Of a DNA stretch of 64,000 nucleotides, positions 1 to 64,000 are shown piece after piece (the first letter of the stretch is position 1; each line of letters begins with the position of its first letter). The position numbers and the translations under genes were made by a program. Origin of the DNA: Lactiplantibacillus songbeiensis (lineage in GTDB: Bacteria; Bacillota; Bacilli; Lactobacillales; Lactobacillaceae); the NCBI RefSeq assembly GCF_005405125.1, contig NZ_BJDL01000003.1:1-64000 (forward strand), given 5' to 3'. A model generated the notes under the pieces. It worked only from the letters and a program-made list of their open reading frames with translations, did no database searches and had not been told where the DNA came from.

Positions 1-61
1 GGAGCTGGGTATCTACGCTCATTTTATCCATTATCAGAACACCTCAGATTGTGTTCCAACT

Positions 62-160
62 TTTGGGGTACACCTCAGCTTTGGCTTCAAAATGGTCCAT
101 GGCGTTCCAGCGTTTTAGGAACCAACCGGCAGGCGGCAATTTCAACTGGCGCTAAGCGTA
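62..160 (-). repeat. Palindromic repeat, left-module fragment
   Basis: Read on the minus strand, this is the left end of the composite repeat described at 35547-35942: a degenerate copy of the terminal CTTGGTGCTAGTT motif, then GCCGCCTGCCGGTTGG, TCCTAAAACGCTGGAACG and the CATGG..CATTTTGAAGCC block. A second short copy of the GGCTTCAAAATGG block lies at 200-212. The rest of the element is missing or outside the window. The first 60 bases show no gene. Confidence 0.75.
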
Positions 161-223
161 AATTAATGGTTGATTATTTTTAAATCTTGAGGATCGTTAT
201 TGGCTTCAAAATGGTAATCGGAC

Positions 224-254
224 CAAAAAAACGCCCACCAAATAGGTGAGCGTT
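224..254 (-). terminator. Rho-independent terminator of the amino acid ABC operon
   Basis: On the minus strand the stem AACGCTCACC / GGTGGGCGTT (one G-T pair) with a 5-base loop is followed by seven T residues. It lies directly after the stop codon of the ABC ATPase gene and closes the three-gene operon. Confidence 0.85.
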
Positions 255-259
255 GTGGG

Positions 260-1021
260 TTAGTTATTAGCTTTGTCAGAGATGGTGGTGAATGTCATCG
301 CGGCTAAGAAGTCAGCAATCCGCTGGGTCGGCTGTTTGAAGAACTCAGCCGGTGTGCCATTGAATAAGATCTTGCCGGCTTCAACAAATAAAATCTTATC
401 AGCGACGGCACGGGCGAACTCTAAGTTATGTGTCACGATAATCATCGAATCTTTTTCCTGGGCGAGTTCTAGTAAAACGCGTAGGACCCCCGCTTCTAAC
501 TCGGGATCTAGAGCGCTAGTAGGTTCGTCTAACAAGATATATTCTGGATTCATCGCTAGTGATCTAGCAATGGCCACACGTTGCTGCTGGCCACCGGAAA
601 GTTGGCTAGGATAAGCTTCAGCTTTATCGGCTAAGCCAACTTTAGTTAAGAGTTCCAACGCCGTCTTTTTAGCGGCAGCGGGAGTTTGCTTTAAGACTTG
701 AACTGGACCCTCCATCACGTTTTTAACAACTGTTAAATGTGGGAAGAGGTTGTAGCCTTGAAAGACCATCCCCGTTTTACGACGTAACGTTAAGATGTTT
801 TTACTACTTAATGGCTTTGTAAAATCGATAAGTTGGTCGTTAAAGGTATAACGGCCACTTTCAGGCCGCTCTAATAAATTAAGTGAGCGTAATAAGGTCG
901 ATTTACCAGAACCAGAAGGCCCCACAATGACCGTGGTTTGTTGTTCTTTAAATTCGGCATTGATATCAATTAACGCTTGATGGTCGCCGAAAGTTTTATT
1001 AACGTGTTCTAATTTAATCAC
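260..1021 (-). CDS. Polar amino acid ABC transporter, ATP-binding protein
   Basis: This is the cytoplasmic ATPase that powers uptake of a polar amino acid. The 253-residue length is normal for the GlnQ/TcyC/HisP family. Visible motifs are Walker A GPSGSGKS at about residues 34-41, the Q-loop region at VFQGYN, signature LSGGQQQR near 141, Walker B YILLDEP near 160 with D-loop SALD, and the H-loop histidine in IIVTHN. It is the last gene of the operon, 11 bases after the permease stop; its AGGAGG site overlaps the end of the permease gene, suggesting translational coupling. The family does not fix the substrate; the partner binding protein resembles cystine binders, so a TcyC-like role is an inference. 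Confidence 0.93.
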
Positions 1022-1032
1022 GGGAACTCCTC

Positions 1033-1740
1033 CTAATTGGCCGTCTTAATGTAACGCGAGCTCCGTTTCTCTAAGTAGCCTTGCAGCCAACTGAGAATTG
1101 AGCAGAGGATCGCATATAGTGCTGCGACCAACGTATACATCACTAGCGGCTGGTAGTTTTCAGCCGCAATCTGTTGACTGACTTCAAACATTTCGATGAT
1201 CGTAATCGAGGCGGCCAAAGAGGTATCTTTCACTAAACTGATAAAGCTGTTGGATAACGGCGGTAACGAGACTCGTGCGGCTTGGGGCAAGATGATGCGT
1301 CGTAACACTTGCGGCTTCGTCATACCAATCGAGTAAGCCGCTTCCCACTGACCTTCGGGAATCGATAGAATCGAAGCCCGAATGGTTTCAGCACAATACG
1401 CTCCGGTGTTAAGTGAGAAAGTCATGATTCCAGCGGTCCAGGGGTCTAATTGGATCCCGTTGGGGAAGACCCCTTTGATTTTGAGATACGGCAAGCCAAA
1501 ATAGACGATGAACAATTGGACTAGTAACGGGGTACTGCGGAACAGCCAAACATAGAAATAAGCAACTGCTTTGAGAATTGAGAACCAGCCATGGCGTGGT
1601 GACAATTTCACTAGAGCCGTCAAAACCGCTAAGATTAAACCGATGATAAAGGACACGATTGCAATGGGAATCGTGTATTTAAGCCCCGCTAGAGCGATTT
1701 GCGGGGTCGCTGTGACAATGATATGCCAGATAGAATTCAT
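1033..1740 (-). CDS. Polar amino acid ABC transporter, permease
   Basis: A membrane subunit of the HisM/GlnP family (235 residues) with about five hydrophobic segments. The conserved cytoplasmic EAA loop, which contacts the ATPase, is visible as EAAYSIGMTKPQVLRRIILP around residues 133-152. The N-terminal half carries the family sequence FRSTPLLVQLF. The ATG start has a strong AGGAGG site 11 bases upstream. It lies between the binding-protein and ATPase genes and is read with them. Only one permease gene is present, so the transporter probably uses a permease homodimer, as in TcyABC-type systems (family knowledge). Confidence 0.93.
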   Translation of the reverse strand: MNSIWHIIVTATPQIALAGLKYTIPIAIVSFIIGLILAVLTALVKLSPRHGWFSILKAVAYFYVWLFRSTPLLVQLFIVYFGLPYLKIKGVFPNGIQLDPWTAGIMTFSLNTGAYCAETIRASILSIPEGQWEAAYSIGMTKPQVLRRIILPQAARVSLPPLSNSFISLVKDTSLAASITIIEMFEVSQQIAAENYQPLVMYTLVAALYAILCSILSWLQGYLEKRSSRYIKTAN

Positions 1741-1786
1741 AAGTGTAAAGCGCCTCCTATAACGCGTAATGGGTCAACCTATGTAG

Positions 1787-1804
1787 CCCGTCAAATTGAC
1801 GGGG
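1787..1804 (-). other. Intercistronic hairpin between binding protein and permease
   Basis: A perfect inverted repeat CCCGTC/GACGGG with a 5-base AT loop lies between the binding-protein stop and the permease start. It has no T-run, so it is not a classical terminator. A stem here would protect the upstream mRNA end and could explain higher binding-protein output; that role is inferred. Confidence 0.5.
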
Positions 1805-1809
1805 AAAAA

Positions 1810-2622
1810 TTACTCTTTAGTGACATCACCACCGAAGTATTGCTTCGATAGCTTCGTCAAAGTACCATCTTTTTTCAATTCATTAATGGCTTTGGTAATC
1901 TGCTTTTGTAATTTAGCATGTTTTTTAGTGACGATGGCGCCAATCTTTTGACTGGCAATGGCATCACCACTGTCAATTAACTTGATGCTGGCATTGGGCT
2001 TTTGTTTTAAGTAAGCATAGAATGCTTCACGTGAGTTAATCGTGCCATCAACGCGGCCTTGATTAACGAGATCAATGGATTGTTGGAAACCATCCGTTGG
2101 GGTAATCGTTGCGCCTAAACGCTTGGCATCCTTGGCATTGTTCGTCGTCGTAGCTTCGGCGACTTTCTTGCCCTTGATATCGGTAATCTTTTTGATGGTT
2201 TTGTTAGATTTCTTAACCGCTAATTGTGATTTAGAATAGATGTAAGGCGTTGAGAATAGATATTTTTGTTTCCGGGCCTTATTTTCTGCAATATTGTTGA
2301 ACACAACATCGTATTTATTGACATCCAAACCAGCGATTAAGGAATCGAACTTTGTTGGGACGAACTTAACTTTTAAGCCCATCTTTTTAGCGACATCACG
2401 GGCTAAATCAACTTCAAACCCAGTTAATTTGCCATCTTTACGGTAACTGTAAGGCTGGAAAGTCCCTTCCAAACCGACCGTTAACGTGCCGGAAGTCTGT
2501 AAGTCTAAATTAGACCCAGCGGCACTACTTTTACTGCTTGAGTTATTCCCGCAAGCTGTTAAGACCACAGCTAGTGCGACCCCGAATAACGCAAGACTTA
2601 ATTTTTTAACTAAACGTTTCAT
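1810..2622 (-). CDS. Amino acid ABC transporter, substrate-binding lipoprotein (cystine-type)
   Basis: An extracellular solute-binding protein of the SBP_bac_3 family, 270 residues. A Lys-rich N-terminus and hydrophobic stretch end in the lipobox LTAC (Cys about residue 24), followed by a Ser-rich linker, so the mature protein should be lipid-anchored outside the membrane. The sequence LTVGLEGTFQPYSY, then LTGFEVDLARDVAKKMG and DSLIAGLDVNKYDVV, follows the pattern of cystine/polar amino acid binders of the TcyA/YckK type. It is the first gene of the operon and has a good promoter about 40 bases upstream. Cystine as ligand is an inference from overall pattern only. Confidence 0.9.
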   Translation of the reverse strand: MKRLVKKLSLALFGVALAVVLTACGNNSSSKSSAAGSNLDLQTSGTLTVGLEGTFQPYSYRKDGKLTGFEVDLARDVAKKMGLKVKFVPTKFDSLIAGLDVNKYDVVFNNIAENKARKQKYLFSTPYIYSKSQLAVKKSNKTIKKITDIKGKKVAEATTTNNAKDAKRLGATITPTDGFQQSIDLVNQGRVDGTINSREAFYAYLKQKPNASIKLIDSGDAIASQKIGAIVTKKHAKLQKQITKAINELKKDGTLTKLSKQYFGGDVTKE

Positions 2623-2660
2623 AGCGTAAGAACACTCCCTAATTTTTTTGACACCTACCT

Positions 2661-2689
2661 ATCATAAATGAAAAGTCACTAACTGACAA
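2661..2689 (-). promoter_or_regulatory. Sigma-A promoter of the amino acid ABC operon
   Basis: On the minus strand TTGTCA and TATGAT are separated by exactly 17 bases, about 40 bases before the start codon of the binding-protein gene. No riboswitch or T-box structure is recognisable between promoter and start. Confidence 0.75.
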
Positions 2690-2735
2690 AAAATAAGTGC
2701 TTATATTGATGGTTTTCTAGTTATTAATTGGGCCG

Positions 2736-2845
2736 CTTGGTGCTAGTCAAAATTGCCGTCTACCGGTTGGCTGCTAAAATGCTCGCTGTGGGCTATTTTA
2801 GAAGTCAACCAGAGTGGCAAGTTTAATCCAACTAACGCTAATCAC
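2736..2845 (+). repeat. Palindromic repeat, shortened copy with both ends
   Basis: Begins with CTTGGTGCTAGT and the CCGGTTGG block, and ends with CAACCAGAGTGGCAAG and a CCAACTAACGCTAA end. The centre of the composite element is missing, leaving about 110 bp. It lies between the transporter promoter and the terminator of the aminotransferase gene. Confidence 0.75.
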
Positions 2846-2920
2846 AAATTAAGTCTATTTTATCGGAGCTAGCCAGTGACCGCAATGCTAGCTAATAACT
2901 TTTGCCAATGGTTAGGCACA

Positions 2921-2950
2921 AAAAAGAGTTTGGCAATTAGGCCAAACTCT
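2921..2950 (-). terminator. Terminator of the aminotransferase gene
   Basis: On the minus strand AGAGTTTGGC / GCCAAACTCT form a 10-bp stem with a 6-base loop followed by six T residues, 14 bases after the aminotransferase stop codon. Confidence 0.85.
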
Positions 2951-2963
2951 GATTAAAGACGTT

Positions 2964-4196
2964 TTAGAATTGGATCGCTGTTTTTAATGGTAGGGCTGGT
3001 GCTACGGCTTGGTTAGCTTGTAGTAAGGCACCGAGCCGCTTGATCCCGGCAGTAATGGTGACGGGGTCTAAGCTGGTAAAGTTCAAGCGGAAGCCGTTTT
3101 TAACCGTACGGCTTGCGAATTGGCAAGCGGCCGGGACATAAGCCACGTGTGCTTGCGGGAGTACTTTAGTTTCTAATAATTGTTTAGCGTCGATATCGCT
3201 AGGCAAAGTCACCCAAATGAAGAAGCCACCAGCTGGTCGCGTATACGTGATGTTTTTTGGGAAGTACCGATCCAAGGCAGCTAACATGGCATCGCGTTTG
3301 AGGCGATAGGCGGCGTTGATCGTAGCAATATGCGCGTCGATATCGTGTTGATCCAAATAACTATTGATTGCTTGCAAGGTGACGTTTGGTGATTGCACAT
3401 CAATCGCTGATTTTAAGCCGATTAATTCTGACATGATTGGTTGGTCAGCCACAATCCAGCCGGTCCGCAAAGCGGGTGATAAAATCTTTGAGAAGCTAGA
3501 AATAAAGATGACCCGGCCCTCAGTATCGTAGTGTTTAATCGCTGGGACTGATTTACCACTATAACGGAGATCACGATAGGGACTGTCTTCCAAAATAATC
3601 ACATCATATTGGTTGGCCAAGGCGACCATTGCTTGCCGGCGTTTCGCAGATAACGTAGTGCCAGTTGGATTATGGAAATCTGGAATCGTATAAATGAGTT
3701 TGATCTCTGGATGAGCCTGTAAGGTTTTACGCAAAGCCCGGATATTCATCCCATTTTGATCAACGGGAACTTCATAATAAGTCGGTTCGTAGGTGTCAAA
3801 AGCGGCGAGCGCCCCCATGTAAGTTGGTCCTTCTACGACCATCGCGTCACCGTGATTCAATAATAATTTAGCTACCAGATCAATTGCTTGTTGGCCGCCT
3901 TGCGTCAACATGATGTTATCAGCAGTCGCCGTGACGCCGGCATGTGATTGCATACGGTCAGCTAACTTTTGCCGTAAGTTTTGTGGGCCTTCCGTTGCTG
4001 AATATTGGAAGATTGCGGGTCCTTGTTGATCGATAGCGGTTTGATAAGCTTGTTTTAAGTCTGCATCTGGAAAACGACGACTATCAGGGAAACCGCCCGC
4101 AAAGGAAATGTTTTCTGGATTTACACTATTCTTGAAAATTTCATCTAAGTCGGATGTATCGTTAGCTAATACCCGGTTTGCAAATAATTCTTTCAT
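2964..4196 (-). CDS. PLP-dependent aminotransferase (fold type I, LysN/AraT-like)
   Basis: A cytoplasmic aminotransferase of class I/II, 410 residues. The pyridoxal-phosphate lysine is in SSFSKILSPALRTGW; upstream are YTIPDFHNPTG with the conserved Asn-Pro-Thr and EDSPYRDLRY. This set is typical of 2-aminoadipate/aromatic/multi-substrate aminotransferases rather than of MocR regulators, since there is no N-terminal helix-turn-helix. The ATG at 4196 is preferred over an in-frame GTG 15 bases upstream because the GGGGG site is spaced correctly for the ATG. It is divergent from a LysR regulator, which probably controls it, and next to an amino acid importer. The true amino donor cannot be read from sequence. 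Confidence 0.88.
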   Translation of the reverse strand: MKELFANRVLANDTSDLDEIFKNSVNPENISFAGGFPDSRRFPDADLKQAYQTAIDQQGPAIFQYSATEGPQNLRQKLADRMQSHAGVTATADNIMLTQGGQQAIDLVAKLLLNHGDAMVVEGPTYMGALAAFDTYEPTYYEVPVDQNGMNIRALRKTLQAHPEIKLIYTIPDFHNPTGTTLSAKRRQAMVALANQYDVIILEDSPYRDLRYSGKSVPAIKHYDTEGRVIFISSFSKILSPALRTGWIVADQPIMSELIGLKSAIDVQSPNVTLQAINSYLDQHDIDAHIATINAAYRLKRDAMLAALDRYFPKNITYTRPAGGFFIWVTLPSDIDAKQLLETKVLPQAHVAYVPAACQFASRTVKNGFRLNFTSLDPVTITAGIKRLGALLQANQAVAPALPLKTAIQF

Positions 4197-4331
4197 AATT
4201 AATGCCCCCACATTCTGTTAAATCCTAATTAATTTCTTGATGACCATATGATATGATGGAGGGTAGATTTAGTAAAGCTCAACTTTTTCAATTATAAATG
4301 AAATTCATTCATCTAAGGAGTAAAGACGACG

Positions 4332-5231
4332 ATGGCCAATTTTGCGTATGAAGTATTTGCCACGGTGGTTGCCCAGAAAACCTTCTATCAAGCGGCAGCG
4401 ACCTTGAATGTCACGCCCAGTGCAGTCAGTCACTCGGTGAACCAATTAGAAAAAGATTTAGGGTTCCCGTTATTTATTCGAAACCGTTCGGGCGTTGAAC
4501 TAACCAGTGACGGCCGCCAAGTCTTACCATATGTGCAAGAGATTTTGAATACGGAGAGTAACTTACGCCAAGTTGCGGATAATATCCAAGGCTTGCATTC
4601 TGGGTCAGTCCGGATTGGGGGCTTTAGTAGTGTCTGTATCAATTGGTTGCCACGGATTATTCGACGCTTCAATCATGAATATCCTGATATTGAGATTTCA
4701 GTCGTTCAGGGGAATTTTAATGAAATTACGAAATGGGCCAAGATTGGGACGATTGACATTGGGTTTACTGCCATGCCCGTCAATGAGAATTTATTAGTAC
4801 ATTCACTGATTAACGATCCCATCTATTGTGTGACCCCAGCCGGTTTTGTCCCTGAAAATGGCGAATACATTACGATTGATGATGTCGCTGATCAAAACTT
4901 TATCTTGCAACAAAGTGACTACGATCGGGATACGAAGTTAGCGTTGGATCATTATCATGTCACGAATAACTTCTTACGTTTCTCAATTGATGATCAGTCG
5001 ATTATTTCGATGGTGGAATCTGGTTTAGGGATGGGTATTTTGCCGAAACTCGCTTTAAAGAAACTAACCGGGGATGTCAACACGTATCCATTTGCGGAAC
5101 CTTATAACCGTGAGATAGCGCTAGTGGCGAATAAAACGCAATCAACCGCACCATCGACGGCGATGATGATTCGCTCGATTAAGCAGTTCTTAGTTGACGA
5201 GTATGGTGACGAGATGCTTTGGCAAGCGTAG
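4332..5231 (+). CDS. LysR-family transcriptional regulator
   Basis: 299 residues, the standard LysR length. The N-terminal winged helix-turn-helix spans about residues 5-65, with AAATLNVTPSAVSHSVNQLE as recognition region, and the C-terminal part is a periplasmic-binding-protein-like effector domain. ATG start with AAGGAG about 10 bases upstream. It is divergent from the aminotransferase gene with 135 bp between the starts, the usual LysR arrangement, so it may regulate that gene and itself. The effector is unknown. AT-rich inverted sequence near 4298-4312 (AATGAAATTCATT) could be part of an operator. Confidence 0.9.
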   Translation: MANFAYEVFATVVAQKTFYQAAATLNVTPSAVSHSVNQLEKDLGFPLFIRNRSGVELTSDGRQVLPYVQEILNTESNLRQVADNIQGLHSGSVRIGGFSSVCINWLPRIIRRFNHEYPDIEISVVQGNFNEITKWAKIGTIDIGFTAMPVNENLLVHSLINDPIYCVTPAGFVPENGEYITIDDVADQNFILQQSDYDRDTKLALDHYHVTNNFLRFSIDDQSIISMVESGLGMGILPKLALKKLTGDVNTYPFAEPYNREIALVANKTQSTAPSTAMMIRSIKQFLVDEYGDEMLWQA

Positions 5232-5250
5232 GGCTTGAGGTTGTGAGTGT

Positions 5251-5299
5251 AAAAATAAGGATTCAGAAAGTCGCAATTGATTTCTGAATCTTTATTTTT
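5251..5299. terminator. Bidirectional terminator between LysR and DUF915 genes
   Basis: A long stem AAATAAGGATTCAGAAA / TTTCTGAATCTTTATTT flanked by A-rich and T-rich ends works in both directions. It lies between two convergent genes. Confidence 0.85.
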
Positions 5300-5328
5300 A
5301 GGCTTGATAGATTAAGTTATGTTTGGTG

Positions 5329-6171
5329 CTAGTTAATCGAATCTTGAATGAGGTTGGCTAAGCGCCAGCTACTGAATAATCGCGCGTGACTGGCCCGCCA
5401 AGTATGCAGAATCCGATGTTGATAGCGATTGACTTGATTTTTGAAGATTGCTTGACCAGCTAGTGCACTCTGAACCGGCACGACGCCATCGCCATGTTTG
5501 ATCCCTTTAGCATTTCCAGCAATTAGCGTTACGTTGATGGCTGAGTGAATGTTTTTTCGTTGGGCAATGAGCTGTTTTAAGGTGGCTGTTTGCTTAGTTG
5601 CGTGAACCGCCGTTGCCGTATCGTTATTTTGTTTTAAGCTGGTTCCATTGAACGGGGTCGCGATGGCGACAAAGTTTAGTGGCGACAAGCTAGCGGTCGT
5701 GCGAGCGAGGTAGTTGGTCGCCATTAAGCCGCCATCGCCGTATGCTAGTAAATTGTAGTGCTTAAAAGCCAGCTGTTGTTTGGCGGTCGTTATAATGGTC
5801 GTCATCCAATGGGCCTGTTGGGTAGCAGTCCCCGTTGGCAAGTTGAGCTGTAAGTAGGGCCGATTATCATGAGGTTGCAACTGACCATGGAAGGTGACAT
5901 GATCAGTTTTAGTGACCTGAATCTGAATGATGGATTGACTGCCATTATTCTGTTGTAGTCCCGCCACTAATTGACGACTATTGGCGGGACTGACGTGGTT
6001 ACCTAATAACAAAACAGTCGGTACGCGATTTGTTGATGTAACGGTGACTGCGTTGACGGGCTGCTTCGGTTTGCGCACTTGTCGTTGCCAGAGCAACGTA
6101 CCACCAATGACAGCGATTAGGATTGTGAACCAGCCGGCCGTAATCAGGGCTTGCTTTGTGGTCGTCTTCAT
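5329..6171 (-). CDS. DUF915-type alpha/beta-hydrolase-fold protein, catalytic Ser lost
   Basis: 280 residues with an N-terminal membrane anchor or signal segment (ALITAGWFTILIAVIGGTLL), so the body lies outside the cell. Order and spacing fit the DUF915 alpha/beta hydrolases common in lactobacilli: an early LLLGN..ANSR strand, a central LLAYGDGGLMATNYL nucleophile-elbow region near residue 142, then GDGVVPVQSA carrying the acid region and a late HARLF histidine. In active members the elbow reads G-H-S-M-G-G; here the Ser position is Gly, and the oxyanion HG is replaced by GN. It is therefore probably not an active hydrolase (inference). Single gene with its own terminator. Confidence 0.75.
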   Translation of the reverse strand: MKTTTKQALITAGWFTILIAVIGGTLLWQRQVRKPKQPVNAVTVTSTNRVPTVLLLGNHVSPANSRQLVAGLQQNNGSQSIIQIQVTKTDHVTFHGQLQPHDNRPYLQLNLPTGTATQQAHWMTTIITTAKQQLAFKHYNLLAYGDGGLMATNYLARTTASLSPLNFVAIATPFNGTSLKQNNDTATAVHATKQTATLKQLIAQRKNIHSAINVTLIAGNAKGIKHGDGVVPVQSALAGQAIFKNQVNRYQHRILHTWRASHARLFSSWRLANLIQDSIN

Positions 6172-6385
6172 CGTGCTCGGTTACCTCGTTTCCAAATATG
6201 TAGACTTTTTAATGCTAATTAGCTTGGGCTTGTTGTTCTGGTTAAGCCGGAGTTGGCTGGAACGTGGCGACTTTAACTAACATTAGGATGAAACTTACTT
6301 TAAATTTAGCTTAATTGGGTGTTAGTTGCAACTTGTGACTGTAGTCGATATTGGTAGATCATATGATTATTAATCAGAATAAATG

Positions 6386-6556
6386 CTTAGCGCTAGTTGA
6401 ACTTGCCGCCTGCTGGTTGAGTTTGTGGTCGACAATAGACAATCATTAATTCCCGTTGATTAACGCCGGGCGGGCCAGAATTGGCTCAGCGGCCACCACG
6501 TTCCAGCCGATTCTGGACCAACCAGAGTGGCAATTTACGCCAACTAACACCAAGCG
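6386..6556 (+). repeat. Palindromic composite repeat with deleted hairpins
   Basis: Has both outer ends (CTTAGCGCTAGTTGAACTTG and CCAACTAACACCAAGCG) and the start and end of the right module (ACGCCGGGCGGGCCAGAAT ... CCAGCCGATTCTGG). The inner hairpin of the right module is cleanly missing: GGCTCAG is joined directly to CGGCCACCACG. About 170 bp remain of the roughly 396-bp full form. Confidence 0.8.
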
Positions 6557-6634
6557 TAGACTAAGCCTTTTGTTTTAATTAACGAAGCCAGGCTGGCTGA
6601 TTAAACAAATTCTGGTTTTAGTTCTGAAGACAGC

Positions 6635-6666
6635 AAAAGACCCGACCAAAAGATTTGGCCGGGTCT
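6635..6666 (-). terminator. Terminator behind a short open frame
   Basis: On the minus strand AGACCCGGCCAAA / TTTGGTCGGGTCT pair with a 4-base loop, followed by TTTTGCTG. It lies 12 bases after the short frame at 6679-6738 and does not serve any longer gene, suggesting a separate small transcript. Confidence 0.75.
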
Positions 6667-6678
6667 CCTTAAAGGCAA

Positions 6679-6738
6679 TCAGTCGACTGCTCCGTACAGG
6701 GCAGAGACTGATGCTTTAAGATTAGATATGGTACTCAA
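6679..6738 (-). CDS. Possible 19-residue peptide gene
   Basis: A TTG-started frame of 19 codons on the minus strand, coding for a Ser/Ala-rich peptide beginning MSTISNLKAS. A strong AAAGGGGG ribosome site lies 9 bases upstream and a clear terminator lies 12 bases downstream. A possible promoter further upstream (TTGACC, 17 bases, TAAGCT) would make it a self-contained mini-gene. I do not recognise the peptide. It could be a leader, a small toxin or just part of a small RNA; the support is the arrangement, not homology. Confidence 0.35.
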   Translation of the reverse strand: MSTISNLKASVSALYGAVD

Positions 6739-6828
6739 AAAGCATCACCCCCTTTCATTAATTGTCTGTAGCTTACACTGGTTTGCCAGTTGGGTCAATT
6801 AATTAGTTCGGTAACCGATGAAACGTGC

Positions 6829-6925
6829 TATAATAACGTTCCTTGGCAGGGGCGCGGGAGTCTTAATGACGCCACGAGCTTTAATTGGACCGGTTGACTT
6901 TTATAAGTTAACCGGTCCTTTATTT
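6829..6925 (+). ncRNA. Candidate small RNA with own promoter and terminator
   Basis: An extended -10 box (TGCTATAAT, TATAAT at 6829-6834) is followed by about 45 bases containing the hairpin GGCG..CGCC and then a terminator hairpin GGACCGGTT / AACCGGTCC with a T-rich tail. The predicted transcript is about 85 bases and contains no convincing reading frame. It lies 160 bp in front of the nupC-like gene, so it could be a leader of that gene or an independent RNA. It does not match a riboswitch class I can name. Confidence 0.45.
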
Positions 6926-7082
6926 TGATCTAACCGGGCTTAATTCGTTTTTTAATGAAACGAGTCAGTTTTTATTTAGGAAGGCTCCCTCCCGTTAATT
7001 ATTTATGGTATCTTAATAAAGGTAGTTTTTTCTTAATATTTTATTGGGTTGCTAACGTTTATAGGGAAGAGGGATTATTCAC

Positions 7083-8366
7083 ATGGTCTTTAACTTGGTA
7101 GTTAATATTATTGGGATTGTGGTCTTTATCGCAATCGCCTACTTATTCTCCAAGCAAAAGCACGCCATTCATTGGCGTTCAGTTGGTATCATGTTAGTTT
7201 TGGAAGTTATCTTAGCATGGTTCCTAACCGGTTCACAAGTTGGGGTCGACGCGGTTAAAGCGGCGGCTGACGGGTTTACTTGGCTCGTGGACGTATCGTA
7301 TGACGGGATTGGCTTTGCGTTGGCTAGTTGGGTTAACGTTAAACAGATGGACTTTGTTACCAGTTCATTATTACCAATTTTGTTGATTGTGCCATTATTC
7401 GATATTTTAACGTACATCGGCGTTTTGCCATGGATCATTAAATGGGTCGGCCGGGGGTTAGCTTATATCACTGGTCAACCAAAATTCGAATCATTCTTCG
7501 TCGTTGAAATGATGTTCTTAGGAAACACCGAAGCTTTGGCCGTTTCCCAATTACAATTGAAGCAAATGAAAGCACAACGGAACTTGACGATTGCGATGAT
7601 GTCAATGAGTTGTGTCACGGCTTCCATTTTAGGGGCTTATATCCAAATGATGCCTGGTCAATTTATTTTGACGGCGGTACCAATGAACGTCTTGAATGCG
7701 GCCATTATTGCGGCTATCTTGAATCCAGTTGAAGTTAAACCGGAAGAAGATACGATTGCTAAAATCGGTGGTAGCAATGCGGTTGAAGAAAACACCGCAA
7801 CGACTGAAACTAGCGGTTCTGAAGAATTAGCTGACGAACAAGTCAAAGCTGCTAAGCCAGCACGCGAACCATTCTTCTCTTTCTTAGGTGACTCAATTCT
7901 TGGGGCTGGTAAGTTAATTTTAATTATCGCCGCTAATGTTATTGCCTTCGTGGCTTTAGCCAAATTAATCGATAAATTATTAGGTTTGATCAACTCAAAC
8001 TTATCACTTGAAAATATCTTTGGGATTGTGATGTTCCCATTCGCTTGGTTATTAGGTTTCAACGCCCATGATGCCTTCCAAATGGCTTCTTACATGGGAA
8101 CCAAGTTAGTGACGAACGAATTCGTTGTCATGGGGGAAGTCACTAGCAAAGTTAGTGGTTTTGAACCCCATTTCAAGGCTGTCTTGACGGTCTTCTTAAC
8201 CTCCTTTGCGAACTTCTCAACGGTCGGTATGATCATCGGGGCTTTCAAAGGGATTGTTAATCGTGAAAAGAACGACTTGATTTCACGGAATGTTGGTTAC
8301 ATGTTATTATCTGGGATCTTAGTCTCCCTCTTATCATCCGGGGTTGTTGGCCTATTCGTTTGGTAA
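7083..8366 (+). CDS. nupC: NupC-family nucleoside transporter
   Basis: A concentrative nucleoside transporter (CNT/NupC family), 427 residues with about nine to ten membrane segments. The N-terminal VVNIIGIVVFIAIAYLFSKQ segment, the central SFFVVEMMFLGNTEALAVSQ (nucleoside-binding hairpin region) and the C-terminal LTSFANFSTVGMIIGAFKG follow the family pattern. An acidic, Ala/Glu-rich cytoplasmic loop at about residues 217-262 is longer than usual. ATG start with a GAAGAGGG site about 9 bases upstream. Function: proton- or sodium-coupled nucleoside import. Single-gene unit with a clear terminator; the leader region holds a candidate small RNA. Confidence 0.9.
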   Translation: MVFNLVVNIIGIVVFIAIAYLFSKQKHAIHWRSVGIMLVLEVILAWFLTGSQVGVDAVKAAADGFTWLVDVSYDGIGFALASWVNVKQMDFVTSSLLPILLIVPLFDILTYIGVLPWIIKWVGRGLAYITGQPKFESFFVVEMMFLGNTEALAVSQLQLKQMKAQRNLTIAMMSMSCVTASILGAYIQMMPGQFILTAVPMNVLNAAIIAAILNPVEVKPEEDTIAKIGGSNAVEENTATTETSGSEELADEQVKAAKPAREPFFSFLGDSILGAGKLILIIAANVIAFVALAKLIDKLLGLINSNLSLENIFGIVMFPFAWLLGFNAHDAFQMASYMGTKLVTNEFVVMGEVTSKVSGFEPHFKAVLTVFLTSFANFSTVGMIIGAFKGIVNREKNDLISRNVGYMLLSGILVSLLSSGVVGLFVW

Positions 8367-8390
8367 GCTTTAAATATTAAAAATTAGTGG

Positions 8391-8433
8391 TACGGCAATT
8401 CGAGGTAGTTATCTCGGATTGCCGTATTTTTTT
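8391..8433 (+). terminator. Terminator of nupC
   Basis: TACGGCAATTCGAG / CTCGGATTGCCGTA form a stem with a short loop, followed by seven T residues, about 25 bases after the nupC stop. Confidence 0.85.
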
Positions 8434-8444
8434 GGAGTAAGCAT

Positions 8445-8513
8445 TGCCGCCTGCCGGTTGGTTGCTAAAATGCTGGACCAACCAGAGTGGTAAGTGCTAG
8501 CTAACTAGTGTTT
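8445..8513 (+). repeat. Minimal palindromic repeat copy
   Basis: Only the two ends remain: GCCGCCTGCCGGTTGG with TGCTAAAATGCTGG, joined directly to ACCAACCAGAGTGG and a GTGCTAGCTAACTAGTG end. About 70 bp; the smallest copy in the window. Confidence 0.7.
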
Positions 8514-8628
8514 ATGTCGCCCACGTTAGCTGACTGAAAACCTAGCATTTTCAAGGGTTAACCGCGGTTAATAATGCGGGTATCAGCATTGATTTTAGCC
8601 CAATTTTAAGTTAAAGTTATGAGGTGAC

Positions 8629-8651
8629 GTGAAACATTAGCGTTGTTTCAC
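8629..8651. promoter_or_regulatory. Everted parS-like half-sites before rsmG-noc-parAB
   Basis: GTGAAAC (8629-8635) and GTTTCAC (8645-8651) are the two halves of the ParB site parS (consensus TGTTTCACGTGAAACA) in reversed order, separated by 9 bases; the flanking bases extend each half to CGTGAAACA and TGTTTCAC. They lie 41-63 bases before the rsmG start. They may bind Spo0J/ParB weakly, or simply form a 7-bp RNA hairpin in the leader. An intact parS was not seen. Confidence 0.4.
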
Positions 8652-8691
8652 AACTGTCAGGATCTGAGAACCTTAATTTAAGGAGTTTTAA

Positions 8692-9426
8692 ATGAATCCA
8701 GAAGAATTTAAACAGGCTTTGGCGGCTAAAGGGATTGCCCTTGATGACCACCAAATGGCCCAGTTTGCAACTTACTACCGGTTGTTGATCGAGACTAACC
8801 GGCAATTTAATTTAACAACGATTACCAATGAAGCGGATGTTTATTTGAAGCATTTCTATGACTCGATTACACCAGCTTTTTACGTGGCCGCGTTACGGGA
8901 GCAACCATTGACTATTTGTGACGTTGGGGCGGGAGCCGGATTTCCATCGTTACCATTGAAGATCGCTTTTCCCAAGTTGCAAGTCACGATTGTTGATTCG
9001 TTGAATAAACGGATCAATTTCTTGAACGAATTGATTACCGCGTTAGGCTTAACTGGGGTTCAGACGTTCCATGATCGGGCTGAAACCTTTGCCGGTAAGA
9101 AGTCTGTTCATCGTGAAAGCTATGATTTAGTGACTGCTAGAGCTGTTGCTCGGCTGTCTGTGCTAAGCGAACTTTGTTTACCATTGGTTAAAGTCGGCGG
9201 GCAGATGGTGGCTTTAAAGGCTGCCAATGCGCGGACTGAAACGGCAGAAGGCGACTATGCGGTACAACAATTAGGTGGTCAATTAAGTGCCGATGAGGCC
9301 TTTACATTGCCCCAAACAGGCGATGCCCGGCACATCGTGGTGATCGATAAGAAGCGACCATCACCAAAGCGCTATCCGCGTAAACCTGGGACGCCGGCGA
9401 AACAGCCGTTAACAGCGCCTGAATAA
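8692..9426 (+). CDS. rsmG: 16S rRNA (guanine527-N7)-methyltransferase RsmG
   Basis: RsmG (GidB) methylates G527 of 16S rRNA using S-adenosylmethionine. The 244-residue length is normal. The SAM-binding motif [13 protein letters not shown] is near residues 77-89, [14 protein letters not shown] is the following acidic loop, and the family sequence [11 protein letters not shown] is present. ATG start with TAAGGAG 7 bases upstream. It is the first gene of the rsmG-noc-parA-parB group, the arrangement found near the replication origin of many Firmicutes; noc begins 18 bases after its stop. Confidence 0.96.
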
Positions 9427-9444
9427 TGTTGGGAGGTAATTCAA

Positions 9445-10296
9445 ATGGCATTCTCCTTATTTGGCTCGAATCGCGATAAGCGTAATAAGGATACGGAAGC
9501 GGCAACGCAGCATCAACAAATCATTCGCGTGCCGGTTACCGCCATTATTCCGAACCGTTTTCAACCGCGCCAAGTCTTTGATGAAGCGGGGATTGCGGAA
9601 TTAGCGGCTACGATTGCGGAACACGGGTTGTTGCAGCCAATCGTGTTACGCGAATATGCAGATAAGAAATATGAGATTATTGCTGGCGAACGCCGTTTCC
9701 GGGCCGTCACATCCTTGCATTGGGCGGATGTTCCAGCGATTATCCAGAAAATGGATGATGGCGAAACGGCGTCAATGGCGTTGATTGAAAACTTGCAGCG
9801 CCAAGATTTGACGGTCATTGAAGAGGCCACTGCCTACCAAGAGTTAATGAAGTTAAATCACTTGACCCAGGCTGCGATGGCGAGCGAACTCGGTAAAAGT
9901 CAGTCATTTGTCGCCAATAAGTTACGGTTATTGAAGTTAGCACAACCGGTCCAACAAGCGTTGCTGCAGCGACAGATTAGTGAACGACATGGTCGAGCCT
10001 TATTGACCTTGACGACTGAACAGCAACTAGCTGTGTTACAACAAATCTTAGCGCATGATTTAACGGTCAAAGCGACGGAACAATTGGTTCAAAAGCTAAG
10101 CAATCCGCCTAAACCAAAACGTAAACGACCACGAGGGTTAACGGGCGATACCCGGATCGCGGTCAATACGATTAAACAATCGATTAAAATGGTGACCGAT
10201 GCTGGTTTATCAGTGAAAACCCATGAGGAAGACACTGAGGATGGCTATCGGATCACGATTGAAATTCCGAAAAATAAATCAAGGGGTGGTAAGTAA
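9445..10296 (+). CDS. noc: Nucleoid occlusion protein Noc (ParB family)
   Basis: 283-residue ParB-family protein. The N-terminal MAFSLFGSN could form the short amphipathic helix used by Noc for membrane binding; then come the CTP-binding ParB domain (GERRFRA, ENLQRQDLTVIEEA) at about residues 30-120 and a helix-turn-helix with ASELGKSQSFVANKLRLL. Noc blocks division over the chromosome (family knowledge). GGGAGG site before ATG. It precedes parA by 2 bases. Identity as Noc rather than a second Spo0J rests on its position directly after rsmG and the N-terminal helix, as in Bacillus. Confidence 0.9.
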   Translation: MAFSLFGSNRDKRNKDTEAATQHQQIIRVPVTAIIPNRFQPRQVFDEAGIAELAATIAEHGLLQPIVLREYADKKYEIIAGERRFRAVTSLHWADVPAIIQKMDDGETASMALIENLQRQDLTVIEEATAYQELMKLNHLTQAAMASELGKSQSFVANKLRLLKLAQPVQQALLQRQISERHGRALLTLTTEQQLAVLQQILAHDLTVKATEQLVQKLSNPPKPKRKRPRGLTGDTRIAVNTIKQSIKMVTDAGLSVKTHEEDTEDGYRITIEIPKNKSRGGK

Positions 10297-10298
10297 TT

Positions 10299-11066
10299 AT
10301 GGGAACCGTTATTGCACTCGCTAACCAAAAAGGTGGCGTTGGCAAGACGACCACGAGCATCAATCTAGGTGCGGCGCTGGTCGATCAAGGCCAAAAAGTA
10401 CTATTGATTGATACGGATGCTCAAGGCAATGCCACGAGTGGTCTGGGCATTCAAAAGTCAGCAATCGAACATGAAATTTATGATGTTTTGATTAATGATA
10501 CCCCGATTAAAGAAACGATTATCCCGACGACTCACCAGGGTTTAGATATCGTGCCAGCGACGATTCAATTGTCGGGTGCTGAAATCGAACTGACCCCAAT
10601 GATGGCCCGGGAAACGCGTTTACGCGACGCCATCGATGATGTTCGTGGTGATTACGACTTTATTCTGATCGACTGTCCACCTTCGCTAGGGTTATTGACG
10701 ATCAATGCGTTTACCGCTTGTGACTCGATCTTAATTCCAGTGCAAAGTGAATACTATGCGTTGGAAGGGCTAAGCCAGTTATTAAATACGATTAAGTTGG
10801 TTCAAAAGCATTTCAATCGTCAATTGAAAATTGAAGGCGTGCTGTTAACTATGTACGACGCTCGGACGAACCTTGGCCAACAAGTTAATGCCGAGGTTCG
10901 GAAGTTTTTCAAGGATGCTGTCTATCAAACGATTATTCCTCGGAACGTCCGGTTGTCAGAAGCGCCGAGTCACGGCTTGTCGATTATCGATTACGATATT
11001 CGGTCCAAGGGTGCTCAAGTTTATTTAGCATTAGCAAAGGAAGTGTTGGCTGCGCATGGCAAGTAA
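10299..11066 (+). CDS. parA: Chromosome partitioning ATPase ParA (Soj)
   Basis: 255-residue ParA-type ATPase. The deviant Walker A KGGVGKTT is at residues 11-18, Walker A' VLLIDTDAQGNAT follows, and DFILIDCPPSLG is Walker B. It dimerises with ATP on DNA and is regulated by ParB; in Bacillus the homologue also controls DnaA (family knowledge). It starts 2 bases after the noc stop with an AGGGGTGG site inside noc, and its end overlaps parB by 11 bases, so the genes are translated as one unit. Confidence 0.95.
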   Translation: MGTVIALANQKGGVGKTTTSINLGAALVDQGQKVLLIDTDAQGNATSGLGIQKSAIEHEIYDVLINDTPIKETIIPTTHQGLDIVPATIQLSGAEIELTPMMARETRLRDAIDDVRGDYDFILIDCPPSLGLLTINAFTACDSILIPVQSEYYALEGLSQLLNTIKLVQKHFNRQLKIEGVLLTMYDARTNLGQQVNAEVRKFFKDAVYQTIIPRNVRLSEAPSHGLSIIDYDIRSKGAQVYLALAKEVLAAHGK

Positions 11067-11943
11067 AGATCAAAATAAAGCATTGGGCCGAGGCATTGAT
11101 GCCTTGTTTGCTGATGCTGATGAACCAACCAGTGAAGCGGCAGTGGTCGACTTAGCGTTAACTGATATTCGGGCGAACCCGTATCAGCCACGGCATAAGT
11201 TCGATCAGGCGGCCTTAAAAGAACTCGCTAGCTCGATTGAAAAGTCCGGCGTCTTCCAGCCGATTATCGTGCGGCAACCAGATGCCGAGATCAAGAAGTA
11301 TGAATTGATCGCTGGCGAGCGGCGTTTCCGGGCCTCCAAGCTTGCCAAACAGACCACGATTCCAGCAATCGTGCGCGATGTTACCGAAGAACAAATGATG
11401 GAAGTTGCGGTGTTAGAAAACCTGCAACGGGAAGACTTAACGCCATTGGAAGAAGCGGAAGCCTATGAGTCTTTGATGAAGAAGTTGAAGCTCACGCAAG
11501 CGGAAGTTTCCAAACGGCTTGGTAAGAGTCGGCCCTATATCGCGAACTATTTACGCTTGTTGGGCTTGCCAACGGGCGTCAAACAGTTGATTCAAGGCGG
11601 CAAGTTGTCGATGGGCCAAGCGCGGACACTGTTGTCATTAAAAGACAAATCAAAATTAGCACCATTAGCGAAAAAAGCCGTCAAAGATAATTTAACAGTG
11701 CGGCAACTCGAACAAATCGTCGCGCGTTATAATGGAGATGCGGCGAAACCCGCTAAGAAAGCTGCGGTTAAAAAGTCGCCATATATCCGGGCGAGTGAAG
11801 AACAGCTACAAGAAAAGTTCGGCACGGCCGTTTCGATTCAAACCAAAGCTAGCAAAAAAGATCAGGGTAAAATCGAGATTCCATACTTATCGAATGACGA
11901 TTTAACCCGGATCTTAGAAATTTTGAAAATCGATTTAAATTAA
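11056..11943 (+). CDS. parB: Chromosome partitioning protein ParB (Spo0J)
   Basis: 295-residue ParB. The CTPase domain is at about residues 35-125 (NPYQPR, GERRFRASKLA, ENLQREDLTPLEEAEA), the parS-binding helix-turn-helix follows (RLGKSRPYIANYLRLL), and the C-terminus is a dimerisation domain after a Lys/Ala-rich linker. It loads at parS and spreads to organise the origin (family knowledge). Its start overlaps the parA end. It shares the same core with Noc upstream but has a longer basic linker and no membrane helix. Confidence 0.95.
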   Translation: MASKDQNKALGRGIDALFADADEPTSEAAVVDLALTDIRANPYQPRHKFDQAALKELASSIEKSGVFQPIIVRQPDAEIKKYELIAGERRFRASKLAKQTTIPAIVRDVTEEQMMEVAVLENLQREDLTPLEEAEAYESLMKKLKLTQAEVSKRLGKSRPYIANYLRLLGLPTGVKQLIQGGKLSMGQARTLLSLKDKSKLAPLAKKAVKDNLTVRQLEQIVARYNGDAAKPAKKAAVKKSPYIRASEEQLQEKFGTAVSIQTKASKKDQGKIEIPYLSNDDLTRILEILKIDLN

Positions 11944-11947
11944 AGGA

Positions 11948-12050
11948 CTAGGTGCTAGTGGTATTGTTGGCAACTGGTTAAAATATATCTGGTAATTAAT
12001 GCCAGCCGATTCTGGCCCAACCAGAGTGGCAAGTTAAACCAAACTAGCAA
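11948..12050 (+). repeat. Palindromic repeat, eroded copy
   Basis: Starts with GGTGCTAGTGG, has a degenerate centre, and ends with GCCAGCCGATTCTGGCCC, AACCAGAGTGGCAAG and CCAAACTAGC. It separates parB from the DUF951 gene. Confidence 0.65.
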
Positions 12051-12083
12051 AAAAATAAATTAATTGATGAAGGGGCGTTGCGC

Positions 12084-12272
12084 ATGTATGATTTAGGTGA
12101 TATTGTCGAAATGAAGAAAGCGCATCCGTGTGGGGTTAACCGTTGGGAGATTACCCGGATGGGCGCTGATATTAAGATCAAATGTACGGGTTGTGATCAC
12201 ATTGTCATGCTGACGCGCCGCGAATTTGATAAGAAGTTAAAAAAAGTTTTAGTTAAAAAAGCCGAAGCTTAA
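12084..12272 (+). CDS. DUF951 family protein
   Basis: 62-residue basic protein of the DUF951 family, whose genes commonly lie between parB and ychF in Firmicutes, as here. The sequence YDLGDIVEMKKAHPCG, then RMGADIKIKCTGC, then VMLTRREF is characteristic. Cys residues in HPCG and KCTGC could suggest nucleic-acid or metal contact, but the function is unknown. ATG at 12084 is chosen because GAAGGGG lies 8 bases upstream; an in-frame TTG six bases earlier is too close to that site. Confidence 0.85.
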   Translation: MYDLGDIVEMKKAHPCGVNRWEITRMGADIKIKCTGCDHIVMLTRREFDKKLKKVLVKKAEA

Positions 12273-12300
12273 TTATTAAAAGGAAGAGTGAATAACTGAT

Positions 12301-13401
12301 ATGGCACTTACAGCAGGTATCGTTGGCTTGCCCAACGTTGGTAAATCAACATTGTTCAACGCAATCACAAAGGCCGGCGCCGAAATGGCAAACTATCCAT
12401 TTGCAACAATCGACCCGAACGTTGGGATGGTCGAAGTTCCGGACAAACGTTTAGACCGGATTCAAGAAATTATTCCAGCTAAGAAAGTCGTCCCAACGAC
12501 GTTTGAATTTACTGATATTGCCGGGATCGTTAAAGGTGCCAGCAAAGGTGAAGGCCTTGGTAACAAATTCTTGGAAAATATTCGTCAAGTTGATGCCATT
12601 GTCCACGTTGTCCGGGCATTTGATGATGATAATATTACCCATGTGACTGGGAAAGTCGACCCACAAGATGATATCGAAACCATCAACTTGGAATTGAGCT
12701 TAGCTGACCTTGAAGCCGTTGATAAACGTTTAGCGAAAGTACAACGGGCTGCTAAGGGGAGCGATAAAGAAGCCAAGGCGGAATTAGCGGTACTTGAAAA
12801 AATCAAACCAGCTTTGGAAGCTGGAAAACCAGTCCGGTCGTTAGACTTTAACGAAGATGATCAAGCCATCGTGCGCGGGTTATTCTTGTTAACTTCTAAG
12901 CCAGTCTTGTACGTTGCGAACATCGCTGAAGATGATATGGCTGATCCTGAAAACTCGAAGTATTATCAAGTCGTAGCCGACTATGCGAAAAAAGAAGGCG
13001 CTCAAGCAATTGGGGTCGCTGCTGAAACGGAAGAAGAAATCGCTGAATTAGATGATGACGATAAAGCTGATTTCTTAGCTGCTGAAGGCGTTGAAGAACC
13101 TGGCTTGAATAAGCTAATTCGGGCTTCTTACAAGCTCTTAGGCCTCGAAACCTTCTTTACAGCTGGTGGCAAGGAAACTAAGGCCTGGACCTTTAAACGT
13201 GGAACTAAGGCGCCTCAAGCTGCCGGGATTATCCATTCTGATTTTGAACGCGGGTTTATCCGGGCTGAAGTCATGTCTTATGATGCCTTAAATGAAGCCG
13301 GTAATGAAGCTAAAGTTAAGGAAAATGGGAAGTTACGTCTTGAAGGTAAAGATTATGTCATGCAAGACGGGGATATCGTTGAATTCCGGTTCAACGTTTA
13401 A
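12301..13401 (+). CDS. ychF: Redox-regulated ATPase YchF (Obg/OLA1 family)
   Basis: 366 residues, typical YchF length. G1 is GLPNVGKST at residues 8-16, G3 is [16 protein letters not shown], and the specificity motif reads NIAEDD (NxxE instead of NKxD), which in this family gives preference for ATP over GTP. The C-terminal TGS-like domain ends with [14 protein letters not shown]. It binds ribosomes and is linked to stress control (family knowledge). It sits 28 bases downstream of the DUF951 gene with an AAGGAAGAG site. Confidence 0.95.
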
Positions 13402-13421
13402 TCATAAAGGAGGAACTGCTC

Positions 13422-14150
13422 GTGAGTGAAGCACCGAAACAGCCGCGCAATGCCCAAGCGGGGGCCAAACAGATCCAAGCGGCCGAACACCCATTACGGG
13501 ATGCCAGTGAGTTAACTAAGCGTAATGATGAGTACATGCGCCAGATGCGCAAAGCTTTAAACGCGACGGACCTCACTGGTGATAAGAAAAAAGCGGCGTT
13601 AGATGAAATGATGACGACGCTTTTGGCTGAACAGCATAAAGGGACGACTGCTCGTCAATTATACGGGACAGTTCAAGAGCGCGTTCAAGCGATTATCGAA
13701 GGCCCTAAAAAGGACCCAGCCCAACAAGCACAAGCGAACTACTGGGTCACCGCCTTAGATAATGGGCTGATGTTATTCATGATCTTCTGCTTGATGTATG
13801 GGGCTATTGCTCTCTTTAACAAAGGTCCACATGCTTATGGAAGTCAGAACGGTGCCAATGGGATTACAGCCATTTTGGTTACCTCAATCGTTGGTGGACT
13901 CGGAGTTGCTAAGTTGTTCCAATACTTACAACCAGCAAAAGGCAAGAAAAAAGTACCAATGTGGCGCAAAATTTTCTGGTCAATCTTAGCTGTTATTGTG
14001 TGGATGATGGTCTTTACACTAACAGCCGCTTTGCCAAAGGGCATGAATCCAAGCTTGAATGGAATTGTTTATCTAGTACTTGCTGCCATCGTCTTTGGGA
14101 TTCGTTTATGGCTCAAACGTCGCTTTAATATTGCTAACAGCATGTTTTAA
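13422..14150 (+). CDS. DUF1129 family membrane protein
   Basis: 242 residues; a hydrophilic, Lys/Glu-rich N-terminal half (residues 1-110) followed by four hydrophobic segments (LMLFMIFCLMYGAIALF, ITAILVTSIVGGLG, IFWSILAVIVWMMVFTL, GIVYLVLAAIVFGIRLWL). This is the DUF1129 pattern, common downstream of ychF in lactobacilli. GTG start with AAAGGAGG 9 bases upstream, 20 bases after ychF. Function unknown. It is the last gene before a strong terminator. Confidence 0.82.
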   Translation: MSEAPKQPRNAQAGAKQIQAAEHPLRDASELTKRNDEYMRQMRKALNATDLTGDKKKAALDEMMTTLLAEQHKGTTARQLYGTVQERVQAIIEGPKKDPAQQAQANYWVTALDNGLMLFMIFCLMYGAIALFNKGPHAYGSQNGANGITAILVTSIVGGLGVAKLFQYLQPAKGKKKVPMWRKIFWSILAVIVWMMVFTLTAALPKGMNPSLNGIVYLVLAAIVFGIRLWLKRRFNIANSMF

Positions 14151-14157
14151 CGTTATT

Positions 14158-14190
14158 AAACACTTATTCTACTGTGGAATAAGTGTTTTA
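14158..14190 (+). terminator. Terminator after the DUF1129 gene
   Basis: AAACACTTATTC / GAATAAGTGTTT form a 12-bp stem with a short loop followed by T residues, directly after the stop codon. It ends the rsmG-to-DUF1129 stretch. Confidence 0.88.
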
Positions 14191-14204
14191 ATTTACGCTA
14201 GGTT

Positions 14205-14315
14205 TGGCGTTAACCGTGAGTTGGCCGTCTTCGTTGACTAGCCGGTTTGCGGTGGGGCAGCCCTGCAGCCAAAGGGTGGTCTGCACGGCGAACCGGCTGG
14301 TCACTGCGACTATAG
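14205..14315 (+). repeat. Second type of palindromic repeat
   Basis: Contains GACTAGCCGGTTTGCGG and the pairing GCGAACCGGCTGGTC around a CAGCCCTGCAGCC / GTGGTCTGCACGG core. Part of it (GCGGTGGGGC, a CAGCC..GTGGTCTG core) resembles the element at 27105-27275 but not the main repeat family. Confidence 0.5.
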
Positions 14316-14446
14316 TGTAGATGATTCCTCTCATTTCATGGGTGAAATTTTTTTGAAGCGGGTGTTAGATGGCATCATTGCATTAAGAGTGACTGTTGTT
14401 TTTAACCGTCTTCGTTGATTAAAGTGAAATTTGTAAATATATCGCT

Positions 14447-14607
14447 AATTAACGCCGGGCGGGTCAGAATTGGCTCAATGGTGTCGTTTGACTTAGCCGG
14501 TGGTTTTTCCGGGTTAGTCAAAGCCCGGCTTATGAGACCGTCCTGTGGCTCATAACCGCGGCCACCACGTTCCAGCCGATTCTGGCCCAACCAGAGTGGC
14601 AAATTAG
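14447..14607 (+). repeat. Palindromic repeat, right module
   Basis: Nearly complete right module of the composite element: TAACGCCGGGCGGGTCAGAA, GTGTCGTTTGACTTAGCCGG with the inverted CCGGGTTAGTCAAAGCCCGG, GCGGCCACCACGTTCCAGCC and CAACCAGAGTGGCAA. It lacks the left module. The remaining 220 bases up to guaB hold no gene; a weak hairpin AAATGC / GCATTT at 14744-14770 is the only other structure seen. Confidence 0.8.
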
Positions 14608-14821
14608 AGGATCTATCTGCCAGGAACTTTGAACTAATCTAAAATGTAGTGCATAATTAAAAGTGAGGGCGGGCTAGTGAAAACGGTCCAACTGGCAGAC
14701 ACAGTTGTCTGAGCTTGGCACATTACTTAAAATGAAAAATCACTGAAAATGCGCGGATACGCTTGCATTTATCAGGATGTTTTGTTACCTTTACAGATAA
14801 AATAAAATCACAAGGAGCTAA

Positions 14822-15979
<1,158 letters not shown>

Positions 15980-16004
15980 GCTAATAAAATAAATGGTACC
16001 TAAT

Positions 16005-16036
16005 AAGTCGGGGAATCTAGTTCCTCGGCTTTTTTG
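16005..16036 (+). terminator. Terminator of guaB
   Basis: AAGTCGGGGAA / TTCCTCGGCTT hairpin with a short loop and a six-T tail, 26 bases after the guaB stop. Confidence 0.85.
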
Positions 16037-16171
16037 GTACGCTGAATTAAGTTGCTCAAACTGACCAGACTAGCTAATCTTTGCGTTTTCTCTAAAAAAG
16101 GCCTTTGGGCGCCATGTTGACAGTAGTTTTTGGTAGAATGGAAACAGAATTACTTAAGGAGAAATTTAAAT

Positions 16172-16861
16172 ATGAAAATTTTAGTAGTCGATGACGACAA
16201 AGAGATTGCACAATTATTAGAAATTTATATTAAAAACGAAGGCTACGAGCCGATTAGTGCTTACAACGGTAAGGAAGCCTTAACGAAATTAAATACAAAC
16301 CCCGATATTGCCTTGATGATTTTGGATATCATGATGCCGGAAATGGACGGGATTGAAGTTATTAAAGAAGTCCGTAAAGATTCTCAATTACCAATCTTGG
16401 TCTTATCAGCTAAGACTGGCGATATGGATAAGATCCAAGGCTTGATCACTGGGGCCGATGACTATGTCACCAAGCCATTTAATCCATTGGAAATTATGGC
16501 GCGGGTTAAGTCGCTATTGCGGCGGTCAGAAAATAACGTCACGACCACGGAACCGGACGTCTTGGATATCGGCCCATTGACTATCAATAAAGATTCACAT
16601 GAAGTTAAGACGTTGACTGGTAAGGATATTCAATTAACCGCTTTGGAATTTGGTATTTTGTACTTATTAGCCAGCCATCCGAACCGGGTCTTTTCAGCTG
16701 ATGATATTTTTGAACGGGTTTGGCAACAAGAAAGCATTGTCTCAGCTAAGACGGTCATGGTTCATGTCAGTCACCTGCGCGATAAGATCGAAGAAGCGAC
16801 TGATGGTGAAAAGGTGATCCAAACCGTCTGGGGCGTTGGTTACAAGATCGAATCACGCTAA
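16172..16861 (+). CDS. VanR-like response regulator (OmpR family)
   Basis: 229-residue response regulator. Receiver domain at residues 1-115 with acidic residues VVDDD, phospho-acceptor Asp near residue 52 (MILDIMMPEMDG), Ser/Lys switch in LVLSAKTG and YVTKPF; winged-helix DNA-binding domain in the C-terminal half (ELGILYLLASHPNRVFS-type region, VMVHVSHLRDKIE, WGVGYKIE). ATG at 16172 is chosen for TTAAGGAGA upstream; a longer in-frame extension has no such site. It is followed after 15 bases by its sensor kinase and then by a D,D-carboxypeptidase, so cell-wall control is likely (inference). Confidence 0.92.
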   Translation: MKILVVDDDKEIAQLLEIYIKNEGYEPISAYNGKEALTKLNTNPDIALMILDIMMPEMDGIEVIKEVRKDSQLPILVLSAKTGDMDKIQGLITGADDYVTKPFNPLEIMARVKSLLRRSENNVTTTEPDVLDIGPLTINKDSHEVKTLTGKDIQLTALEFGILYLLASHPNRVFSADDIFERVWQQESIVSAKTVMVHVSHLRDKIEEATDGEKVIQTVWGVGYKIESR

Positions 16862-16876
16862 GAGTGAGGGTTACTT

Positions 16877-18037
16877 TTGAAATTAACTGGACGTGAAAAA
16901 AGTGAATTATTCTTTGAAGGAGTAGTAACGGTGATTTTGCTACTCCTTTTGAACTTGTCTATCGTGGTCTTAATTAATCAAGCCATTGCCCATAATCCAG
17001 GCTTACAGAACGGTATTTTTGAGATCAAACGGTCGATCAAGCTGGGACCAACGGACTATCAATTATGGAGTTACGAGAATTTATTTGTCGCGTTAATGCT
17101 GATTGCGGATGGCTTTGTCTTATATTGGCGACTCATTCGGCGCTATAAGCAGATGCAGTTGCGACATATCATTAGTGAGTTGCATTATATTGCGGCCGGA
17201 CACTTTGATCATCGGATTGGTTTCAGTTTGACGGGCGATACCCAACGTGTCGTTGAAAGTGTCAATGCGTTAGTTGATTCGGCGATTCACTCGATGGATG
17301 AAGAACGGGAGATTGAGCGGTCGAAAGATGCGTTGATTACGAACGTTAGTCATGATATTCGGACACCACTGACGTCAATTATTGGGTATTTAGGTCTGAT
17401 TGAAAACCATCAGTATCAGTCAGAAGACGACCTCGTTAAGTATACGCATATCGCTTATAACAAGGCGACACAGATGAAGTCGTTAGTCGAAGATTTATTT
17501 GAATATACCAAGGTGCGCCAGACTGAGACACCATTGACAATCAGTCGTTTAAATGTGACGGCGATGATGGAACAACTGGCAGCTAGTTTTGAGTTGGAAG
17601 CGAATAAGAAGCATTTAAAGATTGAAGTTGAAACAGGGACGGCGCCGATTTACTTGGAAGCTGATGCCGAAAAGTTAGGCCGGGTCTTCAATAACCTGAT
17701 TACCAATGCCTTTAAATACGGAACTGGCGCGCATAAGGTGATTCTGCAAGCTGAACAGCGTGGGGAAGAAGTCGTGATTCGAGTGGCCAATGATGGTCAG
17801 CGAATTCCGGCTGATTCACTAGGCATGTTGTTTGAACGGTTTTATCGAGTGGAAGAATCGCGTTCTAAGGCGACTGGTGGTTCCGGCTTAGGCCTCGCGA
17901 TTGCGCAAAGTATTGTCCAGCATCATGGGGGCTATATTTATGCGCAAAGTGACGATGCGTTGACCAGCTTTGTGATTCATCTGCCGGTTAAACATGATCA
18001 TCCATTGACGAAAAAAGAACAGAAAATTGCGAATTAA
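16877..18037 (+). CDS. VanS-like sensor histidine kinase
   Basis: 386 residues. Two membrane segments (about residues 15-35 and 64-82) enclose a short external loop of about 30 residues; a HAMP-like linker follows, then the HisKA domain with the phosphorylated His in NVSHDIRTPLTSIIGYL (near residue 157), and an ATPase domain with N-box NNLITNAFKYG, FERFYRVE and GGSGLGLAI. TTG start with a GAGTGAGGG site. The short external loop fits VanS-type or intramembrane-sensing kinases that detect wall stress rather than a soluble ligand. It pairs with the upstream regulator. Confidence 0.92.
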   Translation: MKLTGREKSELFFEGVVTVILLLLLNLSIVVLINQAIAHNPGLQNGIFEIKRSIKLGPTDYQLWSYENLFVALMLIADGFVLYWRLIRRYKQMQLRHIISELHYIAAGHFDHRIGFSLTGDTQRVVESVNALVDSAIHSMDEEREIERSKDALITNVSHDIRTPLTSIIGYLGLIENHQYQSEDDLVKYTHIAYNKATQMKSLVEDLFEYTKVRQTETPLTISRLNVTAMMEQLAASFELEANKKHLKIEVETGTAPIYLEADAEKLGRVFNNLITNAFKYGTGAHKVILQAEQRGEEVVIRVANDGQRIPADSLGMLFERFYRVEESRSKATGGSGLGLAIAQSIVQHHGGYIYAQSDDALTSFVIHLPVKHDHPLTKKEQKIAN

Positions 18038-18101
18038 CTTGTTTCCAACCGCTGCATTATTTAAACTTATAGATAGCATTCAGGAAAGGGATAATTGAGA
18101 A

Positions 18102-19433
18102 ATGAGAGTTGCAGGAAAGTTTAAGAAAATCATGATTAGTCTGGTCGCGGCCGTGACGTTGGCTTCGACTGGGCTAGGCATTATGGCGACCGGCGTGACT
18201 GCCCAAGCTGCTACCACCCCAAAAATTTCCGCTAAGGCGGCGATTGCGGTGGACGCGTCAACCGGTCAGATCTTGTATAACAAGAATAGTAGCAAACCCA
18301 TGGCGATTGCCTCAATGACGAAGATGTTGAGTACGTATCTAGTTTTGAAGGCGATTCATGAAGGTAAGTTGTCTTGGAATCAGAAGATCAGTGTTAGCAA
18401 GGCCGTTGCGAAGATGAGTCAGAACAAAGATTATGCGAATGTGCCATTATTATCAACGAAGACTTATTCCGTGCGGCAATTATATAACGCTACTGAAATT
18501 TATTCGGCCAACGCGGCCATTACGGCGTTAGGTGATGCGGTCGCCGGAACACCACATAAGTTCGTCCAATTAATGCGGCAAACGGCCAAATCATTTGGCA
18601 TCACTGATGCGACGATTATCAATGCTAGTGGGTTGACCAATAAAGAAGTCGGTAGTGAAATCGGGTATAGCAGTGAAGCTGCTAATGCAGAAAATGAAAT
18701 GTCGGCTCAAGATATCGCGACCGTTGCCCAAAAGTTATTATCAAAATATCCAGAAGTTTTAAAGACGTCTAGCATTGCGCACGCTTGGTTTGCCAAGGGG
18801 ACGAGTTCTGAAACTAAGATGGATAACCGTAACTTTATGTTGAAAGGGTTAGTCAAGCATTATTCAGCATTACCTGTTGATGGGTTAAAGACCGGGACTT
18901 CAGCTAAAGCCGGGAATGCCTTTACCGGGACCGTCAAGTTCAGTAATGGCAATCGGATTATTACCGTTGTCATGCATGCTGGTTCCGCTAGTGATAATGG
19001 AACCGAACGCTTCACTCAAACGGCGCAAATTATGTCATATGTTTATCACAATTATACGACCACGACCTTAGATAAATACAAGGCCATCAATGGCGTCGAA
19101 GCAGTGGCCGTTCAAGATGGGAAAGCCTTGACGACGAAGCTAGTTTCAAATAGTGATAGTACTAAGATTTATTTGCCAACTGGAACCGATGCATCAGCCG
19201 TTAGAGGGACTGCCAGCTTGAACAAAGCGGCAACGACTAATAATAAGTTGCAGGCACCATTAACCAAAGGCAAAACGGTTGGTACGGCTAATTTGAGCCT
19301 TGGTAAGACAGCAATTTCAGTCGTTAATGGAACTAAGAGCAAGCCAATGCAAGTTAACTTAACCCCAACTAAATCAGTTGAAAAGGCTAATATCTTCGTC
19401 AGAATGTGGCGTGGTATTAAGAGCTGGTTCTAA
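18102..19433 (+). CDS. dacA: D-alanyl-D-alanine carboxypeptidase (PBP5 type)
   Basis: 443-residue secreted low-molecular-weight penicillin-binding protein. A signal peptide ends at VTAQAAT (about residue 34). Active-site motifs are SMTK (near residue 71), SAN in YSANAAI and KTG in GLKTGTSAKAG; the C-terminal PBP5-type beta domain follows, ending in an amphipathic helix (NIFVRMWRGIKSWF) for membrane attachment. It trims the terminal D-Ala of muropeptides (family knowledge). Only 64 bases separate it from the kinase gene, with no terminator between, so it is probably co-transcribed with the VanRS-like pair. Confidence 0.94.
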   Translation: MRVAGKFKKIMISLVAAVTLASTGLGIMATGVTAQAATTPKISAKAAIAVDASTGQILYNKNSSKPMAIASMTKMLSTYLVLKAIHEGKLSWNQKISVSKAVAKMSQNKDYANVPLLSTKTYSVRQLYNATEIYSANAAITALGDAVAGTPHKFVQLMRQTAKSFGITDATIINASGLTNKEVGSEIGYSSEAANAENEMSAQDIATVAQKLLSKYPEVLKTSSIAHAWFAKGTSSETKMDNRNFMLKGLVKHYSALPVDGLKTGTSAKAGNAFTGTVKFSNGNRIITVVMHAGSASDNGTERFTQTAQIMSYVYHNYTTTTLDKYKAINGVEAVAVQDGKALTTKLVSNSDSTKIYLPTGTDASAVRGTASLNKAATTNNKLQAPLTKGKTVGTANLSLGKTAISVVNGTKSKPMQVNLTPTKSVEKANIFVRMWRGIKSWF

Positions 19434-19452
19434 TAGGTTGAAATTTATTGTG

Positions 19453-19487
19453 ACGAGACTGGAAGTTAATTCTGGTCTCGTTTTTTT
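19453..19487 (+). terminator. Terminator of dacA
   Basis: ACGAGACTGGA / TCTGGTCTCGT stem with a 7-base loop and seven T residues, about 20 bases after the dacA stop. Confidence 0.88.
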
Positions 19488-19496
19488 GTGGTTCCA

Positions 19497-19668
19497 GATT
19501 AAACTTGCCACTCTGGTTGGGTCAGCATTGGCTGGAACGTGGTGGCCGCGTTTATGAGCCATAGGGCGGTCGCATAAGCCGGGCTTTTACTAAATCGGAA
19601 AATCGCCGATTAAGTAAAACGACACCACTGAGCCAATGCTGACCCGCCCGGCGTTAATTAACTGGCTA
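19497..19668 (-). repeat. Palindromic repeat, right module, inverted
   Basis: The right module in reverse orientation: TTGCCACTCTGGTTGGGTC, GCTGGAACGTGGTGGCCGCG, GCCGGGCTTTTACTAAATCG with the inverted CGATTAAGTAAAACGACACC, and TGACCCGCCCGGCGTTAA. It faces the copy at 19874-20035. Confidence 0.8.
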
Positions 19669-19873
19669 CTAATAAGATAAACAACTTGGTCAAATTTAGT
19701 TGATTAGTTAGTAGTTAAACGATGTCATTGTGTCAAGTAGCCAGTATGTTTCAGTGGGGGAGAGTTATTGTTAACATATGATTTTCAAGATGAATTGACT
19801 GAGTACGATGACTAAAGCTGACTTTCTGTTGAACTTAATTGGTTTTGTCTTTAACCAACTAAATAATTGGTCG

Positions 19874-20035
19874 CTTAATCAGCGCAGGGCGGGCTGGATG
19901 ATGCTCAGTGGTGAAATTTTACTTGGTCGAGTGATTTTCTCGGCCTAGTAAAAGCCCGGCTTGGAAGACCGTACTATGGCTTCCAAACGCGGCCACCACG
20001 TTCCAGCATCAAGCCAGACCACCCGGAGCGGCAAA
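19874..20035 (+). repeat. Diverged palindromic repeat, right module
   Basis: Right module with distinct inner sequence: GCGCAGGGCGGGCTGGATGA, TTTTACTTGGTCGAG paired with CTCGGCCTAGTAAAA, GCCCGGCTTGGAAGACC, GCGGCCACCACGTTCCAGCA and CGGAGCGGCAA. Stem changes are compensated (GGATGATGC with GCATCAAGCC), suggesting structure is kept while sequence drifts. The 200 bases between this and the previous copy hold no gene. Confidence 0.7.
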
Positions 20036-20175
20036 CCAATGCTTAGACATAGCGATGATATACTAGCTTAAATAGTGATATAAACTGATTGAAAAAGGAA
20101 TATCATCTAACTGCATAAAAATGTATAATGGAATTAGGTCGAAAATGTAAGAGCTTTCGAAAGGATGTTGATAAC

Positions 20176-20670
20176 ATGGATGTGACGCTGCGAATGGCGA
20201 CCATGTCGGACTTACCATTGATTGTGGATATTTATAACCAAACGATTCCGGGCCATCAAGTGACGGCGGATCTCAAACCGGTGACGGTAGATCAGCGGCG
20301 GCCGTGGTTCTTAGCCCATTCGGCCAATCATTACCCGCTATGGGTTGTTCAAGCCAGTGATCAAGTCGTTGGTTGGATGAGCTTTTCACCGTTTTATGGT
20401 CGGGCGGCCTATGCTAAGACGGCGGAGATTTCGATTTATTTGGATCGAAGTGTTCAGGGGCAAGGCGTTGGGAGTCAAGTCTTAGCTTTAATTCCGACTC
20501 AGATGACCACGGTCGGGTTAACAACGTTAGTGGCCTATATCTTTTCAAGTAATCTGCCAAGTATCAAACTTTTTAAAAAATTTGGCTTTGAACAATGGGG
20601 ATTTTTGCCGGCAGTTGCTGAATTGGATCAACGACCGAATGATTTAGTGATTTTGGGGAAACATTTTTAG
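20176..20670 (+). CDS. GNAT N-acetyltransferase, phosphinothricin-type
   Basis: 164-residue acetyltransferase of the PAT/YwnH subgroup. The N-terminus LRMATMSDLPLIVDIYNQTI and the acetyl-CoA motif SIYLDRSVQGQGVGSQVL (QGxGxG) are clear, followed by VAYIFSSNLPSIKLFKKFGFEQWG. Such enzymes acetylate small amines such as phosphinothricin, methionine sulfone or amino acids; the real substrate is open. The ATG at 20176 is behind GAAAGGA; a longer frame upstream lacks a ribosome site. A TATAAT box is at 20124-20129. Followed by the AzlCD genes, which have their own start region. Confidence 0.85.
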   Translation: MDVTLRMATMSDLPLIVDIYNQTIPGHQVTADLKPVTVDQRRPWFLAHSANHYPLWVVQASDQVVGWMSFSPFYGRAAYAKTAEISIYLDRSVQGQGVGSQVLALIPTQMTTVGLTTLVAYIFSSNLPSIKLFKKFGFEQWGFLPAVAELDQRPNDLVILGKHF

Positions 20671-20841
20671 AGACGTCAGGTGTAAGGAAACGATTACATA
20701 TGGGCTTAAACCGAACAATATCGGTGAAAAGGTAGGATTGCAGCTTGAAACATGTTAAAATTAAACCCGAATGTCTAAACAAATAGACATCACACAATGT
20801 TGCTAGAATTCTTTACTGGTATGGTACTGGAGGCATTCTTG

Positions 20842-21606
20842 GTGAAAAAGAACGAGCCAAATTGGTTAGTGGTATTACGGACAGTAATGCCACTTGGGCT
20901 TAGCTATATCCCCATTGGTTTAGCTTGTGGGGTCTTATTGCATGCAGCCGGGTTCAACCATCTACTGACAGCGTTAATTTCAGTGTTGGTCTTTTCCGGT
21001 GGTGCCCAATTTTTGATTGCATCGATGTTGACCATCAATGCACCAATGACGACAATTATTTTGATGATGTTTTTCCTAGAACTACGGTATGCGCTGTTAG
21101 GGTCGAGTTTATCCCGTTACCTTAAGGGCCAGCCGTTACCGTTTATTTTTGCGTTCGCTTTTTCGATGAATGATGAAAATTATGCGGTCAACTATTTGAA
21201 GTTTGCCACGGATAAACATTGGAAACCAACCCAAGCCCTGTTGGTTGAACACTATTCCTTACTTTTTTGGACTGTCAGCAATATTATCGGCAGTTTGATT
21301 GGGAGTGCGTTGACCATCAACTTGAGCGTGGTTGATTTTGCTTTGACGGCGTTATTTATTTATATGGCAGTTATGCAAACAAAGAGTCGTTTAACAATTT
21401 TAGTCTGTGCGTTATCAGGCGTCTTAACGATTTTCTTCTTGGTTTTGATGAAGAGTACGTTAGGCTTAGTAGTGGCAACGTTGATCGCATCGTTGACCGG
21501 CTATTTTATCGAGCGCCATTTATTAGCACATAAGCCGGAAAGTCATCTGTTATACAAGGTTCACGATCCAACTAGCCAAACGGCGATGGAAGAATCTGAC
21601 AAGTAG
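20842..21606 (+). CDS. azlC: AzlC-type branched-chain amino acid exporter, large subunit
   Basis: 254-residue membrane protein with about six to eight segments; LPLGLSYIPIGLACGVLL-type start and FSGGAQFLIASML are typical AzlC motifs. Together with AzlD it exports branched-chain amino acids (family knowledge). GTG at 20842 is preferred since GGAGG lies 8 bases upstream; a longer in-frame frame from 20797 lacks a site. The C-terminus extends about 20 residues into a hydrophilic tail. AzlD begins 20 bases after the stop. Confidence 0.85.
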   Translation: MKKNEPNWLVVLRTVMPLGLSYIPIGLACGVLLHAAGFNHLLTALISVLVFSGGAQFLIASMLTINAPMTTIILMMFFLELRYALLGSSLSRYLKGQPLPFIFAFAFSMNDENYAVNYLKFATDKHWKPTQALLVEHYSLLFWTVSNIIGSLIGSALTINLSVVDFALTALFIYMAVMQTKSRLTILVCALSGVLTIFFLVLMKSTLGLVVATLIASLTGYFIERHLLAHKPESHLLYKVHDPTSQTAMEESDK

Positions 21607-21626
21607 GGCACCGAGGAGTTTTGATT

Positions 21627-21977
21627 ATGCAATCAGTTAGTTCAATGACTAGTATGGACCATTTTTGGTTGATTATCTTTTGTGCAATCGTGGCGTTTCT
21701 TCCACGTTTTTTGCCGTTGCTGTTCTTCACGAAGCGGCAAATTCCCGAATGGTTTAACGAATGGATGCGCTTTGTTCCGGTATCGCTGTTCACAGCGTTA
21801 GTGGTCAAGAGTGTCTTCGTTGACAGTAAGTACAATATTATGACTTCCGGTAATCTAGGTCTGATTATTTCGGCAATTTTAGTGGGCTTCGTGGCTTATC
21901 GAACGCGTTCGATGACGTTGTCAGTGGTGATTGGCTTAGGCGCGGTCATGATATTTGTACTTGTCCTGCATATTTAA
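21627..21977 (+). CDS. azlD: AzlD-type branched-chain amino acid exporter, small subunit
   Basis: 116-residue membrane protein with four hydrophobic segments. The pattern IIFCAIVAFLPRFLPLLFF, then VPVSLFTALVVKSVF and LGLIISAILVGFVAYRTRS, is that of AzlD. ATG at 21627 follows GAGGAG by 8 bases. It pairs with AzlC directly upstream and is closed by a terminator. Confidence 0.88.
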   Translation: MQSVSSMTSMDHFWLIIFCAIVAFLPRFLPLLFFTKRQIPEWFNEWMRFVPVSLFTALVVKSVFVDSKYNIMTSGNLGLIISAILVGFVAYRTRSMTLSVVIGLGAVMIFVLVLHI

Positions 21978-21996
21978 CGATTGAATTTAAGGGTAT

Positions 21997-22022
21997 AAAG
22001 ACTGGGAAACCGGTCTTTTTTT
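21997..22022 (+). terminator. Terminator of azlCD
   Basis: AAAGACTGG / CCGGTCTTT hairpin with a 4-base loop and a seven-T tail, 20 bases after the azlD stop. Confidence 0.82.
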
Positions 22023-22069
22023 GTAACCTGTGACGATGGTTCAGCCAGTAAACTAAGGAGCTTGAAAAA

Positions 22070-22786
22070 ATGTCGCAATTATTAATCATTTTACCAGCTA
22101 TCTTGGCGGGTCTGGTCCAGGGGTTAACGGGTTTTGGCGCCGCCATCATTATGATGATCTTTCTACCAGCGTTGTTACCCATCGATCAAAGTGCCGGGGT
22201 GGCCGGCTTAATTATGTCAGCCAGCGTGGCCATGTTAGTTTGGCGTTATCGCCAAGCGGTGAAGCTTAAACGAATCATTATCCCGTTTATTGTCTATGCC
22301 AGTGTCGCCGCATGGTCTGTTCACTTGGGACAAGTTTTGGATTTGAAATTATTACGGCTATTACTAGGTGGCTTGTTAGTCGGTTTGGCTATCTATTTTA
22401 CGTTATCCAAGCAAGCAGGGACGCAACGGTATCCGTTTTATATTGCCGGTAGCTTTATGATTATTTCCGGTTTCTTCAATGGCTTATTCGGAATTGGCGG
22501 ACCGTTGATGGCGTTGTATTTTTTATCGCTATCAGAGTCAACCGCCGACTATACGGCTAATATGCAGACCTTTTTCTTAATCGATGTCATTTACATCACC
22601 AGTATTCGGGTCGTTAATGGCATTTTAACGGTCAAGGTCATCCCAGTGATTTTAATCGGTATGCTAGGCGCATTTATCGGCACCGCCATCGCCGCGCGGT
22701 TATTACCACATATGAATATCCAACTAGTTCGACGAGGTATTTACGTATTTATTGGCATTAGTGGTCTATATTATTTGTTGTTTTAG
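22070..22786 (+). CDS. TauE/SafE family sulfite/organosulfonate exporter-like protein
   Basis: 238-residue membrane protein with about eight hydrophobic segments. The repeated motifs LVQGLTGFGAAIIMM (residues 13-28) and SGFFNGLFGIGGPLMALYFL mark the two halves of the TauE/SafE family. Members export sulfur-containing or C2 anions, but many are of unknown substrate. ATG with AAGGAG 9 bases upstream. A single gene between the azlCD terminator and a repeat. Confidence 0.85.
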   Translation: MSQLLIILPAILAGLVQGLTGFGAAIIMMIFLPALLPIDQSAGVAGLIMSASVAMLVWRYRQAVKLKRIIIPFIVYASVAAWSVHLGQVLDLKLLRLLLGGLLVGLAIYFTLSKQAGTQRYPFYIAGSFMIISGFFNGLFGIGGPLMALYFLSLSESTADYTANMQTFFLIDVIYITSIRVVNGILTVKVIPVILIGMLGAFIGTAIAARLLPHMNIQLVRRGIYVFIGISGLYYLLF

Positions 22787-22827
22787 TCGATTGCAATGTG
22801 TTACTTGGGTATGAATAATTTTTTAAA

Positions 22828-22990
22828 TGTTAGCTAACGACGGGCGGGCCAGAATTGGCTCAGTGGTGTCGTTTATCTTAGACGGTGATTTTCCGTCTTA
22901 GATAAAGCCCGGCTTATGAGACCGTACTATGGCTCATAAACGCGGCCACCACGTTCCAGCCGATTCTGACCCAACCAGAGTGGCAAGTTC
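22828..22990 (+). repeat. Palindromic repeat, right module
   Basis: Complete right module: CGACGGGCGGGCCAGAATTG, GTTTATCTTAGACGG with the inverted CCGTCTTAGATAAAG, GCCCGGCTTATGAGACC, GCGGCCACCACGTTCCAGCC and CCAACCAGAGTGGCAAG. It lies between two convergent genes. Confidence 0.85.
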
Positions 22991-23003
22991 AATCTGATAA
23001 CAC

Positions 23004-23043
23004 AAAAAAATGCGCCTAGTCAGCTGACTAAGCGCATTTTTTT
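23004..23043. terminator. Bidirectional terminator between TauE-like and cfa genes
   Basis: AAAAAATGCGC and GCGCATTTTTT bracket TAGTCAGCTGACTA, giving a long near-perfect palindrome with A-run and T-run. It serves both convergent genes. Confidence 0.9.
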
Positions 23044-23051
23044 GTTAATCG

Positions 23052-24245
23052 TTAAGCATTAACGGTGTTATCGTCATACATATATTCCCGCGTCATTGGT
23101 AAGTTCCGTGAAGAAGGTCCCTTTGAGACAAGGTATTGCATCACATCGATGTTCCCAGATTCAAATGAAGCGGCACAAGCTTGGAGATATAAATCCCACA
23201 TCCGTGTAAAGCGGACGCCCATCTTATCTTCGATGGCTTCGCGTGCGGCATTGAAGTTGACGTCCCAGAGTTCGGTCGTCTTTTGGTAATGCCGACGTAA
23301 GGTTTCAACGTCATCGACTTGTAAGCCACAGTCAACGATGTGTTGTAAGTTTTCGGTCATCCCAGGAACGTAGCCACCGGGGAAGATGTACTTGTCTAAC
23401 CAACCATTAGTAGCACCGCCTTGTTGCCGGGTAATCCCGTGCAATAAAGCCACGCCTTCTGGTTTCAAGTAATGGTTAACTCGTTCGAAGTACATTTCCA
23501 AGTTGGCTTTCCCAACGTGTTCGAACATCCCAACACTGGTGATGTAGTCGTAAGTTTCGTCGCCAAGTTCACGGTAATCTTCTAACCGAACTTCAGCAAC
23601 ATCACTTAACCCTTCGTCTTCGATCCGCTTAGCAACTAAGTTGTATTGTTCTTGGGATAACGTGATCCCAACTACTTTTAAGCCGTATTCTTTGGCGGCC
23701 GTCAACATCAAGGTTCCCCAGCCACAACCGATATCTAGCAAGGTCTTGCCAGGTTCAGGGTTTAACTTTTGAATGATGTGGTGAACTTTGTTGATTTGTG
23801 CTTGTTCCAACGTGTCATCTTCATTTTGGAAGTAGGCACAAGAATAAGTCAACGTGGGGTCTAACCACATCTCGTAAAAGTCATTACCAACATCATAATG
23901 ACTCTGAATATCTTGTTGGCTCTTCTTTTCAGAATGGGATTGTTTGGGCATGAACTTCTTGAATTTGGAGTTATTAAAGAAGCTTTCAGCAGATTCGTAA
24001 GCTGATCGAATCAACTTTTGAATACTGCCATCGATTTCAATTTTACCATCCATGTAAGCTTCGCCAAGCGCAATTGACGCATTTTTGGTGATATCACGCA
24101 TAGGAATGGCTTCCTTAAACGTTACCGTAACTTCAGGAGTGCCATCGCCACCGTAGTTTTCGCTACTGCCATCCCAGTAGTTGACTTGAACTGGAATGTT
24201 GAAGGAGTGGCTCAACAAGGTGCGATAAAAAGTCTTTTCTAGCAT
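23052..24245 (-). CDS. cfa: Cyclopropane-fatty-acyl-phospholipid synthase
   Basis: 397-residue SAM-dependent enzyme that adds a methylene bridge to unsaturated phospholipid chains. Visible are [17 protein letters not shown], the acidic YSCAYF region, SAM motif [13 protein letters not shown] near residue 168, [10 protein letters not shown] and [14 protein letters not shown], then GYVPGM and NFNAARE near the C-terminus. The ATG at 24245 is chosen for GAAAGGATCC upstream; a longer frame extends into non-coding sequence. Such genes are usually induced in acid or stationary phase (family knowledge). Single-gene unit, divergent from the next gene. Confidence 0.94.
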
Positions 24246-24513
24246 TACAATAAGGATCCTTTCTCGATTAAAAATACAGAATATATTATACGCCAATGAA
24301 AATGGGAATGTAAGCACTTGGTTTCAGGAGGTTCACTTGCAACCGGTTAACTAGATGCTGGGCCGCGGTTCGTCAGTTAATAATTTATTAAATTTCAGGA
24401 TATTCGGGAAAGTGATGGAAGTTCAAGGAGATTCAACCTTAAAAAATCGGCATAACAATGTATAATAGGCTTAGGTTCTAATTTATGGAAACCAACTAAT
24501 GGGGGTGTCATTT

Positions 24514-25470
24514 TTGAAAAAGTGGATGTGGGTGATTGTCGCAGCAGTCATTGTGATTGGTGTCAGCGGTTATACCTATTCAAAGCACCGCGAACAAACG
24601 ACTGCTTATACAACGGCGATGCGTTATGGTAAAGAAGCCATTCAAGATAAAAATTACACACAAGCGGAATCGTTCTTCAGTCGTGCTTCACGGACGAAAG
24701 CCAACGATGCGACCGCACAACGTTATTTAGAACAGACGCAAACGTATGTTGATGGGGCTAATGCTATCAAAGAACGGCAATTTTCAGATGCCAAGACGAG
24801 CTTCACCACCGTTTCAAAGACGAAAAACGGGTCAAGCGTGTTAGTTACCCGGGCGAAGACCGAATTGAAGCTGATTAAGCAAGTCTTGAAAAAACGGCAG
24901 ACCTATGCGAGTGAGTATCAAAAGGCGTTGGAATTAAATCAATCCAATGAATTTACGGATTCTAATGGTGTGCTGACGGTGCTTTTCCAAAGTAAAACCT
25001 TTAGTCAGTCTTATTACAAGGATATTTACAAAAAAGCCCGCGCATTAAGGAAACAAAATAACGCGGCGTTGAAATCCTTGACGGGTTCGACACCAGTCAT
25101 CGCTAATGGGAGTTCGCAAAGTAGTAGTTCAACGACTGATAGCGAGAGTAGTCAATCAGATAATCGCAATTCATCGAGTAGCAGTACGGCTAAAAGTAAG
25201 GCTAATAGCAGTAGTTCTGGCTTGACCAGCGCGGAGCAAAGTGCGGCTAATAATTATTCTGGTAGCAATGAATACACCGTGACGAGCTCACAGCAGGCGG
25301 TTAATGGCTCTGCTGTGACTAGCAGCCAGATCAAGTCAACACGTTCTGAGTTGAAGGAAGCAGGTATTGATGCGGATGCATTAAGTGACCAAGATGTTCG
25401 GACCGTGCTACAGACGGCGGCTAGCGACCATACGTCACCAGTTCAAGCTGCAAAAAAATTATTTAAATAA
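24514..25470 (+). CDS. Membrane-anchored Ser-rich extracellular protein, unknown function
   Basis: About 318 residues. A short Lys-rich N-terminus and one hydrophobic segment (MWVIVAAVIVIGVSGYTY) anchor it, without a lipobox. Residues about 30-190 are charged helices in a TPR-like pattern (YGKEAIQDKNYTQAESFFSRA, IKERQFSDAKTSF, KALELNQSNEF). A linker of about 60 residues rich in Ser, Asn and Gln follows, then a C-terminal helical region (SELKEAGIDADALSDQDV). TTG at 24514 is preferred because GGGGGTG lies 8 bases upstream; an ATG 15 bases earlier has no site. I do not recognise a family; similar anchored proteins occur in lactobacilli. A TATAAT box is near 24460. Confidence 0.7.
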   Translation: MKKWMWVIVAAVIVIGVSGYTYSKHREQTTAYTTAMRYGKEAIQDKNYTQAESFFSRASRTKANDATAQRYLEQTQTYVDGANAIKERQFSDAKTSFTTVSKTKNGSSVLVTRAKTELKLIKQVLKKRQTYASEYQKALELNQSNEFTDSNGVLTVLFQSKTFSQSYYKDIYKKARALRKQNNAALKSLTGSTPVIANGSSQSSSSTTDSESSQSDNRNSSSSSTAKSKANSSSSGLTSAEQSAANNYSGSNEYTVTSSQQAVNGSAVTSSQIKSTRSELKEAGIDADALSDQDVRTVLQTAASDHTSPVQAAKKLFK

Positions 25471-25506
25471 TTTAAAATTGACCGCTGGTATGGCAGTTGA
25501 CTTTAC

Positions 25507-25556
25507 AATCATCGAGAAAACGCTTAATTTTAAGTGCGAATCGGTGATTTTTTTAT
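25507..25556 (+). terminator. Probable terminator after the Ser-rich protein gene
   Basis: AATCATCG...AACGCTT / AAGTGCG..CGGTGATT can pair as an imperfect stem followed by seven T residues, about 36 bases after the stop. Confidence 0.6.
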
Positions 25557-25757
25557 AAAAACTGTTATAAATATATGAGTAAGAGTGAATAAGTTCATTT
25601 CTTGCGTGTAGCGGAACAAAATGGGGGCAGTCAGAATTTGTATCGCGAATTGGGGCATTTTTTTACACGATCAAATGTCAAAACGGGTATAAATATGACT
25701 ATTTTGTGTACTATTTCAGTTTGATGCTTTAGAATATTAACAGACTAGGGGGTTAAG

Positions 25758-25829
25758 GTGAACGTAAGTCTTATTGGATGCATGGCAGCGCCAGAAGGAC
25801 TTTTGAGTAACATGGACTTCGGCATTTAA
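25758..25829 (+). CDS. Possible leader peptide before the ROK regulator
   Basis: A 23-codon GTG frame coding for a peptide starting MNVSLIGCMAAPEG, with AGGGGG a few bases upstream and the stop 43 bases before the regulator start. The regulator itself has only a weak ribosome site, so translation of this frame could affect it. It could equally be chance; no homologue is recognised. The rest of 25557-25757 shows no gene. Confidence 0.25.
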   Translation: MNVSLIGCMAAPEGLLSNMDFGI

Positions 25830-25872
25830 AAGGGCTATTCAATAAAACTTAGGTGGACACCGAAATGTAAGT

Positions 25873-27027
25873 ATGATTATTAATAAACATGTCATGCGCA
25901 GTACCAACGAGAAACAGGTCCTTCAACAAGTGATTAATGAAGGTCCAATTAGTCGTAGTCAAATTTCACGTAACTTAAGTTTGAATAAAGTGACGGTTTC
26001 TGATATTTACAATCAACTGCTGCGGGCACAGTATATCAAGGAAATTGGTTGTGGTGTTAGTACCAAGAATGGTGGCCGTAAGCCAGTCATGGCGGAATTA
26101 AACGTCAATTACGGCTTTGTGGCTAGCATTGATTTATCGGAAACGGCTGTCAAACTAATGTATTCACGTTTCAATGGCAAGATTCTGCATTTCCAAAGCT
26201 TTAAGACGGCGGATATGACGCTGACCGATGTGATTGATTTGATTGAAGATCAGTTACGCAACGTTGACGATTATGGCACGGTTCACGGCTTGATGGGGGT
26301 CGCAATTGCCTTGGACGGTATCATTTATGAAAATAAAATTTTAAAGACGCCAATTAAATGTTTAGCACATTTTGATTTGGCAAAGTATTTACGTGACAAA
26401 CTGCGGATACCAGTTATGTTGGAGAAAAAGGCCAACTTAACGGCCGTCTTCGAACGGGATTTCCACGACAATGAGATCTTCGATAATGTGGTCTCGGTAG
26501 TTGTTCGTGACGAGATTCACGCCGGAATTGTGGCAGATTCACGGTTGTACTCCGGGCATGAAGGTGAAGCTGGTGAAGTTGGGACGGCTTTACTGGAAGA
26601 CCGGAAGCTCGAAAATCATATGGAATCTGCCAACGACTATGCGTCTGAAAAAGCGCTCTGGGCGAAATTAAAGGCGATTAAACATGTCGACCGGTTAGAT
26701 TTGACAGCGGTTAAGCATGATTATATCAACCACAATCCCGAAGTCACCCAAGTCTTTGACGATTTCGTTTACTACTTGTCAAAGGTAGTTGCGAACGTGT
26801 CAACGGCCTTTGCACCGGATGTGGTTGTCTTGAACACCAGCGTGCTGGAAATCTTGCCACAACTGTTGACGGATATCCGCAACATGACGGCTAAGGTGTC
26901 CTCACCAAGCCGGCAAGTGCCAATCATTGCCACTAAGAACGTGCAATCAGCGGCGTTGTTAGGTGGGGCTTCGGAAATCATTCATCAAGCATTGGGTCTC
27001 GAAAGCTTGAAGATGCATTTTTCCTAA
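25873..27027 (+). CDS. ROK-family transcriptional regulator (XylR/NagC type)
   Basis: 384 residues. An N-terminal winged helix-turn-helix (residues about 10-65, EGPISRSQISRNLSLNKVTV) precedes a ROK sugar-kinase-like domain (VASIDLSETAVKLMYS, GHEGEAGEVGTALL, NVSTAFAPDVVVLNTSV). The zinc motif CxCGxxGC of many ROK repressors is absent, and the phosphate-binding loop is poor, so it should be a regulator and not a kinase. No sugar genes are adjacent, so it probably acts on a distant target; the name XylR is not justified from context. The start ATG at 25873 has a weak ribosome site. Confidence 0.85.
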   Translation: MIINKHVMRSTNEKQVLQQVINEGPISRSQISRNLSLNKVTVSDIYNQLLRAQYIKEIGCGVSTKNGGRKPVMAELNVNYGFVASIDLSETAVKLMYSRFNGKILHFQSFKTADMTLTDVIDLIEDQLRNVDDYGTVHGLMGVAIALDGIIYENKILKTPIKCLAHFDLAKYLRDKLRIPVMLEKKANLTAVFERDFHDNEIFDNVVSVVVRDEIHAGIVADSRLYSGHEGEAGEVGTALLEDRKLENHMESANDYASEKALWAKLKAIKHVDRLDLTAVKHDYINHNPEVTQVFDDFVYYLSKVVANVSTAFAPDVVVLNTSVLEILPQLLTDIRNMTAKVSSPSRQVPIIATKNVQSAALLGGASEIIHQALGLESLKMHFS

Positions 27028-27047
27028 ATAGTTAAAGTATGAAAACT

Positions 27048-27097
27048 AACGTGTCGGTAACTTTGGGTTGACCCATTGTTACTGACACGTTTTTGTT
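27048..27097 (+). terminator. Terminator of the ROK regulator gene
   Basis: AACGTGTCGGTAAC / GTTACTGACACGTT stem with an inner GGGT/ACCC hairpin, followed by a T-run, about 20 bases after the stop. Confidence 0.85.
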
Positions 27098-27104
27098 GTG
27101 TCGT

Positions 27105-27275
27105 CTCCGCTGACCAGAAATTTAACGCGGTGGGGCGGACCTGACAGCCACAGTGCGGTCTGTCAGGCGCCTTTAAGCCTAGAACCCGAGGCCCAGCCAC
27201 TAAACCGGGAAAAGCACCGGCTTAGTGGCTCGTCACGGCGTTAATTTCTGGCCAGCTCCGACTGGGTTAACGATT
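27105..27275 (+). repeat. Second type of palindromic repeat, longer copy
   Basis: Outer arms CTGACCAGAAATTTAACGC and GCGTTAATTTCTGGCCAG are inverted copies. Inside are GACCTGACAGCC / GGTCTGTCAGGC and CCAGCCACTAAACCGG / CCGGCTTAGTGGCTCG hairpins. The GCGGTGGGGC block and the CAGCC..GTGCGGTCTG core link it to the element at 14205-14315. About 170 bp, intergenic. Confidence 0.65.
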
Positions 27276-27384
27276 AGTTGGATGAGCTAGGCAGGACGAC
27301 ATGGGTTAATTTTGAAATTAACTTAGTCTTCAATAGAGCTGGGTGTTTTAGAAATTAAATGTCTAGCTAAAAATATACATAAGC

Positions 27385-27545
27385 AAGTTAACGCCGGGCG
27401 GGTCAGAATTGGCTCAGTGGTGTCGTTTGACTTAGTCGGTGATTTTCCGGCTTAGTCAAAGCCCGGCTTTTGAGACCGCCTTGTGGCTCAAAAACGCGGC
27501 CACCACGTTCCAGACAATTCTGACCCAACCAGAGTGGTAACTTCC
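27385..27545 (+). repeat. Palindromic repeat, right module
   Basis: Complete right module: TTAACGCCGGGCGGGTCAGA, GTTTGACTTAGTCGG with CCGGCTTAGTCAAAG, GCCCGGCTTTTGAGACC, GCGGCCACCACGTTCCAGAC and ACCCAACCAGAGTGGTAAC. Confidence 0.85.
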
Positions 27546-27661
27546 ACCAGCTTTCATGAAAACAAACCAATAGAAAGTCAAAATAAGCATCACAGTTTCA
27601 TATTTTTTTAAACCGTTTTCAGTTACAATGAAAGGGAGCGCTTTAAAGGGAGTTGAATGTT

Positions 27662-28735
27662 TTGGAACTTTGGTCACACTTTGTTCATAACGTCCGGTTG
27701 CGGCGGGCCAGTGTGTTGGCTTTAATTGTGGTGATTTTGTATTTCGCAGCTAGCATGATGAGTATCATTTTGTTAACGTTTATTTTCACTTTCTTGGTGA
27801 CGCGGTTGGTGCGCTGGATTCAAAAGCATGTGCCGGTACCGAGCGTGTTAATTGTGATCACCGTGTACGCGTTAGTGGTGCTGGGGATGTACTTTGCGGT
27901 GACGGCTTATTTGCCGCAGTTGATTAAGCAGACACTCATGACCTTTCAATCGGTCTACGAGTTTTATCAGAATCCTTCGAATGATACGAATGAATTATTA
28001 CGTTGGGTGACCTCATATTTTCAGGAATCCGATATCATTAAGCAAGTGAAAACGGGGATTTCAGTGGTGTTTAAGTATATTACTAATATTGGTAATATGG
28101 GGGTCACCTTCTTCTTGTCACTAGTTTTGAGCTTCTTCTTCACCGTTGAAGATCAACAGATGCACCGGTTCTCGCAACGCTTTTTAACGAGTACTTTCGG
28201 CTGGTTCTTTCAGGACGTTTATTTCTTCGCTAAGAAGTTCGTGAATAGTTTTGGGGTTGTCCTAGAAGCCCAGTTTATGATTGCGCTGGTTAACACCGTG
28301 ATTACACTGATTTTTATGGCATTTTTGCATATGCCACAGTTAATTAGCTTAGGCTTGATGATTTTTCTACTGAGCCTAATTCCGGTGGCTGGGGTGATTA
28401 TTTCGCTAATTCCATTGAGCTTAATTGCGTATTCCGTTGGTGGCTTGAAGTATGTCGTTTACATGGTGATCATGATCGCGGTCGTGCATATGTTGGAAGC
28501 ATACGTATTGAATCCGAAGTTCATGGCAAGCCGGACGGAAATTCCCGTCTTTTATACGTTTGTTGTTTTATTGGTCAGTGAACGACTCTTTGGTGTTTGG
28601 GGATTAATTGTCGGGGTGCCGATTTTTAACTTCATTTTAGACATTATCGGCGTGAAACCGGTTCACGGATTAAAACCGCAATTACATTTGAAAAAAAGTT
28701 TAAATTCACACCATGATTCTGCAAATAAACCCTGA
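27662..28735 (+). CDS. AI-2E family transporter (PerM/YdiK-like permease)
   Basis: About 357-residue integral membrane protein with roughly eight hydrophobic segments, including the N-terminal pair (ALIVVILYFAASMMSIILL, TFIFTFLVTRLVRWI) and the C-terminal motif VYMVIMIAVVHMLEAYVLNPKFMAS with P...SERLFGVWGLIVGVPIF. This is the AI-2E/UPF0118 family; members export small signals or act as antiporters, and true AI-2 export is not proven for most. TTG at 27662 fits the AAAGGGAG site better than a TTG nine bases earlier, which is too close. Single gene, 75 bases before gpmA. Confidence 0.85.
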   Translation: MELWSHFVHNVRLRRASVLALIVVILYFAASMMSIILLTFIFTFLVTRLVRWIQKHVPVPSVLIVITVYALVVLGMYFAVTAYLPQLIKQTLMTFQSVYEFYQNPSNDTNELLRWVTSYFQESDIIKQVKTGISVVFKYITNIGNMGVTFFLSLVLSFFFTVEDQQMHRFSQRFLTSTFGWFFQDVYFFAKKFVNSFGVVLEAQFMIALVNTVITLIFMAFLHMPQLISLGLMIFLLSLIPVAGVIISLIPLSLIAYSVGGLKYVVYMVIMIAVVHMLEAYVLNPKFMASRTEIPVFYTFVVLLVSERLFGVWGLIVGVPIFNFILDIIGVKPVHGLKPQLHLKKSLNSHHDSANKP

Positions 28736-28810
28736 TAATATTTTGATTTTTCAGCGTTTCAGTGTAAAATGAATGAAGTAAATAATAAATGAAAGAGGTC
28801 ATTAACTGCT

Positions 28811-29503
28811 ATGGCAAAATTAGTATTGATTCGTCACGGTCAAAGTGAATGGAACCTGTCAAACCAATTTACGGGTTGGGTTGACGTTGATTTAAGTGAA
28901 AAGGGTGTTGAAGAAGCTAAGGCTGCTGGTAAGAAAGTTGCCGAAGCCGGCTTGAAGTTCGATTACGCCTTCACTTCAGTTTTGACTCGTGCCATCAAGA
29001 CATTGCACTACGTTTTGGAAGAATCTGACCAACTTTGGATTCCTGAAACCAAGACTTGGCGCTTAAACGAACGTCATTATGGCGCTTTACAAGGTTTGAA
29101 CAAGAAGGAAACCGCTGAAAAATACGGTGACGACCAAGTTCATATCTGGCGTCGTTCATACGACGTTTTACCTCCATTATTGAGTGCTGATGATGAAGGT
29201 TCAGCTGTTAACGATCGTCGTTATGCTGACTTAGACCCTAACATCGTCCCTGGTGGCGAAAACTTGAAGGTTACCTTGGAACGGGTTATGCCTTTCTGGG
29301 AAGACCAAATCGCCCCTAAGTTGCTTGATGGCAAGAACGTCATCATCGCAGCCCATGGTAACTCATTACGTGCCCTTTCAAAGTACATCGAACAAATCAG
29401 TGATGATGACATCATGAACCTTGAAATGGCTACTGGTGAACCAGTTGTTTATGACTTCGACGAAAAGTTGAACGTCTTAGGCAAAGAAAAGTTAGGCAAA
29501 TAA
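28811..29503 (+). CDS. gpmA: 2,3-bisphosphoglycerate-dependent phosphoglycerate mutase
   Basis: Glycolytic enzyme interconverting 3- and 2-phosphoglycerate. 230 residues, typical dPGM. The catalytic histidine is in [10 protein letters not shown] (residues 6-15), the acid in [12 protein letters not shown], and the second His in [11 protein letters not shown]. Codon use is strongly biased to preferred codons (GAA, AAG, GGT), as expected of a highly expressed gene. GAAAGAGG site before ATG; own terminator. Lactobacilli carry several gpm paralogues, so this may be one of a set. Confidence 0.95.
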
Positions 29504-29531
29504 TCAGCTGATTATTTACTAGATTTTCAAG

Positions 29532-29562
29532 AAGCGCCCGCTTAGTGGGGGGCGCTTTTTTA
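29532..29562 (+). terminator. Terminator of gpmA
   Basis: AAGCGCCC / GGGCGCTT stem with a short loop and a T-run, 28 bases after the gpmA stop. Confidence 0.88.
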
Positions 29563-29704
29563 TGGCGCTAAAACCGGCTAAGTTGAGATAACTTAGGATG
29601 AGTTTGACAATTAATGACAATAAACGGCCGCTAGTGGACGCTAAATGGACACTGCCACTTTCAAGTTAGTTGATACGTTTTCTAAAAATCAAGGGGGACT
29701 TTAC

Positions 29705-29920
29705 ATGTATGATGAAGCAGAATTAGTAGAAGCCAAACGGCAAATTGATTCAACCTTGCATAAGATTCGTGAAGTTGTAAAGACTCTTGAGGTTAAGGAA
29801 AATCCATCACGGTATAAGTCGCAATTAACACTCGCCAAGCGCCGACTGAAAGCTTTTGGTATTGCGAATCAGTTAATTGAAGACAAGTTGGCTGAGTTGA
29901 AAGCAGATAGTGGTCACTAG
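29705..29920 (+). CDS. Small charged helical protein, unknown
   Basis: 71 residues, Lys/Glu-rich and almost entirely predicted helix (YDEAELVEAKRQIDSTLHKI, KRRLKAFGIANQLIEDKLAE), suggesting a coiled coil. ATG at 29705 follows AAGGGGGA by 7 bases. No signal peptide or membrane segment, so cytoplasmic. I do not recognise a family with known function. It lies 129 bases before another small gene and may be transcribed with it. Confidence 0.65.
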   Translation: MYDEAELVEAKRQIDSTLHKIREVVKTLEVKENPSRYKSQLTLAKRRLKAFGIANQLIEDKLAELKADSGH

Positions 29921-30049
29921 CAATTAAGATTTAGCGGATTGTGAGTGGAGTGAAAAAGCTCCCCGTAATTCCCGTGGCACCCGTATAGGTGTAAAGTATA
30001 AGATTTGATTGGTTAAGACGAAGAGAAATTGATAGGGGTATTTGAATAC

Positions 30050-30295
30050 ATGAGTGAAACAGCAGCAAACGAAGTGACACAACGCGAAATGATCCGGATT
30101 ATTGGGTTGTTCCGCAAGAACGGTTTTAAAGGCGAATACGTCAGTTTTCAACACGTCGTTGATGAAGGAGCTAGTTACTTTGTTGTGATGTCTGATGAAA
30201 ACAACGGGACGCAGGGCTTGTTTAAAGCCGACTTGTTAGCTGGGACGATTGAATTCCAATATATGTTGGATGAAAATCATGAAGTAGCTAAGTAA
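30050..30295 (+). CDS. Small cytoplasmic protein, unknown
   Basis: 81 residues with no signal or membrane segment. The sequence MIRIIGLFRKNGFKGEYVSF, then GASYFVVMSDENNGTQGLFK and IEFQYMLDENHEVAK, suggests a compact alpha/beta fold. ATG at 30050 with GATAGGGG about 12 bases upstream. Its last 20 codons are repeated in a damaged copy at 32229-32293 beyond the efflux-pump gene. Function unknown. Confidence 0.65.
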   Translation: MSETAANEVTQREMIRIIGLFRKNGFKGEYVSFQHVVDEGASYFVVMSDENNGTQGLFKADLLAGTIEFQYMLDENHEVAK

Positions 30296-30320
30296 TCAGG
30301 TTAAAAATGGTTTTATAAAG

Positions 30321-30357
30321 AAGTGTCAATTACCTTTATTGGTGATTGACGCTTTTG
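30321..30357 (+). terminator. Terminator after the 81-residue gene
   Basis: AAGTGTCAATTACC / GGTGATTGACGCTT imperfect stem with a TTTATT loop and a TTTT tail. Confidence 0.8.
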
Positions 30358-30556
30358 TTATTTAAGAGATAAATAATTAAGTAATTTAGCCAGGTAAGCA
30401 GTACTTACGAACTCACTGTTGGTAATCCTAACATTCTGACAGCTACGGCGATTTTTTATTCACTCCTTGACGACATGGCTGGCTGCAACGTCTGTTAGCT
30501 AATTGTGTTAACATTATTATGTCGTTTTTATCAGACAGAATCAGGGAGCGGGAAAA

Positions 30557-32026
30557 TTGAATCACATGAAAAAAACAAATGTTTTGGCAGTCACCATTGC
30601 CATCTACGTTGCTACTTTTATTAGCGCGGTCGAAGGTACTGTTGTTTCGACGGCTTTACCGACCATCGTGGGGGATCTCCGCGGGGTTAGTTTAATGAAC
30701 TGGGTCTTTTCGATCTACTTATTAACGACTGCGATGGTTACGCCGATTTATGGAAAATTAGCTGATTTGCTTGGTCGGAAGCCAGTGATGCAAGTTGGAC
30801 TAGGTATTTTTATTATTGGCTCGACGATGAGTGGGCTCGCTAGCACGATGCCCGTCTTGATTTTCTGGCGCGCGATTCAGGGTATCGGTGCCGGTGCGTT
30901 ATTGCCAGTTTCGATGACAATTATTGCGGATATTTATTCTTATGAGAAACGCGCTCAAGTTCTGGGTATTAATAATTCAGCTTGGGGCATTGCCGCGGTA
31001 TTGGCGCCTTTAATCGGTGGGGTGATTATTGATAAACTCAGTTGGCACTGGATCTTCTTTATTAATGTGCCAATCGGTCTCATTACCATGATCTTATTTC
31101 AGCTGTTTTTACATGAGCCTAAGCACGCGCAACATGAACAGATTGATTACTGGGGCAGTTTTTGGCTGATGCTTAGTTTGTTAAGCTTGATGCTCAGTTT
31201 TCAGAGTTTAGGTGGTCATCCAATCAAGTGGGGTGTGGTTCTTTCTGAATGGCTTGTGAGTGGTATCAGTCTTTGGTTGTTCATTCGTCAAGAAGGTCGC
31301 GCTGCTGATCCGGTTATTTCACTGGACCTATTTAAAAACCGCCCGTTCATTGGCCAAAATTTAATTGCGGGACTGATCAATGGGTATTTAATGGCGATCA
31401 GCGTTTATGTTCCAACTTGGGCGCAAGGCCTGTTAGGTGTTTCGGCATCATACGCTGGTTTTGCCTTGACACCGAATTCTGTATTTTGGGTTATCGGGTC
31501 AGTGGTGACAAGCTATTTGTTAGTCAAATGGACCCCGCGACGGATACTGTATTTTAGTTTGTGTTTTATTTTGGCTGCTGGTGTCTGGTTTGCGCTACTG
31601 CCAATGACGACCAGTTTTGGCTGGTTCTTTATGATTACTGCAATCGGTGGTTTTGGCTTCGGAATTACGATGACAACGACCACGGTAACGTCACAACATT
31701 TGGTGCCGGAAGAGGCTGTTGGGGTCGCGACATCATTTAATACGTTGAGCCGGACAATTGGTCAAACTTTGATGGTATCGATCTTTGGAATTGTTTTAAA
31801 TGTTGGCATGCAAAATGGGTTAAGCCAACATGCGGGTGTTACGATGAGTATGATGAATAAATTGATCAATCCGAAGACAGCAAACCAATTACCCGCAAAG
31901 CTATTACCGACTTTGCGGCAAGTCTTATATAACGGCTTACACTGGGTCTATGTGATTGGGATTATCTTTGTATTACTGGCTTTCTTGATTAATTATTTAG
32001 ATCACCATGATTGGCAACTTGATTAG
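30557..32026 (+). CDS. MFS multidrug efflux transporter (DHA2/EmrB-QacA family)
   Basis: 489 residues with about 14 membrane segments. The N-terminal part has ALPTIVGDLRGVSLMNWVFS and the MFS motif A region GKLADLLGRKPVM; the motif C-like stretch is NNSAWGIAAVLAPLIGG, marking drug/H+ antiporters. TTG start within 10 bases of GGGAGCGGG, with a second possible ATG three codons later. A degenerate gene remnant and, 900 bases further, a UvrA-like ABC protein follow; both efflux and UvrA-like proteins are linked to toxin or DNA-damaging drug defence, but joint function is only a guess. Confidence 0.88.
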   Translation: MNHMKKTNVLAVTIAIYVATFISAVEGTVVSTALPTIVGDLRGVSLMNWVFSIYLLTTAMVTPIYGKLADLLGRKPVMQVGLGIFIIGSTMSGLASTMPVLIFWRAIQGIGAGALLPVSMTIIADIYSYEKRAQVLGINNSAWGIAAVLAPLIGGVIIDKLSWHWIFFINVPIGLITMILFQLFLHEPKHAQHEQIDYWGSFWLMLSLLSLMLSFQSLGGHPIKWGVVLSEWLVSGISLWLFIRQEGRAADPVISLDLFKNRPFIGQNLIAGLINGYLMAISVYVPTWAQGLLGVSASYAGFALTPNSVFWVIGSVVTSYLLVKWTPRRILYFSLCFILAAGVWFALLPMTTSFGWFFMITAIGGFGFGITMTTTTVTSQHLVPEEAVGVATSFNTLSRTIGQTLMVSIFGIVLNVGMQNGLSQHAGVTMSMMNKLINPKTANQLPAKLLPTLRQVLYNGLHWVYVIGIIFVLLAFLINYLDHHDWQLD

Positions 32027-32135
32027 ATGTGTGATATTGGGACAACAGCTTTTGCTGCAAAAGATAGTGGGCTGTTAATATGATTGTCAGTACTTTGGTA
32101 AGACAGGTTCTTGGTCATTGGAGGAAGCAGCTGCG

Positions 32136-32293
32136 ATGAAAAAACAGTTATATAAATTTGGTCGGGTCAGCACTATTTTTGAAACAACTATTTTGATGGC
32201 ACTGATTGTGCAGCAGACAATGTATGACATGTTCTAGCCGGGATGATTGAATTTCAATATACGTTGGATGAAAATCATGAGGTAGCTAAGTGA
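32136..32293 (+). pseudogene. Frameshifted remnant related to the 81-residue gene
   Basis: A frame starts at ATG 32136 behind GGAGGA and ends early at 32237 after 33 codons. Right there, from about 32229, the DNA matches the end of the small gene at 30050-30295: TAGCCGGGATGATTGAATTT compares with TAGCTGGGACGATTGAATTC, and the encoded IEFQYTLDENHEVAK differs from IEFQYMLDENHEVAK by one residue. One extra C at about 32234 throws the frame off. So the C-terminal coding part of a second copy survives behind a frameshift, with an unrelated or diverged N-terminus. Confidence 0.7.
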
Positions 32294-32307
32294 ATAGAAC
32301 TAATTGA

Positions 32308-32334
32308 AGGGATAGCCGTGGCTGTCTCTTTTTT
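32308..32334 (+). terminator. Terminator behind the remnant gene
   Basis: GGGATAGCC / GGCTGTCTC hairpin with six T residues. The same GGGATAG..CTATCTC design occurs at 35973 and 36588. Confidence 0.8.
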
Positions 32335-32387
32335 GGTACATATATAGTATTTAAAAGCTGGTATACTAAAAAATAAACTTAATATAC

Positions 32388-32462
32388 GCCTGGTGCTAGG
32401 TGAACTTGCCGCCTGCCGGTTGGTTCCTAAAATGCTGGAACGCCATGGGTCATTTTGAAACC
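32388..32462 (+). repeat. Palindromic repeat, left-module fragment
   Basis: GGTGCTAGGTGAACTTGCCG, CCTGCCGGTTGGTTCCTAAA and TGCTGGAACGCCATGGGTCA, then the match stops at TTTTGAAACC. The right part is missing. Confidence 0.75.
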
Positions 32463-32632
32463 AAATAAGTCCGTGTACTTCTAATCAAGTTGATGCCATT
32501 TCTTATCTTCCAGTTTGTGTTTCAACAGTAAGTGGTTGCGACCGATGCAAAATAATCGAGCATCTGAGCGACTTATAAAGTGTTAATTATGATAATAATG
32601 ATATTAGGCTTTTAAACGGCACTCAGTCATGG

Positions 32633-32743
32633 TATGATTAAACGCGTAGGCGTACCCATGGTCGGGTATGTTCGAAAATCCTGATAATTTACGTTATGAG
32701 GTAATGGAGTCTTTGGATTGCAAAATTCAAAGGCTCTTTTTTT
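32633..32743 (+). ncRNA. Candidate leader or small RNA before the UvrA-like gene
   Basis: A TATGAT box at 32633-32638 is followed by a hairpin TACCC / GGGTA, an AT-rich stretch and a terminator GAGTCTTTGGATT / AATTCAAAGGCTC with seven T residues (32707-32743). The transcript would be about 100 bases with no convincing frame. It ends 195 bases before the UvrA-like start, so it could be an attenuated leader or a separate RNA. A second promoter (TTGACT at 32831, TATGAT at 32856, spacing 19) lies between it and the gene. Confidence 0.4.
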
Positions 32744-32937
32744 GCGATTACATATATGGGGACTAGTTGTTAACGGTCTTGGTGACGGCGTTTTCTAGGC
32801 AACTTCTGTAAATAAATTTTGCCATTCCTATTGACTGTAACCAAACGGGACAGTTTATGATTAGAGTTGAACTTAATGTAGGTTTGTTTTCAAAATAATC
32901 TAGATTAGGTTAGGATTGAAATTAAAGGTGGCTAATT

Positions 32938-35475
32938 ATGGTAACAAATGAAAAGCAAATTGAACATATTAGTGTACGGGGCGGTAACGTCCATAACTTA
33001 AAAAATATTAATGTTGATATTCCACTGAACCGGTTTGTGGCCATTTCAGGGCCTTCGGGATCAGGTAAAAGCTCGTTAGCGATGGGCATTTTGTATGCAG
33101 AAGGATCGCGGCGTTATCTAGAGGCACTCTCAACCTATACGCGCCGGCGCATCGGTCAAAGTAAACGGTCGCAAGTCCAGGAGGTCAAACATATTCCGTC
33201 CGCGATTGCCTTGCGTCAACGGCCGAGTGTTCCGTCAGAACGCTCAACCGTGGGGTCAATGAGTGAATTGTTCAACGTGGTGCGACTGATCTTTTCACGG
33301 TTAGGCTCAATGGTTTGTCCCAACGGGCATCGCCTGGCGCCTAGTCTCAAAGTGGCGCAATCGATGGATTTACCCGGTGGGGCTGACAGCAAGATGGGCT
33401 ATGTGACGTGTCCAGAATGTGGCGTTGAATTTATGGCGAAGTCTGCGGAAGACTTTGCCTTCAATTCTGGTGGCGCTTGTCCAGAATGTCATGGGACCGG
33501 GAAAGTTCAGGAATTAGATGAAGCTAAGTTAATTGGCGATGAAAACTTGAGCCTGGCTGAAGGAGTCGTAGCATCGTGGCATTTACCTGGCCGGAACTTT
33601 ATGCCAACTGTAGCGGAAACCCTGGGCGTGCGCATCAATGTTCCTTATAAAGATTTAACTGATCATGAAAAAGACATTGTGTTGAATGGCGCGAAGAAAC
33701 AATATCCGGTTGACTTTCGAACTTCGACAGGTCGGGTCTTCCATACGGATAAAACATTGTATGAAAATGCCCATGCAGCGGTCTATGACTCACTTAAAAC
33801 GGTTAAAAGTGAACGCGCGATTAACAAAGTGAACCAATTCTTCCACTTTTCAGTTTGCCCGACTTGTCATGGAACCCGCTTGAATCCAGAATTATTAACC
33901 CAATTAGTTGGCAGTAAGAATATTGCCGAAGTTGCGGATCTGACGCTTGGAACCTTGACTGATTGGCAAGCTGAAGCCCAAAAAGACTTGCCACAAGAAA
34001 TGACCGCGATGGCGACCGTTTTATTTAAAAACTTAACGGATACGTTGCGGCCACTACTTGAGCTAGGTCTTGATTACTTAACGTTAGCGCGTAATGGAAA
34101 TACCTTGTCGACTGGTGAATTACAACGACTCCAACTAGCCAAGACGATTCGGACAGAGACAACTGGCGTGTTGTATGTTTTAGATGAACCGTCAATTGGG
34201 TTACATCCTGACAACGTCAAAGGCTTGATTCGGATCTTTAGAGAATTGATTGCCCAAGGAAATTCGTTAGTGGTCGTTGATCATGAAGTCGACATCATTG
34301 AAGCCGCCGATTGGGTGATTGAGATTGGTCCGGGTTCTGGCGATGCTGGTGGAAATGTGATTGCTGAAGGCACGCCGCAATCGTTAGTCGGTAATCCCAA
34401 GTCGTTGATTGGCCCATATATTTCAGGCCAAGCGTCAATTATGCACGAAAAGGTGCCAACTGCTAAAAAGGCCAGTGAGTTGACGACTGAGTTTGAAGTG
34501 CAAGATTACTTTAATTTGCACGATGTTGCTGTTTCAATTCCAGGTAATGAAATCACGGCGGTGACCGGTTTTTCCGGTGCCGGGAAGACGAGTCTAATCT
34601 TAGACAGTCTAGTACCCGCGATCAAAGCGGTTAACGAAAAGGCGGCTTTGCCTAAACAAGTGAAGCGGCTAAAAACCCATTTAACCGATGTGGTTTCCGT
34701 CGATGCTAAGCCCATTGGTAAAAACACGCGGTCAACGATTGCAACTTACACGACAATCATGGATAATTTACGGCGGTTATTTGCGAGCTTACCAGCCGCC
34801 AAAGCTAAAAAGTACAGTCTGGCCTATTTTTCGTACAATAATAAGCAAGGCGCCTGTGAGCAATGCGGCGGGCTCGGGACGATTACGTTGGATATTCAAT
34901 ATTTGCCAGATATGGAAGAAGTCTGCCCTTACTGTCATGGGGCGCGTTATAAAGATGAGATTCAGCAGATTCGCTGGCATGGCTATAACATTGTTGATTT
35001 ATTGAACTTATCCGTTCGTGAGGCGTTAGCTGTTTTTGAAACGGTGCCTAAGATTGAGAAACAGTTACAATTGCTGGATGAGATGGGGCTCGGCTATTTG
35101 CATTTAGGTGAAAGCACGCCGAGCTTGTCTGGTGGCGAAGCCCAACGGTTAAAGCTGATGAGTCATCTGAATAAACGTCAAAACAAAACGCTATTTATTT
35201 TTGATGAACCTTCTGTTGGCTTGCACCCCCAAGATGTCCAAACCTTGTTGGGTGTGATCAATAGTTTGAAGGCAAAAGGCGCCACAATCATTATTATCAC
35301 CCATGATCTGGACTTGATGACCAATGCCGATTACTTAATCGACTTGGGACCTAAAGGCGGTCAAGCCGGTGGGCAATTAATGGCTAGTGGTGAACCTCAG
35401 CAATTGATTAAAACCGCTAAAAGTTTGACGTTGGATTACTTGAAGGCGCATTTCCAGAAGTTTGATTTAGTATAG
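32938..35475 (+). CDS. UvrA-like ABC ATPase with shortened UvrB-binding region
   Basis: 845 residues, about 100 shorter than normal UvrA. Two ABC modules are present: Walker [10 protein letters not shown] (about residue 38) and GFSGAGKTS (about 546), signatures LSTGELQRLQLA and LSGGEAQRLKLM, and Walker B LYVLDEPSIGLHP and LFIFDEPSVGLHP. Zinc motifs are CPECGVEF..CPECHGTG and CEQCGGLG..CPYCHG. The stretch between LFSRLGSMVC and the first zinc motif is only about 50 residues where the UvrB-binding domain should be. This is the class II UvrA type, often tied to resistance to DNA-binding antibiotics (family knowledge), so a repair role with UvrB is doubtful. GTGGCT..ATG start; own terminator. Confidence 0.88.
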   Translation: MVTNEKQIEHISVRGGNVHNLKNINVDIPLNRFVAISGPSGSGKSSLAMGILYAEGSRRYLEALSTYTRRRIGQSKRSQVQEVKHIPSAIALRQRPSVPSERSTVGSMSELFNVVRLIFSRLGSMVCPNGHRLAPSLKVAQSMDLPGGADSKMGYVTCPECGVEFMAKSAEDFAFNSGGACPECHGTGKVQELDEAKLIGDENLSLAEGVVASWHLPGRNFMPTVAETLGVRINVPYKDLTDHEKDIVLNGAKKQYPVDFRTSTGRVFHTDKTLYENAHAAVYDSLKTVKSERAINKVNQFFHFSVCPTCHGTRLNPELLTQLVGSKNIAEVADLTLGTLTDWQAEAQKDLPQEMTAMATVLFKNLTDTLRPLLELGLDYLTLARNGNTLSTGELQRLQLAKTIRTETTGVLYVLDEPSIGLHPDNVKGLIRIFRELIAQGNSLVVVDHEVDIIEAADWVIEIGPGSGDAGGNVIAEGTPQSLVGNPKSLIGPYISGQASIMHEKVPTAKKASELTTEFEVQDYFNLHDVAVSIPGNEITAVTGFSGAGKTSLILDSLVPAIKAVNEKAALPKQVKRLKTHLTDVVSVDAKPIGKNTRSTIATYTTIMDNLRRLFASLPAAKAKKYSLAYFSYNNKQGACEQCGGLGTITLDIQYLPDMEEVCPYCHGARYKDEIQQIRWHGYNIVDLLNLSVREALAVFETVPKIEKQLQLLDEMGLGYLHLGESTPSLSGGEAQRLKLMSHLNKRQNKTLFIFDEPSVGLHPQDVQTLLGVINSLKAKGATIIIITHDLDLMTNADYLIDLGPKGGQAGGQLMASGEPQQLIKTAKSLTLDYLKAHFQKFDLV

Positions 35476-35485
35476 AATGTTCAAG

Positions 35486-35524
35486 AAAAGGACCAGTGAC
35501 CCCAATAGTGGTTGCTGGTCTTTT
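35486..35524 (+). terminator. Terminator of the UvrA-like gene
   Basis: AAAAGGACCAGTGACC / GTGGTTGCTGGTCTTTT near-perfect stem with a 6-base loop, 10 bases after the stop. Confidence 0.88.
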
Positions 35525-35546
35525 AGTCGTGGATTATATATTGGAA

Positions 35547-35942
35547 ACGCTTGGTGCTAGTTAAACTTGTCGCCTGCCGGTTGGTTCCTAAAACGCTGGA
35601 ACGCCATGGGCCAGTTTGAAGCCAAAGTGTGGTCTTCAAAACTGGCCTTGGCCTAAGTCCGAGCAGACCACTCGCACTAAGGCCAACGACACGGCTGAGC
35701 ATTTTAGGAACCATAAATGGCCGAACTGAAAATAATCAATCGTTAACTTTTTAATAGCCGTTAGTTAACGGCGGGCGGGCCAGAATTGGCTCAGTGGTAT
35801 CGTTTATCTTGGTCGGTGATTTTCCGACTTAGATAAAGCCCGGCTTTCGAGACCGTATTGTGGCTCGAAAACGCGGCCACCACGGTTCCAGCCGATTCTG
35901 GACCAACCAGAGTGGCAATTTAAACCAACTAGCACCAAGCGT
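35547..35942. repeat. Full-length composite palindromic element with inverted ends
   Basis: About 396 bp. The ends are inverted copies: ACGCTTGGTGCTAGTT at the left and AACTAGCACCAAGCGT at the right, then CTTGTCGCCTGCCGGTTGG against CCAACCAGAGTGGCAATTT. The left module folds through GGTTCCTAAAACGC / GCATTTTAGGAACC around GGCCTAAGTCCGAGC / CTCGCACTAAGGCC; the right module folds through GGGCCAGAATTGGCT / AGCCGATTCTGGACC around TTTATCTTGGTCGG / CCGACTTAGATAAAG. No reading frame of note. No clear target duplication at the flanks. This is the reference copy for the other repeat entries. Confidence 0.88.
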
Positions 35943-35972
35943 ATTAGTTCTTAGTGAATAGCATAAGTACAA

Positions 35973-35999
35973 AGGGATAGTTTTTGCTATCTCTTTTTT
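35973..35999 (+). terminator. Orphan terminator of the GGGATAG type
   Basis: GGGATAG / CTATCTC hairpin with a TTTTTG loop and a six-T tail. No gene stands directly upstream (the repeat does), so it looks left over from a lost or displaced gene. Confidence 0.7.
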
Positions 36000-36161
36000 G
36001 AATTATCGCGTATGTAAATGAGTCATGATTTTTGAAACTAGCATTTTGTGGAATGCTTGAATTGCCTTTAGTAGCTAGTAAAAGTAGTCGGACTTTTTAA
36101 GAACCCGGCAGCAGTGTGCTATGATACTTAAGAAGTCAAAATTTAGGATGGTAAAGTAAAA

Positions 36162-36494
36162 ATGTCAGAAGTAAAGAAACAGTTAGCCGCATTGTCAATG
36201 TACGAACGGGCGATTTTAATGTTCTGTTTGCACGCTTATTTCAGTAGCGGTAACTATACAAACAAGCTGCCACTAGGCGAGATGTTGCCAGACGTGGCCG
36301 CAATCTTTGATGTGAATCCTAGTGTCAACGTGTTTGCCAAGCTGGCAGCGCTACAGATGAGTGCGACTAATGATGCTCAAACGCTAGTTAACGTTTTTGA
36401 ATCGATGACTTACGAAAAGGCCGGGCAACAATTAGTGACGGTGTTAAATAAGCAAGCGGATTTAAAAACCTTACTAAACACCGTTGACGACTAG
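36162..36494 (+). CDS. Hypothetical cytoplasmic protein
   Basis: 110 residues, mostly helical (VKKQLAALSMYERAILMFCL, VNVFAKLAALQMS), no signal or membrane segment, one Cys. ATG with AGGATGG about 10 bases upstream and a TATGAT box at 36120-36125. Followed by a GGGATAG-type terminator. I do not recognise the family; the single-gene unit gives no functional hint. Confidence 0.65.
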   Translation: MSEVKKQLAALSMYERAILMFCLHAYFSSGNYTNKLPLGEMLPDVAAIFDVNPSVNVFAKLAALQMSATNDAQTLVNVFESMTYEKAGQQLVTVLNKQADLKTLLNTVDD

Positions 36495-36587
36495 CTGGGT
36501 TAATCACTTTTCATAACAAAAATTGCTGATTTTCAATTGCGATTGGTTGGCATGAGTAACGGCACCAAAATACGAATTTAGATTAGA

Positions 36588-36615
36588 AGGGATAGTTAAA
36601 GCTATCTCTTTTTTT
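36588..36615 (+). terminator. Terminator after the 110-residue gene
   Basis: GGGATAG / CTATCTC stem with a TTAAAG loop and seven T residues; nearly identical in design to 32308 and 35973. Confidence 0.8.
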
Positions 36616-36758
36616 GTTGGGTTGCCATAACTAAGCTACTGGCTTCTGGATGATACCGGCAATTCAAGATAATAAAGTGTCTTTGTAAACACCCGCTAAG
36701 GTCCTGTCACGGTTCCATGAGGCTTTAGAATAATTTAAACAAAAATGGTGAAATCAGC

Positions 36759-36788
36759 TTTACACTTTGTGCATCATTGAACTACAAT
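36759..36788 (+). promoter_or_regulatory. Promoter of ppsA
   Basis: TTTACA and TACAAT separated by 18 bases, 87 bases before the ppsA start. The expected transcription start near 36795 lies just before the cre site. Confidence 0.65.
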
Positions 36789-36799
36789 GAAGTTGTAAA

Positions 36800-36813
36800 T
36801 GAAAACGCTTTCA
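36800..36813 (+). promoter_or_regulatory. Catabolite-responsive element (cre) at ppsA
   Basis: TGAAAACGCTTTCA matches the CcpA consensus TGWAANCGNTNWCA at every position and is a perfect palindrome outside the centre. It lies just after the predicted transcription start, a position where CcpA represses. Repression of ppsA on glucose makes sense, since PEP synthase opposes glycolysis. Confidence 0.82.
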
Positions 36814-36874
36814 CTTTTTGGAACAGCTTAACTTGACCTGAAGTTGATGTTAACAGTTACAGGGAGGTAATATC

Positions 36875-39277
36875 ATGAGTAGTCGCGATACAGCAAATGT
36901 GTTATGGTTTAAAGATTTACATCGTGAAGATGTTAATTTAGTTGGTGGAAAGTCGTCATCATTAGGGGAAATGACGTCTTCAATGAAGGTGCCAGTGCCT
37001 TATGGCTTTGCCACCACTGCGCGGGCTTATCGGTACTTTATGAAAGCTACGGGCTTAAACGATAAAGTTAATGCTTTACTACAAGGCATTAAGGACTACG
37101 AAGATTCAGATGAACTACATACCACTTGTGAACAGATTCGGAACTTGATCGTTGGTGCCACGATGCCAACGGATCTCGCGAATGATATTCAAAAAGCCTA
37201 TGTAGACTTAGCTGATAAGATGGGACAGTCCAATCCATTCGTTGCCATTCGGTCTTCAGCCACGGCGGAAGATCTACCGAACGCTTCGTTTGCCGGTCAA
37301 CAGGAATCCTATCTCAACATTAAGGGTGCCGCTGACGTGGTTAACCGGGTACAACAGTGCTATTCATCGCTGTTTACGGATCGGGCAACGTACTATCGCC
37401 ATAAGCAACAGTTCCCATATGAAAAAGTCGCGTTATCGGCTGCGGTTCAAATGATGGTCTTCTCTAAGGCATCGGGGATTATGTTCTCCGTTAACGTTGC
37501 CAATGGGGATGACACCAAGATTGTGATCGATGGCATTCGTGGTTTAGGCGAATACATCGTTTTAGGTAAAGTGACACCGAACCACTTTGTGATTGACAAA
37601 GGTTCGATGCAAATTGTTGAACGTAATATTGTGAAACAACCGGTTGAATTGATGCGGGTTGCTAACGGCGGGACGAAAGAGCAAGCGGTTCCTGCTGAAT
37701 TACAAGAAAAACCGGTCTTGACCGATAGCCAAGTGTTAGAGTTAGCCGGTTACGCTAAAGAAATCGAAAAACATTATGGCTGTTACATGGATATGGAATA
37801 CGCCTTGGATGTGAACACAAACCGGCTTTGGATCGTGCAAGCACGTCCAGAAACTGTTTGGTCACAGCGTAATAAAGCGAAGACCAGCACAACTGGAGAT
37901 GATAACGTGGTCGCTGAAGCAGATGCTAAAGTTGTGGTTCGTGGGTTACCAGCTAGTCCTGGTTTAGCTAGTGGCGTGGTTCATGTCATTGATAATCCGA
38001 AAGACATCGATCAATTCAAGAAGGGTGAAGTCTTAGTTACCTTAATGACGTCACCAGACTGGGTACCGGCGATGAAGAAAGCCGCCGCCATTGTCACCAA
38101 TAATGGTGGGATGACGTGTCACGCGGCGATTGTCTCACGGGAAATGCAGATTCCATGTATCGTTGGGACGGAAAGTCGGCACGTGGCGGCAACCGAAGTT
38201 TTGAAGACTGGCGATGTGGTTACGGTCGATGCGAAGAATGGGGTTGTCTATCAAGGCAAGGTTGAAAGCCTCTTGAAGAAGAACGCCCCAGCAACTGCTA
38301 CGGCTGGTCAAGTTGTCGCGGCTGAAACCTTTGCGCCAACAGCTACTGGTGTGATGATGAATTTAGGCGATCCTGAGTTAGCGGAAAAGTATTCGACTTT
38401 GCCGGCTGATGGGATTGGGCTGATGCGTGAAGAATTCCTTTGGACCACGTACATTCACGAACATCCACTCTACTTGATCGAGCAAGGTCATCCTGAAAAA
38501 GTCGTTAATATGTTGGCTGAAGGTATCTCGAAGGTTGCCCGGGCGATGGCGCCACGGCCAGTCGTCTTACGGTTGTCAGACTTTAAGTCGAGTGAATATC
38601 GGAAGCTTAAAGGCGGCGAAAAGTATGAACCGCACGAATCCGCGGACTTATTAGGTTGGCGGGGGGCGTCCCGTTACTACGATCCGAAGTATATTAATGC
38701 GTTCAAGCTCGAATTGGGCGCCGTTAAGAAGGTTCGGAACGAATACGGCTTGAAGAACCTGAACGTCATGATTCCATTTGTACGGACGGTCGCTGAAGCA
38801 CAACGGGTCACCGACATTATGGCCGGTGAAGGCTTAGTTCGGAATGCCGACTTCAAAGTTTACATGATGGCCGAAATTCCATCGAATATCATTTTGGCCG
38901 ACAAGTTCAACCAGTTCATCGATGGGTACTCAATCGGGTCTAACGACTTGACGATGTTACTCTTGGGCTGTGATCGGAATAATGATCAAGTTGCTAGTCT
39001 CTTTGACGAACGGAACTTAGCTGTTAAACGGGCCATTCGCCACTTGATCAAGACCGCGCATAAAGATGGTAAGACCGTCTCAATCTGTGGGCAAGCACCA
39101 TCTGAGTTCCCTGACTTCACGAACTTCTTGATTCAAAGCGGAATTGACTATGTTTCGGTTAACCCTGATATGGTCAAAGCTACGAAACGTAACGTCGCTC
39201 ACTTTGAACAACGGATTATGTTGGACAAGGCGACGGGCCGCGGACTGCAAGATCCGACTGATTATGATTGGAAATAA
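36875..39277 (+). CDS. ppsA: Phosphoenolpyruvate synthase
   Basis: Converts pyruvate, ATP and water to PEP, AMP and phosphate, the gluconeogenic step. 800 residues, the family length. Domains: N-terminal ATP-grasp part (about 1-340; VAIRSSATAEDLPNASFAGQ), the phospho-histidine domain with the catalytic His in GGMTCHAAIVSRE (about residue 415), and a C-terminal TIM barrel with the general acid Cys in VSICGQAPSEFP and SIGSNDLTMLLLG. ATG behind AGGGAGG. A cre site lies at its promoter. The lack of an N-terminal pyruvate-phosphate-dikinase insertion supports PpsA over PPDK. Confidence 0.94.
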   Translation: MSSRDTANVLWFKDLHREDVNLVGGKSSSLGEMTSSMKVPVPYGFATTARAYRYFMKATGLNDKVNALLQGIKDYEDSDELHTTCEQIRNLIVGATMPTDLANDIQKAYVDLADKMGQSNPFVAIRSSATAEDLPNASFAGQQESYLNIKGAADVVNRVQQCYSSLFTDRATYYRHKQQFPYEKVALSAAVQMMVFSKASGIMFSVNVANGDDTKIVIDGIRGLGEYIVLGKVTPNHFVIDKGSMQIVERNIVKQPVELMRVANGGTKEQAVPAELQEKPVLTDSQVLELAGYAKEIEKHYGCYMDMEYALDVNTNRLWIVQARPETVWSQRNKAKTSTTGDDNVVAEADAKVVVRGLPASPGLASGVVHVIDNPKDIDQFKKGEVLVTLMTSPDWVPAMKKAAAIVTNNGGMTCHAAIVSREMQIPCIVGTESRHVAATEVLKTGDVVTVDAKNGVVYQGKVESLLKKNAPATATAGQVVAAETFAPTATGVMMNLGDPELAEKYSTLPADGIGLMREEFLWTTYIHEHPLYLIEQGHPEKVVNMLAEGISKVARAMAPRPVVLRLSDFKSSEYRKLKGGEKYEPHESADLLGWRGASRYYDPKYINAFKLELGAVKKVRNEYGLKNLNVMIPFVRTVAEAQRVTDIMAGEGLVRNADFKVYMMAEIPSNIILADKFNQFIDGYSIGSNDLTMLLLGCDRNNDQVASLFDERNLAVKRAIRHLIKTAHKDGKTVSICGQAPSEFPDFTNFLIQSGIDYVSVNPDMVKATKRNVAHFEQRIMLDKATGRGLQDPTDYDWK

Positions 39278-39298
39278 AAGTAAGATTATAACTAACTA

Positions 39299-39352
39299 AA
39301 AAGCGGCTCCTGTCAAGATTCTAAACTTGAATCTGATGGGAGCCACTTTTTG
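39299..39352 (+). terminator. Terminator of ppsA
   Basis: AAAGCGGCTCC..GTCAAGATTC pairs with GAATCTGAT..GGGAGCCACTTT as a long imperfect stem, followed by TTTTTG. Confidence 0.85.
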
Positions 39353-39424
39353 TTGCTTGTTAAGCTTTAATCGAGCATTTTTAATCTCATCTATTCCTGG
39401 ATTGGCTATCAATAAAAGTTAATA

Positions 39425-39471
39425 AAGTTGTCTAAAGTGGGTGAAGTCACTCATTTTAGGCAACTTTTTTT
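39425..39471 (+). terminator. Second hairpin terminator in the ppsA-csc gap
   Basis: AAGTTGTCTAAAGTG / CACTCATTTTAGGCAACTT stem with seven T residues. No gene lies between it and the ppsA terminator, so it is either a backup or a leftover. Confidence 0.75.
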
Positions 39472-40001
39472 GATTTGAACCAATTAGCGGTTAATGGCGC
39501 AATAAAGCGACAATTAGATGGCAATATGCCACGCCAACGCTACTTACTCAGAAGTTTTAAATGATAAGCATTTATTTGATATTCAATTAGTAATTTCAGC
39601 TGACTAACTAATAAATAAAAATGGTTAAATCCGTTAAAAACAGTCGAATAAATAATATTTAAATAAAACTAATTATATTTATCTGTTTTATAATCGCTGA
39701 TTTTACAGCAATACCGGTCCTAAAACGAATTGTTGACAATTATTATAACCTGATAACTTTACTTATTGACAGTTAGTAAATTCGTTATTCTTACATAACT
39801 ATAATTATATATAAATATAAAAATCATGCTACAATGAGTGTCGTAAATGGTTGACCTAGGCAACAGAACAAGACTGGTAGCAATTATGGACGACTGTTTT
39901 TGATGTTGTAAGGCAATGTAACTAGTAGCGGTTCGCCTACTTACTTAACTGGCAACGTTGCCGAAAATTTGGGGATTTAAAGCAAAGGAGTGTTTTGTAT
40001 C
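39472..40001 (+). other. AT-rich leader region of csc cluster 1
   Basis: About 370 AT-rich bases without a gene end at a TACAAT box (39829-39834). The following leader of about 160 bases contains a perfect 12-bp palindrome GGCAACGTTGCC at 39951-39962, about 40 bases before the first csc start. It may be an operator or an RNA stem. Nothing else recognisable is present. Confidence 0.5.
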
Positions 40002-40766
40002 ATGAATAAAAGCGTAAGTAGTTTAGTGTTAGTCGGGGCATTGGCATTGGGGAGCGTGCTACCATTAACGGCGCATGCAGAGAAAGTAACCGCAACGAGT
40101 GGTGAAACTACTAGTGACGTTACTTTTGAAGCGCCAGAAAATGTCGTTAATCCGGTTGATCCGAATAATCCAGGTACAACGGTGACTGATCCGGATGGTA
40201 CCAAGGATCCTGGTGGTGCGACTGTCGATCCAACTGGGCCATTATCTTTCTTATATGTCTCACCAGCAATCAGTTTCGGGAGCCAAAAAGCGGTTTCAAG
40301 CAACACGCAGGATATTACTAATGCGGATAAACCAGGTCAAATTAAAGTTACGTCACAAAAATTCAATGGGACAGATGCTAATACTAACTTGGTCACTGAA
40401 GTTTCAGATACCCGTGGGACTAATGTTGGCTGGAATGTTCAAGTCAGCAGCACGCCATTAACACTAAAGGGTGCCACAGATGTTTTGAAAGGTGCCACGA
40501 TTAACTTAGGTGCGAATGATACCGCTAAGAATACGGTTAATAACTCGGGCGATCCAACCGGGATTGATGGTCAAGATGCGGCGCTATCGACTAAAGATGG
40601 TAATGCGGCCACGATTTATACCGCTGCCAAAGATGCTGGGGCTGGCCAGACTGCCTTCCAGCTTTCACCAGATAACATTACCATGACTGGGATTGAAGCC
40701 AATGCCAAAACCGGGACTTATGAAGGCACTTTGACTTGGACTTTAAATGACACGCCAGTTGAATAA
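40002..40766 (+). CDS. WxL-domain cell-surface protein (csc cluster 1)
   Basis: 254 residues. Signal peptide ends near LTAHAEK (about residue 27), followed by a Pro/Asp-rich linker and a WxL domain: the first motif is in VGWNVQV and the last in GTLTWTLNDT at the C-terminus. WxL domains bind peptidoglycan without covalent linkage (family knowledge). ATG at 40002 follows AAAGGAG by 11 bases. It is the first gene of a set of four (WxL, DUF916, LPxTG, large WxL), the usual csc layout, and is separated from the next gene by a hairpin. Confidence 0.9.
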   Translation: MNKSVSSLVLVGALALGSVLPLTAHAEKVTATSGETTSDVTFEAPENVVNPVDPNNPGTTVTDPDGTKDPGGATVDPTGPLSFLYVSPAISFGSQKAVSSNTQDITNADKPGQIKVTSQKFNGTDANTNLVTEVSDTRGTNVGWNVQVSSTPLTLKGATDVLKGATINLGANDTAKNTVNNSGDPTGIDGQDAALSTKDGNAATIYTAAKDAGAGQTAFQLSPDNITMTGIEANAKTGTYEGTLTWTLNDTPVE

Positions 40767-40775
40767 GTCATTTCG

Positions 40776-40815
40776 TGAAAAAAGGTGATCATCGCTAAAA
40801 TGAGCGCCTTTTTCG
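40776..40815 (+). terminator. Intra-cluster attenuator or terminator
   Basis: AAAAAAGG...CGCT / AGCG..CCTTTTT hairpin with T-run between the first WxL gene and the DUF916 gene. Readthrough would give a higher level of the first protein than of the rest. Confidence 0.65.
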
Positions 40816-40856
40816 CGCTACATAGTAAAAATAGGTTGTTCAAGGGGGAGTTCAAA

Positions 40857-41912
40857 ATGCGTTTAGTTAAACGATTATCAGTATTTGGGTTAGTTTTACT
40901 GGCTGGGTTACTAAGTGGTTGGGGACACTTAGTCGGTCAAGCAGCCAATGTGACAAACAACGTTGGGTTTAGTGTGGCCGCTAAGTTACCGAAGAATCAG
41001 CTTAATAAGAAAAATTCATTTTACGATTTGAAGCTGAAGCCGGGGCAAACGGAAACGTTGAAAGCGACTATCTATAATTCAACGAATCGCGATATCCGCG
41101 TACGAATGGCAATTCATACGGCATGGACCAATTCAGCTGGGACGATTGATTATACGAACGTTCCAAAGTCATTTGACGCTTCTTTACAGACGCCGATGAG
41201 CAAGATTAGTCAGTTACAAGGCGCTAAGACAATTACGGTGGCAGCCGACAGTAAGCGGATTGTGACGACGAAAGTTAAGGTTCCGGAATCAGTGTCCAAT
41301 GGTGTTATCTTAGGTGGCTGGTTCTTCAAACGGGTCGACCACAAAGTCACGAGTGCGGTTAAGGATGCGAATAATATTCGCAGTACCTATGCGTATGTCA
41401 TCGGGATGAAGTACACCGTTGGCAAAGTACCAGCGCCTAACTTGGTGTTGGGCAAAGTGAATGCTGGGACTTATAACTATCATCGTGGCATTATTGTTAA
41501 TCTGCGTAACCCAATGGCGGTGATTATCCCGAATTTGAAGATGGATACAACCGTTACGACGCAAAGCGATGGCAAAGTTGTGAAACATCTAAAGCAAAGT
41601 GATGTTCAGATGGCGCCCAATACCGTCTTTCATTATCCGATGCTAGTGGGTGAAACCAAGTTACAACCGGGTCGTTATCATCTGCATATGGTGGTTAAGA
41701 ATAGTGCGCATCGTTGGGTCTTTGACCGGGACTTTACCGTTACCAAAGCCGCTGCCAAACAAGCCAATATGGCCGCTGGTGACCGCCAAAACATGAATGT
41801 TTGGTTATTAGTCGCTTTAGGAGCGTTAGGCATGTTGCTATTAGTCTTGCTAATTTGGCTGATTATTTACCTGGTTAAACGGCGGCGTCATGCCGATGAA
41901 GCGGAGGCTTAG
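40857..41912 (+). CDS. DUF916/DUF3324 surface protein, CscA-type
   Basis: 351 residues. N-terminal signal (VFGLVLLAGLLSGWGHLVGQ), then the DUF916 domain (about 35-160; VAAKLPKNQLNKK, YDLKLKPGQTETLKATIYN) and the DUF3324 domain (about 170-310; VILGGWFFKRVD, LRNPMAVIIPNL, DVQMAPNTVFHYP), ending in a membrane segment (LVALGALGMLLLVLLIWLII) and a basic tail. Such proteins bind WxL partners at the cell surface and hold the complex to the membrane. ATG at 40857 follows AAGGGGGAG. Next gene begins 26 bases later. Confidence 0.92.
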   Translation: MRLVKRLSVFGLVLLAGLLSGWGHLVGQAANVTNNVGFSVAAKLPKNQLNKKNSFYDLKLKPGQTETLKATIYNSTNRDIRVRMAIHTAWTNSAGTIDYTNVPKSFDASLQTPMSKISQLQGAKTITVAADSKRIVTTKVKVPESVSNGVILGGWFFKRVDHKVTSAVKDANNIRSTYAYVIGMKYTVGKVPAPNLVLGKVNAGTYNYHRGIIVNLRNPMAVIIPNLKMDTTVTTQSDGKVVKHLKQSDVQMAPNTVFHYPMLVGETKLQPGRYHLHMVVKNSAHRWVFDRDFTVTKAAAKQANMAAGDRQNMNVWLLVALGALGMLLLVLLIWLIIYLVKRRRHADEAEA

Positions 41913-41938
41913 TTAAACAAAAAGGGGGGGCGTTAACT

Positions 41939-42358
41939 TTGAGGAACCGTTTAAAATGGTGGGGATTCATTTTAGTTTTGATGTTAGGTGTTGTGGGACC
42001 GACTAAAATGGTCCGTGCCGTGACTACTCAGCAGACTCAAGTTGGGGTAACGATTACCAAATCCGATGCTGACGCCGATCAATTGCAGCAAAGTAATCAT
42101 CAGATCCCTAGTGGCACACAAAATCAGTCAGCGGCAGATACAATCGGAACTTATAGCCAGGCGTCTAAGCCGGTAAATTGGTCGAAAGCCGTTCAAGCCG
42201 CTGCCGTTAACTTGCGCCAAGGCCGGTTACCACAAACGGCTGAAGTGAGTGCGGGGTTAATGGTCATGTTAGGCGGCTTGCTGCTAATCTGTTGGCTATT
42301 GGGGTTAGCCATTGTCTGGCAACGGCGACAATCACGAGAGGAGCGTGACAATCAATGA
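41939..42358 (+). CDS. Small LPQTxE sortase substrate (csc cluster 1)
   Basis: 139 residues. A signal peptide, a hydrophilic Gln/Ser-rich middle and a C-terminal sorting signal LPQTAE followed by a hydrophobic segment (GLMVMLGGLLLICWLLGLAI) and a basic tail. LPQTxE is the common sortase A signal in L. plantarum. TTG start 8 bases after a run of G residues. Its end overlaps the next gene by four bases. It should be fixed covalently to peptidoglycan and probably anchors the csc complex (inference). Confidence 0.88.
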   Translation: MRNRLKWWGFILVLMLGVVGPTKMVRAVTTQQTQVGVTITKSDADADQLQQSNHQIPSGTQNQSAADTIGTYSQASKPVNWSKAVQAAAVNLRQGRLPQTAEVSAGLMVMLGGLLLICWLLGLAIVWQRRQSREERDNQ

Positions 42359-43929
42359 CACATCAGTTAATTTGGCGTCGGTTAATTTTACTACTGGCCA
42401 TCTTATTAGGTGTTGTTTGGGGGCATGCTCAAGTCGCAACTGCCGCAGCGTCTGGTACAACTGGTACCGCGAACTTTACACCTAGTCCGACTGGTACTCG
42501 GCTTAAAGCTTATGATGGTTACACGGTGGGGCCATATCTTGGCATTAGTAAGGTGACAGCTAATAATGTTCAAAATAACCGACTGACTAGATATACGACT
42601 CAAATTACAGTGACGCTGAGTTCCGGTGCTAATCAAATGGGCGGTTCAAATTATGACCTTGGTCAAGCCCATTTGGATGTTCTTGATGCACAGGGTAATT
42701 CGTTGTTATCGTCTACTAGTACTGCCGCTAAGATTTCTGGCATGATTGCGACGTTTACGCCAACGACACAAGTCTTAAAGGTTGACCTTTCCAAATTAGG
42801 GACGGCTGATTTGAAAGCACCAATCTTTGTCGGGGCTTCGTTTACCCCGAAAAATTCAACAATTACAGGTGATCCTATGTGGATGGCATATGGGTTTGGT
42901 GAATTCAAAAAAGATGATGTAACTACTAATAACATGAAAGATGTCACTATTAATGAGCCCGTTCAGATCAATGATCAAACGATTACTGGTACGGCTGATC
43001 CGGGTGCCCGTGTGTCAGTTAGCTTGAACGGCAAATCATTTGAAGCGACAGCGGATACTGATGGTAAATATACCTTATCTTTAGGCTTGCCGTTGTCCTT
43101 ACTAGGAAACCCGGACTCGATAACCGTCTATGAAGGTAATGATATGGGTGATACGAAGACAGCAACGGCCAAAGTGCTCAAATCGGTACCCGTGTTGGAT
43201 GCAACTTCAAAAGAGTTGACGATTACGCCAGCCGATGCTGAAAACTTAAGCTCAGATGATGACGTCTTGAAATGGATTGTCGATAAAGCGGGGATAGAAG
43301 TTAAGGACTCGTCGACGGCTGTTACTGATGACAAAGCGACCTATAGTTCAACGGATAGCGATTTAGCTCAAAAATTAACAGCTTTAGCCAGTGGTGATAG
43401 TACCACGATTGATGTCGGCGCAACCAGCAACGGTGTTAAAGCACCGACAGACTTGTCAATCAAGATTACCAAAGGGGCCGGTGAACTTAAATTCACTACG
43501 GTCAGTGATAAGTTGAGTTACGGTGATTTACAGGTGCCAAATACGACGACTTTATTCGCCCCAACGAGTGCCCCAGATGTTGAAATCTCAGATACGCGGA
43601 TGGCTGGATCGCCGTGGCGGGTCACCGCTTCGGCAGATATTCCAGTTGATACGGCAGATGCCAAGCATACCTTAAGCGGGCAACTGATGTACGTTGATGC
43701 CAGTGGTCAAGCCAAGTCCTTAGCAACTAGTCAGACGGTTGCGACCGGTACCCGGGCAAAGGGTGGCGATAAGGTCAATGTCACTGACGGCTGGGAAACA
43801 CAGGCCGATAAGCCATCTGGTGTTGGTAAAACGGGTATTTACCTTCAAGCTAAACCAAATATTTACACTGGTAGTGGCGCTGCTAGCTACAGTGGCACGG
43901 TGACTTGGGGACTGATCGATGCACCTTAA
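42355..43929 (+). CDS. Large WxL-domain surface protein (csc cluster 1)
   Basis: 524 residues. Signal peptide ends around TAAASG (about residue 35). The N-terminal half is a jelly-roll-like region of unknown binding, a bacterial Ig-like repeat follows (TITGTADPGARVSVSLNGKS, about 205-280), and a C-terminal WxL domain has its first motif in SPWRVTAS and its last in GTVTWGLIDAP. Overlaps the previous gene by four bases (ATGA), so it is translationally coupled. Sugar binding, as proposed for such clusters, is not evident from sequence. Confidence 0.9.
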   Translation: MTHQLIWRRLILLLAILLGVVWGHAQVATAAASGTTGTANFTPSPTGTRLKAYDGYTVGPYLGISKVTANNVQNNRLTRYTTQITVTLSSGANQMGGSNYDLGQAHLDVLDAQGNSLLSSTSTAAKISGMIATFTPTTQVLKVDLSKLGTADLKAPIFVGASFTPKNSTITGDPMWMAYGFGEFKKDDVTTNNMKDVTINEPVQINDQTITGTADPGARVSVSLNGKSFEATADTDGKYTLSLGLPLSLLGNPDSITVYEGNDMGDTKTATAKVLKSVPVLDATSKELTITPADAENLSSDDDVLKWIVDKAGIEVKDSSTAVTDDKATYSSTDSDLAQKLTALASGDSTTIDVGATSNGVKAPTDLSIKITKGAGELKFTTVSDKLSYGDLQVPNTTTLFAPTSAPDVEISDTRMAGSPWRVTASADIPVDTADAKHTLSGQLMYVDASGQAKSLATSQTVATGTRAKGGDKVNVTDGWETQADKPSGVGKTGIYLQAKPNIYTGSGAASYSGTVTWGLIDAP

Positions 43930-43968
43930 CTTGAAATTATTTAGCGCTAAAGTGTGCTGATAAGCATA

Positions 43969-44020
43969 AAACAGCTCCTAATTTAGCAGGTTTAAAATCT
44001 GCTAAATGAGGAGCTGTTTC
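43969..44020. terminator. Terminator shared by csc cluster 1 and the adhesin gene
   Basis: ACAGCTCCTAATTTAGCAG / CTGCTAAATGAGGAGCTGT is a 19-bp stem with one mismatch and A/T-rich flanks on both sides. It lies between convergent genes. Confidence 0.88.
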
Positions 44021-44046
44021 GTTTACCTTCCATTAATGAAGCAGTT

Positions 44047-47000
44047 TTAAGCGTGTCGATGGAAGCTGTAACTGCCTAACAACAAGCAAAGCAAGAAGCT
44101 AACGAGGCCAATCATCACTAAATCAATGGCTGGATGGTCGTTAGTTTGTGGCAACCGATTGCTAGGAATCGCGTTGGCCGGTGTGCCAGTAGCAGCTGGT
44201 GCATTGGTCGTGGTATCATTCGTCACAGTTGGCGCCGTTTGTGAACTTGGCTGGCTAGTGACGGGTGTCGCCGTTGCTGGAATCGGTGTCGTTGGTGTTG
44301 CGATGCTTGGCTTAAATGGTGCGACGGCTGGCTTCTCAGCACTTGGCTTAACTGGTTTAGCAGCACTTGGCCGACTGGGCTTAGTCACGCTCGGCTTATT
44401 CGGTTTGGTGACACTAGGTTTTTTATCTGGTGTGGCCGGATGAGTTGGGGTGGTTGTTGCTGGATGTTCAGGTTCAGGCTTGCCAGGAGTTTCCGGTGCC
44501 GGAACGCTAGGTTGTTCTGGCTGTGGGGTTCCTGGTTGCGGCTGGCTAGGTGTACCTGGTTCAGTTGTCCCTGGTTCGCTAGGCACTTCGTCGCTTTCGT
44601 CACGATCAACCGTGGCATGCGCTGAACCGCCGTTACCGTTGTCATCTTCATAGATGGCCGCGTTAGCGAAGCTGTCATTGCCGCTGGCGGCTAACGTCTG
44701 ATAGGTTAACGTGAAGTCATGAGTAAGCTTGCCAGTAATCGTAAAGACGAGCTGGTGACCCACGACCGTCACTTTAACGGGCAATATTTTGCCGGTGCTG
44801 TCTATCACCTTGGCACTGCCGTCGACATAAGTTAAGTCCGCGCTACTGTCATCAGTGATCTTAGGATTCAGCAAGTCGTTGCCATTGGCGGCAATCTTGA
44901 TTGTCCAGTCAATCTTGGTGAAAGTGCCCGGATCAGCCCAAGTGGCATTTTTGGTCATCCCAATATCTTTGGTAACTGGTTGTTCGGGTTCAACTGGCAA
45001 CTCATCGCGGTCAATCGAGGCTTCCGCTGACGCATTGTTGTCAGCTTCGTCTTGATAGATGGCGGCGTTGTCAAAGATAGTGGCACCCGTTGGTTTGGTC
45101 GTTTGCGTTTGATAGGTCAAATGCAAGTTTTCCGTAAACGTGCCGCTTAACTTAAAGGTCAGCTCGGAGCCCTTCACGGTAACCGTCAGTGGAATACTGG
45201 TTCCGCTGGCAGTGGATGCCTTAGCACTGCCGTCAACAAACGTTTGATTATTGGTAAATTCATCAATAATCTCCGGGTTAACGAGCTTATTCCCATTGGC
45301 CGCTACTTCCAGGCCCCAATTGATCTTGGTCTGATCGTTTGGGTCAGTCCAAGCGGCGAGCTTTGTCATCGCAATCGGCTTGACGGTTTCGTCAGGACCA
45401 TTGGGTTCATCAACTGGGCCTTCACGATCGAGGGCCGCTTGTGCTGTGGCCGTATTGCCATTGTCGTCGTGGTAAACGGCACTGTTTTCAAACGTTTCAT
45501 CACCCGTCGCATTGTCGGTCGTGGTCTGATAGCTGACTTTTAAAGCCGTAGTATAAGTACCCGTGACTTTGAACGTGACGACTTTGCCATTGGTCTCAAC
45601 GGTGAATGGTACCGCGGTCCCCGTCGTATCGGTGATCTTAGCACTGCCGCTGAGATAGCTATGGTTGGGACTTAACGTGTCGACAATGACGGGATTGGCC
45701 AGCTTTTGGTCGTTAGGTTCAACGACTAAGTGCCAGTCAATCTTAGTGAATTTACCAGGATCAGCCCAAGTGGCGGTCTTTGTCATGTCAATGGGTTCGG
45801 TTGCGCCCGGCTTTTCGGGTTCGGTCGGTTCAGTGGTCCGGTCGATTTCAGCCTGCGCGGTGGCGGAATTCTGATTGTCGTCACTGTAGTAGGCGACGTT
45901 ATCAAAGGTTTCGGTGCCGCTTGGCTGATCACTTTCCGTCTGATACGTGACGTGTAGGTCAGAATCAAACGTTCCAGTGACCTTGAACTCGACTTCGGTC
46001 CCGTTAGTCGAAGCGCTGACTGTTGCAGCTTTGCCAGCGCTGTCGGTGACACGAACACTGCCATCAACGTAACTCTGGTTGGCGCTTAGCTTATCAACAA
46101 TGACCGGATTGACTAATTTATGCTTGTTCGCTGAAATCGCCAATGCCCAGTTGATCTTAGTGAATGTCCCAGGATCAGCCCACGCAACGGATTTCTGCAT
46201 GGTAATCGGTTCCGTTGGGGTGGGTTCAGGTTCTTTCAGCGTACGATCGATGCTAGCGTTCGCGGAAGCATTGTGGCCGTTGTCGTCATGATAAACGGCC
46301 GCATTCGTAAAGGTTTCTAAGCTACGCGATCGTGCTGGGTACGGCGTGCTGGGCGTCGTTTGATAGGTGATCTTAAAACTACGCTTGACGGTGGTCCGCA
46401 GATGAAACGAGAGGCTGGAACCGTTGTTCACGGTCGCCACCGGTAACGTCTGCCCAAGTGAATCGGTCGCCCGCGTGCTTTGTGGCACGAAGCTTTGGTT
46501 ATCGCTGAGCTGGTCGTCGATAACTGGATTATCTAACGTATTACCGTTAGCGTTGACCCGAATCGTCCAATTTAGTTTAGTTGGATTAGTTGGATCGACC
46601 CAGCTGACACCTTTAGTCATGGAAATGGGTTTCGTGGGCGTTGGGGTCGGCGTTGGTTCTGGTGGGGTCTCAGGGGCAGCCCCAATGACGCCAATCCGAA
46701 TGAAGCCGCTACGTTGTGACATACTTTGTAGCCGACTATTTAACGTAATCAGCCCCACATGTGACCCGGACTTGATACTCGTGACCCCGCAGACGCCGAT
46801 ATTGCCGGAACCCGCGAGATCAAAGGAACGATCACCCACGACTTCCACATTAGCTGGTACGTAGAAGTGGACGGTATCACCGCTTTGAATCCGAATGGTA
46901 TTTGAAATCTTCCAGTTATAGTTAATTGTATATTCCTTATCTGGCGATAGCGTGGCGCTGTGTGAGACGACTCTACCGCGAGCGTCCTTGATGACACAGC

Positions 47001-47118
47001 TATTGGCATCCAGACCAGAAGCCGCCACTTCTTTGGCTTGACTAATCAGTGGTGGACTTAAAATCATGATGATTAGACCCGTAACCGCTAACAAAAGGTA
47101 TTGCCAAAACTTCCGCAT
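44047..47118 (-). CDS. LPQTN-anchored adhesin with five repeats
   Basis: 1023 residues. Signal peptide ends at SQAKE (about 30). An N-terminal adhesin-like domain runs to about 150 and has two Cys (NSCVIKD, GVCGVT), unusual for this genus. Five repeats of about 138 residues start near 166, 306, 443, 583 and 720; each opens with a short MTK or MQK motif and W(A/V/T)DP, then KINW-type strands and a DDN..A..A..DR end. This resembles collagen-binding-type domains (inference). A Pro/Lys-rich wall-spanning region (about 840-985) and LPQTND with a membrane segment end it. ATG at 47118 follows GGAGGGAG. Single gene, convergent with csc cluster 1. Confidence 0.9.
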   Translation of the reverse strand: MRKFWQYLLLAVTGLIIMILSPPLISQAKEVAASGLDANSCVIKDARGRVVSHSATLSPDKEYTINYNWKISNTIRIQSGDTVHFYVPANVEVVGDRSFDLAGSGNIGVCGVTSIKSGSHVGLITLNSRLQSMSQRSGFIRIGVIGAAPETPPEPTPTPTPTKPISMTKGVSWVDPTNPTKLNWTIRVNANGNTLDNPVIDDQLSDNQSFVPQSTRATDSLGQTLPVATVNNGSSLSFHLRTTVKRSFKITYQTTPSTPYPARSRSLETFTNAAVYHDDNGHNASANASIDRTLKEPEPTPTEPITMQKSVAWADPGTFTKINWALAISANKHKLVNPVIVDKLSANQSYVDGSVRVTDSAGKAATVSASTNGTEVEFKVTGTFDSDLHVTYQTESDQPSGTETFDNVAYYSDDNQNSATAQAEIDRTTEPTEPEKPGATEPIDMTKTATWADPGKFTKIDWHLVVEPNDQKLANPVIVDTLSPNHSYLSGSAKITDTTGTAVPFTVETNGKVVTFKVTGTYTTALKVSYQTTTDNATGDETFENSAVYHDDNGNTATAQAALDREGPVDEPNGPDETVKPIAMTKLAAWTDPNDQTKINWGLEVAANGNKLVNPEIIDEFTNNQTFVDGSAKASTASGTSIPLTVTVKGSELTFKLSGTFTENLHLTYQTQTTKPTGATIFDNAAIYQDEADNNASAEASIDRDELPVEPEQPVTKDIGMTKNATWADPGTFTKIDWTIKIAANGNDLLNPKITDDSSADLTYVDGSAKVIDSTGKILPVKVTVVGHQLVFTITGKLTHDFTLTYQTLAASGNDSFANAAIYEDDNGNGGSAHATVDRDESDEVPSEPGTTEPGTPSQPQPGTPQPEQPSVPAPETPGKPEPEHPATTTPTHPATPDKKPSVTKPNKPSVTKPSRPSAAKPVKPSAEKPAVAPFKPSIATPTTPIPATATPVTSQPSSQTAPTVTNDTTTNAPAATGTPANAIPSNRLPQTNDHPAIDLVMIGLVSFLLCLLLGSYSFHRHA

Positions 47119-47376
47119 CGTTACTCCCTCCAATCAATGCCGATTGTCTAACCCTAAGCGCAGTTCGTGCACTTAGTAACTTTAATCTAGCACGGGTCGC
47201 GGACGGTTAAGTCGATGAGGGATTATTTGGATAGCTTGCAAACTGGTGATTTTGGGGGTAACGATTAGTGGATATAAATCATTAATTAGTGGGGGATTGT
47301 TAACGTTGTGAGTGATGATGGTTTTTGACTAGGCTTGGTTTAAAATGGTTATTTTAAAAATTAACTATTTTAATAC

Positions 47377-47772
47377 CTTGGTGTTAGTTGAAATTACCGC
47401 CTGCCGGTTGGTTCCTAAAACGCTGGAACGCCATGGGCCATTTTGAAGCCAAAAACCAGTCTTCAAAGCTGACCTTGGCCTAAGTCCGAGCAGACCACTC
47501 GCACTAAGGCCAACGACACGGCTGTGCATTTTAGGAACCAACCTCTCGGCTAAATGACCGAACTGATGCTAATGTTTTTTAAATCCTGTTAGTTAACGGC
47601 GGGCGGCCCAGAATTGGCTTAGTGGTGTCGTTTATCTTAGGCGGTGGTTTTCCGACTTAGATAACCCCCGGCTTTCGAGACCGCATTTTGGCTTCCAAAC
47701 GTGGCCACCACTTTTCAGCCGAATCTGGTCCAACCAGAGTGGCAAGTTTAATCTAACTAACATTAAACATAG
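47377..47772. repeat. Second full-length composite palindromic element
   Basis: About 396 bp with the same order as the copy at 35547: left end CTTGGTGTTAGTTG, CCGCCTGCCGGTTGG, GGTTCCTAAAACGC paired with GCATTTTAGGAACC around CTAAGTCCGAGCAGACCACT; right module AACGGCGGGCGGCCCAGAAT to GGTCCAACCAGAGTGGCAAG, and right end CTAACTAACATTAAAC. Several stem bases in the right module differ from the other copies and are not compensated, so it is decaying. Intergenic, between the adhesin and oxalate decarboxylase genes. Confidence 0.85.
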
Positions 47773-47856
47773 GTTACTAAATGAAGTGTAACCGCTTGTT
47801 TGATTAGTTCATTTAATTTACCATAAAGGCAATTAATGACGAAAGGGATGGCTTGC

Positions 47857-49062
47857 ATGACAAAGCAAAACGAACCAATTCGCTCAGCAGATCAGACGGG
47901 GTGGTTAGATCAGGGGCCTCGTAATCAGGAGCGTGATTTACAGAACCCAGATGTTTTAGTGCCACCGACAACTGATCATGGCACCATTACGAACTTGCGG
48001 TTTAGTTTCTCGGATGCGCATATGCGCTTGGAAGAAGGCGGCTGGGCACGGGAGGTCACCAATCGTGAACTGCCAGCATCGCACGACATGGCCGGGGTCA
48101 ATATGTGCTTAAAGCCGGGTGCTTATCGAGAATTACATTGGCATAAGGAAGCTGAATGGGCCATGATGCTCAAAGGCAACGCGCGGGTCACGGCGTTGAA
48201 TGAAAACGGCGAAAGCTTTATTGATGACATTAAAGCTGGCGATTTATGGGACTTTGAAGCCGGAATCCCGCATTCTATCCAAGCTTTGGACCAAGGCTGT
48301 GAATTCTTGTTAGTCTTCAGTGAACCCGACTTCTCGGAAAATAATACCTTCCTATTAACAGATTGGTTAGCGCATACGCCTAAAGATATAGTTGCGGCTA
48401 ACTTTAAGTTGGATGAAGCGGCCTTAGCGAACTTGCCGACTCATGAAAAGTATATTTTTGATGGGGCAGTGCCGGGCCCAATCGACCAAGTTAAACGGCC
48501 AGGAACACCGATGGCAACACCGTTAACCTTGCATATGGCGGATGTGCCAGCGAAACAATTTGAAGCCGGCAAAGTCTGGATTGTTGATCAAGCTGTCTTT
48601 CCAGCGGCCAAGACGATCTCGGCGGCAATTGTGGAAGTCCAACCAGGCGGGATGCGCGAGCTCCATTGGCATCCGAAGTCTGAAGAATGGGATTACTTCA
48701 TGCAAGGGCGGGCGAAAGTCGGTGTCTTTAATTCCAATACGTTAGCGCGAACCTTTGATTATCAAGCGGGCGATGTTGGCGTCATTCCGAAAGAAGCTGG
48801 ACATTATATTCAAAATATTGGTGATGAACCGTTGATTTTTATCGAGTTATTCAAGAATCCGGTCTACTCAGATATTTCATTGAATAAGTGGCTGGCCACA
48901 ACGCCAACGCAAATTGTGGCCGATCATTTGAATATCACTAAGCAAACGGTGGCGCAATTACCGAGTGAAGAAGCGGCGGTTGTCTGGTATGACAATCCTA
49001 ATCAGGACGTAACGGCAACCACGCCGGGGCATGTCGATGATGCCAACGATGCGTTTAGTTAA
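47857..49062 (+). CDS. oxdC: Oxalate decarboxylase, bicupin
   Basis: Converts oxalate to formate and CO2 with Mn. 401 residues, two cupin domains. Metal sites: HWHKEAEW with later GIPHSIQ in cupin 1 (from about residue 94) and HWHPKSEEW with GHYIQN in cupin 2 (from about 269). The active-site lid reads SENNT (about 160), with the Glu that separates decarboxylases from oxalate oxidases; ordinary enzymes have SENST. ATG at 47857 follows GAAAGGGA. The stop is directly followed by the flavoprotein start. No signal peptide, so cytoplasmic; a role in acid stress through proton use is inferred. Confidence 0.9.
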   Translation: MTKQNEPIRSADQTGWLDQGPRNQERDLQNPDVLVPPTTDHGTITNLRFSFSDAHMRLEEGGWAREVTNRELPASHDMAGVNMCLKPGAYRELHWHKEAEWAMMLKGNARVTALNENGESFIDDIKAGDLWDFEAGIPHSIQALDQGCEFLLVFSEPDFSENNTFLLTDWLAHTPKDIVAANFKLDEAALANLPTHEKYIFDGAVPGPIDQVKRPGTPMATPLTLHMADVPAKQFEAGKVWIVDQAVFPAAKTISAAIVEVQPGGMRELHWHPKSEEWDYFMQGRAKVGVFNSNTLARTFDYQAGDVGVIPKEAGHYIQNIGDEPLIFIELFKNPVYSDISLNKWLATTPTQIVADHLNITKQTVAQLPSEEAAVVWYDNPNQDVTATTPGHVDDANDAFS

Positions 49063-50394
49063 ATGTCAGCTTTTGATGTAATTGTAATTGGCGGCGGTGT
49101 CGGTGGTGCGGGGGTAGCCTTGAAAGCCCAAGCACATGGCTTAAAAGTTGCGGTCATCGAGCAACGTGACTGGGGCGGCACGACCGTTAATCGGGGCAGT
49201 ACCCCGAAAAAAATCTTGTTGGCGGCGGCTGAAGCACATCGACAATTCCGGTTGACGACGTTTGCGGCCACAACGCCGGCGATTGATTGGGCGAAGCTCG
49301 CCGCGTATCGCGACACGGTGGTGACCCAGACAGCCGTTAACTTTAAAGCGCGGTTTCAAGCAACTGGCGTGACAACTTATGAAGGTCACGCTGAATTTAC
49401 AGATTCGCACCATGTGAGGGTTAACGGGCAGTTATTACAAGCTGATAAAATCGTGATTGCAACCGGGGCCCATCCGTTTGAATTGTCATTTCCTGGCAGT
49501 CAGTGGGTCCAACATTCTGGGAGTTTCTTCCGTAGTGAACAGTTACCAGTGCGCCTGACGATCTTAGGCGCAGGAATTATTGCCATGGCGATAGCCAGTA
49601 TTGCTAATGAAGCCGGCGCCAACGTTACGGTGGTCCAGCACGATGCAGTCGCGTTGCGCGGGTATGATCCGGAGTTGGTCGCACGATTGGTGGCCGACTT
49701 AAAACAACGTGGCGTTATCTTTCGCTTTAATGATGAAGTGGCGGCACTTGCGCAAACCAACCATGGCTTACAAGTTACCACCCGAACAAACGCCACGTTT
49801 GAAACTGACGCGGTCTATACGGCATTAGGCCGGACCGCAAATGTGGCGGACTTGCATTTGGAACAAGCTGGCGTCATTTATACGTCACAAGGGATTCAGG
49901 TGGAGGAGCAGTTGCAAACGACACAATCTTCAATTTACGCAATTGGGGATTGTGCGGCGGCTGGGGTACCGAAGCTGGCGAACTATGCCATCTATCAAGG
50001 GAAATACGTGGGCGATAGCTTGGTGGCACCAGTAGGCTTTCCAATTAAATATCCGATGCCAGTCACGGCTGTCTTTAGTCTGCCACGGTTGGCACAAGCC
50101 GGTGTCACGGTTCTGCAAGCCCAAGCTGAGCCTGATAAGTATCAGATCAAGGAAAAGTCATTGGCGCATTGGCTGAATTACCAGCGTCAACATGATGATC
50201 AAGCCCGGTTAAAACTGATTATCAATCGGCAAAATCAGCTTGTGGTGGGCGCGGAGGTCTATAGTGCCACGGCCGATGAGTTGATTAATGAATTGGCGAT
50301 TCTGATCCAGCAGCGTGTTTCAGTGGCACGCTTGCATGACTTGTTTTTAGCTTATCCAAGTGTGGCAACGGATTTATATGGGATTTGGGTTTAG
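49063..50394 (+). CDS. Disulfide-reductase-fold flavoprotein lacking redox cysteines
   Basis: 443 residues with the fold of glutathione/mercuric/dihydrolipoamide reductases: FAD motif VIVIGGGVGGAGVA, NAD(P) motif LTILGAGIIAMAIASIANEAG, and a second FAD motif IYAIGDCAAAG. The redox pair is lost: the usual GGTCVNxGCxPKK is GGTTVNRGSTPKK (about 37-49), and the C-terminal HPTxSE is YPSVATD, so the His-Glu dyad is gone as well. It is thus not a disulfide reductase; NAD(P)H oxidation or another flavin reaction is possible. It begins at the base after the oxdC stop (TAAATG), indicating coupling with oxalate metabolism. Confidence 0.85.
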   Translation: MSAFDVIVIGGGVGGAGVALKAQAHGLKVAVIEQRDWGGTTVNRGSTPKKILLAAAEAHRQFRLTTFAATTPAIDWAKLAAYRDTVVTQTAVNFKARFQATGVTTYEGHAEFTDSHHVRVNGQLLQADKIVIATGAHPFELSFPGSQWVQHSGSFFRSEQLPVRLTILGAGIIAMAIASIANEAGANVTVVQHDAVALRGYDPELVARLVADLKQRGVIFRFNDEVAALAQTNHGLQVTTRTNATFETDAVYTALGRTANVADLHLEQAGVIYTSQGIQVEEQLQTTQSSIYAIGDCAAAGVPKLANYAIYQGKYVGDSLVAPVGFPIKYPMPVTAVFSLPRLAQAGVTVLQAQAEPDKYQIKEKSLAHWLNYQRQHDDQARLKLIINRQNQLVVGAEVYSATADELINELAILIQQRVSVARLHDLFLAYPSVATDLYGIWV

Positions 50395-50396
50395 TA

Positions 50397-50436
50397 AAAG
50401 GCATTGCTAATTTTCGAGATTAGCGATGCCTTTTTG
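50397..50436 (+). terminator. Terminator of oxdC-flavoprotein operon
   Basis: AAAGGCATTGCTAAT / ATTAGCGATGCCTTT stem with a short loop and T-run, directly after the stop. Confidence 0.88.
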
Positions 50437-50633
50437 TTGCCCACCGGACAATGAAAGCAATCAGTGATGACCATTGCTTTCAGAAAAAAAGAATAAAGTA
50501 CTGCAAATTACCAAGGTTACGCTATAATAATAGTTGCATAAAAGATTGATGTGCTCTTGGCGATGTGAAAGCGACTAGCTGAGGTCAGGTTAATCGGGGG
50601 TAATCATTATGGTTAAAGGGAAGAGGCAGTTAA

Positions 50634-51455
50634 ATGGAAGAAACAAAGTTTTGTCCTCATTGTGGGACTAAAGTCGGGGCAACGGTGAAGTTTTGCCCGA
50701 AGTGTGGGTTTAAGCTGACAAGTGACGAGGCCACCTCGAAGCCGCAAGCAACGACGGCAACGGAGGAAACCACTAAGACAGCGACGACGCGGACGACCGC
50801 TAATACGACTAATCAATCAACGGGGTCTGGCAGTGACTTTAATGCCCGGTTAGATGCGATGATGAAGTGGATTACGGCGAACTGGGCCACGACTGTGGTT
50901 ATTGTTGTTGGCATTTTCGTCTTCTCATTTCTGATGCGGGTCTTGTTCTACCACGCTTCATTAGGTTGGATCGCCGTGATTGCGGCGGTTGTCTGGCTAT
51001 ATAGCTATGCGTGGACTAACGGCGTTGAGCCAACGAGTATGGAACAACAATTGCGGCATGTCACGAAGAGTGGTGTCGATGCGGTCAAGACATCTACGCA
51101 AGCTCATGCCGATGCAACTACGACGCAAGCACAACCGACCGCGAGCCAAGCAACTACTGATCCAATTCAAGATACGACCCAAGCCACTGGTAGTAATAAC
51201 ATTTACGTCCAAGCCGCACCACAAAGCAATGGGATGGGAACGGCTGGGTTTATCTTAGCCTTACTCTCATTCTTATTCTCTTGGATTCCTGGGGTTAGCT
51301 TTGTCGTTTGGTTCTTAGGGATGTTATTCTCATTTATCGGGATGTTCAAACGGCCACGGGGCTTAGCCATTACTGGGTTTATTCTATCGTTTATTGATTT
51401 GATTGTTATCTTTGTTATTTTAAGTGTGGGAATTGGTATTCTTAGTTCATTATAG
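50634..51455 (+). CDS. Zinc-ribbon membrane protein
   Basis: 273 residues. An N-terminal double-Cys zinc ribbon (FCPHCGTKVGATVKFCPKCG), a Thr-rich linker (about 35-65), a membrane segment (WATTVVIVVGIFVFSFLM) and another (IAVIAAVVWLYSYA), a second Thr/Gln-rich linker, then a C-terminal DUF4190-like membrane pair (GTAGFILALLSFLFSWI, LAITGFILSFIDLIVIFVIL). The ribbon should face the cytoplasm. Function unknown. ATG behind GGGAAGAGG; single gene with its own terminator. Confidence 0.75.
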   Translation: MEETKFCPHCGTKVGATVKFCPKCGFKLTSDEATSKPQATTATEETTKTATTRTTANTTNQSTGSGSDFNARLDAMMKWITANWATTVVIVVGIFVFSFLMRVLFYHASLGWIAVIAAVVWLYSYAWTNGVEPTSMEQQLRHVTKSGVDAVKTSTQAHADATTTQAQPTASQATTDPIQDTTQATGSNNIYVQAAPQSNGMGTAGFILALLSFLFSWIPGVSFVVWFLGMLFSFIGMFKRPRGLAITGFILSFIDLIVIFVILSVGIGILSSL

Positions 51456-51483
51456 AAATTAAGCTATTTTTTTAGAACGTCTT

Positions 51484-51515
51484 GGTCTGTCAATGTTATG
51501 TTGGCAGGCCTTTTT
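51484..51515 (+). terminator. Terminator of the zinc-ribbon gene
   Basis: GGTCTGTCAA / TTGGCAGGCC stem with a 7-base loop and T-run. Confidence 0.85.
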
Positions 51516-51995
51516 GTTGTCAATGACGTTAATCGCTAGGTGATTTCTTTATAGCTTGAGTCAAGAAATTAAGATAATTATGAGTATTAAGCTAAATTGA
51601 AGCCAATCGGTGAAGCGTTGTAAAAGTCTGACCGGGTCTAAAACGATACTTGACTCAATATTGACCTTACTCAAATATTGAGCTAGGCCAATATTTTTTT
51701 ATTAAACTAAAATGCCGGCTTAAACCGCTTTTTAGCGCAATTTTGATCAAGATGACCCCAATAAATAAAAAATCGTGAGCGTATCTTTTGTCAGCTTGAT
51801 GTCAATTTGTTAAATTTATTACACGGAACAAAGTTATTGAGTCAATTAGATTTAAGTTATTACATTCTGATGACTAATGTGAACAGGAGGCGGTAAGACG
51901 CTAAGTTAAATTATGAACAAGATAATTGTAACTGGAAAATTGACCAGAAAATGACACTGTAATGTTGGACAACCCCCAATGAGGAGGCAGCCCTG
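51516..51995 (+). other. Region before csc cluster 2
   Basis: No gene seen. A terminator-like hairpin AAATATTG / CCAATATTT with T-run lies at 51673-51701, preceded by another copy of the CAATATTGA motif. The last 150 bases are AT-rich and should hold the promoter of csc cluster 2, but no box pair is convincing. Confidence 0.45.
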
Positions 51996-53232
51996 ATGAA
52001 AAGACAGCTAATCATCGCCGCGCTAAGTGCGATCACGTTGTCGGTAGCGCCCGTGACTGAGCGAGTGAAAACACCACGAGTCGAAGCAACGACTAGCGTG
52101 CAAGCACAGGCAGATACCGATGCACGAGTGGCCGAAAAGCAAGAGCAGGAACGCAAGGAACAAGAAGAAAAAGCCAAAAAGGAAAAAGAGGAGCAAGAAC
52201 GAAAAGAACGTGAGGAAAAAGAACGACAGGAAAGAGAAGAGCAAGAACGTAAGGAACAGGAGGAACAAGCCCAAAAGGAAAAAGAAGCGCAGGAACGAAA
52301 AGAGCGTGAAGAAAAAGAACGGCAGGAAAAAGCCGAGCAAGAACGTAAGGAACAGGAAGAAAAAGAGAAAAAGAAAAAAGAAGGGCAGGAACGAAAAGAG
52401 CGCGAAGAAAAAGAATGGCAGGAAAAAGCCAAGCAAGAACGTAAGGAACAGGAAGAAAAAGAGAAAAAAGAAAAAAGAAGGGCAGGAACGAAAAGAGCGC
52501 GAAGAAAAAGAACGACAGGAAAAAGCCGAGCAAGAACATAAGGAACAGGAAGAAAAAGAAACTGAAGAAAAGAAAAAAGTTGATCAGAAAAACGAGCCTA
52601 TTAAAGAAAGTGCTGACGAGTCAGCAGGTAATGTTTCAGAAGAAGCCGAGGCTAAGAATGAAGATATTAACGATAATGAAGAAATTTTAACGGAATTGCC
52701 TGAGGGTAAAAAAAGTGTATCAATGAATCAGGCAAGCACTGACGAGAATTCGAAGGTAGAAAAAGACTTGGTTGGAAAGGAAAACTCTGGAACTGTTGTA
52801 ATTGAAGAAGTTCCTAATTTTAATTTTGGTAGTAAAGAATATACTACCACGGCAGGAAGAGTTAATTTGGAGAATGAAACTCTTTCTGTATACAATGGTA
52901 TGGATAATAACTCGTGGCAGATTACAATGAAGATTGACCCTTTTGTCCTTAAAATAAATCAGCATACTATGCCTTGGACAGGATACCAAATTCACGTATC
53001 TTCAAGTACAAAAACTGAATCCCCTGACGACCCACACCAACTTATAGCATCAGCGCCAAGCTTTACAAATACTGATAACGTAGCCAAGAATGTATTGGGT
53101 AGCTCAAAGGGTCGAAAGGGTCTAACTAAAGTAAACATACACAACATTATGTTAGAAATTCCAGCTAACTCATTACCAGGTCAGTATGAAGCTGCTATTA
53201 CTTGGACTGTTCACTCTGGGAATCAACCTTAA
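51996..53232 (+). pseudogene. WxL protein with Lys/Glu coiled coil, split by a +1 A
   Basis: The frame from ATG 51996 (behind GAGGAGG) gives a signal peptide (LIIAALSAITLSVAPV) and a long Lys/Glu/Gln coiled coil, then runs out of frame and stops at 52541. The adjoining frame carries on the same repeat and then a WxL domain: an opening NFNFGSKEYT strand, then NSWQITMKID and AAITWTVHS at the end. The 96-bp repeat explains it: one copy has GAG-AAAAA-G-AAAAAA-G (52365-52380), the next has GAG-AAAAAA-G-AAAAAA-G (52461-52477). Dropping one A at 52464-52469 gives one frame of 411 residues. It could be slippage-based variation, decay or a sequencing error. Confidence 0.8.
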
Positions 53233-53249
53233 GAGAAAGGAGCGATATT

Positions 53250-53777
53250 GTGAAATTACGTTCAGCGATGATAGTAATGCCGTTGCTACTGTTTTTAGCA
53301 CCACTGACTGCGAATGCACGAGAAGAAACTGCTAATTTTGAAATTACAGGTGGTAACACATATGAGTTAAAAGAAGTTCCAAAAATTGATTTTGGCAGTC
53401 AGACTAAGGATAGTGGACCTGGAACAGTTAATAATTTAGCAGAAACTAATCTAAAGGTTTTTAGTAACACTGGTAAGGCCTGGAAAGTAACAGTTAGTGA
53501 AGAAGGATTTCAAAGTGAAGGGCGAAAACTAATTGGAGCTAAACTTGGATTTTACTCGAACCAAGTCAACTCGTTTGAAGCAATCGGAGAAGCATATGGT
53601 AATGAAGTGTCTTTAGGTGGCACTGGAGTAAATATAGAAGTAATGAACGGAGAAACTGGTGCGGTGGGTACATTTTTACTTCCATTTACAAACGATCAGA
53701 TTAAATTGGAGTTTCCTGATACAACACCGGCAGGAACCTATACTAATAAGCTGACCTGGAATATGACGGAAGAGTGA
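53250..53777 (+). CDS. WxL-domain surface protein (csc cluster 2, second gene)
   Basis: 175 residues. Signal peptide ends at NAREE (about residue 23). WxL domain: KIDFGSQT, AWKVTVSEEG (first motif), KLTWNMTEE at the end. The last motif is WNM rather than W-x-L, a weak form. GTG at 53250 follows AAAGGAG by 8 bases. It starts 17 bases after the split WxL gene. Base composition is richer in A+T than csc cluster 1. Confidence 0.85.
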   Translation: MKLRSAMIVMPLLLFLAPLTANAREETANFEITGGNTYELKEVPKIDFGSQTKDSGPGTVNNLAETNLKVFSNTGKAWKVTVSEEGFQSEGRKLIGAKLGFYSNQVNSFEAIGEAYGNEVSLGGTGVNIEVMNGETGAVGTFLLPFTNDQIKLEFPDTTPAGTYTNKLTWNMTEE

Positions 53778-53873
53778 GTAGGCTAAATATTAAAGGTGGT
53801 GATTATTGAGAATGCAATTGTCAATTACTGATCCATGGCGCTAGTCACTTAAGAATTAAAGGAGGATAACACC

Positions 53874-54458
53874 ATGAAAAAGCAATTAGGATTATTAACG
53901 TTAGGTATGACTATGGCATTGTGTCTAGCTGCACCTATTGTTGGTTATGCGGCTGAGCCAGGAGAACAAAATGCAACCGTAACGATTGAGGATGCGTCAG
54001 ATGCAGGAGCAGTATTGCATGCAGCCCCTCAAATTACGTTTACTGGATTAAAAAACGCTACTGATAATGTTAATACTACAGGTAACGTTACGGGTCAATT
54101 AGTAGTTGAAAACACGGCAACTAAGAATGATTGGGAAGTAACTGTTAATGCGTCTGACTTTATGAATAAAGAGCATGACAAGAAACTTGTATACAGTAAT
54201 TTACATTTAGGCCAAGGAAGCGTAGAAAGTGACGGACCTGGTCAAAGTCCAGCGATAAGCGATATTACAGACTGGACAGGTGCTTCCAAAGTCATGGTCA
54301 GCGCGGGTAGTGGTAATCTTGGCAAATTTACACAGACTTTTGGTGCTGTTTCCATTGATGTTCCAAAGAGGCAAGCGGCTGGTGAATACGAATCTAAAGT
54401 GACTTGGACGTTAAGACAAACAGTTGATGGTCCCGGTGATATCCAAAAAGCTCGGTAG
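53874..54458 (+). CDS. WxL-domain surface protein (csc cluster 2, third gene)
   Basis: 194 residues. Signal peptide ends at VGYAAEPG (about 27). WxL domain spans nearly the whole mature part: APQITFTGLK, DWEVTVNASDF (first motif), KVTWTLRQTV (last motif, WTL). ATG behind AAAGGAGG by 9 bases. The gap of 96 bases upstream holds a 12-codon relic frame with its own ribosome site. Followed by the DUF916 gene. Confidence 0.88.
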   Translation: MKKQLGLLTLGMTMALCLAAPIVGYAAEPGEQNATVTIEDASDAGAVLHAAPQITFTGLKNATDNVNTTGNVTGQLVVENTATKNDWEVTVNASDFMNKEHDKKLVYSNLHLGQGSVESDGPGQSPAISDITDWTGASKVMVSAGSGNLGKFTQTFGAVSIDVPKRQAAGEYESKVTWTLRQTVDGPGDIQKAR

Positions 54459-54516
54459 TGACAAATATTGATTGATAAGTTTATTCAACATTAAAACACC
54501 CAATGGAGGACACATT

Positions 54517-55545
54517 ATGCTTAAAAAACTTAGTTGGATGCTAGGATTGGCCATTAGCTTAACTTGGCTGGGCGCCGCAACCCCGGCCAGTGCTGAAAAA
54601 AATTACTACTCTGTACAACCGGAGTTACCGGCGAACCAAATTGATAAAAGTGCCGGGTACTTTGACTTAAAGGTAAAGCCTAATCAAGAACAAACATTGT
54701 ATATCAAGATTAACAACAACGGTAAAGTTGAACGAACCTATGATGTTAATACAAATTTAGCTACGACTGCTGACAATGGGACTCTTGATTACAGTAACAA
54801 TGATCCTAAGATTGATGAGTCACTAGCGTTCAATATTGGGGCCGCAACGACTAATACTAAAAAAGTGGTCGTCGCAGCTAAGACCACTAAACGGGTACCG
54901 ATTAAGTTAAAAATGCCGGATCATCATCTGGAAGGACTTGCTCTCGGTGGTATCAACGTTGTTCAACGACCGCTAGCTAACCGTAAGAAAAGCAGTGGCA
55001 TCGCGATTCAAAATCAATTCGCCTATACTATTGCGATTAAATTACGGGAACAAAATAAGATAACGGTCAAACCGAAAATGAACTTGCTAAAAGTTGGTGC
55101 AGAGCAAGTGAATTACCAAAATTATGTTATTGCACAATTACAGAATCCACGGGCTGTGATTATGAATGAACTGAAAGTTACAGGTTATGTGACTAAAAAA
55201 GGGAGTGATAAACGATTATTACAAACTACTAAAAAAGAGATGCGGATGGCACCTAATAGTAACTTCAACTTTGCTTTAGGTGATGGTACTAAAACGTTGG
55301 AAGCTGGTAAGTACACCGTCCATTTAAAAGCTGACTCTGAAAAGGGCAAGTATAAGTGGAATTTCACTAAAGACTTCACGGTCAGTCCGGCTCGAGTTAA
55401 AGCGTTGAGTGAAAGTACGATTTACAAGCCAGATACGATTAAGACGACTAACTGGTGGTTGATTGGTAGCCTAGTTGCGGTAATTGTAGCCTTAACAAGC
55501 GCATTAGCATGGGTCATCTATCAAAAACGGCGTTCAGCTAATTAA
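54517..55545 (+). CDS. DUF916/DUF3324 surface protein, CscA-type (csc cluster 2)
   Basis: 342 residues. Signal peptide ends at ASAEK (about 24). DUF916 domain (VQPELPANQIDKSAGYFDLK, about 28-150) and DUF3324 domain (LALGGINVVQRP, LQNPRAVIMNEL, EMRMAPNSNFNF, about 150-300), then a membrane segment (WWLIGSLVAVIVALTSALAWVI) and a basic tail. Same design as the protein at 40857-41912 but clearly diverged. ATG at 54517 follows TGGAGG. It should tie the WxL proteins of this cluster to the membrane. Confidence 0.92.
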   Translation: MLKKLSWMLGLAISLTWLGAATPASAEKNYYSVQPELPANQIDKSAGYFDLKVKPNQEQTLYIKINNNGKVERTYDVNTNLATTADNGTLDYSNNDPKIDESLAFNIGAATTNTKKVVVAAKTTKRVPIKLKMPDHHLEGLALGGINVVQRPLANRKKSSGIAIQNQFAYTIAIKLREQNKITVKPKMNLLKVGAEQVNYQNYVIAQLQNPRAVIMNELKVTGYVTKKGSDKRLLQTTKKEMRMAPNSNFNFALGDGTKTLEAGKYTVHLKADSEKGKYKWNFTKDFTVSPARVKALSESTIYKPDTIKTTNWWLIGSLVAVIVALTSALAWVIYQKRRSAN

Positions 55546-55675
55546 AGTCATAAAAGTGATCATTGGGTTGTTTTAAAGTAAATTAGGTCTAGACGATTAG
55601 TAGTCATTGACTCTGAAAGTGAATTATCTGATAAGTAACTGCTGCCACCCAACCCTACAATGAGGAGGGGACAAC

Positions 55676-56218
55676 ATGAAAGCACGATTAGGATTATCCA
55701 TGTTTGGATTGACCTTGTTATTACTACCGGTTGCTGGTCAAGCTGCTAAAACCAAAGCGACTGTTCAGTTAAGGGATCCTTTTCCCCGAGTAACCATGAT
55801 TACCGAAGCCCCACATGTTGACTTTGGCACAACGGCAAACCATAAAAAGCAAGAATTGACGGCGAAAACTGTTAAAGGTAAATTAGAAGTATTGAATACG
55901 CGAACACCTGCTAATTGGGAGGTTCAGTTGACCGCTGGAGACTTGGTGGGCTCCAACCATGGCGTTATCTTAAGAGACGCGAAGTTGAATGCTTTGGAAG
56001 GGACTTCATCTAAGTCTAGTAACTATGCGGAATTACCCGAAATAAGTGAAGCTAAATCTCCTAAAAATAGCGTGGTAATGTCATCGAAAGCTGGTAATGT
56101 TGGTCACTTCCGCCACCATTATGGAAAGGAACATTTTGAATTAAAGATTCCAGAATGGGGACCGGCAGATCAATACACGGCTAACTTAACATGGGCGTTA
56201 CGTTCTAGTGTTAAGTAA
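55676..56218 (+). CDS. WxL-domain surface protein (csc cluster 2, last gene)
   Basis: 180 residues. Signal peptide ends at GQAAKT (about 24). WxL domain: APHVDFGTTA, ANWEVQLTAG (first motif), NLTWALRSSVK at the end (WAL). Basic overall, with several His near GHFRHHYGKEHF that the sister proteins lack. ATG behind GAGGAGGGG by 6 bases. 130 bases separate it from the DUF916 gene. Closed by a terminator. Confidence 0.88.
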   Translation: MKARLGLSMFGLTLLLLPVAGQAAKTKATVQLRDPFPRVTMITEAPHVDFGTTANHKKQELTAKTVKGKLEVLNTRTPANWEVQLTAGDLVGSNHGVILRDAKLNALEGTSSKSSNYAELPEISEAKSPKNSVVMSSKAGNVGHFRHHYGKEHFELKIPEWGPADQYTANLTWALRSSVK

Positions 56219-56222
56219 TGGA

Positions 56223-56256
56223 ACGCAAAAAAGGCGATGTAGTCGCTTTTTTTGCG
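56223..56256 (+). terminator. Terminator of csc cluster 2
   Basis: GCAAAAAAGGCGA / GTCGCTTTTTTTGC hairpin directly after the last WxL gene. Confidence 0.85.
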
Positions 56257-56284
56257 TCTGGGACCATTGATTAATTTACATACG

Positions 56285-56337
56285 AAAATGGTTACTAGTG
56301 ATTATGAAAGATGTTCAAATCACTAGTAACCATTTTA
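56285..56337 (-). terminator. Long hairpin behind the transglycosylase gene
   Basis: AAAATGGTTACTAGTGATT and AATCACTAGTAACCATTTT are an exact 18-19-bp inverted repeat with a 14-base loop. On the minus strand it ends 51 bases after the transglycosylase stop. It probably ends that gene from the opposite direction. Confidence 0.7.
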
Positions 56338-56387
56338 AATTTTGGGTAGTAACTACATAAAAGTGTTAAGCAGAGTAAGTGAACAAT

Positions 56388-56876
56388 TTAATTAGTCGCC
56401 CAAGCACTCATCCCTTGCGCCTCATACAAACTAACGGCGGCATCAACTTGTGCTTCCACGGAGCCACTACTAATATGCATATTCTGGAACAAGCCATAAG
56501 CACCACTAGAACTATTTACAACGTAAGGTTCCCAGTTAGATTCACGGGTAATAATGGTATTCCAAGTTGCTTCTGAAACACCAGTCCGTGACGCCATCTG
56601 ACTTAAGACGTAGCTCTTTAGGTTTGTACCGGTGTAACTTGATGATGAACTGGTATTGCTAGTTGAACTTGTATTAGTCGTGGCGGTTGTTGATGACGTT
56701 GCCGCATAGCTAGTTGTTGGTGCTTGACGATAACCATACCGCTGAGATTGATGTGTCGCATAAGTCGGTTGGCTAGGGGCGGTCGTGGTATCAGCGTTAG
56801 CGGATAGCCCACTGACGACAACTAAGCCGGTGGCGATAGCGGAGGTGGTTAAGAGATTGCGTAATAATTTTTTCAA
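56388..56876 (-). CDS. Secreted transglycosylase without LysM
   Basis: 162 residues. Signal peptide ends at ANADT (about 28), followed by a Ser/Thr/Gln/Tyr-rich linker and a C-terminal lytic transglycosylase-like domain of about 80 residues with SQMASRTGVSEATWNTIITR, the catalytic Glu in TRESNWEPY, and SSGAYGLFQNMHI. It shares this domain almost unchanged with the LysM protein at 62267-62794, but has no LysM. TTG at 56876 follows AGGAG; an upstream ATG frame lacks a site. It cleaves peptidoglycan glycan strands (inference from fold). Confidence 0.88.
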   Translation of the reverse strand: MKKLLRNLLTTSAIATGLVVVSGLSANADTTTAPSQPTYATHQSQRYGYRQAPTTSYAATSSTTATTNTSSTSNTSSSSSYTGTNLKSYVLSQMASRTGVSEATWNTIITRESNWEPYVVNSSSGAYGLFQNMHISSGSVEAQVDAAVSLYEAQGMSAWATN

Positions 56877-57241
56877 TGGAAGAACTCCTATTCTATGATT
56901 CTGTGTCTGAGTTAAATTCACTCGAGTTTTTGGTTAATCGATTGGAACTGAGTTTAGCGCGGCTAGGTTACAACCGTGTGTCAAACTCGTTAAAAAGTTC
57001 TGGCCTAGATGGCAGCTTGATGACGAGTGGGGGGTTATCATCATTGTTGGCGGTAATGGGAGAATCGCTGAAATGCGTTGCTGGAGAGCGGTGTCGATGA
57101 AAGCGTTGGGTGATGGAAATATGACAAAACTAGCTTAGCTGTACATTTGAAAGTGGGGTTAAGAAAGAGTAAAGGTCGTTTGTGTGTTAGTCGTAAAAGC
57201 CGTAAACTTAGGCTATTAAGCAAGTTATGGGAGGTCAAATC
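56877..57241. other. Intergenic region without a clear gene
   Basis: Start region of the transglycosylase on one side and of a membrane protein on the other. No convincing coding frame, terminator or repeat was seen; ribosome sites for both genes lie at the ends. Confidence 0.5.
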
Positions 57242-58237
57242 GTGGGTATAAAGATTGGATTAATCCTCGTCGTGCTGGTTGGATTGGGTTTAGTGTGGCG
57301 GTTCGCGCGATTGAAGCAACAAATTATTAGTGATCGACAACACTATCACCGTACAATGTCGCCACAACAAATTCGGGCTAGTCGGCGTTTCTTTTATCGG
57401 ACTGAAATTAAGCAGTCGCCGCGGTTACGCTGGCTGATGCGGTTAGAACAAATCGGTTTAATCGCGGTCGTGATTAGTGTCGGGTTACCGTGGATCGTGA
57501 CGCCTGCCCCAACGCCGGTGGTGATTGTGGGCATGGTTGGATTGTTAGTGGGGAGTATCATTTTTGTCAGTTGCAACATGTTGCTGAATCGACAACTTTT
57601 GGCAACGACCGTGGTCCCAGACCGACCGGCGACCACATCTTTATCTGTTACACCGAAACATTTTGCGGATCAAGAGTTGCGGTACTTTAAAGTCTTGAAT
57701 GGCTTGTTTTTGGTTGCGGCGATTCTTGGGGCCGTCTTAATGTTTGGTCTGGTTCAGGATAACGAGGCGATCCAACAGACGAAGGTTGTTACCAAAGTTT
57801 CTGCGGCCAATCAAAATGTGCGGCAGATTCAACGCTTGGCGGTGGGGTCGCAACGGCTTTCGTCACGGGCGAAGATGACGCTTTTTTCAATGTATTATAA
57901 CGATATCACCAACTATGACTTAGATACGGATAGTACTTACACGTATCATGTGATTCACGATCAAGCGGCGACGTGGTACGTGTTGATGCAGGATTCTGAG
58001 GATGACGGCGTTAGCTTTTATTACTTAGTCAGAGAAAGTACGTCCCATCAGATTCAACTCTATCGGTTCAACGATCCGACTGGCGACAAGACCGCTTTGC
58101 ATGGCTTGGTGCCAGCCTATACACCGTACTATCAGACTAAAGTGAAGCTCGGTCAGTTGACGACCGCTTTTATGACGCAGAAGAACTATCAATATGTCAT
58201 TAAAAAGATGCATCCAGGAAAAGTTTGGTCCTTCTAA
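57242..58237 (+). CDS. Membrane protein of unknown function
   Basis: 331 residues. Membrane segments near the N-terminus (LILVVLVGLGLVW), two more at about 75-125 (IGLIAVVISVGLPWIV, VVIVGMVGLLVGSIIFVSC), and one at about 155-175 (VLNGLFLVAAILGAVLMFGL); the C-terminal part of about 150 residues is hydrophilic and likely outside (YTYHVIHDQAATWYVLMQDS). GTG at 57242 is 6 bases after GGGAGGT; an ATG 15 bases earlier is inside that site. No family recognised. Confidence 0.7.
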   Translation: MGIKIGLILVVLVGLGLVWRFARLKQQIISDRQHYHRTMSPQQIRASRRFFYRTEIKQSPRLRWLMRLEQIGLIAVVISVGLPWIVTPAPTPVVIVGMVGLLVGSIIFVSCNMLLNRQLLATTVVPDRPATTSLSVTPKHFADQELRYFKVLNGLFLVAAILGAVLMFGLVQDNEAIQQTKVVTKVSAANQNVRQIQRLAVGSQRLSSRAKMTLFSMYYNDITNYDLDTDSTYTYHVIHDQAATWYVLMQDSEDDGVSFYYLVRESTSHQIQLYRFNDPTGDKTALHGLVPAYTPYYQTKVKLGQLTTAFMTQKNYQYVIKKMHPGKVWSF

Positions 58238-58320
58238 GCTAATTAGTTGACCTTTTTAACTAAAACCCGTATGTTGAAAGTAACACTATAAATAAATTTA
58301 TTAATCAGGGGGTCTGTCAG

Positions 58321-58893
58321 ATGGCAGCAGTAACGATTTTCGGTAAAGGTAACATGGGTCAAGCAATTGGTGATGTCTTCAAGCAGGGCGGTAACCAAGT
58401 CACTTATCTAGGCCATGGCGATCCGGTCGCTGATCTCGGTGATATTGTCGTGCTAGCGGTCCCTTATCCCGCTGCAATCAGCATTGCCAAAGCCAACCAA
58501 GCCGCATTAGCCCACAAGGTCGTCGTGGATATTACCAATCCATTAAACTTTGACACTTGGGATGCCTTAGTGGTGCCAGCTGATAGCTCAGCCGCCGCTG
58601 AAATTGCCGCTTTATTACCAGAATCAAAAGTGGTTAAGGCATTCAACACGACTTTTGCCGCCACCTTACAAAGTCGTAAGGTCGGTGATGCCCAAACAAC
58701 AGTGATGGCTGCTAGTGATGCGGACGATGCTAAAGCTGTTTTGGCCGATGCTTTAACTGATAGTGGCGTTGCCTTTGTTGATGCTGGCTCATTGAAGCGG
58801 GCACGTGAATTGGAAAGCTTAGGCTTCTTACAGATGACATTAGCTACCAAAGAAAAGATTGGTTGGACTGGTGGCTTTGGCGTGATGAAGTAA
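58321..58893 (+). CDS. NADPH-dependent F420 reductase-like oxidoreductase
   Basis: 190 residues with a Rossmann fold: N-terminal VTIFGKGNMGQAIGDVF, then DIVVLAVPYPAA, VVDITNPLNF and KVVKAFNTTFA. This is the family of F420H2:NADP oxidoreductase and its bacterial NADPH-binding relatives. Lactobacilli make no F420 as far as known, so the natural partner is probably another small molecule or flavin. ATG with CAGGGGG upstream. Single gene with its own terminator. Confidence 0.85.
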   Translation: MAAVTIFGKGNMGQAIGDVFKQGGNQVTYLGHGDPVADLGDIVVLAVPYPAAISIAKANQAALAHKVVVDITNPLNFDTWDALVVPADSSAAAEIAALLPESKVVKAFNTTFAATLQSRKVGDAQTTVMAASDADDAKAVLADALTDSGVAFVDAGSLKRARELESLGFLQMTLATKEKIGWTGGFGVMK

Positions 58894-58907
58894 ATTAGGA
58901 CTGAATC

Positions 58908-58951
58908 AATACCGATTGCCATGGGGAGACTCATGTCGATCGGTATTTTTT
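58908..58951 (+). terminator. Terminator of the F420-reductase-like gene
   Basis: AATACCGATTGCCAT / ATGTCGATCGGTATT imperfect stem with a six-T tail. Confidence 0.82.
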
Positions 58952-59074
58952 GACGACAAATAATGTCGTTTGGGGGCTAGTGATTTTTGCACGGTAATTT
59001 TATAATGAAGACGTTAATTACGTAAATTAGTCTTGGGGAAAGCTATTTAAGCAAAAAGTACTTTGGGGGAGAAA

Positions 59075-59439
59075 ATGGTGTTAAAAGTTAATCGTTTTAA
59101 AAATTATTGTTGTATGTATAATACTGAAAAGAAACAGTTAACATTAGGCTTGCTGTCATCGGCGTTAGTGTTTGGTGGCTTAACGTTTCAAGCGGAAGCG
59201 GCGACGATGACTGACGAATCCGTGGCGGTAGTGGCGGAAACAGCAAAGCCGGCTGAAGCCACGTCGATGTTCGCGAATGAAGCGAGTCAAGTGCTACCAT
59301 CAAGCCAACTGCTACCGTACCAATTGAAACGGCAATGGTGGGACAAGGTGACCAGTTACAACCGAGTCATTGGTTACCGGTAATTGGGCTGTGGTTATCC
59401 GCATTAGTCGGTGGCTTCGTGTATCGCCGGCGTCATTAA
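59075..59439 (+). pseudogene. Frameshifted small surface protein
   Basis: The start frame (ATG 59075 or GTG 59078, behind GGGGGAG) codes for a signal-like segment (TLGLLSSALVFGGLTFQAEA) and then runs to a stop at 59383. A second frame overlapping it codes, from about 59279, for a Thr/Pro-rich stretch, then LPVIGLWLSALVGGFVYRRRH and a stop at 59439, a membrane anchor with an Arg tail and a sorting-signal-like start (LPVIG). A -1 shift (or an indel of that size) between about 59270 and 59300 would join them. Probably a decayed sortase-type or anchored protein of about 120 residues. Confidence 0.6.
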
Positions 59440-59448
59440 TAACTCATG

Positions 59449-59475
59449 AGTGTCCATCTGCGGGTGGGCACTTTT
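59449..59475 (+). terminator. Terminator after the broken surface gene
   Basis: AGTGTCCATC / GGTGGGCACT stem with a short loop and TTTT tail, 10 bases after the anchor-frame stop. Confidence 0.75.
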
Positions 59476-59496
59476 AATTTGGCTTGAATTTTATCG

Positions 59497-59548
59497 TTGA
59501 CAAATGTAAACGATGAGACTAAACTAGTTTTTGAGGTTTACGAGTGTA
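59497..59548 (+). promoter_or_regulatory. Copper-operon promoter with two CopY-type boxes
   Basis: TTGACA at 59497-59502 and TAAACT at 59520-59525 (17-base spacing) form the promoter. GACAAATGTA (59499-59508) and TACGAGTGTA (59539-59548) each match the CopY box TACANNTGTA at 9 of 10 positions; the first overlaps the -35 box within CGTTGACAAATGTAAACG, an imperfect palindrome. A CopY-like copper repressor is therefore expected to control the operon, encoded elsewhere. Confidence 0.72.
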
Positions 59549-59592
59549 ATCATAAAATAAATAAGCAGAGTTAAGAGAGAGGTTGGTTTCAA

Positions 59593-59964
59593 ATGACAAA
59601 AATTTTAGTGCTGATTGTTGGGTTAGCGATTATCGGGTTCATTCTTTGGTGGTTTTTCGGCAAGCATGCTGTGGCTAGTGCCGACGCGACCGTAACCGAT
59701 CATCAACAAAGTGTGGATATTGAAGTCAGCGGAGGGTATTCACCAGAAAATATTGTCTTGAAGCAAGGGGTGCCCGCGGTATTGAACTTTACGCGTAAGG
59801 ATGCCTCCAGTTGTTTGGATCACGTAGTCTTCAGTGATTTTGGGATTAACCAGGCGTTACCACAAAATCAAGCGGAGCCGATTCAGATTGATACCAGCAA
59901 GCCGGGCGAATACGAATGGGCTTGTGGGATGGACATGTTTCATGGCAAGTTAATCATTAAATAA
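59593..59964 (+). CDS. Membrane-anchored cupredoxin-domain protein
   Basis: 123 residues. One N-terminal membrane segment (ILVLIVGLAIIGFILWWFF) puts the cupredoxin domain outside (about 35-123). It has VSGGYSPENIVLKQGVP, a first Cys in SSCLDHVVF and the C-terminal metal motif ACGMDMFHGKLIIK. The Cys, Met and His in this cluster suit Cu(I) binding. It is the first gene of the copper operon; the next follows after 16 bases. A role as copper carrier to or from the ATPase is inferred. Confidence 0.87.
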   Translation: MTKILVLIVGLAIIGFILWWFFGKHAVASADATVTDHQQSVDIEVSGGYSPENIVLKQGVPAVLNFTRKDASSCLDHVVFSDFGINQALPQNQAEPIQIDTSKPGEYEWACGMDMFHGKLIIK

Positions 59965-59980
59965 AACGGAGGTTGTCATC

Positions 59981-60253
59981 ATGACAAATAAACAACAAAA
60001 TCAAACGATTATGGTCGCTGGTGGTTACGATCCGGCTGTTGTGACTTTAAAACAAGGGGTTCCTGCTCAGTTAACGTTTACCCGCACTAGTTCGCAAGGT
60101 TGTTTGGATGTGGTACAGTCGACGGATTTGAAATTCAACCGTGACTTACCATTGAATCAGCCCCAGACGATGACAATCCCCACCGACGTTGCCGGTGAAT
60201 TCACCTATAGTTGCGGGATGGATATGTTTCAAGGAAAAGTGGTGATTAAGTGA
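59981..60253 (+). CDS. Soluble cupredoxin-domain protein
   Basis: 90 residues and no signal or membrane segment, so cytoplasmic. It is a near copy of the domain of the upstream protein: VAGGYDPAVVTLKQGVPAQL, Cys in QGCLDVVQS, and SCGMDMFQGKVVIK. It may be the cytoplasmic metal donor in place of the N-terminal domain missing from the ATPase. ATG with ACGGAGG 10 bases upstream. Its stop shares one base with the ATPase start (TGATG). Confidence 0.87.
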   Translation: MTNKQQNQTIMVAGGYDPAVVTLKQGVPAQLTFTRTSSQGCLDVVQSTDLKFNRDLPLNQPQTMTIPTDVAGEFTYSCGMDMFQGKVVIK

Positions 60254-62178
60254 TGACGATTACGAAACGGTTTTGGATCTCGCTGATCTTCTCGTTGCCG
60301 ATGTTGGCGAATATGATCCTCATGCCATTTGGCTGGATGTTGCCCGGTGGTGACTGGACACAGCTAGCGTTAACGACCGTTATCATGTTAGTCGCTACGG
60401 GACCGTTTGTGCAGAGTGCGTGGGCGTCATTTAAGAAGCACCATGCGAATATGGATACATTAGTGGCGATTGGGACGGCAACTGCGTATCTTTATAGTAT
60501 TTACGCAATGGCAACGCAGCAGCCGGTTTTCTTTGAAAGTGCCGCTTTTGTGACGACGTTCGTCCTATTAGGCCAAGTCTTCGAAGAACGGATGCGCAAT
60601 AACGCGTCTAACGCGGTTGAAAAGTTAGTTAATTTGCAAGCGAAAGACGCCGAAGTGTTACGGGGTGACGAGTTTGTTAAGATTCCCTTAGCCGAAGTCG
60701 AGCTAAACGATGTCGTTCGGGTTAAACCCGGGCAAAAAGTTCCGGTTGATGGGGTAATTGTAAAAGGCAGTTCGACCTTAGACGAGTCGATGGTGACTGG
60801 TGAAAGTATGCCCGTCGAAAAAAGTGTTGATGACGCCGTGATTGGGTCGACGATGAACAGTACCGGGACTTTCCTGTTTAAAGCCAACAAGGTTGGTGAC
60901 CAGACGATGCTGTCCCAAATCGTGGATCTCGTAAAGAAGGCGCAAAATAGTCATGCGCCAATTCAAAAGTTGACTGATAAAGTTTCAGATGTTTTCGTGC
61001 CCGTTGTGTTGATTTTAGCGATTTTAACGTTCTTAACTTGGTATGTCTTTCTCGATGCCAGTATCGCCCGCGCCTTGATCTTCGCAGTTTCAGTCGTTGT
61101 GATTGCTTGTCCATGTGCGCTCGGTTTGGCTACCCCAACCGCGCTAATGGTCGGCACTGGCCGGGGCGCTAAGATGGGGATCTTGATTAAAAACGGTGAA
61201 GTCTTAGAAGCCGTGAACGATGTGAAGACAGTGGTCTTTGATAAGACTGGGACGATTACGGTTGGCAAGCCCCAAGTCACGGATATCGTGGGTGATCAGC
61301 AACAAGTCTTACAGATTGCCGCTAGCTTAGAAGAGTCGTCTGAACACCCGTTAGCCACCGCGATTTTGGCCCGGGCCAAAGCGGCAGCGATTACGGCTTT
61401 GCCGGTCGATGACTTTAAAGCAATCGAAGGTAAAGGCGTCTCCGCCACGATTGATGGTCAGACTGGCTTTGTTGGTAACACGAAGTTATTAACGACGGCC
61501 AAGCTCAGCGATGACCTCGAACAACAGGCAGTTAAGCTGCAAAATGAAGCTAAAACGGTGGTCGTTGTCGGCGTCGCCGATGAGATTATCGGTTTGATTG
61601 CGATTCAAGATATGCCGAAGTCCACGTCCAAGGCAGCGATTGCGGCCTTGAAGTCACGAGGCTTAAAGACAGTGATGTTGACCGGTGATAACCAACGCGT
61701 TGCCCAAGCGGTAGCGGATCAAGTCGGCATTGACGATGTGATTGCGGATGTCTTGCCAGGTGATAAAGCCGAACAGGTGCAAGCTCTGCAAGCAACTGGC
61801 AAAGTAGCCTTTGTTGGTGATGGAATTAACGATGCGCCAGCTTTGACAACCGCTGATGTTGGCATCGCGATGGGTTCTGGGACAGATATCGCCATCGATG
61901 CTGGTGGGATTGTGCTCGTTAAGAATGACTTGCGGGATGTTGATCGGGCCCTAGCGTTGAGTAAGAAGACCTTCAACCGTATCAAGTTGAACTTGTTCTG
62001 GGCCTTTATCTACAATATCTTAGGTATTCCAGTTGCCGCCGGAATTTTCTTCGCCATTGGCTTGACGCTTAGTCCTGAATTGGCTGGTTTGGCCATGGCT
62101 TTTAGCTCATTGTCTGTCGTCACAAGTTCAGTCTTGTTGAATAAAGCGAAGATTACGTCGAAAGTTCAGGCAGCATAA
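60253..62178 (+). CDS. Copper-exporting P1B-type ATPase, no N-terminal metal domain
   Basis: 641 residues. Transport motifs of P1B-1 (Cu+) pumps: CPC in VIACPCALGLATPTAL (about 285), YN in FIYNILGIP, and MAFSSLSVV near the end. Catalytic parts: actuator VTGESMPVEK, phosphorylation DKTGTIT (about 329), SSEHPLA of the nucleotide domain, and MLTGDN with FVGDGINDAPAL. The protein begins directly with membrane helices, with no CxxC or His-rich domain. It should export Cu(I) (or Ag) at the cost of ATP. Translationally coupled to the cupredoxin gene upstream. Confidence 0.93.
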   Translation: MTITKRFWISLIFSLPMLANMILMPFGWMLPGGDWTQLALTTVIMLVATGPFVQSAWASFKKHHANMDTLVAIGTATAYLYSIYAMATQQPVFFESAAFVTTFVLLGQVFEERMRNNASNAVEKLVNLQAKDAEVLRGDEFVKIPLAEVELNDVVRVKPGQKVPVDGVIVKGSSTLDESMVTGESMPVEKSVDDAVIGSTMNSTGTFLFKANKVGDQTMLSQIVDLVKKAQNSHAPIQKLTDKVSDVFVPVVLILAILTFLTWYVFLDASIARALIFAVSVVVIACPCALGLATPTALMVGTGRGAKMGILIKNGEVLEAVNDVKTVVFDKTGTITVGKPQVTDIVGDQQQVLQIAASLEESSEHPLATAILARAKAAAITALPVDDFKAIEGKGVSATIDGQTGFVGNTKLLTTAKLSDDLEQQAVKLQNEAKTVVVVGVADEIIGLIAIQDMPKSTSKAAIAALKSRGLKTVMLTGDNQRVAQAVADQVGIDDVIADVLPGDKAEQVQALQATGKVAFVGDGINDAPALTTADVGIAMGSGTDIAIDAGGIVLVKNDLRDVDRALALSKKTFNRIKLNLFWAFIYNILGIPVAAGIFFAIGLTLSPELAGLAMAFSSLSVVTSSVLLNKAKITSKVQAA

Positions 62179-62198
62179 CCAATCTAGTTAGATAGACA

Positions 62199-62238
62199 AA
62201 AATGGCACTCAAACCGATAACAGGTTGAGTGCCATTTC
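62199..62238. terminator. Bidirectional terminator after the copper operon
   Basis: AAATGGCACTCAA / TTGAGTGCCATTT 13-bp stem plus CC/GG, flanked by A-run and T-run, between convergent genes. Confidence 0.88.
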
Positions 62239-62266
62239 AATTAGTTAGGTATTGAGGGATCGAGGT

Positions 62267-62794
62267 TTAAAGGGCCCAAGCAGCCATACCTTGGGCGTGA
62301 TACAAGGCGACAGCCGCGTCAACTTGGGCTTCAACGGAACCGCTGTGGATATGCATGTTCTGGAATAAGCCGTAAGCGCCGCTAGAACTGTTGCGGACGT
62401 ATGGTTGCCAGTTGGATTCACGCGTGATAATCATATTCCAAGTGGCCGCGGAAACACCCGTCCGGCTAGCCATTTGACTTAACACATAGTCGCGTAAGTT
62501 GCTACCGGTGTAAGTCGTGGCACTAGTTTCGGTTGTTTTGGCAGGTGTCGTGGCCGTTGCTTGACTAGTCCCAGGAATCGTTAATTCTTGGCCAGGTAAG
62601 ATTAAGTGGTTTTGAATGTGGTTAGTGGCTTCTAACTTAGCGACCGTGGTTTGATGATCTTTGGCAATCGCCCAAGCTGAATCGCCAGCTTTTACGGTGT
62701 AAGTGGTGGCCGCATTAGCGGAAACGGCGCCGGCCATGATGAAGCCAGCGACAACAGCAGTGGTAGATAAGATGGTACGAATTAGTTTTTTCAA
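62267..62794 (-). CDS. Secreted LysM transglycosylase
   Basis: 175 residues. Signal peptide ends at ANAAT (about 29), followed by one LysM domain (TYTVKAGDSAWAIAKDHQTT ... LPGQELTIP, about 31-75) for peptidoglycan binding, a Thr/Ala linker, and a C-terminal transglycosylase-like domain with TRESNWQPY (catalytic Glu) and SSGAYGLFQNMHI. The last 80 residues match the protein at 56388-56876. TTG start with GGAGAA 7 bases upstream. It is likely a resuscitation- or growth-type wall hydrolase (inference). Confidence 0.9.
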   Translation of the reverse strand: MKKLIRTILSTTAVVAGFIMAGAVSANAATTYTVKAGDSAWAIAKDHQTTVAKLEATNHIQNHLILPGQELTIPGTSQATATTPAKTTETSATTYTGSNLRDYVLSQMASRTGVSAATWNMIITRESNWQPYVRNSSSGAYGLFQNMHIHSGSVEAQVDAAVALYHAQGMAAWAL

Positions 62795-63115
62795 GTTAGT
62801 TCTCCTTCTCGTGTCGATCGATTAGTTGCGGACAAAGACTTGAACAAGCGTGTTGCTCAAGCTGATGACCAGAGTGTACGCCGGGAATGTTACGGGTAAA
62901 TGTCAGTCGCGTTAAGAAACTAAGGCAAAAACGGCTGATTGAAGGCGACTTGTCATACTTGTAATCTTGGCCAGTATGAGTCAGTGGCTGAAAATAGACT
63001 GATATCGGGGACGTGACCGAGTTCGTTAGGGTAACGGTATATTACAGCACCGTTTGACGGTAGTGGGTGATGCCCGCTATAATGCAGCTAAAGCCTAAAA
63101 GTAGGAGGACCCAAC

Positions 63116-63490
63116 ATGAACTTTACGTTCGCAGAATGGTTTAACTTGAAACAACGGGTTAAACACGATCAAGTATTCGAAAAAGAAGTTAACGGCGAAC
63201 GCCAGACGAAAAAAGTCTATGGGTCGTTCAATTGGTGGGCGCTATTGTTCACCTGGTTTTACGCCGTCTTAAGCCCTCGTTGTCAAACCAAATTTTTCGC
63301 AATTAAGTCAGCGGTTCCGTTTCTGGCAATGCTACTTGTCAATATGATCATGCGCCTATTCTTTGTCGAGAACGTTGCGTTGATTGTGAGCTTAATCGGT
63401 GATGTTTGGTATGGGTTGATGTTTGAAACTTGGTTCCGTAATCAATTAATTGCGAATGGGTATCAACTCGTTAAAGATCCTGAAAATTGA
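63116..63490 (+). CDS. Small membrane protein, unknown
   Basis: 124 residues. A charged N-terminal part (FNLKQRVKHDQVFEKEVNGE) precedes two or three hydrophobic segments (FNWWALLFTWFYAVLS, AVPFLAMLLVNMIMRLFF, VALIVSLIGDVWYGLMF), ending in TWFRNQLIANGYQLV. The last motif and the layout resemble DUF2628-type proteins, with low confidence. ATG 6 bases after AGGAGG. Single gene with its own terminator. Confidence 0.72.
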   Translation: MNFTFAEWFNLKQRVKHDQVFEKEVNGERQTKKVYGSFNWWALLFTWFYAVLSPRCQTKFFAIKSAVPFLAMLLVNMIMRLFFVENVALIVSLIGDVWYGLMFETWFRNQLIANGYQLVKDPEN

Positions 63491-63541
63491 AAAATCAGCT
63501 TAACTAGCGTCTTTTGGTGATGTTAGTTAAGTTGATTTTTT
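63490..63541 (+). terminator. Terminator of the small membrane protein gene
   Basis: AAAATCAGCTTAACTA / TAGTTAAGTTGATTTT stem with a large loop and seven T residues, directly after the stop. Confidence 0.85.
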
Positions 63542-63850
63542 TGTTTTTATGAAATTTTTTTGATTTATTTATCAGTTTAAATTAATTTAGCAGTTCAACT
63601 AATATAGGAAGAATTAATTCAGCTTTGGGGAAAATAGCAATATAAGTAAAGTTAATGATAAAAATCGTTGGTTAGTTAAAGAAAAGGTGTCGGGTGGTTT
63701 CAAGCTAACAATGGGTAATAAGTAATAGTTATAGTGTGATTAATGAAATATTGGCGTCCAACTTATCCGGAACCAACCTTTACCAGCTGACAAACACGGA
63801 TGAAAGAATGTAAATGGCGATATATCAACGTTTATAAGTGCAGTAGCTGG

Positions 63851-63879
63851 TTGAATTGTACACGTTGAGGGGGTACACT
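63851..63879 (+). promoter_or_regulatory. Promoter of the last, partial gene
   Basis: TTGAAT and TACACT with 17 bases between; GTACAC occurs twice here (63858-63863 and 63873-63878), possibly a regulator site. The rest of 63542-63850 is AT-rich with no gene seen. Confidence 0.45.
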
Positions 63880-63960
63880 ATCAGTGTAGATGAAGATTTA
63901 AGCGGATAAAAATAAATAATGCATATCGAGTTAAGGACATCAATAAAGGGGACGGCACAG

Positions 63961-64000
63961 ATGAGTACGAAGATGAACACGACAACCGTAATGAACGAAA
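63961..64000 (+). CDS. Start of a gene cut by the window end
   Basis: ATG at 63961 lies behind AAAGGGGA (about 8 bases) and reads MSTKMNTTTVMNE before the window ends. Only 13 codons are visible, so no family can be given. The ribosome site and promoter upstream make it likely to be real. Confidence 0.55.
   Translation, partial: MSTKMNTTTVMNE

Follow-up and report, generated by a model that had tools for sequence, protein, structure and literature searches.

The 396-bp element at 35547-35942 (+) in a 64,000-nt stretch of the Lactiplantibacillus songbeiensis genome (referred to here as the window) is very probably a MITE that is moved in trans by a DDE transposase of the IS982 family. This conclusion is drawn from sequence comparisons, in which 16-bp ends, direct repeats, empty sites and an insertion sequence (IS) with the same ends all point to a MITE. 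Judged in this way, the element is short and gene-free, has inverted ends and apparent target duplications, is polymorphic in its insertion and has a same-ended putative autonomous partner. Its ends start with 5'-AC (ACGCTTGG) and its direct repeats are of variable length, as would be expected of the IS982 group. The original prediction, made from the window alone, had proposed either a non-autonomous mobile element or a structured-RNA repeat. Both descriptions apply, the signs of mobility being accompanied by compensated stems, whether these act as RNA or as folded DNA.

The reference copy at 35547, which has relatives elsewhere in the 3.03-Mb genome of its Lactiplantibacillus host, starts with the left terminal inverted repeat ACGCTTGGTGCTAGTT (35547..35562, +) and ends with an exact inverted copy of it (35927..35942, -), confirming the exact 16-base inverted ends that had been claimed for the better of two long copies. 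The halves of the element are inverted copies of each other over approximately 157 of 160 bases, with gaps, and no ORF of at least 100 codons is present inside. The predicted RNA fold of -179 kcal/mol (z -11 on the plus strand and -13 on the minus strand) and the DNA fold (z -13) are far beyond chance. Y module A (35588..35709, -) and Y module B (35780..35901, +) score 118.8 and 124.9 bits with the covariance model R1, both being within the 87-sequence alignment from which R1 was built. Each long copy had been described as two nested hairpin modules; the two modules are there, but the fold of each half is a three-way (Y) junction and not a simple nested hairpin. The second long copy, predicted at 47377-47772, was indeed found (47374..47772, +). 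It is more eroded, showing 84% identity to the reference over reference positions 4-388 of the alignment, and harbours a module A (47415..47536, -; R1 112.6 bits) and a module B (47608..47728, +; R1 114.9 bits). L. dongliensis carries a shorter remnant at the orthologous place. The L. dongliensis sequence orthologous to window 35524-35975 (L057:4841-7032) holds approximately 2.2 kb of other DNA and no reported element, and the site of the reference copy is thus without a clean empty counterpart. A gene for an 845-aa UvrA-like ABC ATPase (32938-35475, +) lies directly upstream of the reference copy, and the second copy is adjoined by a gene for a 1028-aa protein with a collagen-binding domain (44047-47133, -).

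Including both long copies, 13 element places were found in the window (BLAST, 1e-5). Fragments consisting of the left end and the first part of the element are located at 79..159 (-) and 32386..32465 (+), and short fragments at 8444..8493 (+) and 12002..12049 (+). Internally deleted copies are found at 2733..2835 (+) and, with both ends kept, at 6383..6557 (+). At 2733 and 12002 L. dongliensis has a longer copy. Single Y modules occur at 14464..14585 (+; R1 123.8 bits) and 22849..22969 (+; R1 134.8 bits). The modules at 19522..19642 (-; R1 120.9 bits) and 19894..20014 (+; R1 122 bits) form an inverted pair, as left and right partner, with approximately 250 nt between them, while the module at 27403..27523 (+; R1 128.1 bits) has a weak partner at 27114-27251 (-; 29.2 bits). 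With genes predicted mechanically as the longest ORFs of at least 80 codons, 12 of the 13 places are between genes and one is at the window edge. This agrees with the earlier statement that at least ten shorter copies lie between genes and none inside a gene, and five overlaps with ORFs appear when all sampled sequence of this genome is considered. That sample of 448 kb, composed of the window and 20 stretches chosen around copies and hence rich in them, contains 91 element places, 34 of them with both ends, and 123 module matches including weak ones. In these 21 stretches 79 places lie between genes and 7 at the edge of a stretch; the other 5 are overlapped by ORFs of 83-94 codons, which run over the element itself and are presumably spurious. 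At least 40 places in the genome match at least 295 of the 396 element bases (40 of 350 first-look candidates were scored and all 40 qualify); the 39 scored places besides the reference show 83-90% identity. Many copies are broken by internal deletion. Similar deletions (of approximately element positions 63-139 or 50-168) are found in several separate copies, at L048, L051, L045, L041 and L060, which suggests either that deleted forms spread or that the hairpin bases are deletion hot spots.

Evidence for movement came from direct repeats and from comparison with L. dongliensis 218-3, the nearest to the window among 20 other Lactiplantibacillus genomes by identity over the window. Forty-eight full copies were aligned, 22 from the window genome and 26 from L. 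dongliensis, with the element ends set at ACGCTTGG and CCAAGCGT. Direct repeats with a score of at least 5 flank 24 of these copies, against 0.47 expected from mispaired flanks of different copies; at least four insertions common to both species are counted twice in the 48, and one of them contributes two of the 24. The repeats are mostly 7-9 bp long, with 11 bp in one insertion common to both species and counted twice. The remaining 24 copies show no clear direct repeat. The reference copy is one of these, while the 47377 copy was outside the tested set. The earlier remark that no target duplication was seen is consequently true of the reference copy, but not of the family, which has repeats of 7-11 bp. 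When grouped by end-to-end distance, direct repeats were found for 1 of 12 copies below 240 bp, 4 of 11 of 240-360 bp and 24 of 49 of 360-450 bp. The low number in short forms fits a need for the module, and fits greater age as well.

Three loci read as filled in one of the two species and empty in the other. The copy at L049:17177-17572 of the window genome is flanked on both sides by ACTTATTTC, while L. dongliensis has a single ACTTATTTC and no element. Conversely, the L. dongliensis copy L060:13751-14020 is flanked by the 9-bp direct repeat ACATAGTAT, and the window is empty near 1780, the target site being 1778..1785 (no strand assigned). The third copy, L041:3868-4138, is present in the window genome and its site is empty in L. 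dongliensis; its own direct repeats are imperfect and none reaches the threshold. Four more gaps (window 6446, L039:16500, L076:5082 and L092:11152) were considered as empty sites and were not clean on inspection. In total 33 of the 91 places of the window genome and 25 of 76 L. dongliensis places could be mapped to stretches of the other species. Many mapped places are common to both, often with different internal deletions. Empty sites in relatives and target duplications, two of the signs of mobility that the original prediction had proposed to look for, are thus both present.

A transposase with the same ends had also been missing from the window, but a 958-bp IS982-family IS with the same 16-bp ends (ACGCTTGGTGCTAGTT) as the element exists in related species. 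L. nangangensis harbours two copies of this IS with a 290-aa frame free of stops, and a third with five stops. The transposase of one of the L. nangangensis copies reaches 219 bits with the NCBIfam IS982 model, whose cut-off is 130. In L. dongliensis three contigs break off after 77 bases of the IS (97% identity), as would be seen if the assembler had collapsed a repeated IS. One decayed copy with nine stops and recognizable ends, and a weak, unrelated-looking match, are present in the window genome; no intact IS of this kind was found among its candidates (5 of 5 scored). The L. daoliensis assembly contains element copies, of which L106 has a clear direct repeat and L105 one below the threshold, and gave no match to this transposase. 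The end motif, with at most one mismatch, occurs at 147 places in the window genome and at 138 in L. dongliensis, while the reversed motif, used as a control, occurs at none in either. The element and the IS have only 16-21 end bases in common. The interior is not derived from the IS by deletion; sharing of the ends alone makes a deleted IS less likely and leaves movement by the IS unaffected. In another genome (L227, G019:C2, 643-3512) two IS982-family copies lie approximately 0.9 kb apart with a 9-bp direct repeat, AGTTGAGAC, shared by their outer ends, an arrangement that resembles a composite transposon.

In the proposed mechanism, the IS982 transposase would bind the element ends, move the element into intergenic sites and duplicate the target at insertion. 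The Y module may be kept because its fold helps the element to persist, and this fold would most likely form in transcripts running through the element. Since both ends have the module facing outward, a transcript entering from either direction would meet a reversed module and then a module, and it is proposed that an insertion looks alike from either neighbouring gene. This function of the Y module is what we infer from its structure and orientation, both of which are conserved.

Module B is related to module A read in reverse, and each folds as a three-way junction of approximately 125 nt. From 237 module copies, 89 that are less than 93% alike were chosen, of which 87 were aligned and two left out. 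In this alignment 97.2% of the cells in 27 pairs are standard pairs, compared to 27-46% with the partners slid. In 18 of the 27 pairs both sides have changed (score 0.430 versus 0.165 after shuffling), and double-changed cells number 360 versus 116. An alignment of 27 matches at 20 fetched loci from ten other genomes (two of Lactiplantibacillus, eight of five other genera), which was fitted to the covariance model and leans towards it, gave 97.4% paired cells, with both partners altered in 21 of the 27 pairs (0.575 versus 0.182). Furthermore, 20 unpaired columns are conserved to at least 95% across genera, paired columns being on average as conserved (0.77 versus 0.71). The alignments indicate that the module stems are kept by compensatory changes, and the search for compensated changes across copies that had been recommended yielded a strong excess over shuffled alignments. 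Two outcomes had been named that would count against the original prediction, namely no empty sites and no excess of compensated changes; neither appeared. The ratio of G-U to A-C mismatches, by which an RNA fold would be distinguished from a DNA fold, is in three alignments 78:34, 19:7 and 21:22 cells, the first corresponding to 11 versus 11 pairs.

With the covariance model, at E 1e-4 and with up to 23 candidates scored per genome, 34 of 151 Lactobacillaceae genomes, belonging to 12 of 40 genera, have the module; the 117 genomes without a match at this level include one Lactiplantibacillus. Three genomes for which 150 candidates each were scored have 8, 58 and 102 matches, and the module also occurs in Levilactobacillus andaensis and Companilactobacillus musae records. 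The orientation of neighbouring modules is highly uniform. In the sampled sequence of the window genome 49 of 50 neighbouring modules at most 400 nt apart are (-)(+), outward at both ends, and one is (+)(+). In three genomes of other genera (G063, G093 and G144) all 34 neighbours among the 150 matches listed are (-)(+), which for G144 comprises 21 of 21 listed pairs at most 400 nt apart. A tandem (+)(+) pair was seen in G151 (L248). An earlier view that genome G001 has single modules is at least partly wrong, many of them adjoining a diverged second module.

This spread bears on how the pair and its ends are related. According to one reading, to which we give a nearly even chance, the true unit is the pair of Y modules, which would predate the ends and be a family-wide repeat set in genus-specific transposon ends that in Lactiplantibacillus are those of IS982. 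The occurrence in 12 genera and the constant pair orientation in G144 argue for it. In G144, the pairs end in GGTTCTTTyTTAAGTT (20 fetched loci, chosen for having pairs), unlike IS982 ends, and some of these loci show short direct repeats by eye. At 3 of 4 sites hand-picked for readable ends, the G144 flanks, when joined, fold into a hairpin that resembles a terminator and encloses the insertion point. However, only 5 of the 20 fetched loci have both ends at threshold, none of the end-motif places listed for G144 is paired at IS length, and a common ancestor whose ends have drifted would also be possible. Insertion into terminator loops was rejected as a rule for Lactiplantibacillus, where the 24 copies with direct repeats gave a mean z of -1.1 and the junction was enclosed by at least 7 pairs in 11 of 24.

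Going one step further, it is tentatively suggested that the outward Y pair defines a new class of non-autonomous elements of Lactobacillaceae, in which the core stays while the ends and the moving enzyme are exchanged between lineages. If so, the Y core would be a shield that makes insertions tolerable, or a signal of folded DNA. Such elements may carry small genes between the modules, as two G063 loci could illustrate. At these loci (L243 and L244) inverted Y modules enclose approximately 360-400 nt, with a 39-codon ORF in one and an 86-codon ORF in the other. In G063 the modules are carried by longer stems that are specific to each copy and in some cases bear runs of A and T, as in bidirectional terminators. 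A toxin-antitoxin cargo in G063 was considered and dropped, the 86-aa ORF having no Pfam family. A BLAST search of 72,556 plasmid and 50,697 phage records with the window element gave no match. Of four module queries from other genomes, two find no plasmid and two find the same two Levilactobacillus brevis plasmids. One L. brevis plasmid, p5 (NZ_CP021461.1; L287, 2646-3122), has an inverted module pair with one weak partner, next to an S8 peptidase gene at its 3' end. Viral contigs were scanned with two exact patterns, which returned 4 and 0 stretches, and the 4 hold no module according to the covariance model.

That the modules are structured RNAs or cis-signals serving the host, comparable to REP sequences and only incidentally mobile, is considered unlikely. 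The unpaired letters that are conserved between genera, and the stems that covary, would suit such a role. It would also be suited by the distribution of the element among intergenic regions, of which it occupies 22 of 54 between convergent, 35 of 130 between tandem and 14 of 61 between divergent genes, and by the better conservation of module B compared to its neighbourhood at 19 G001 loci, which were picked by their match to B. Between tandem genes, however, the element favours neither strand (18 copies on the same strand as the genes, 21 on the opposite one), internal deletions disrupt many copies, and at three loci one species has the element and the other lacks it. In addition, copies common to both species have diverged at about the rate of their flanks: for the 12 such copies of at least 100 bp, among 33 mapped places, identity is 93.5% in the element and 93.2% in the flanks. 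This equality means that nothing shows each copy to serve the host. Leaving out two badly aligned rows (0.64 and 0.73) the values become approximately 96% and 94%, and slight constraint on shared copies is possible. The correction of quasi-palindromes by template switching is known, and one arm of a long palindrome could likewise be copied onto the other so that the stems are compensated without selection, but this reading is improbable given the conserved unpaired columns, even though paired columns are similar in this respect, and given three differences each in L036/L076 and L047/L088 that lack compensating partners (by eye, in 2 of 4 full alignments).

The MITE, very probably moved in trans by an IS982-family transposase, resembles with its Y module pair several known systems in part. 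The window has no Rfam match at gathering score, and eight loci of other genomes gave one match, mir-3938 at E 0.26, which was taken as chance. Searches of the open-access literature returned no description of the element or the Y module. A module detected in 12 of 40 genera, matched 102 times in a single genome and without an Rfam match, now becomes directly testable for function, and what was an anonymous repeat becomes a defined system with an element, ends, a candidate partner enzyme and empty sites. REPINs and BIMEs are intergenic, reach high copy numbers and consist of two inverted structured units with a spacer. By definition the units of a REPIN are short REP hairpins and a RAYT (Y1) transposase is encoded in the genome. 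The element is likewise intergenic and abundant, with two inverted structured units and a spacer, but its units are three-way junctions of approximately 125 nt instead of short hairpins, and its likely partner is a DDE transposase of the IS982 family.

BOX, RUP and other stem-loop repeats of Firmicutes are similarly intergenic and structured and occur in Gram-positive bacteria; in sections of the survey describing them, L. johnsonii is the only lactobacillus named, with one coding-region family (PMC2267715). Members of the IS982 family, such as ISLpl4 of L. plantarum, are described as approximately 1 kb long with one transposase, ends that begin with AC and direct repeats varying from 0 to 9 bp, 7-9 bp in many members (PMC7335449). 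The element agrees with this description in its AC ends, its variable direct repeats and its one-transposase partner of approximately 1 kb, but has no transposase gene itself and shares only the ends; the term MITE is absent from the main text of that review (PMC7335449). Bacterial MITEs are similar in general design, as far as the account in PMC10969869 describes them: short, gene-free and intergenic, with inverted ends, direct repeats (7-9 bp for QMITE2 of Coxiella) and stable transcript folds. The element differs from these in its interior, which is not a remnant of the partner IS but an inverted pair of modules with compensated stems, found in 12 genera, and the question raised is why unlike transposon ends enclose the same folded core.
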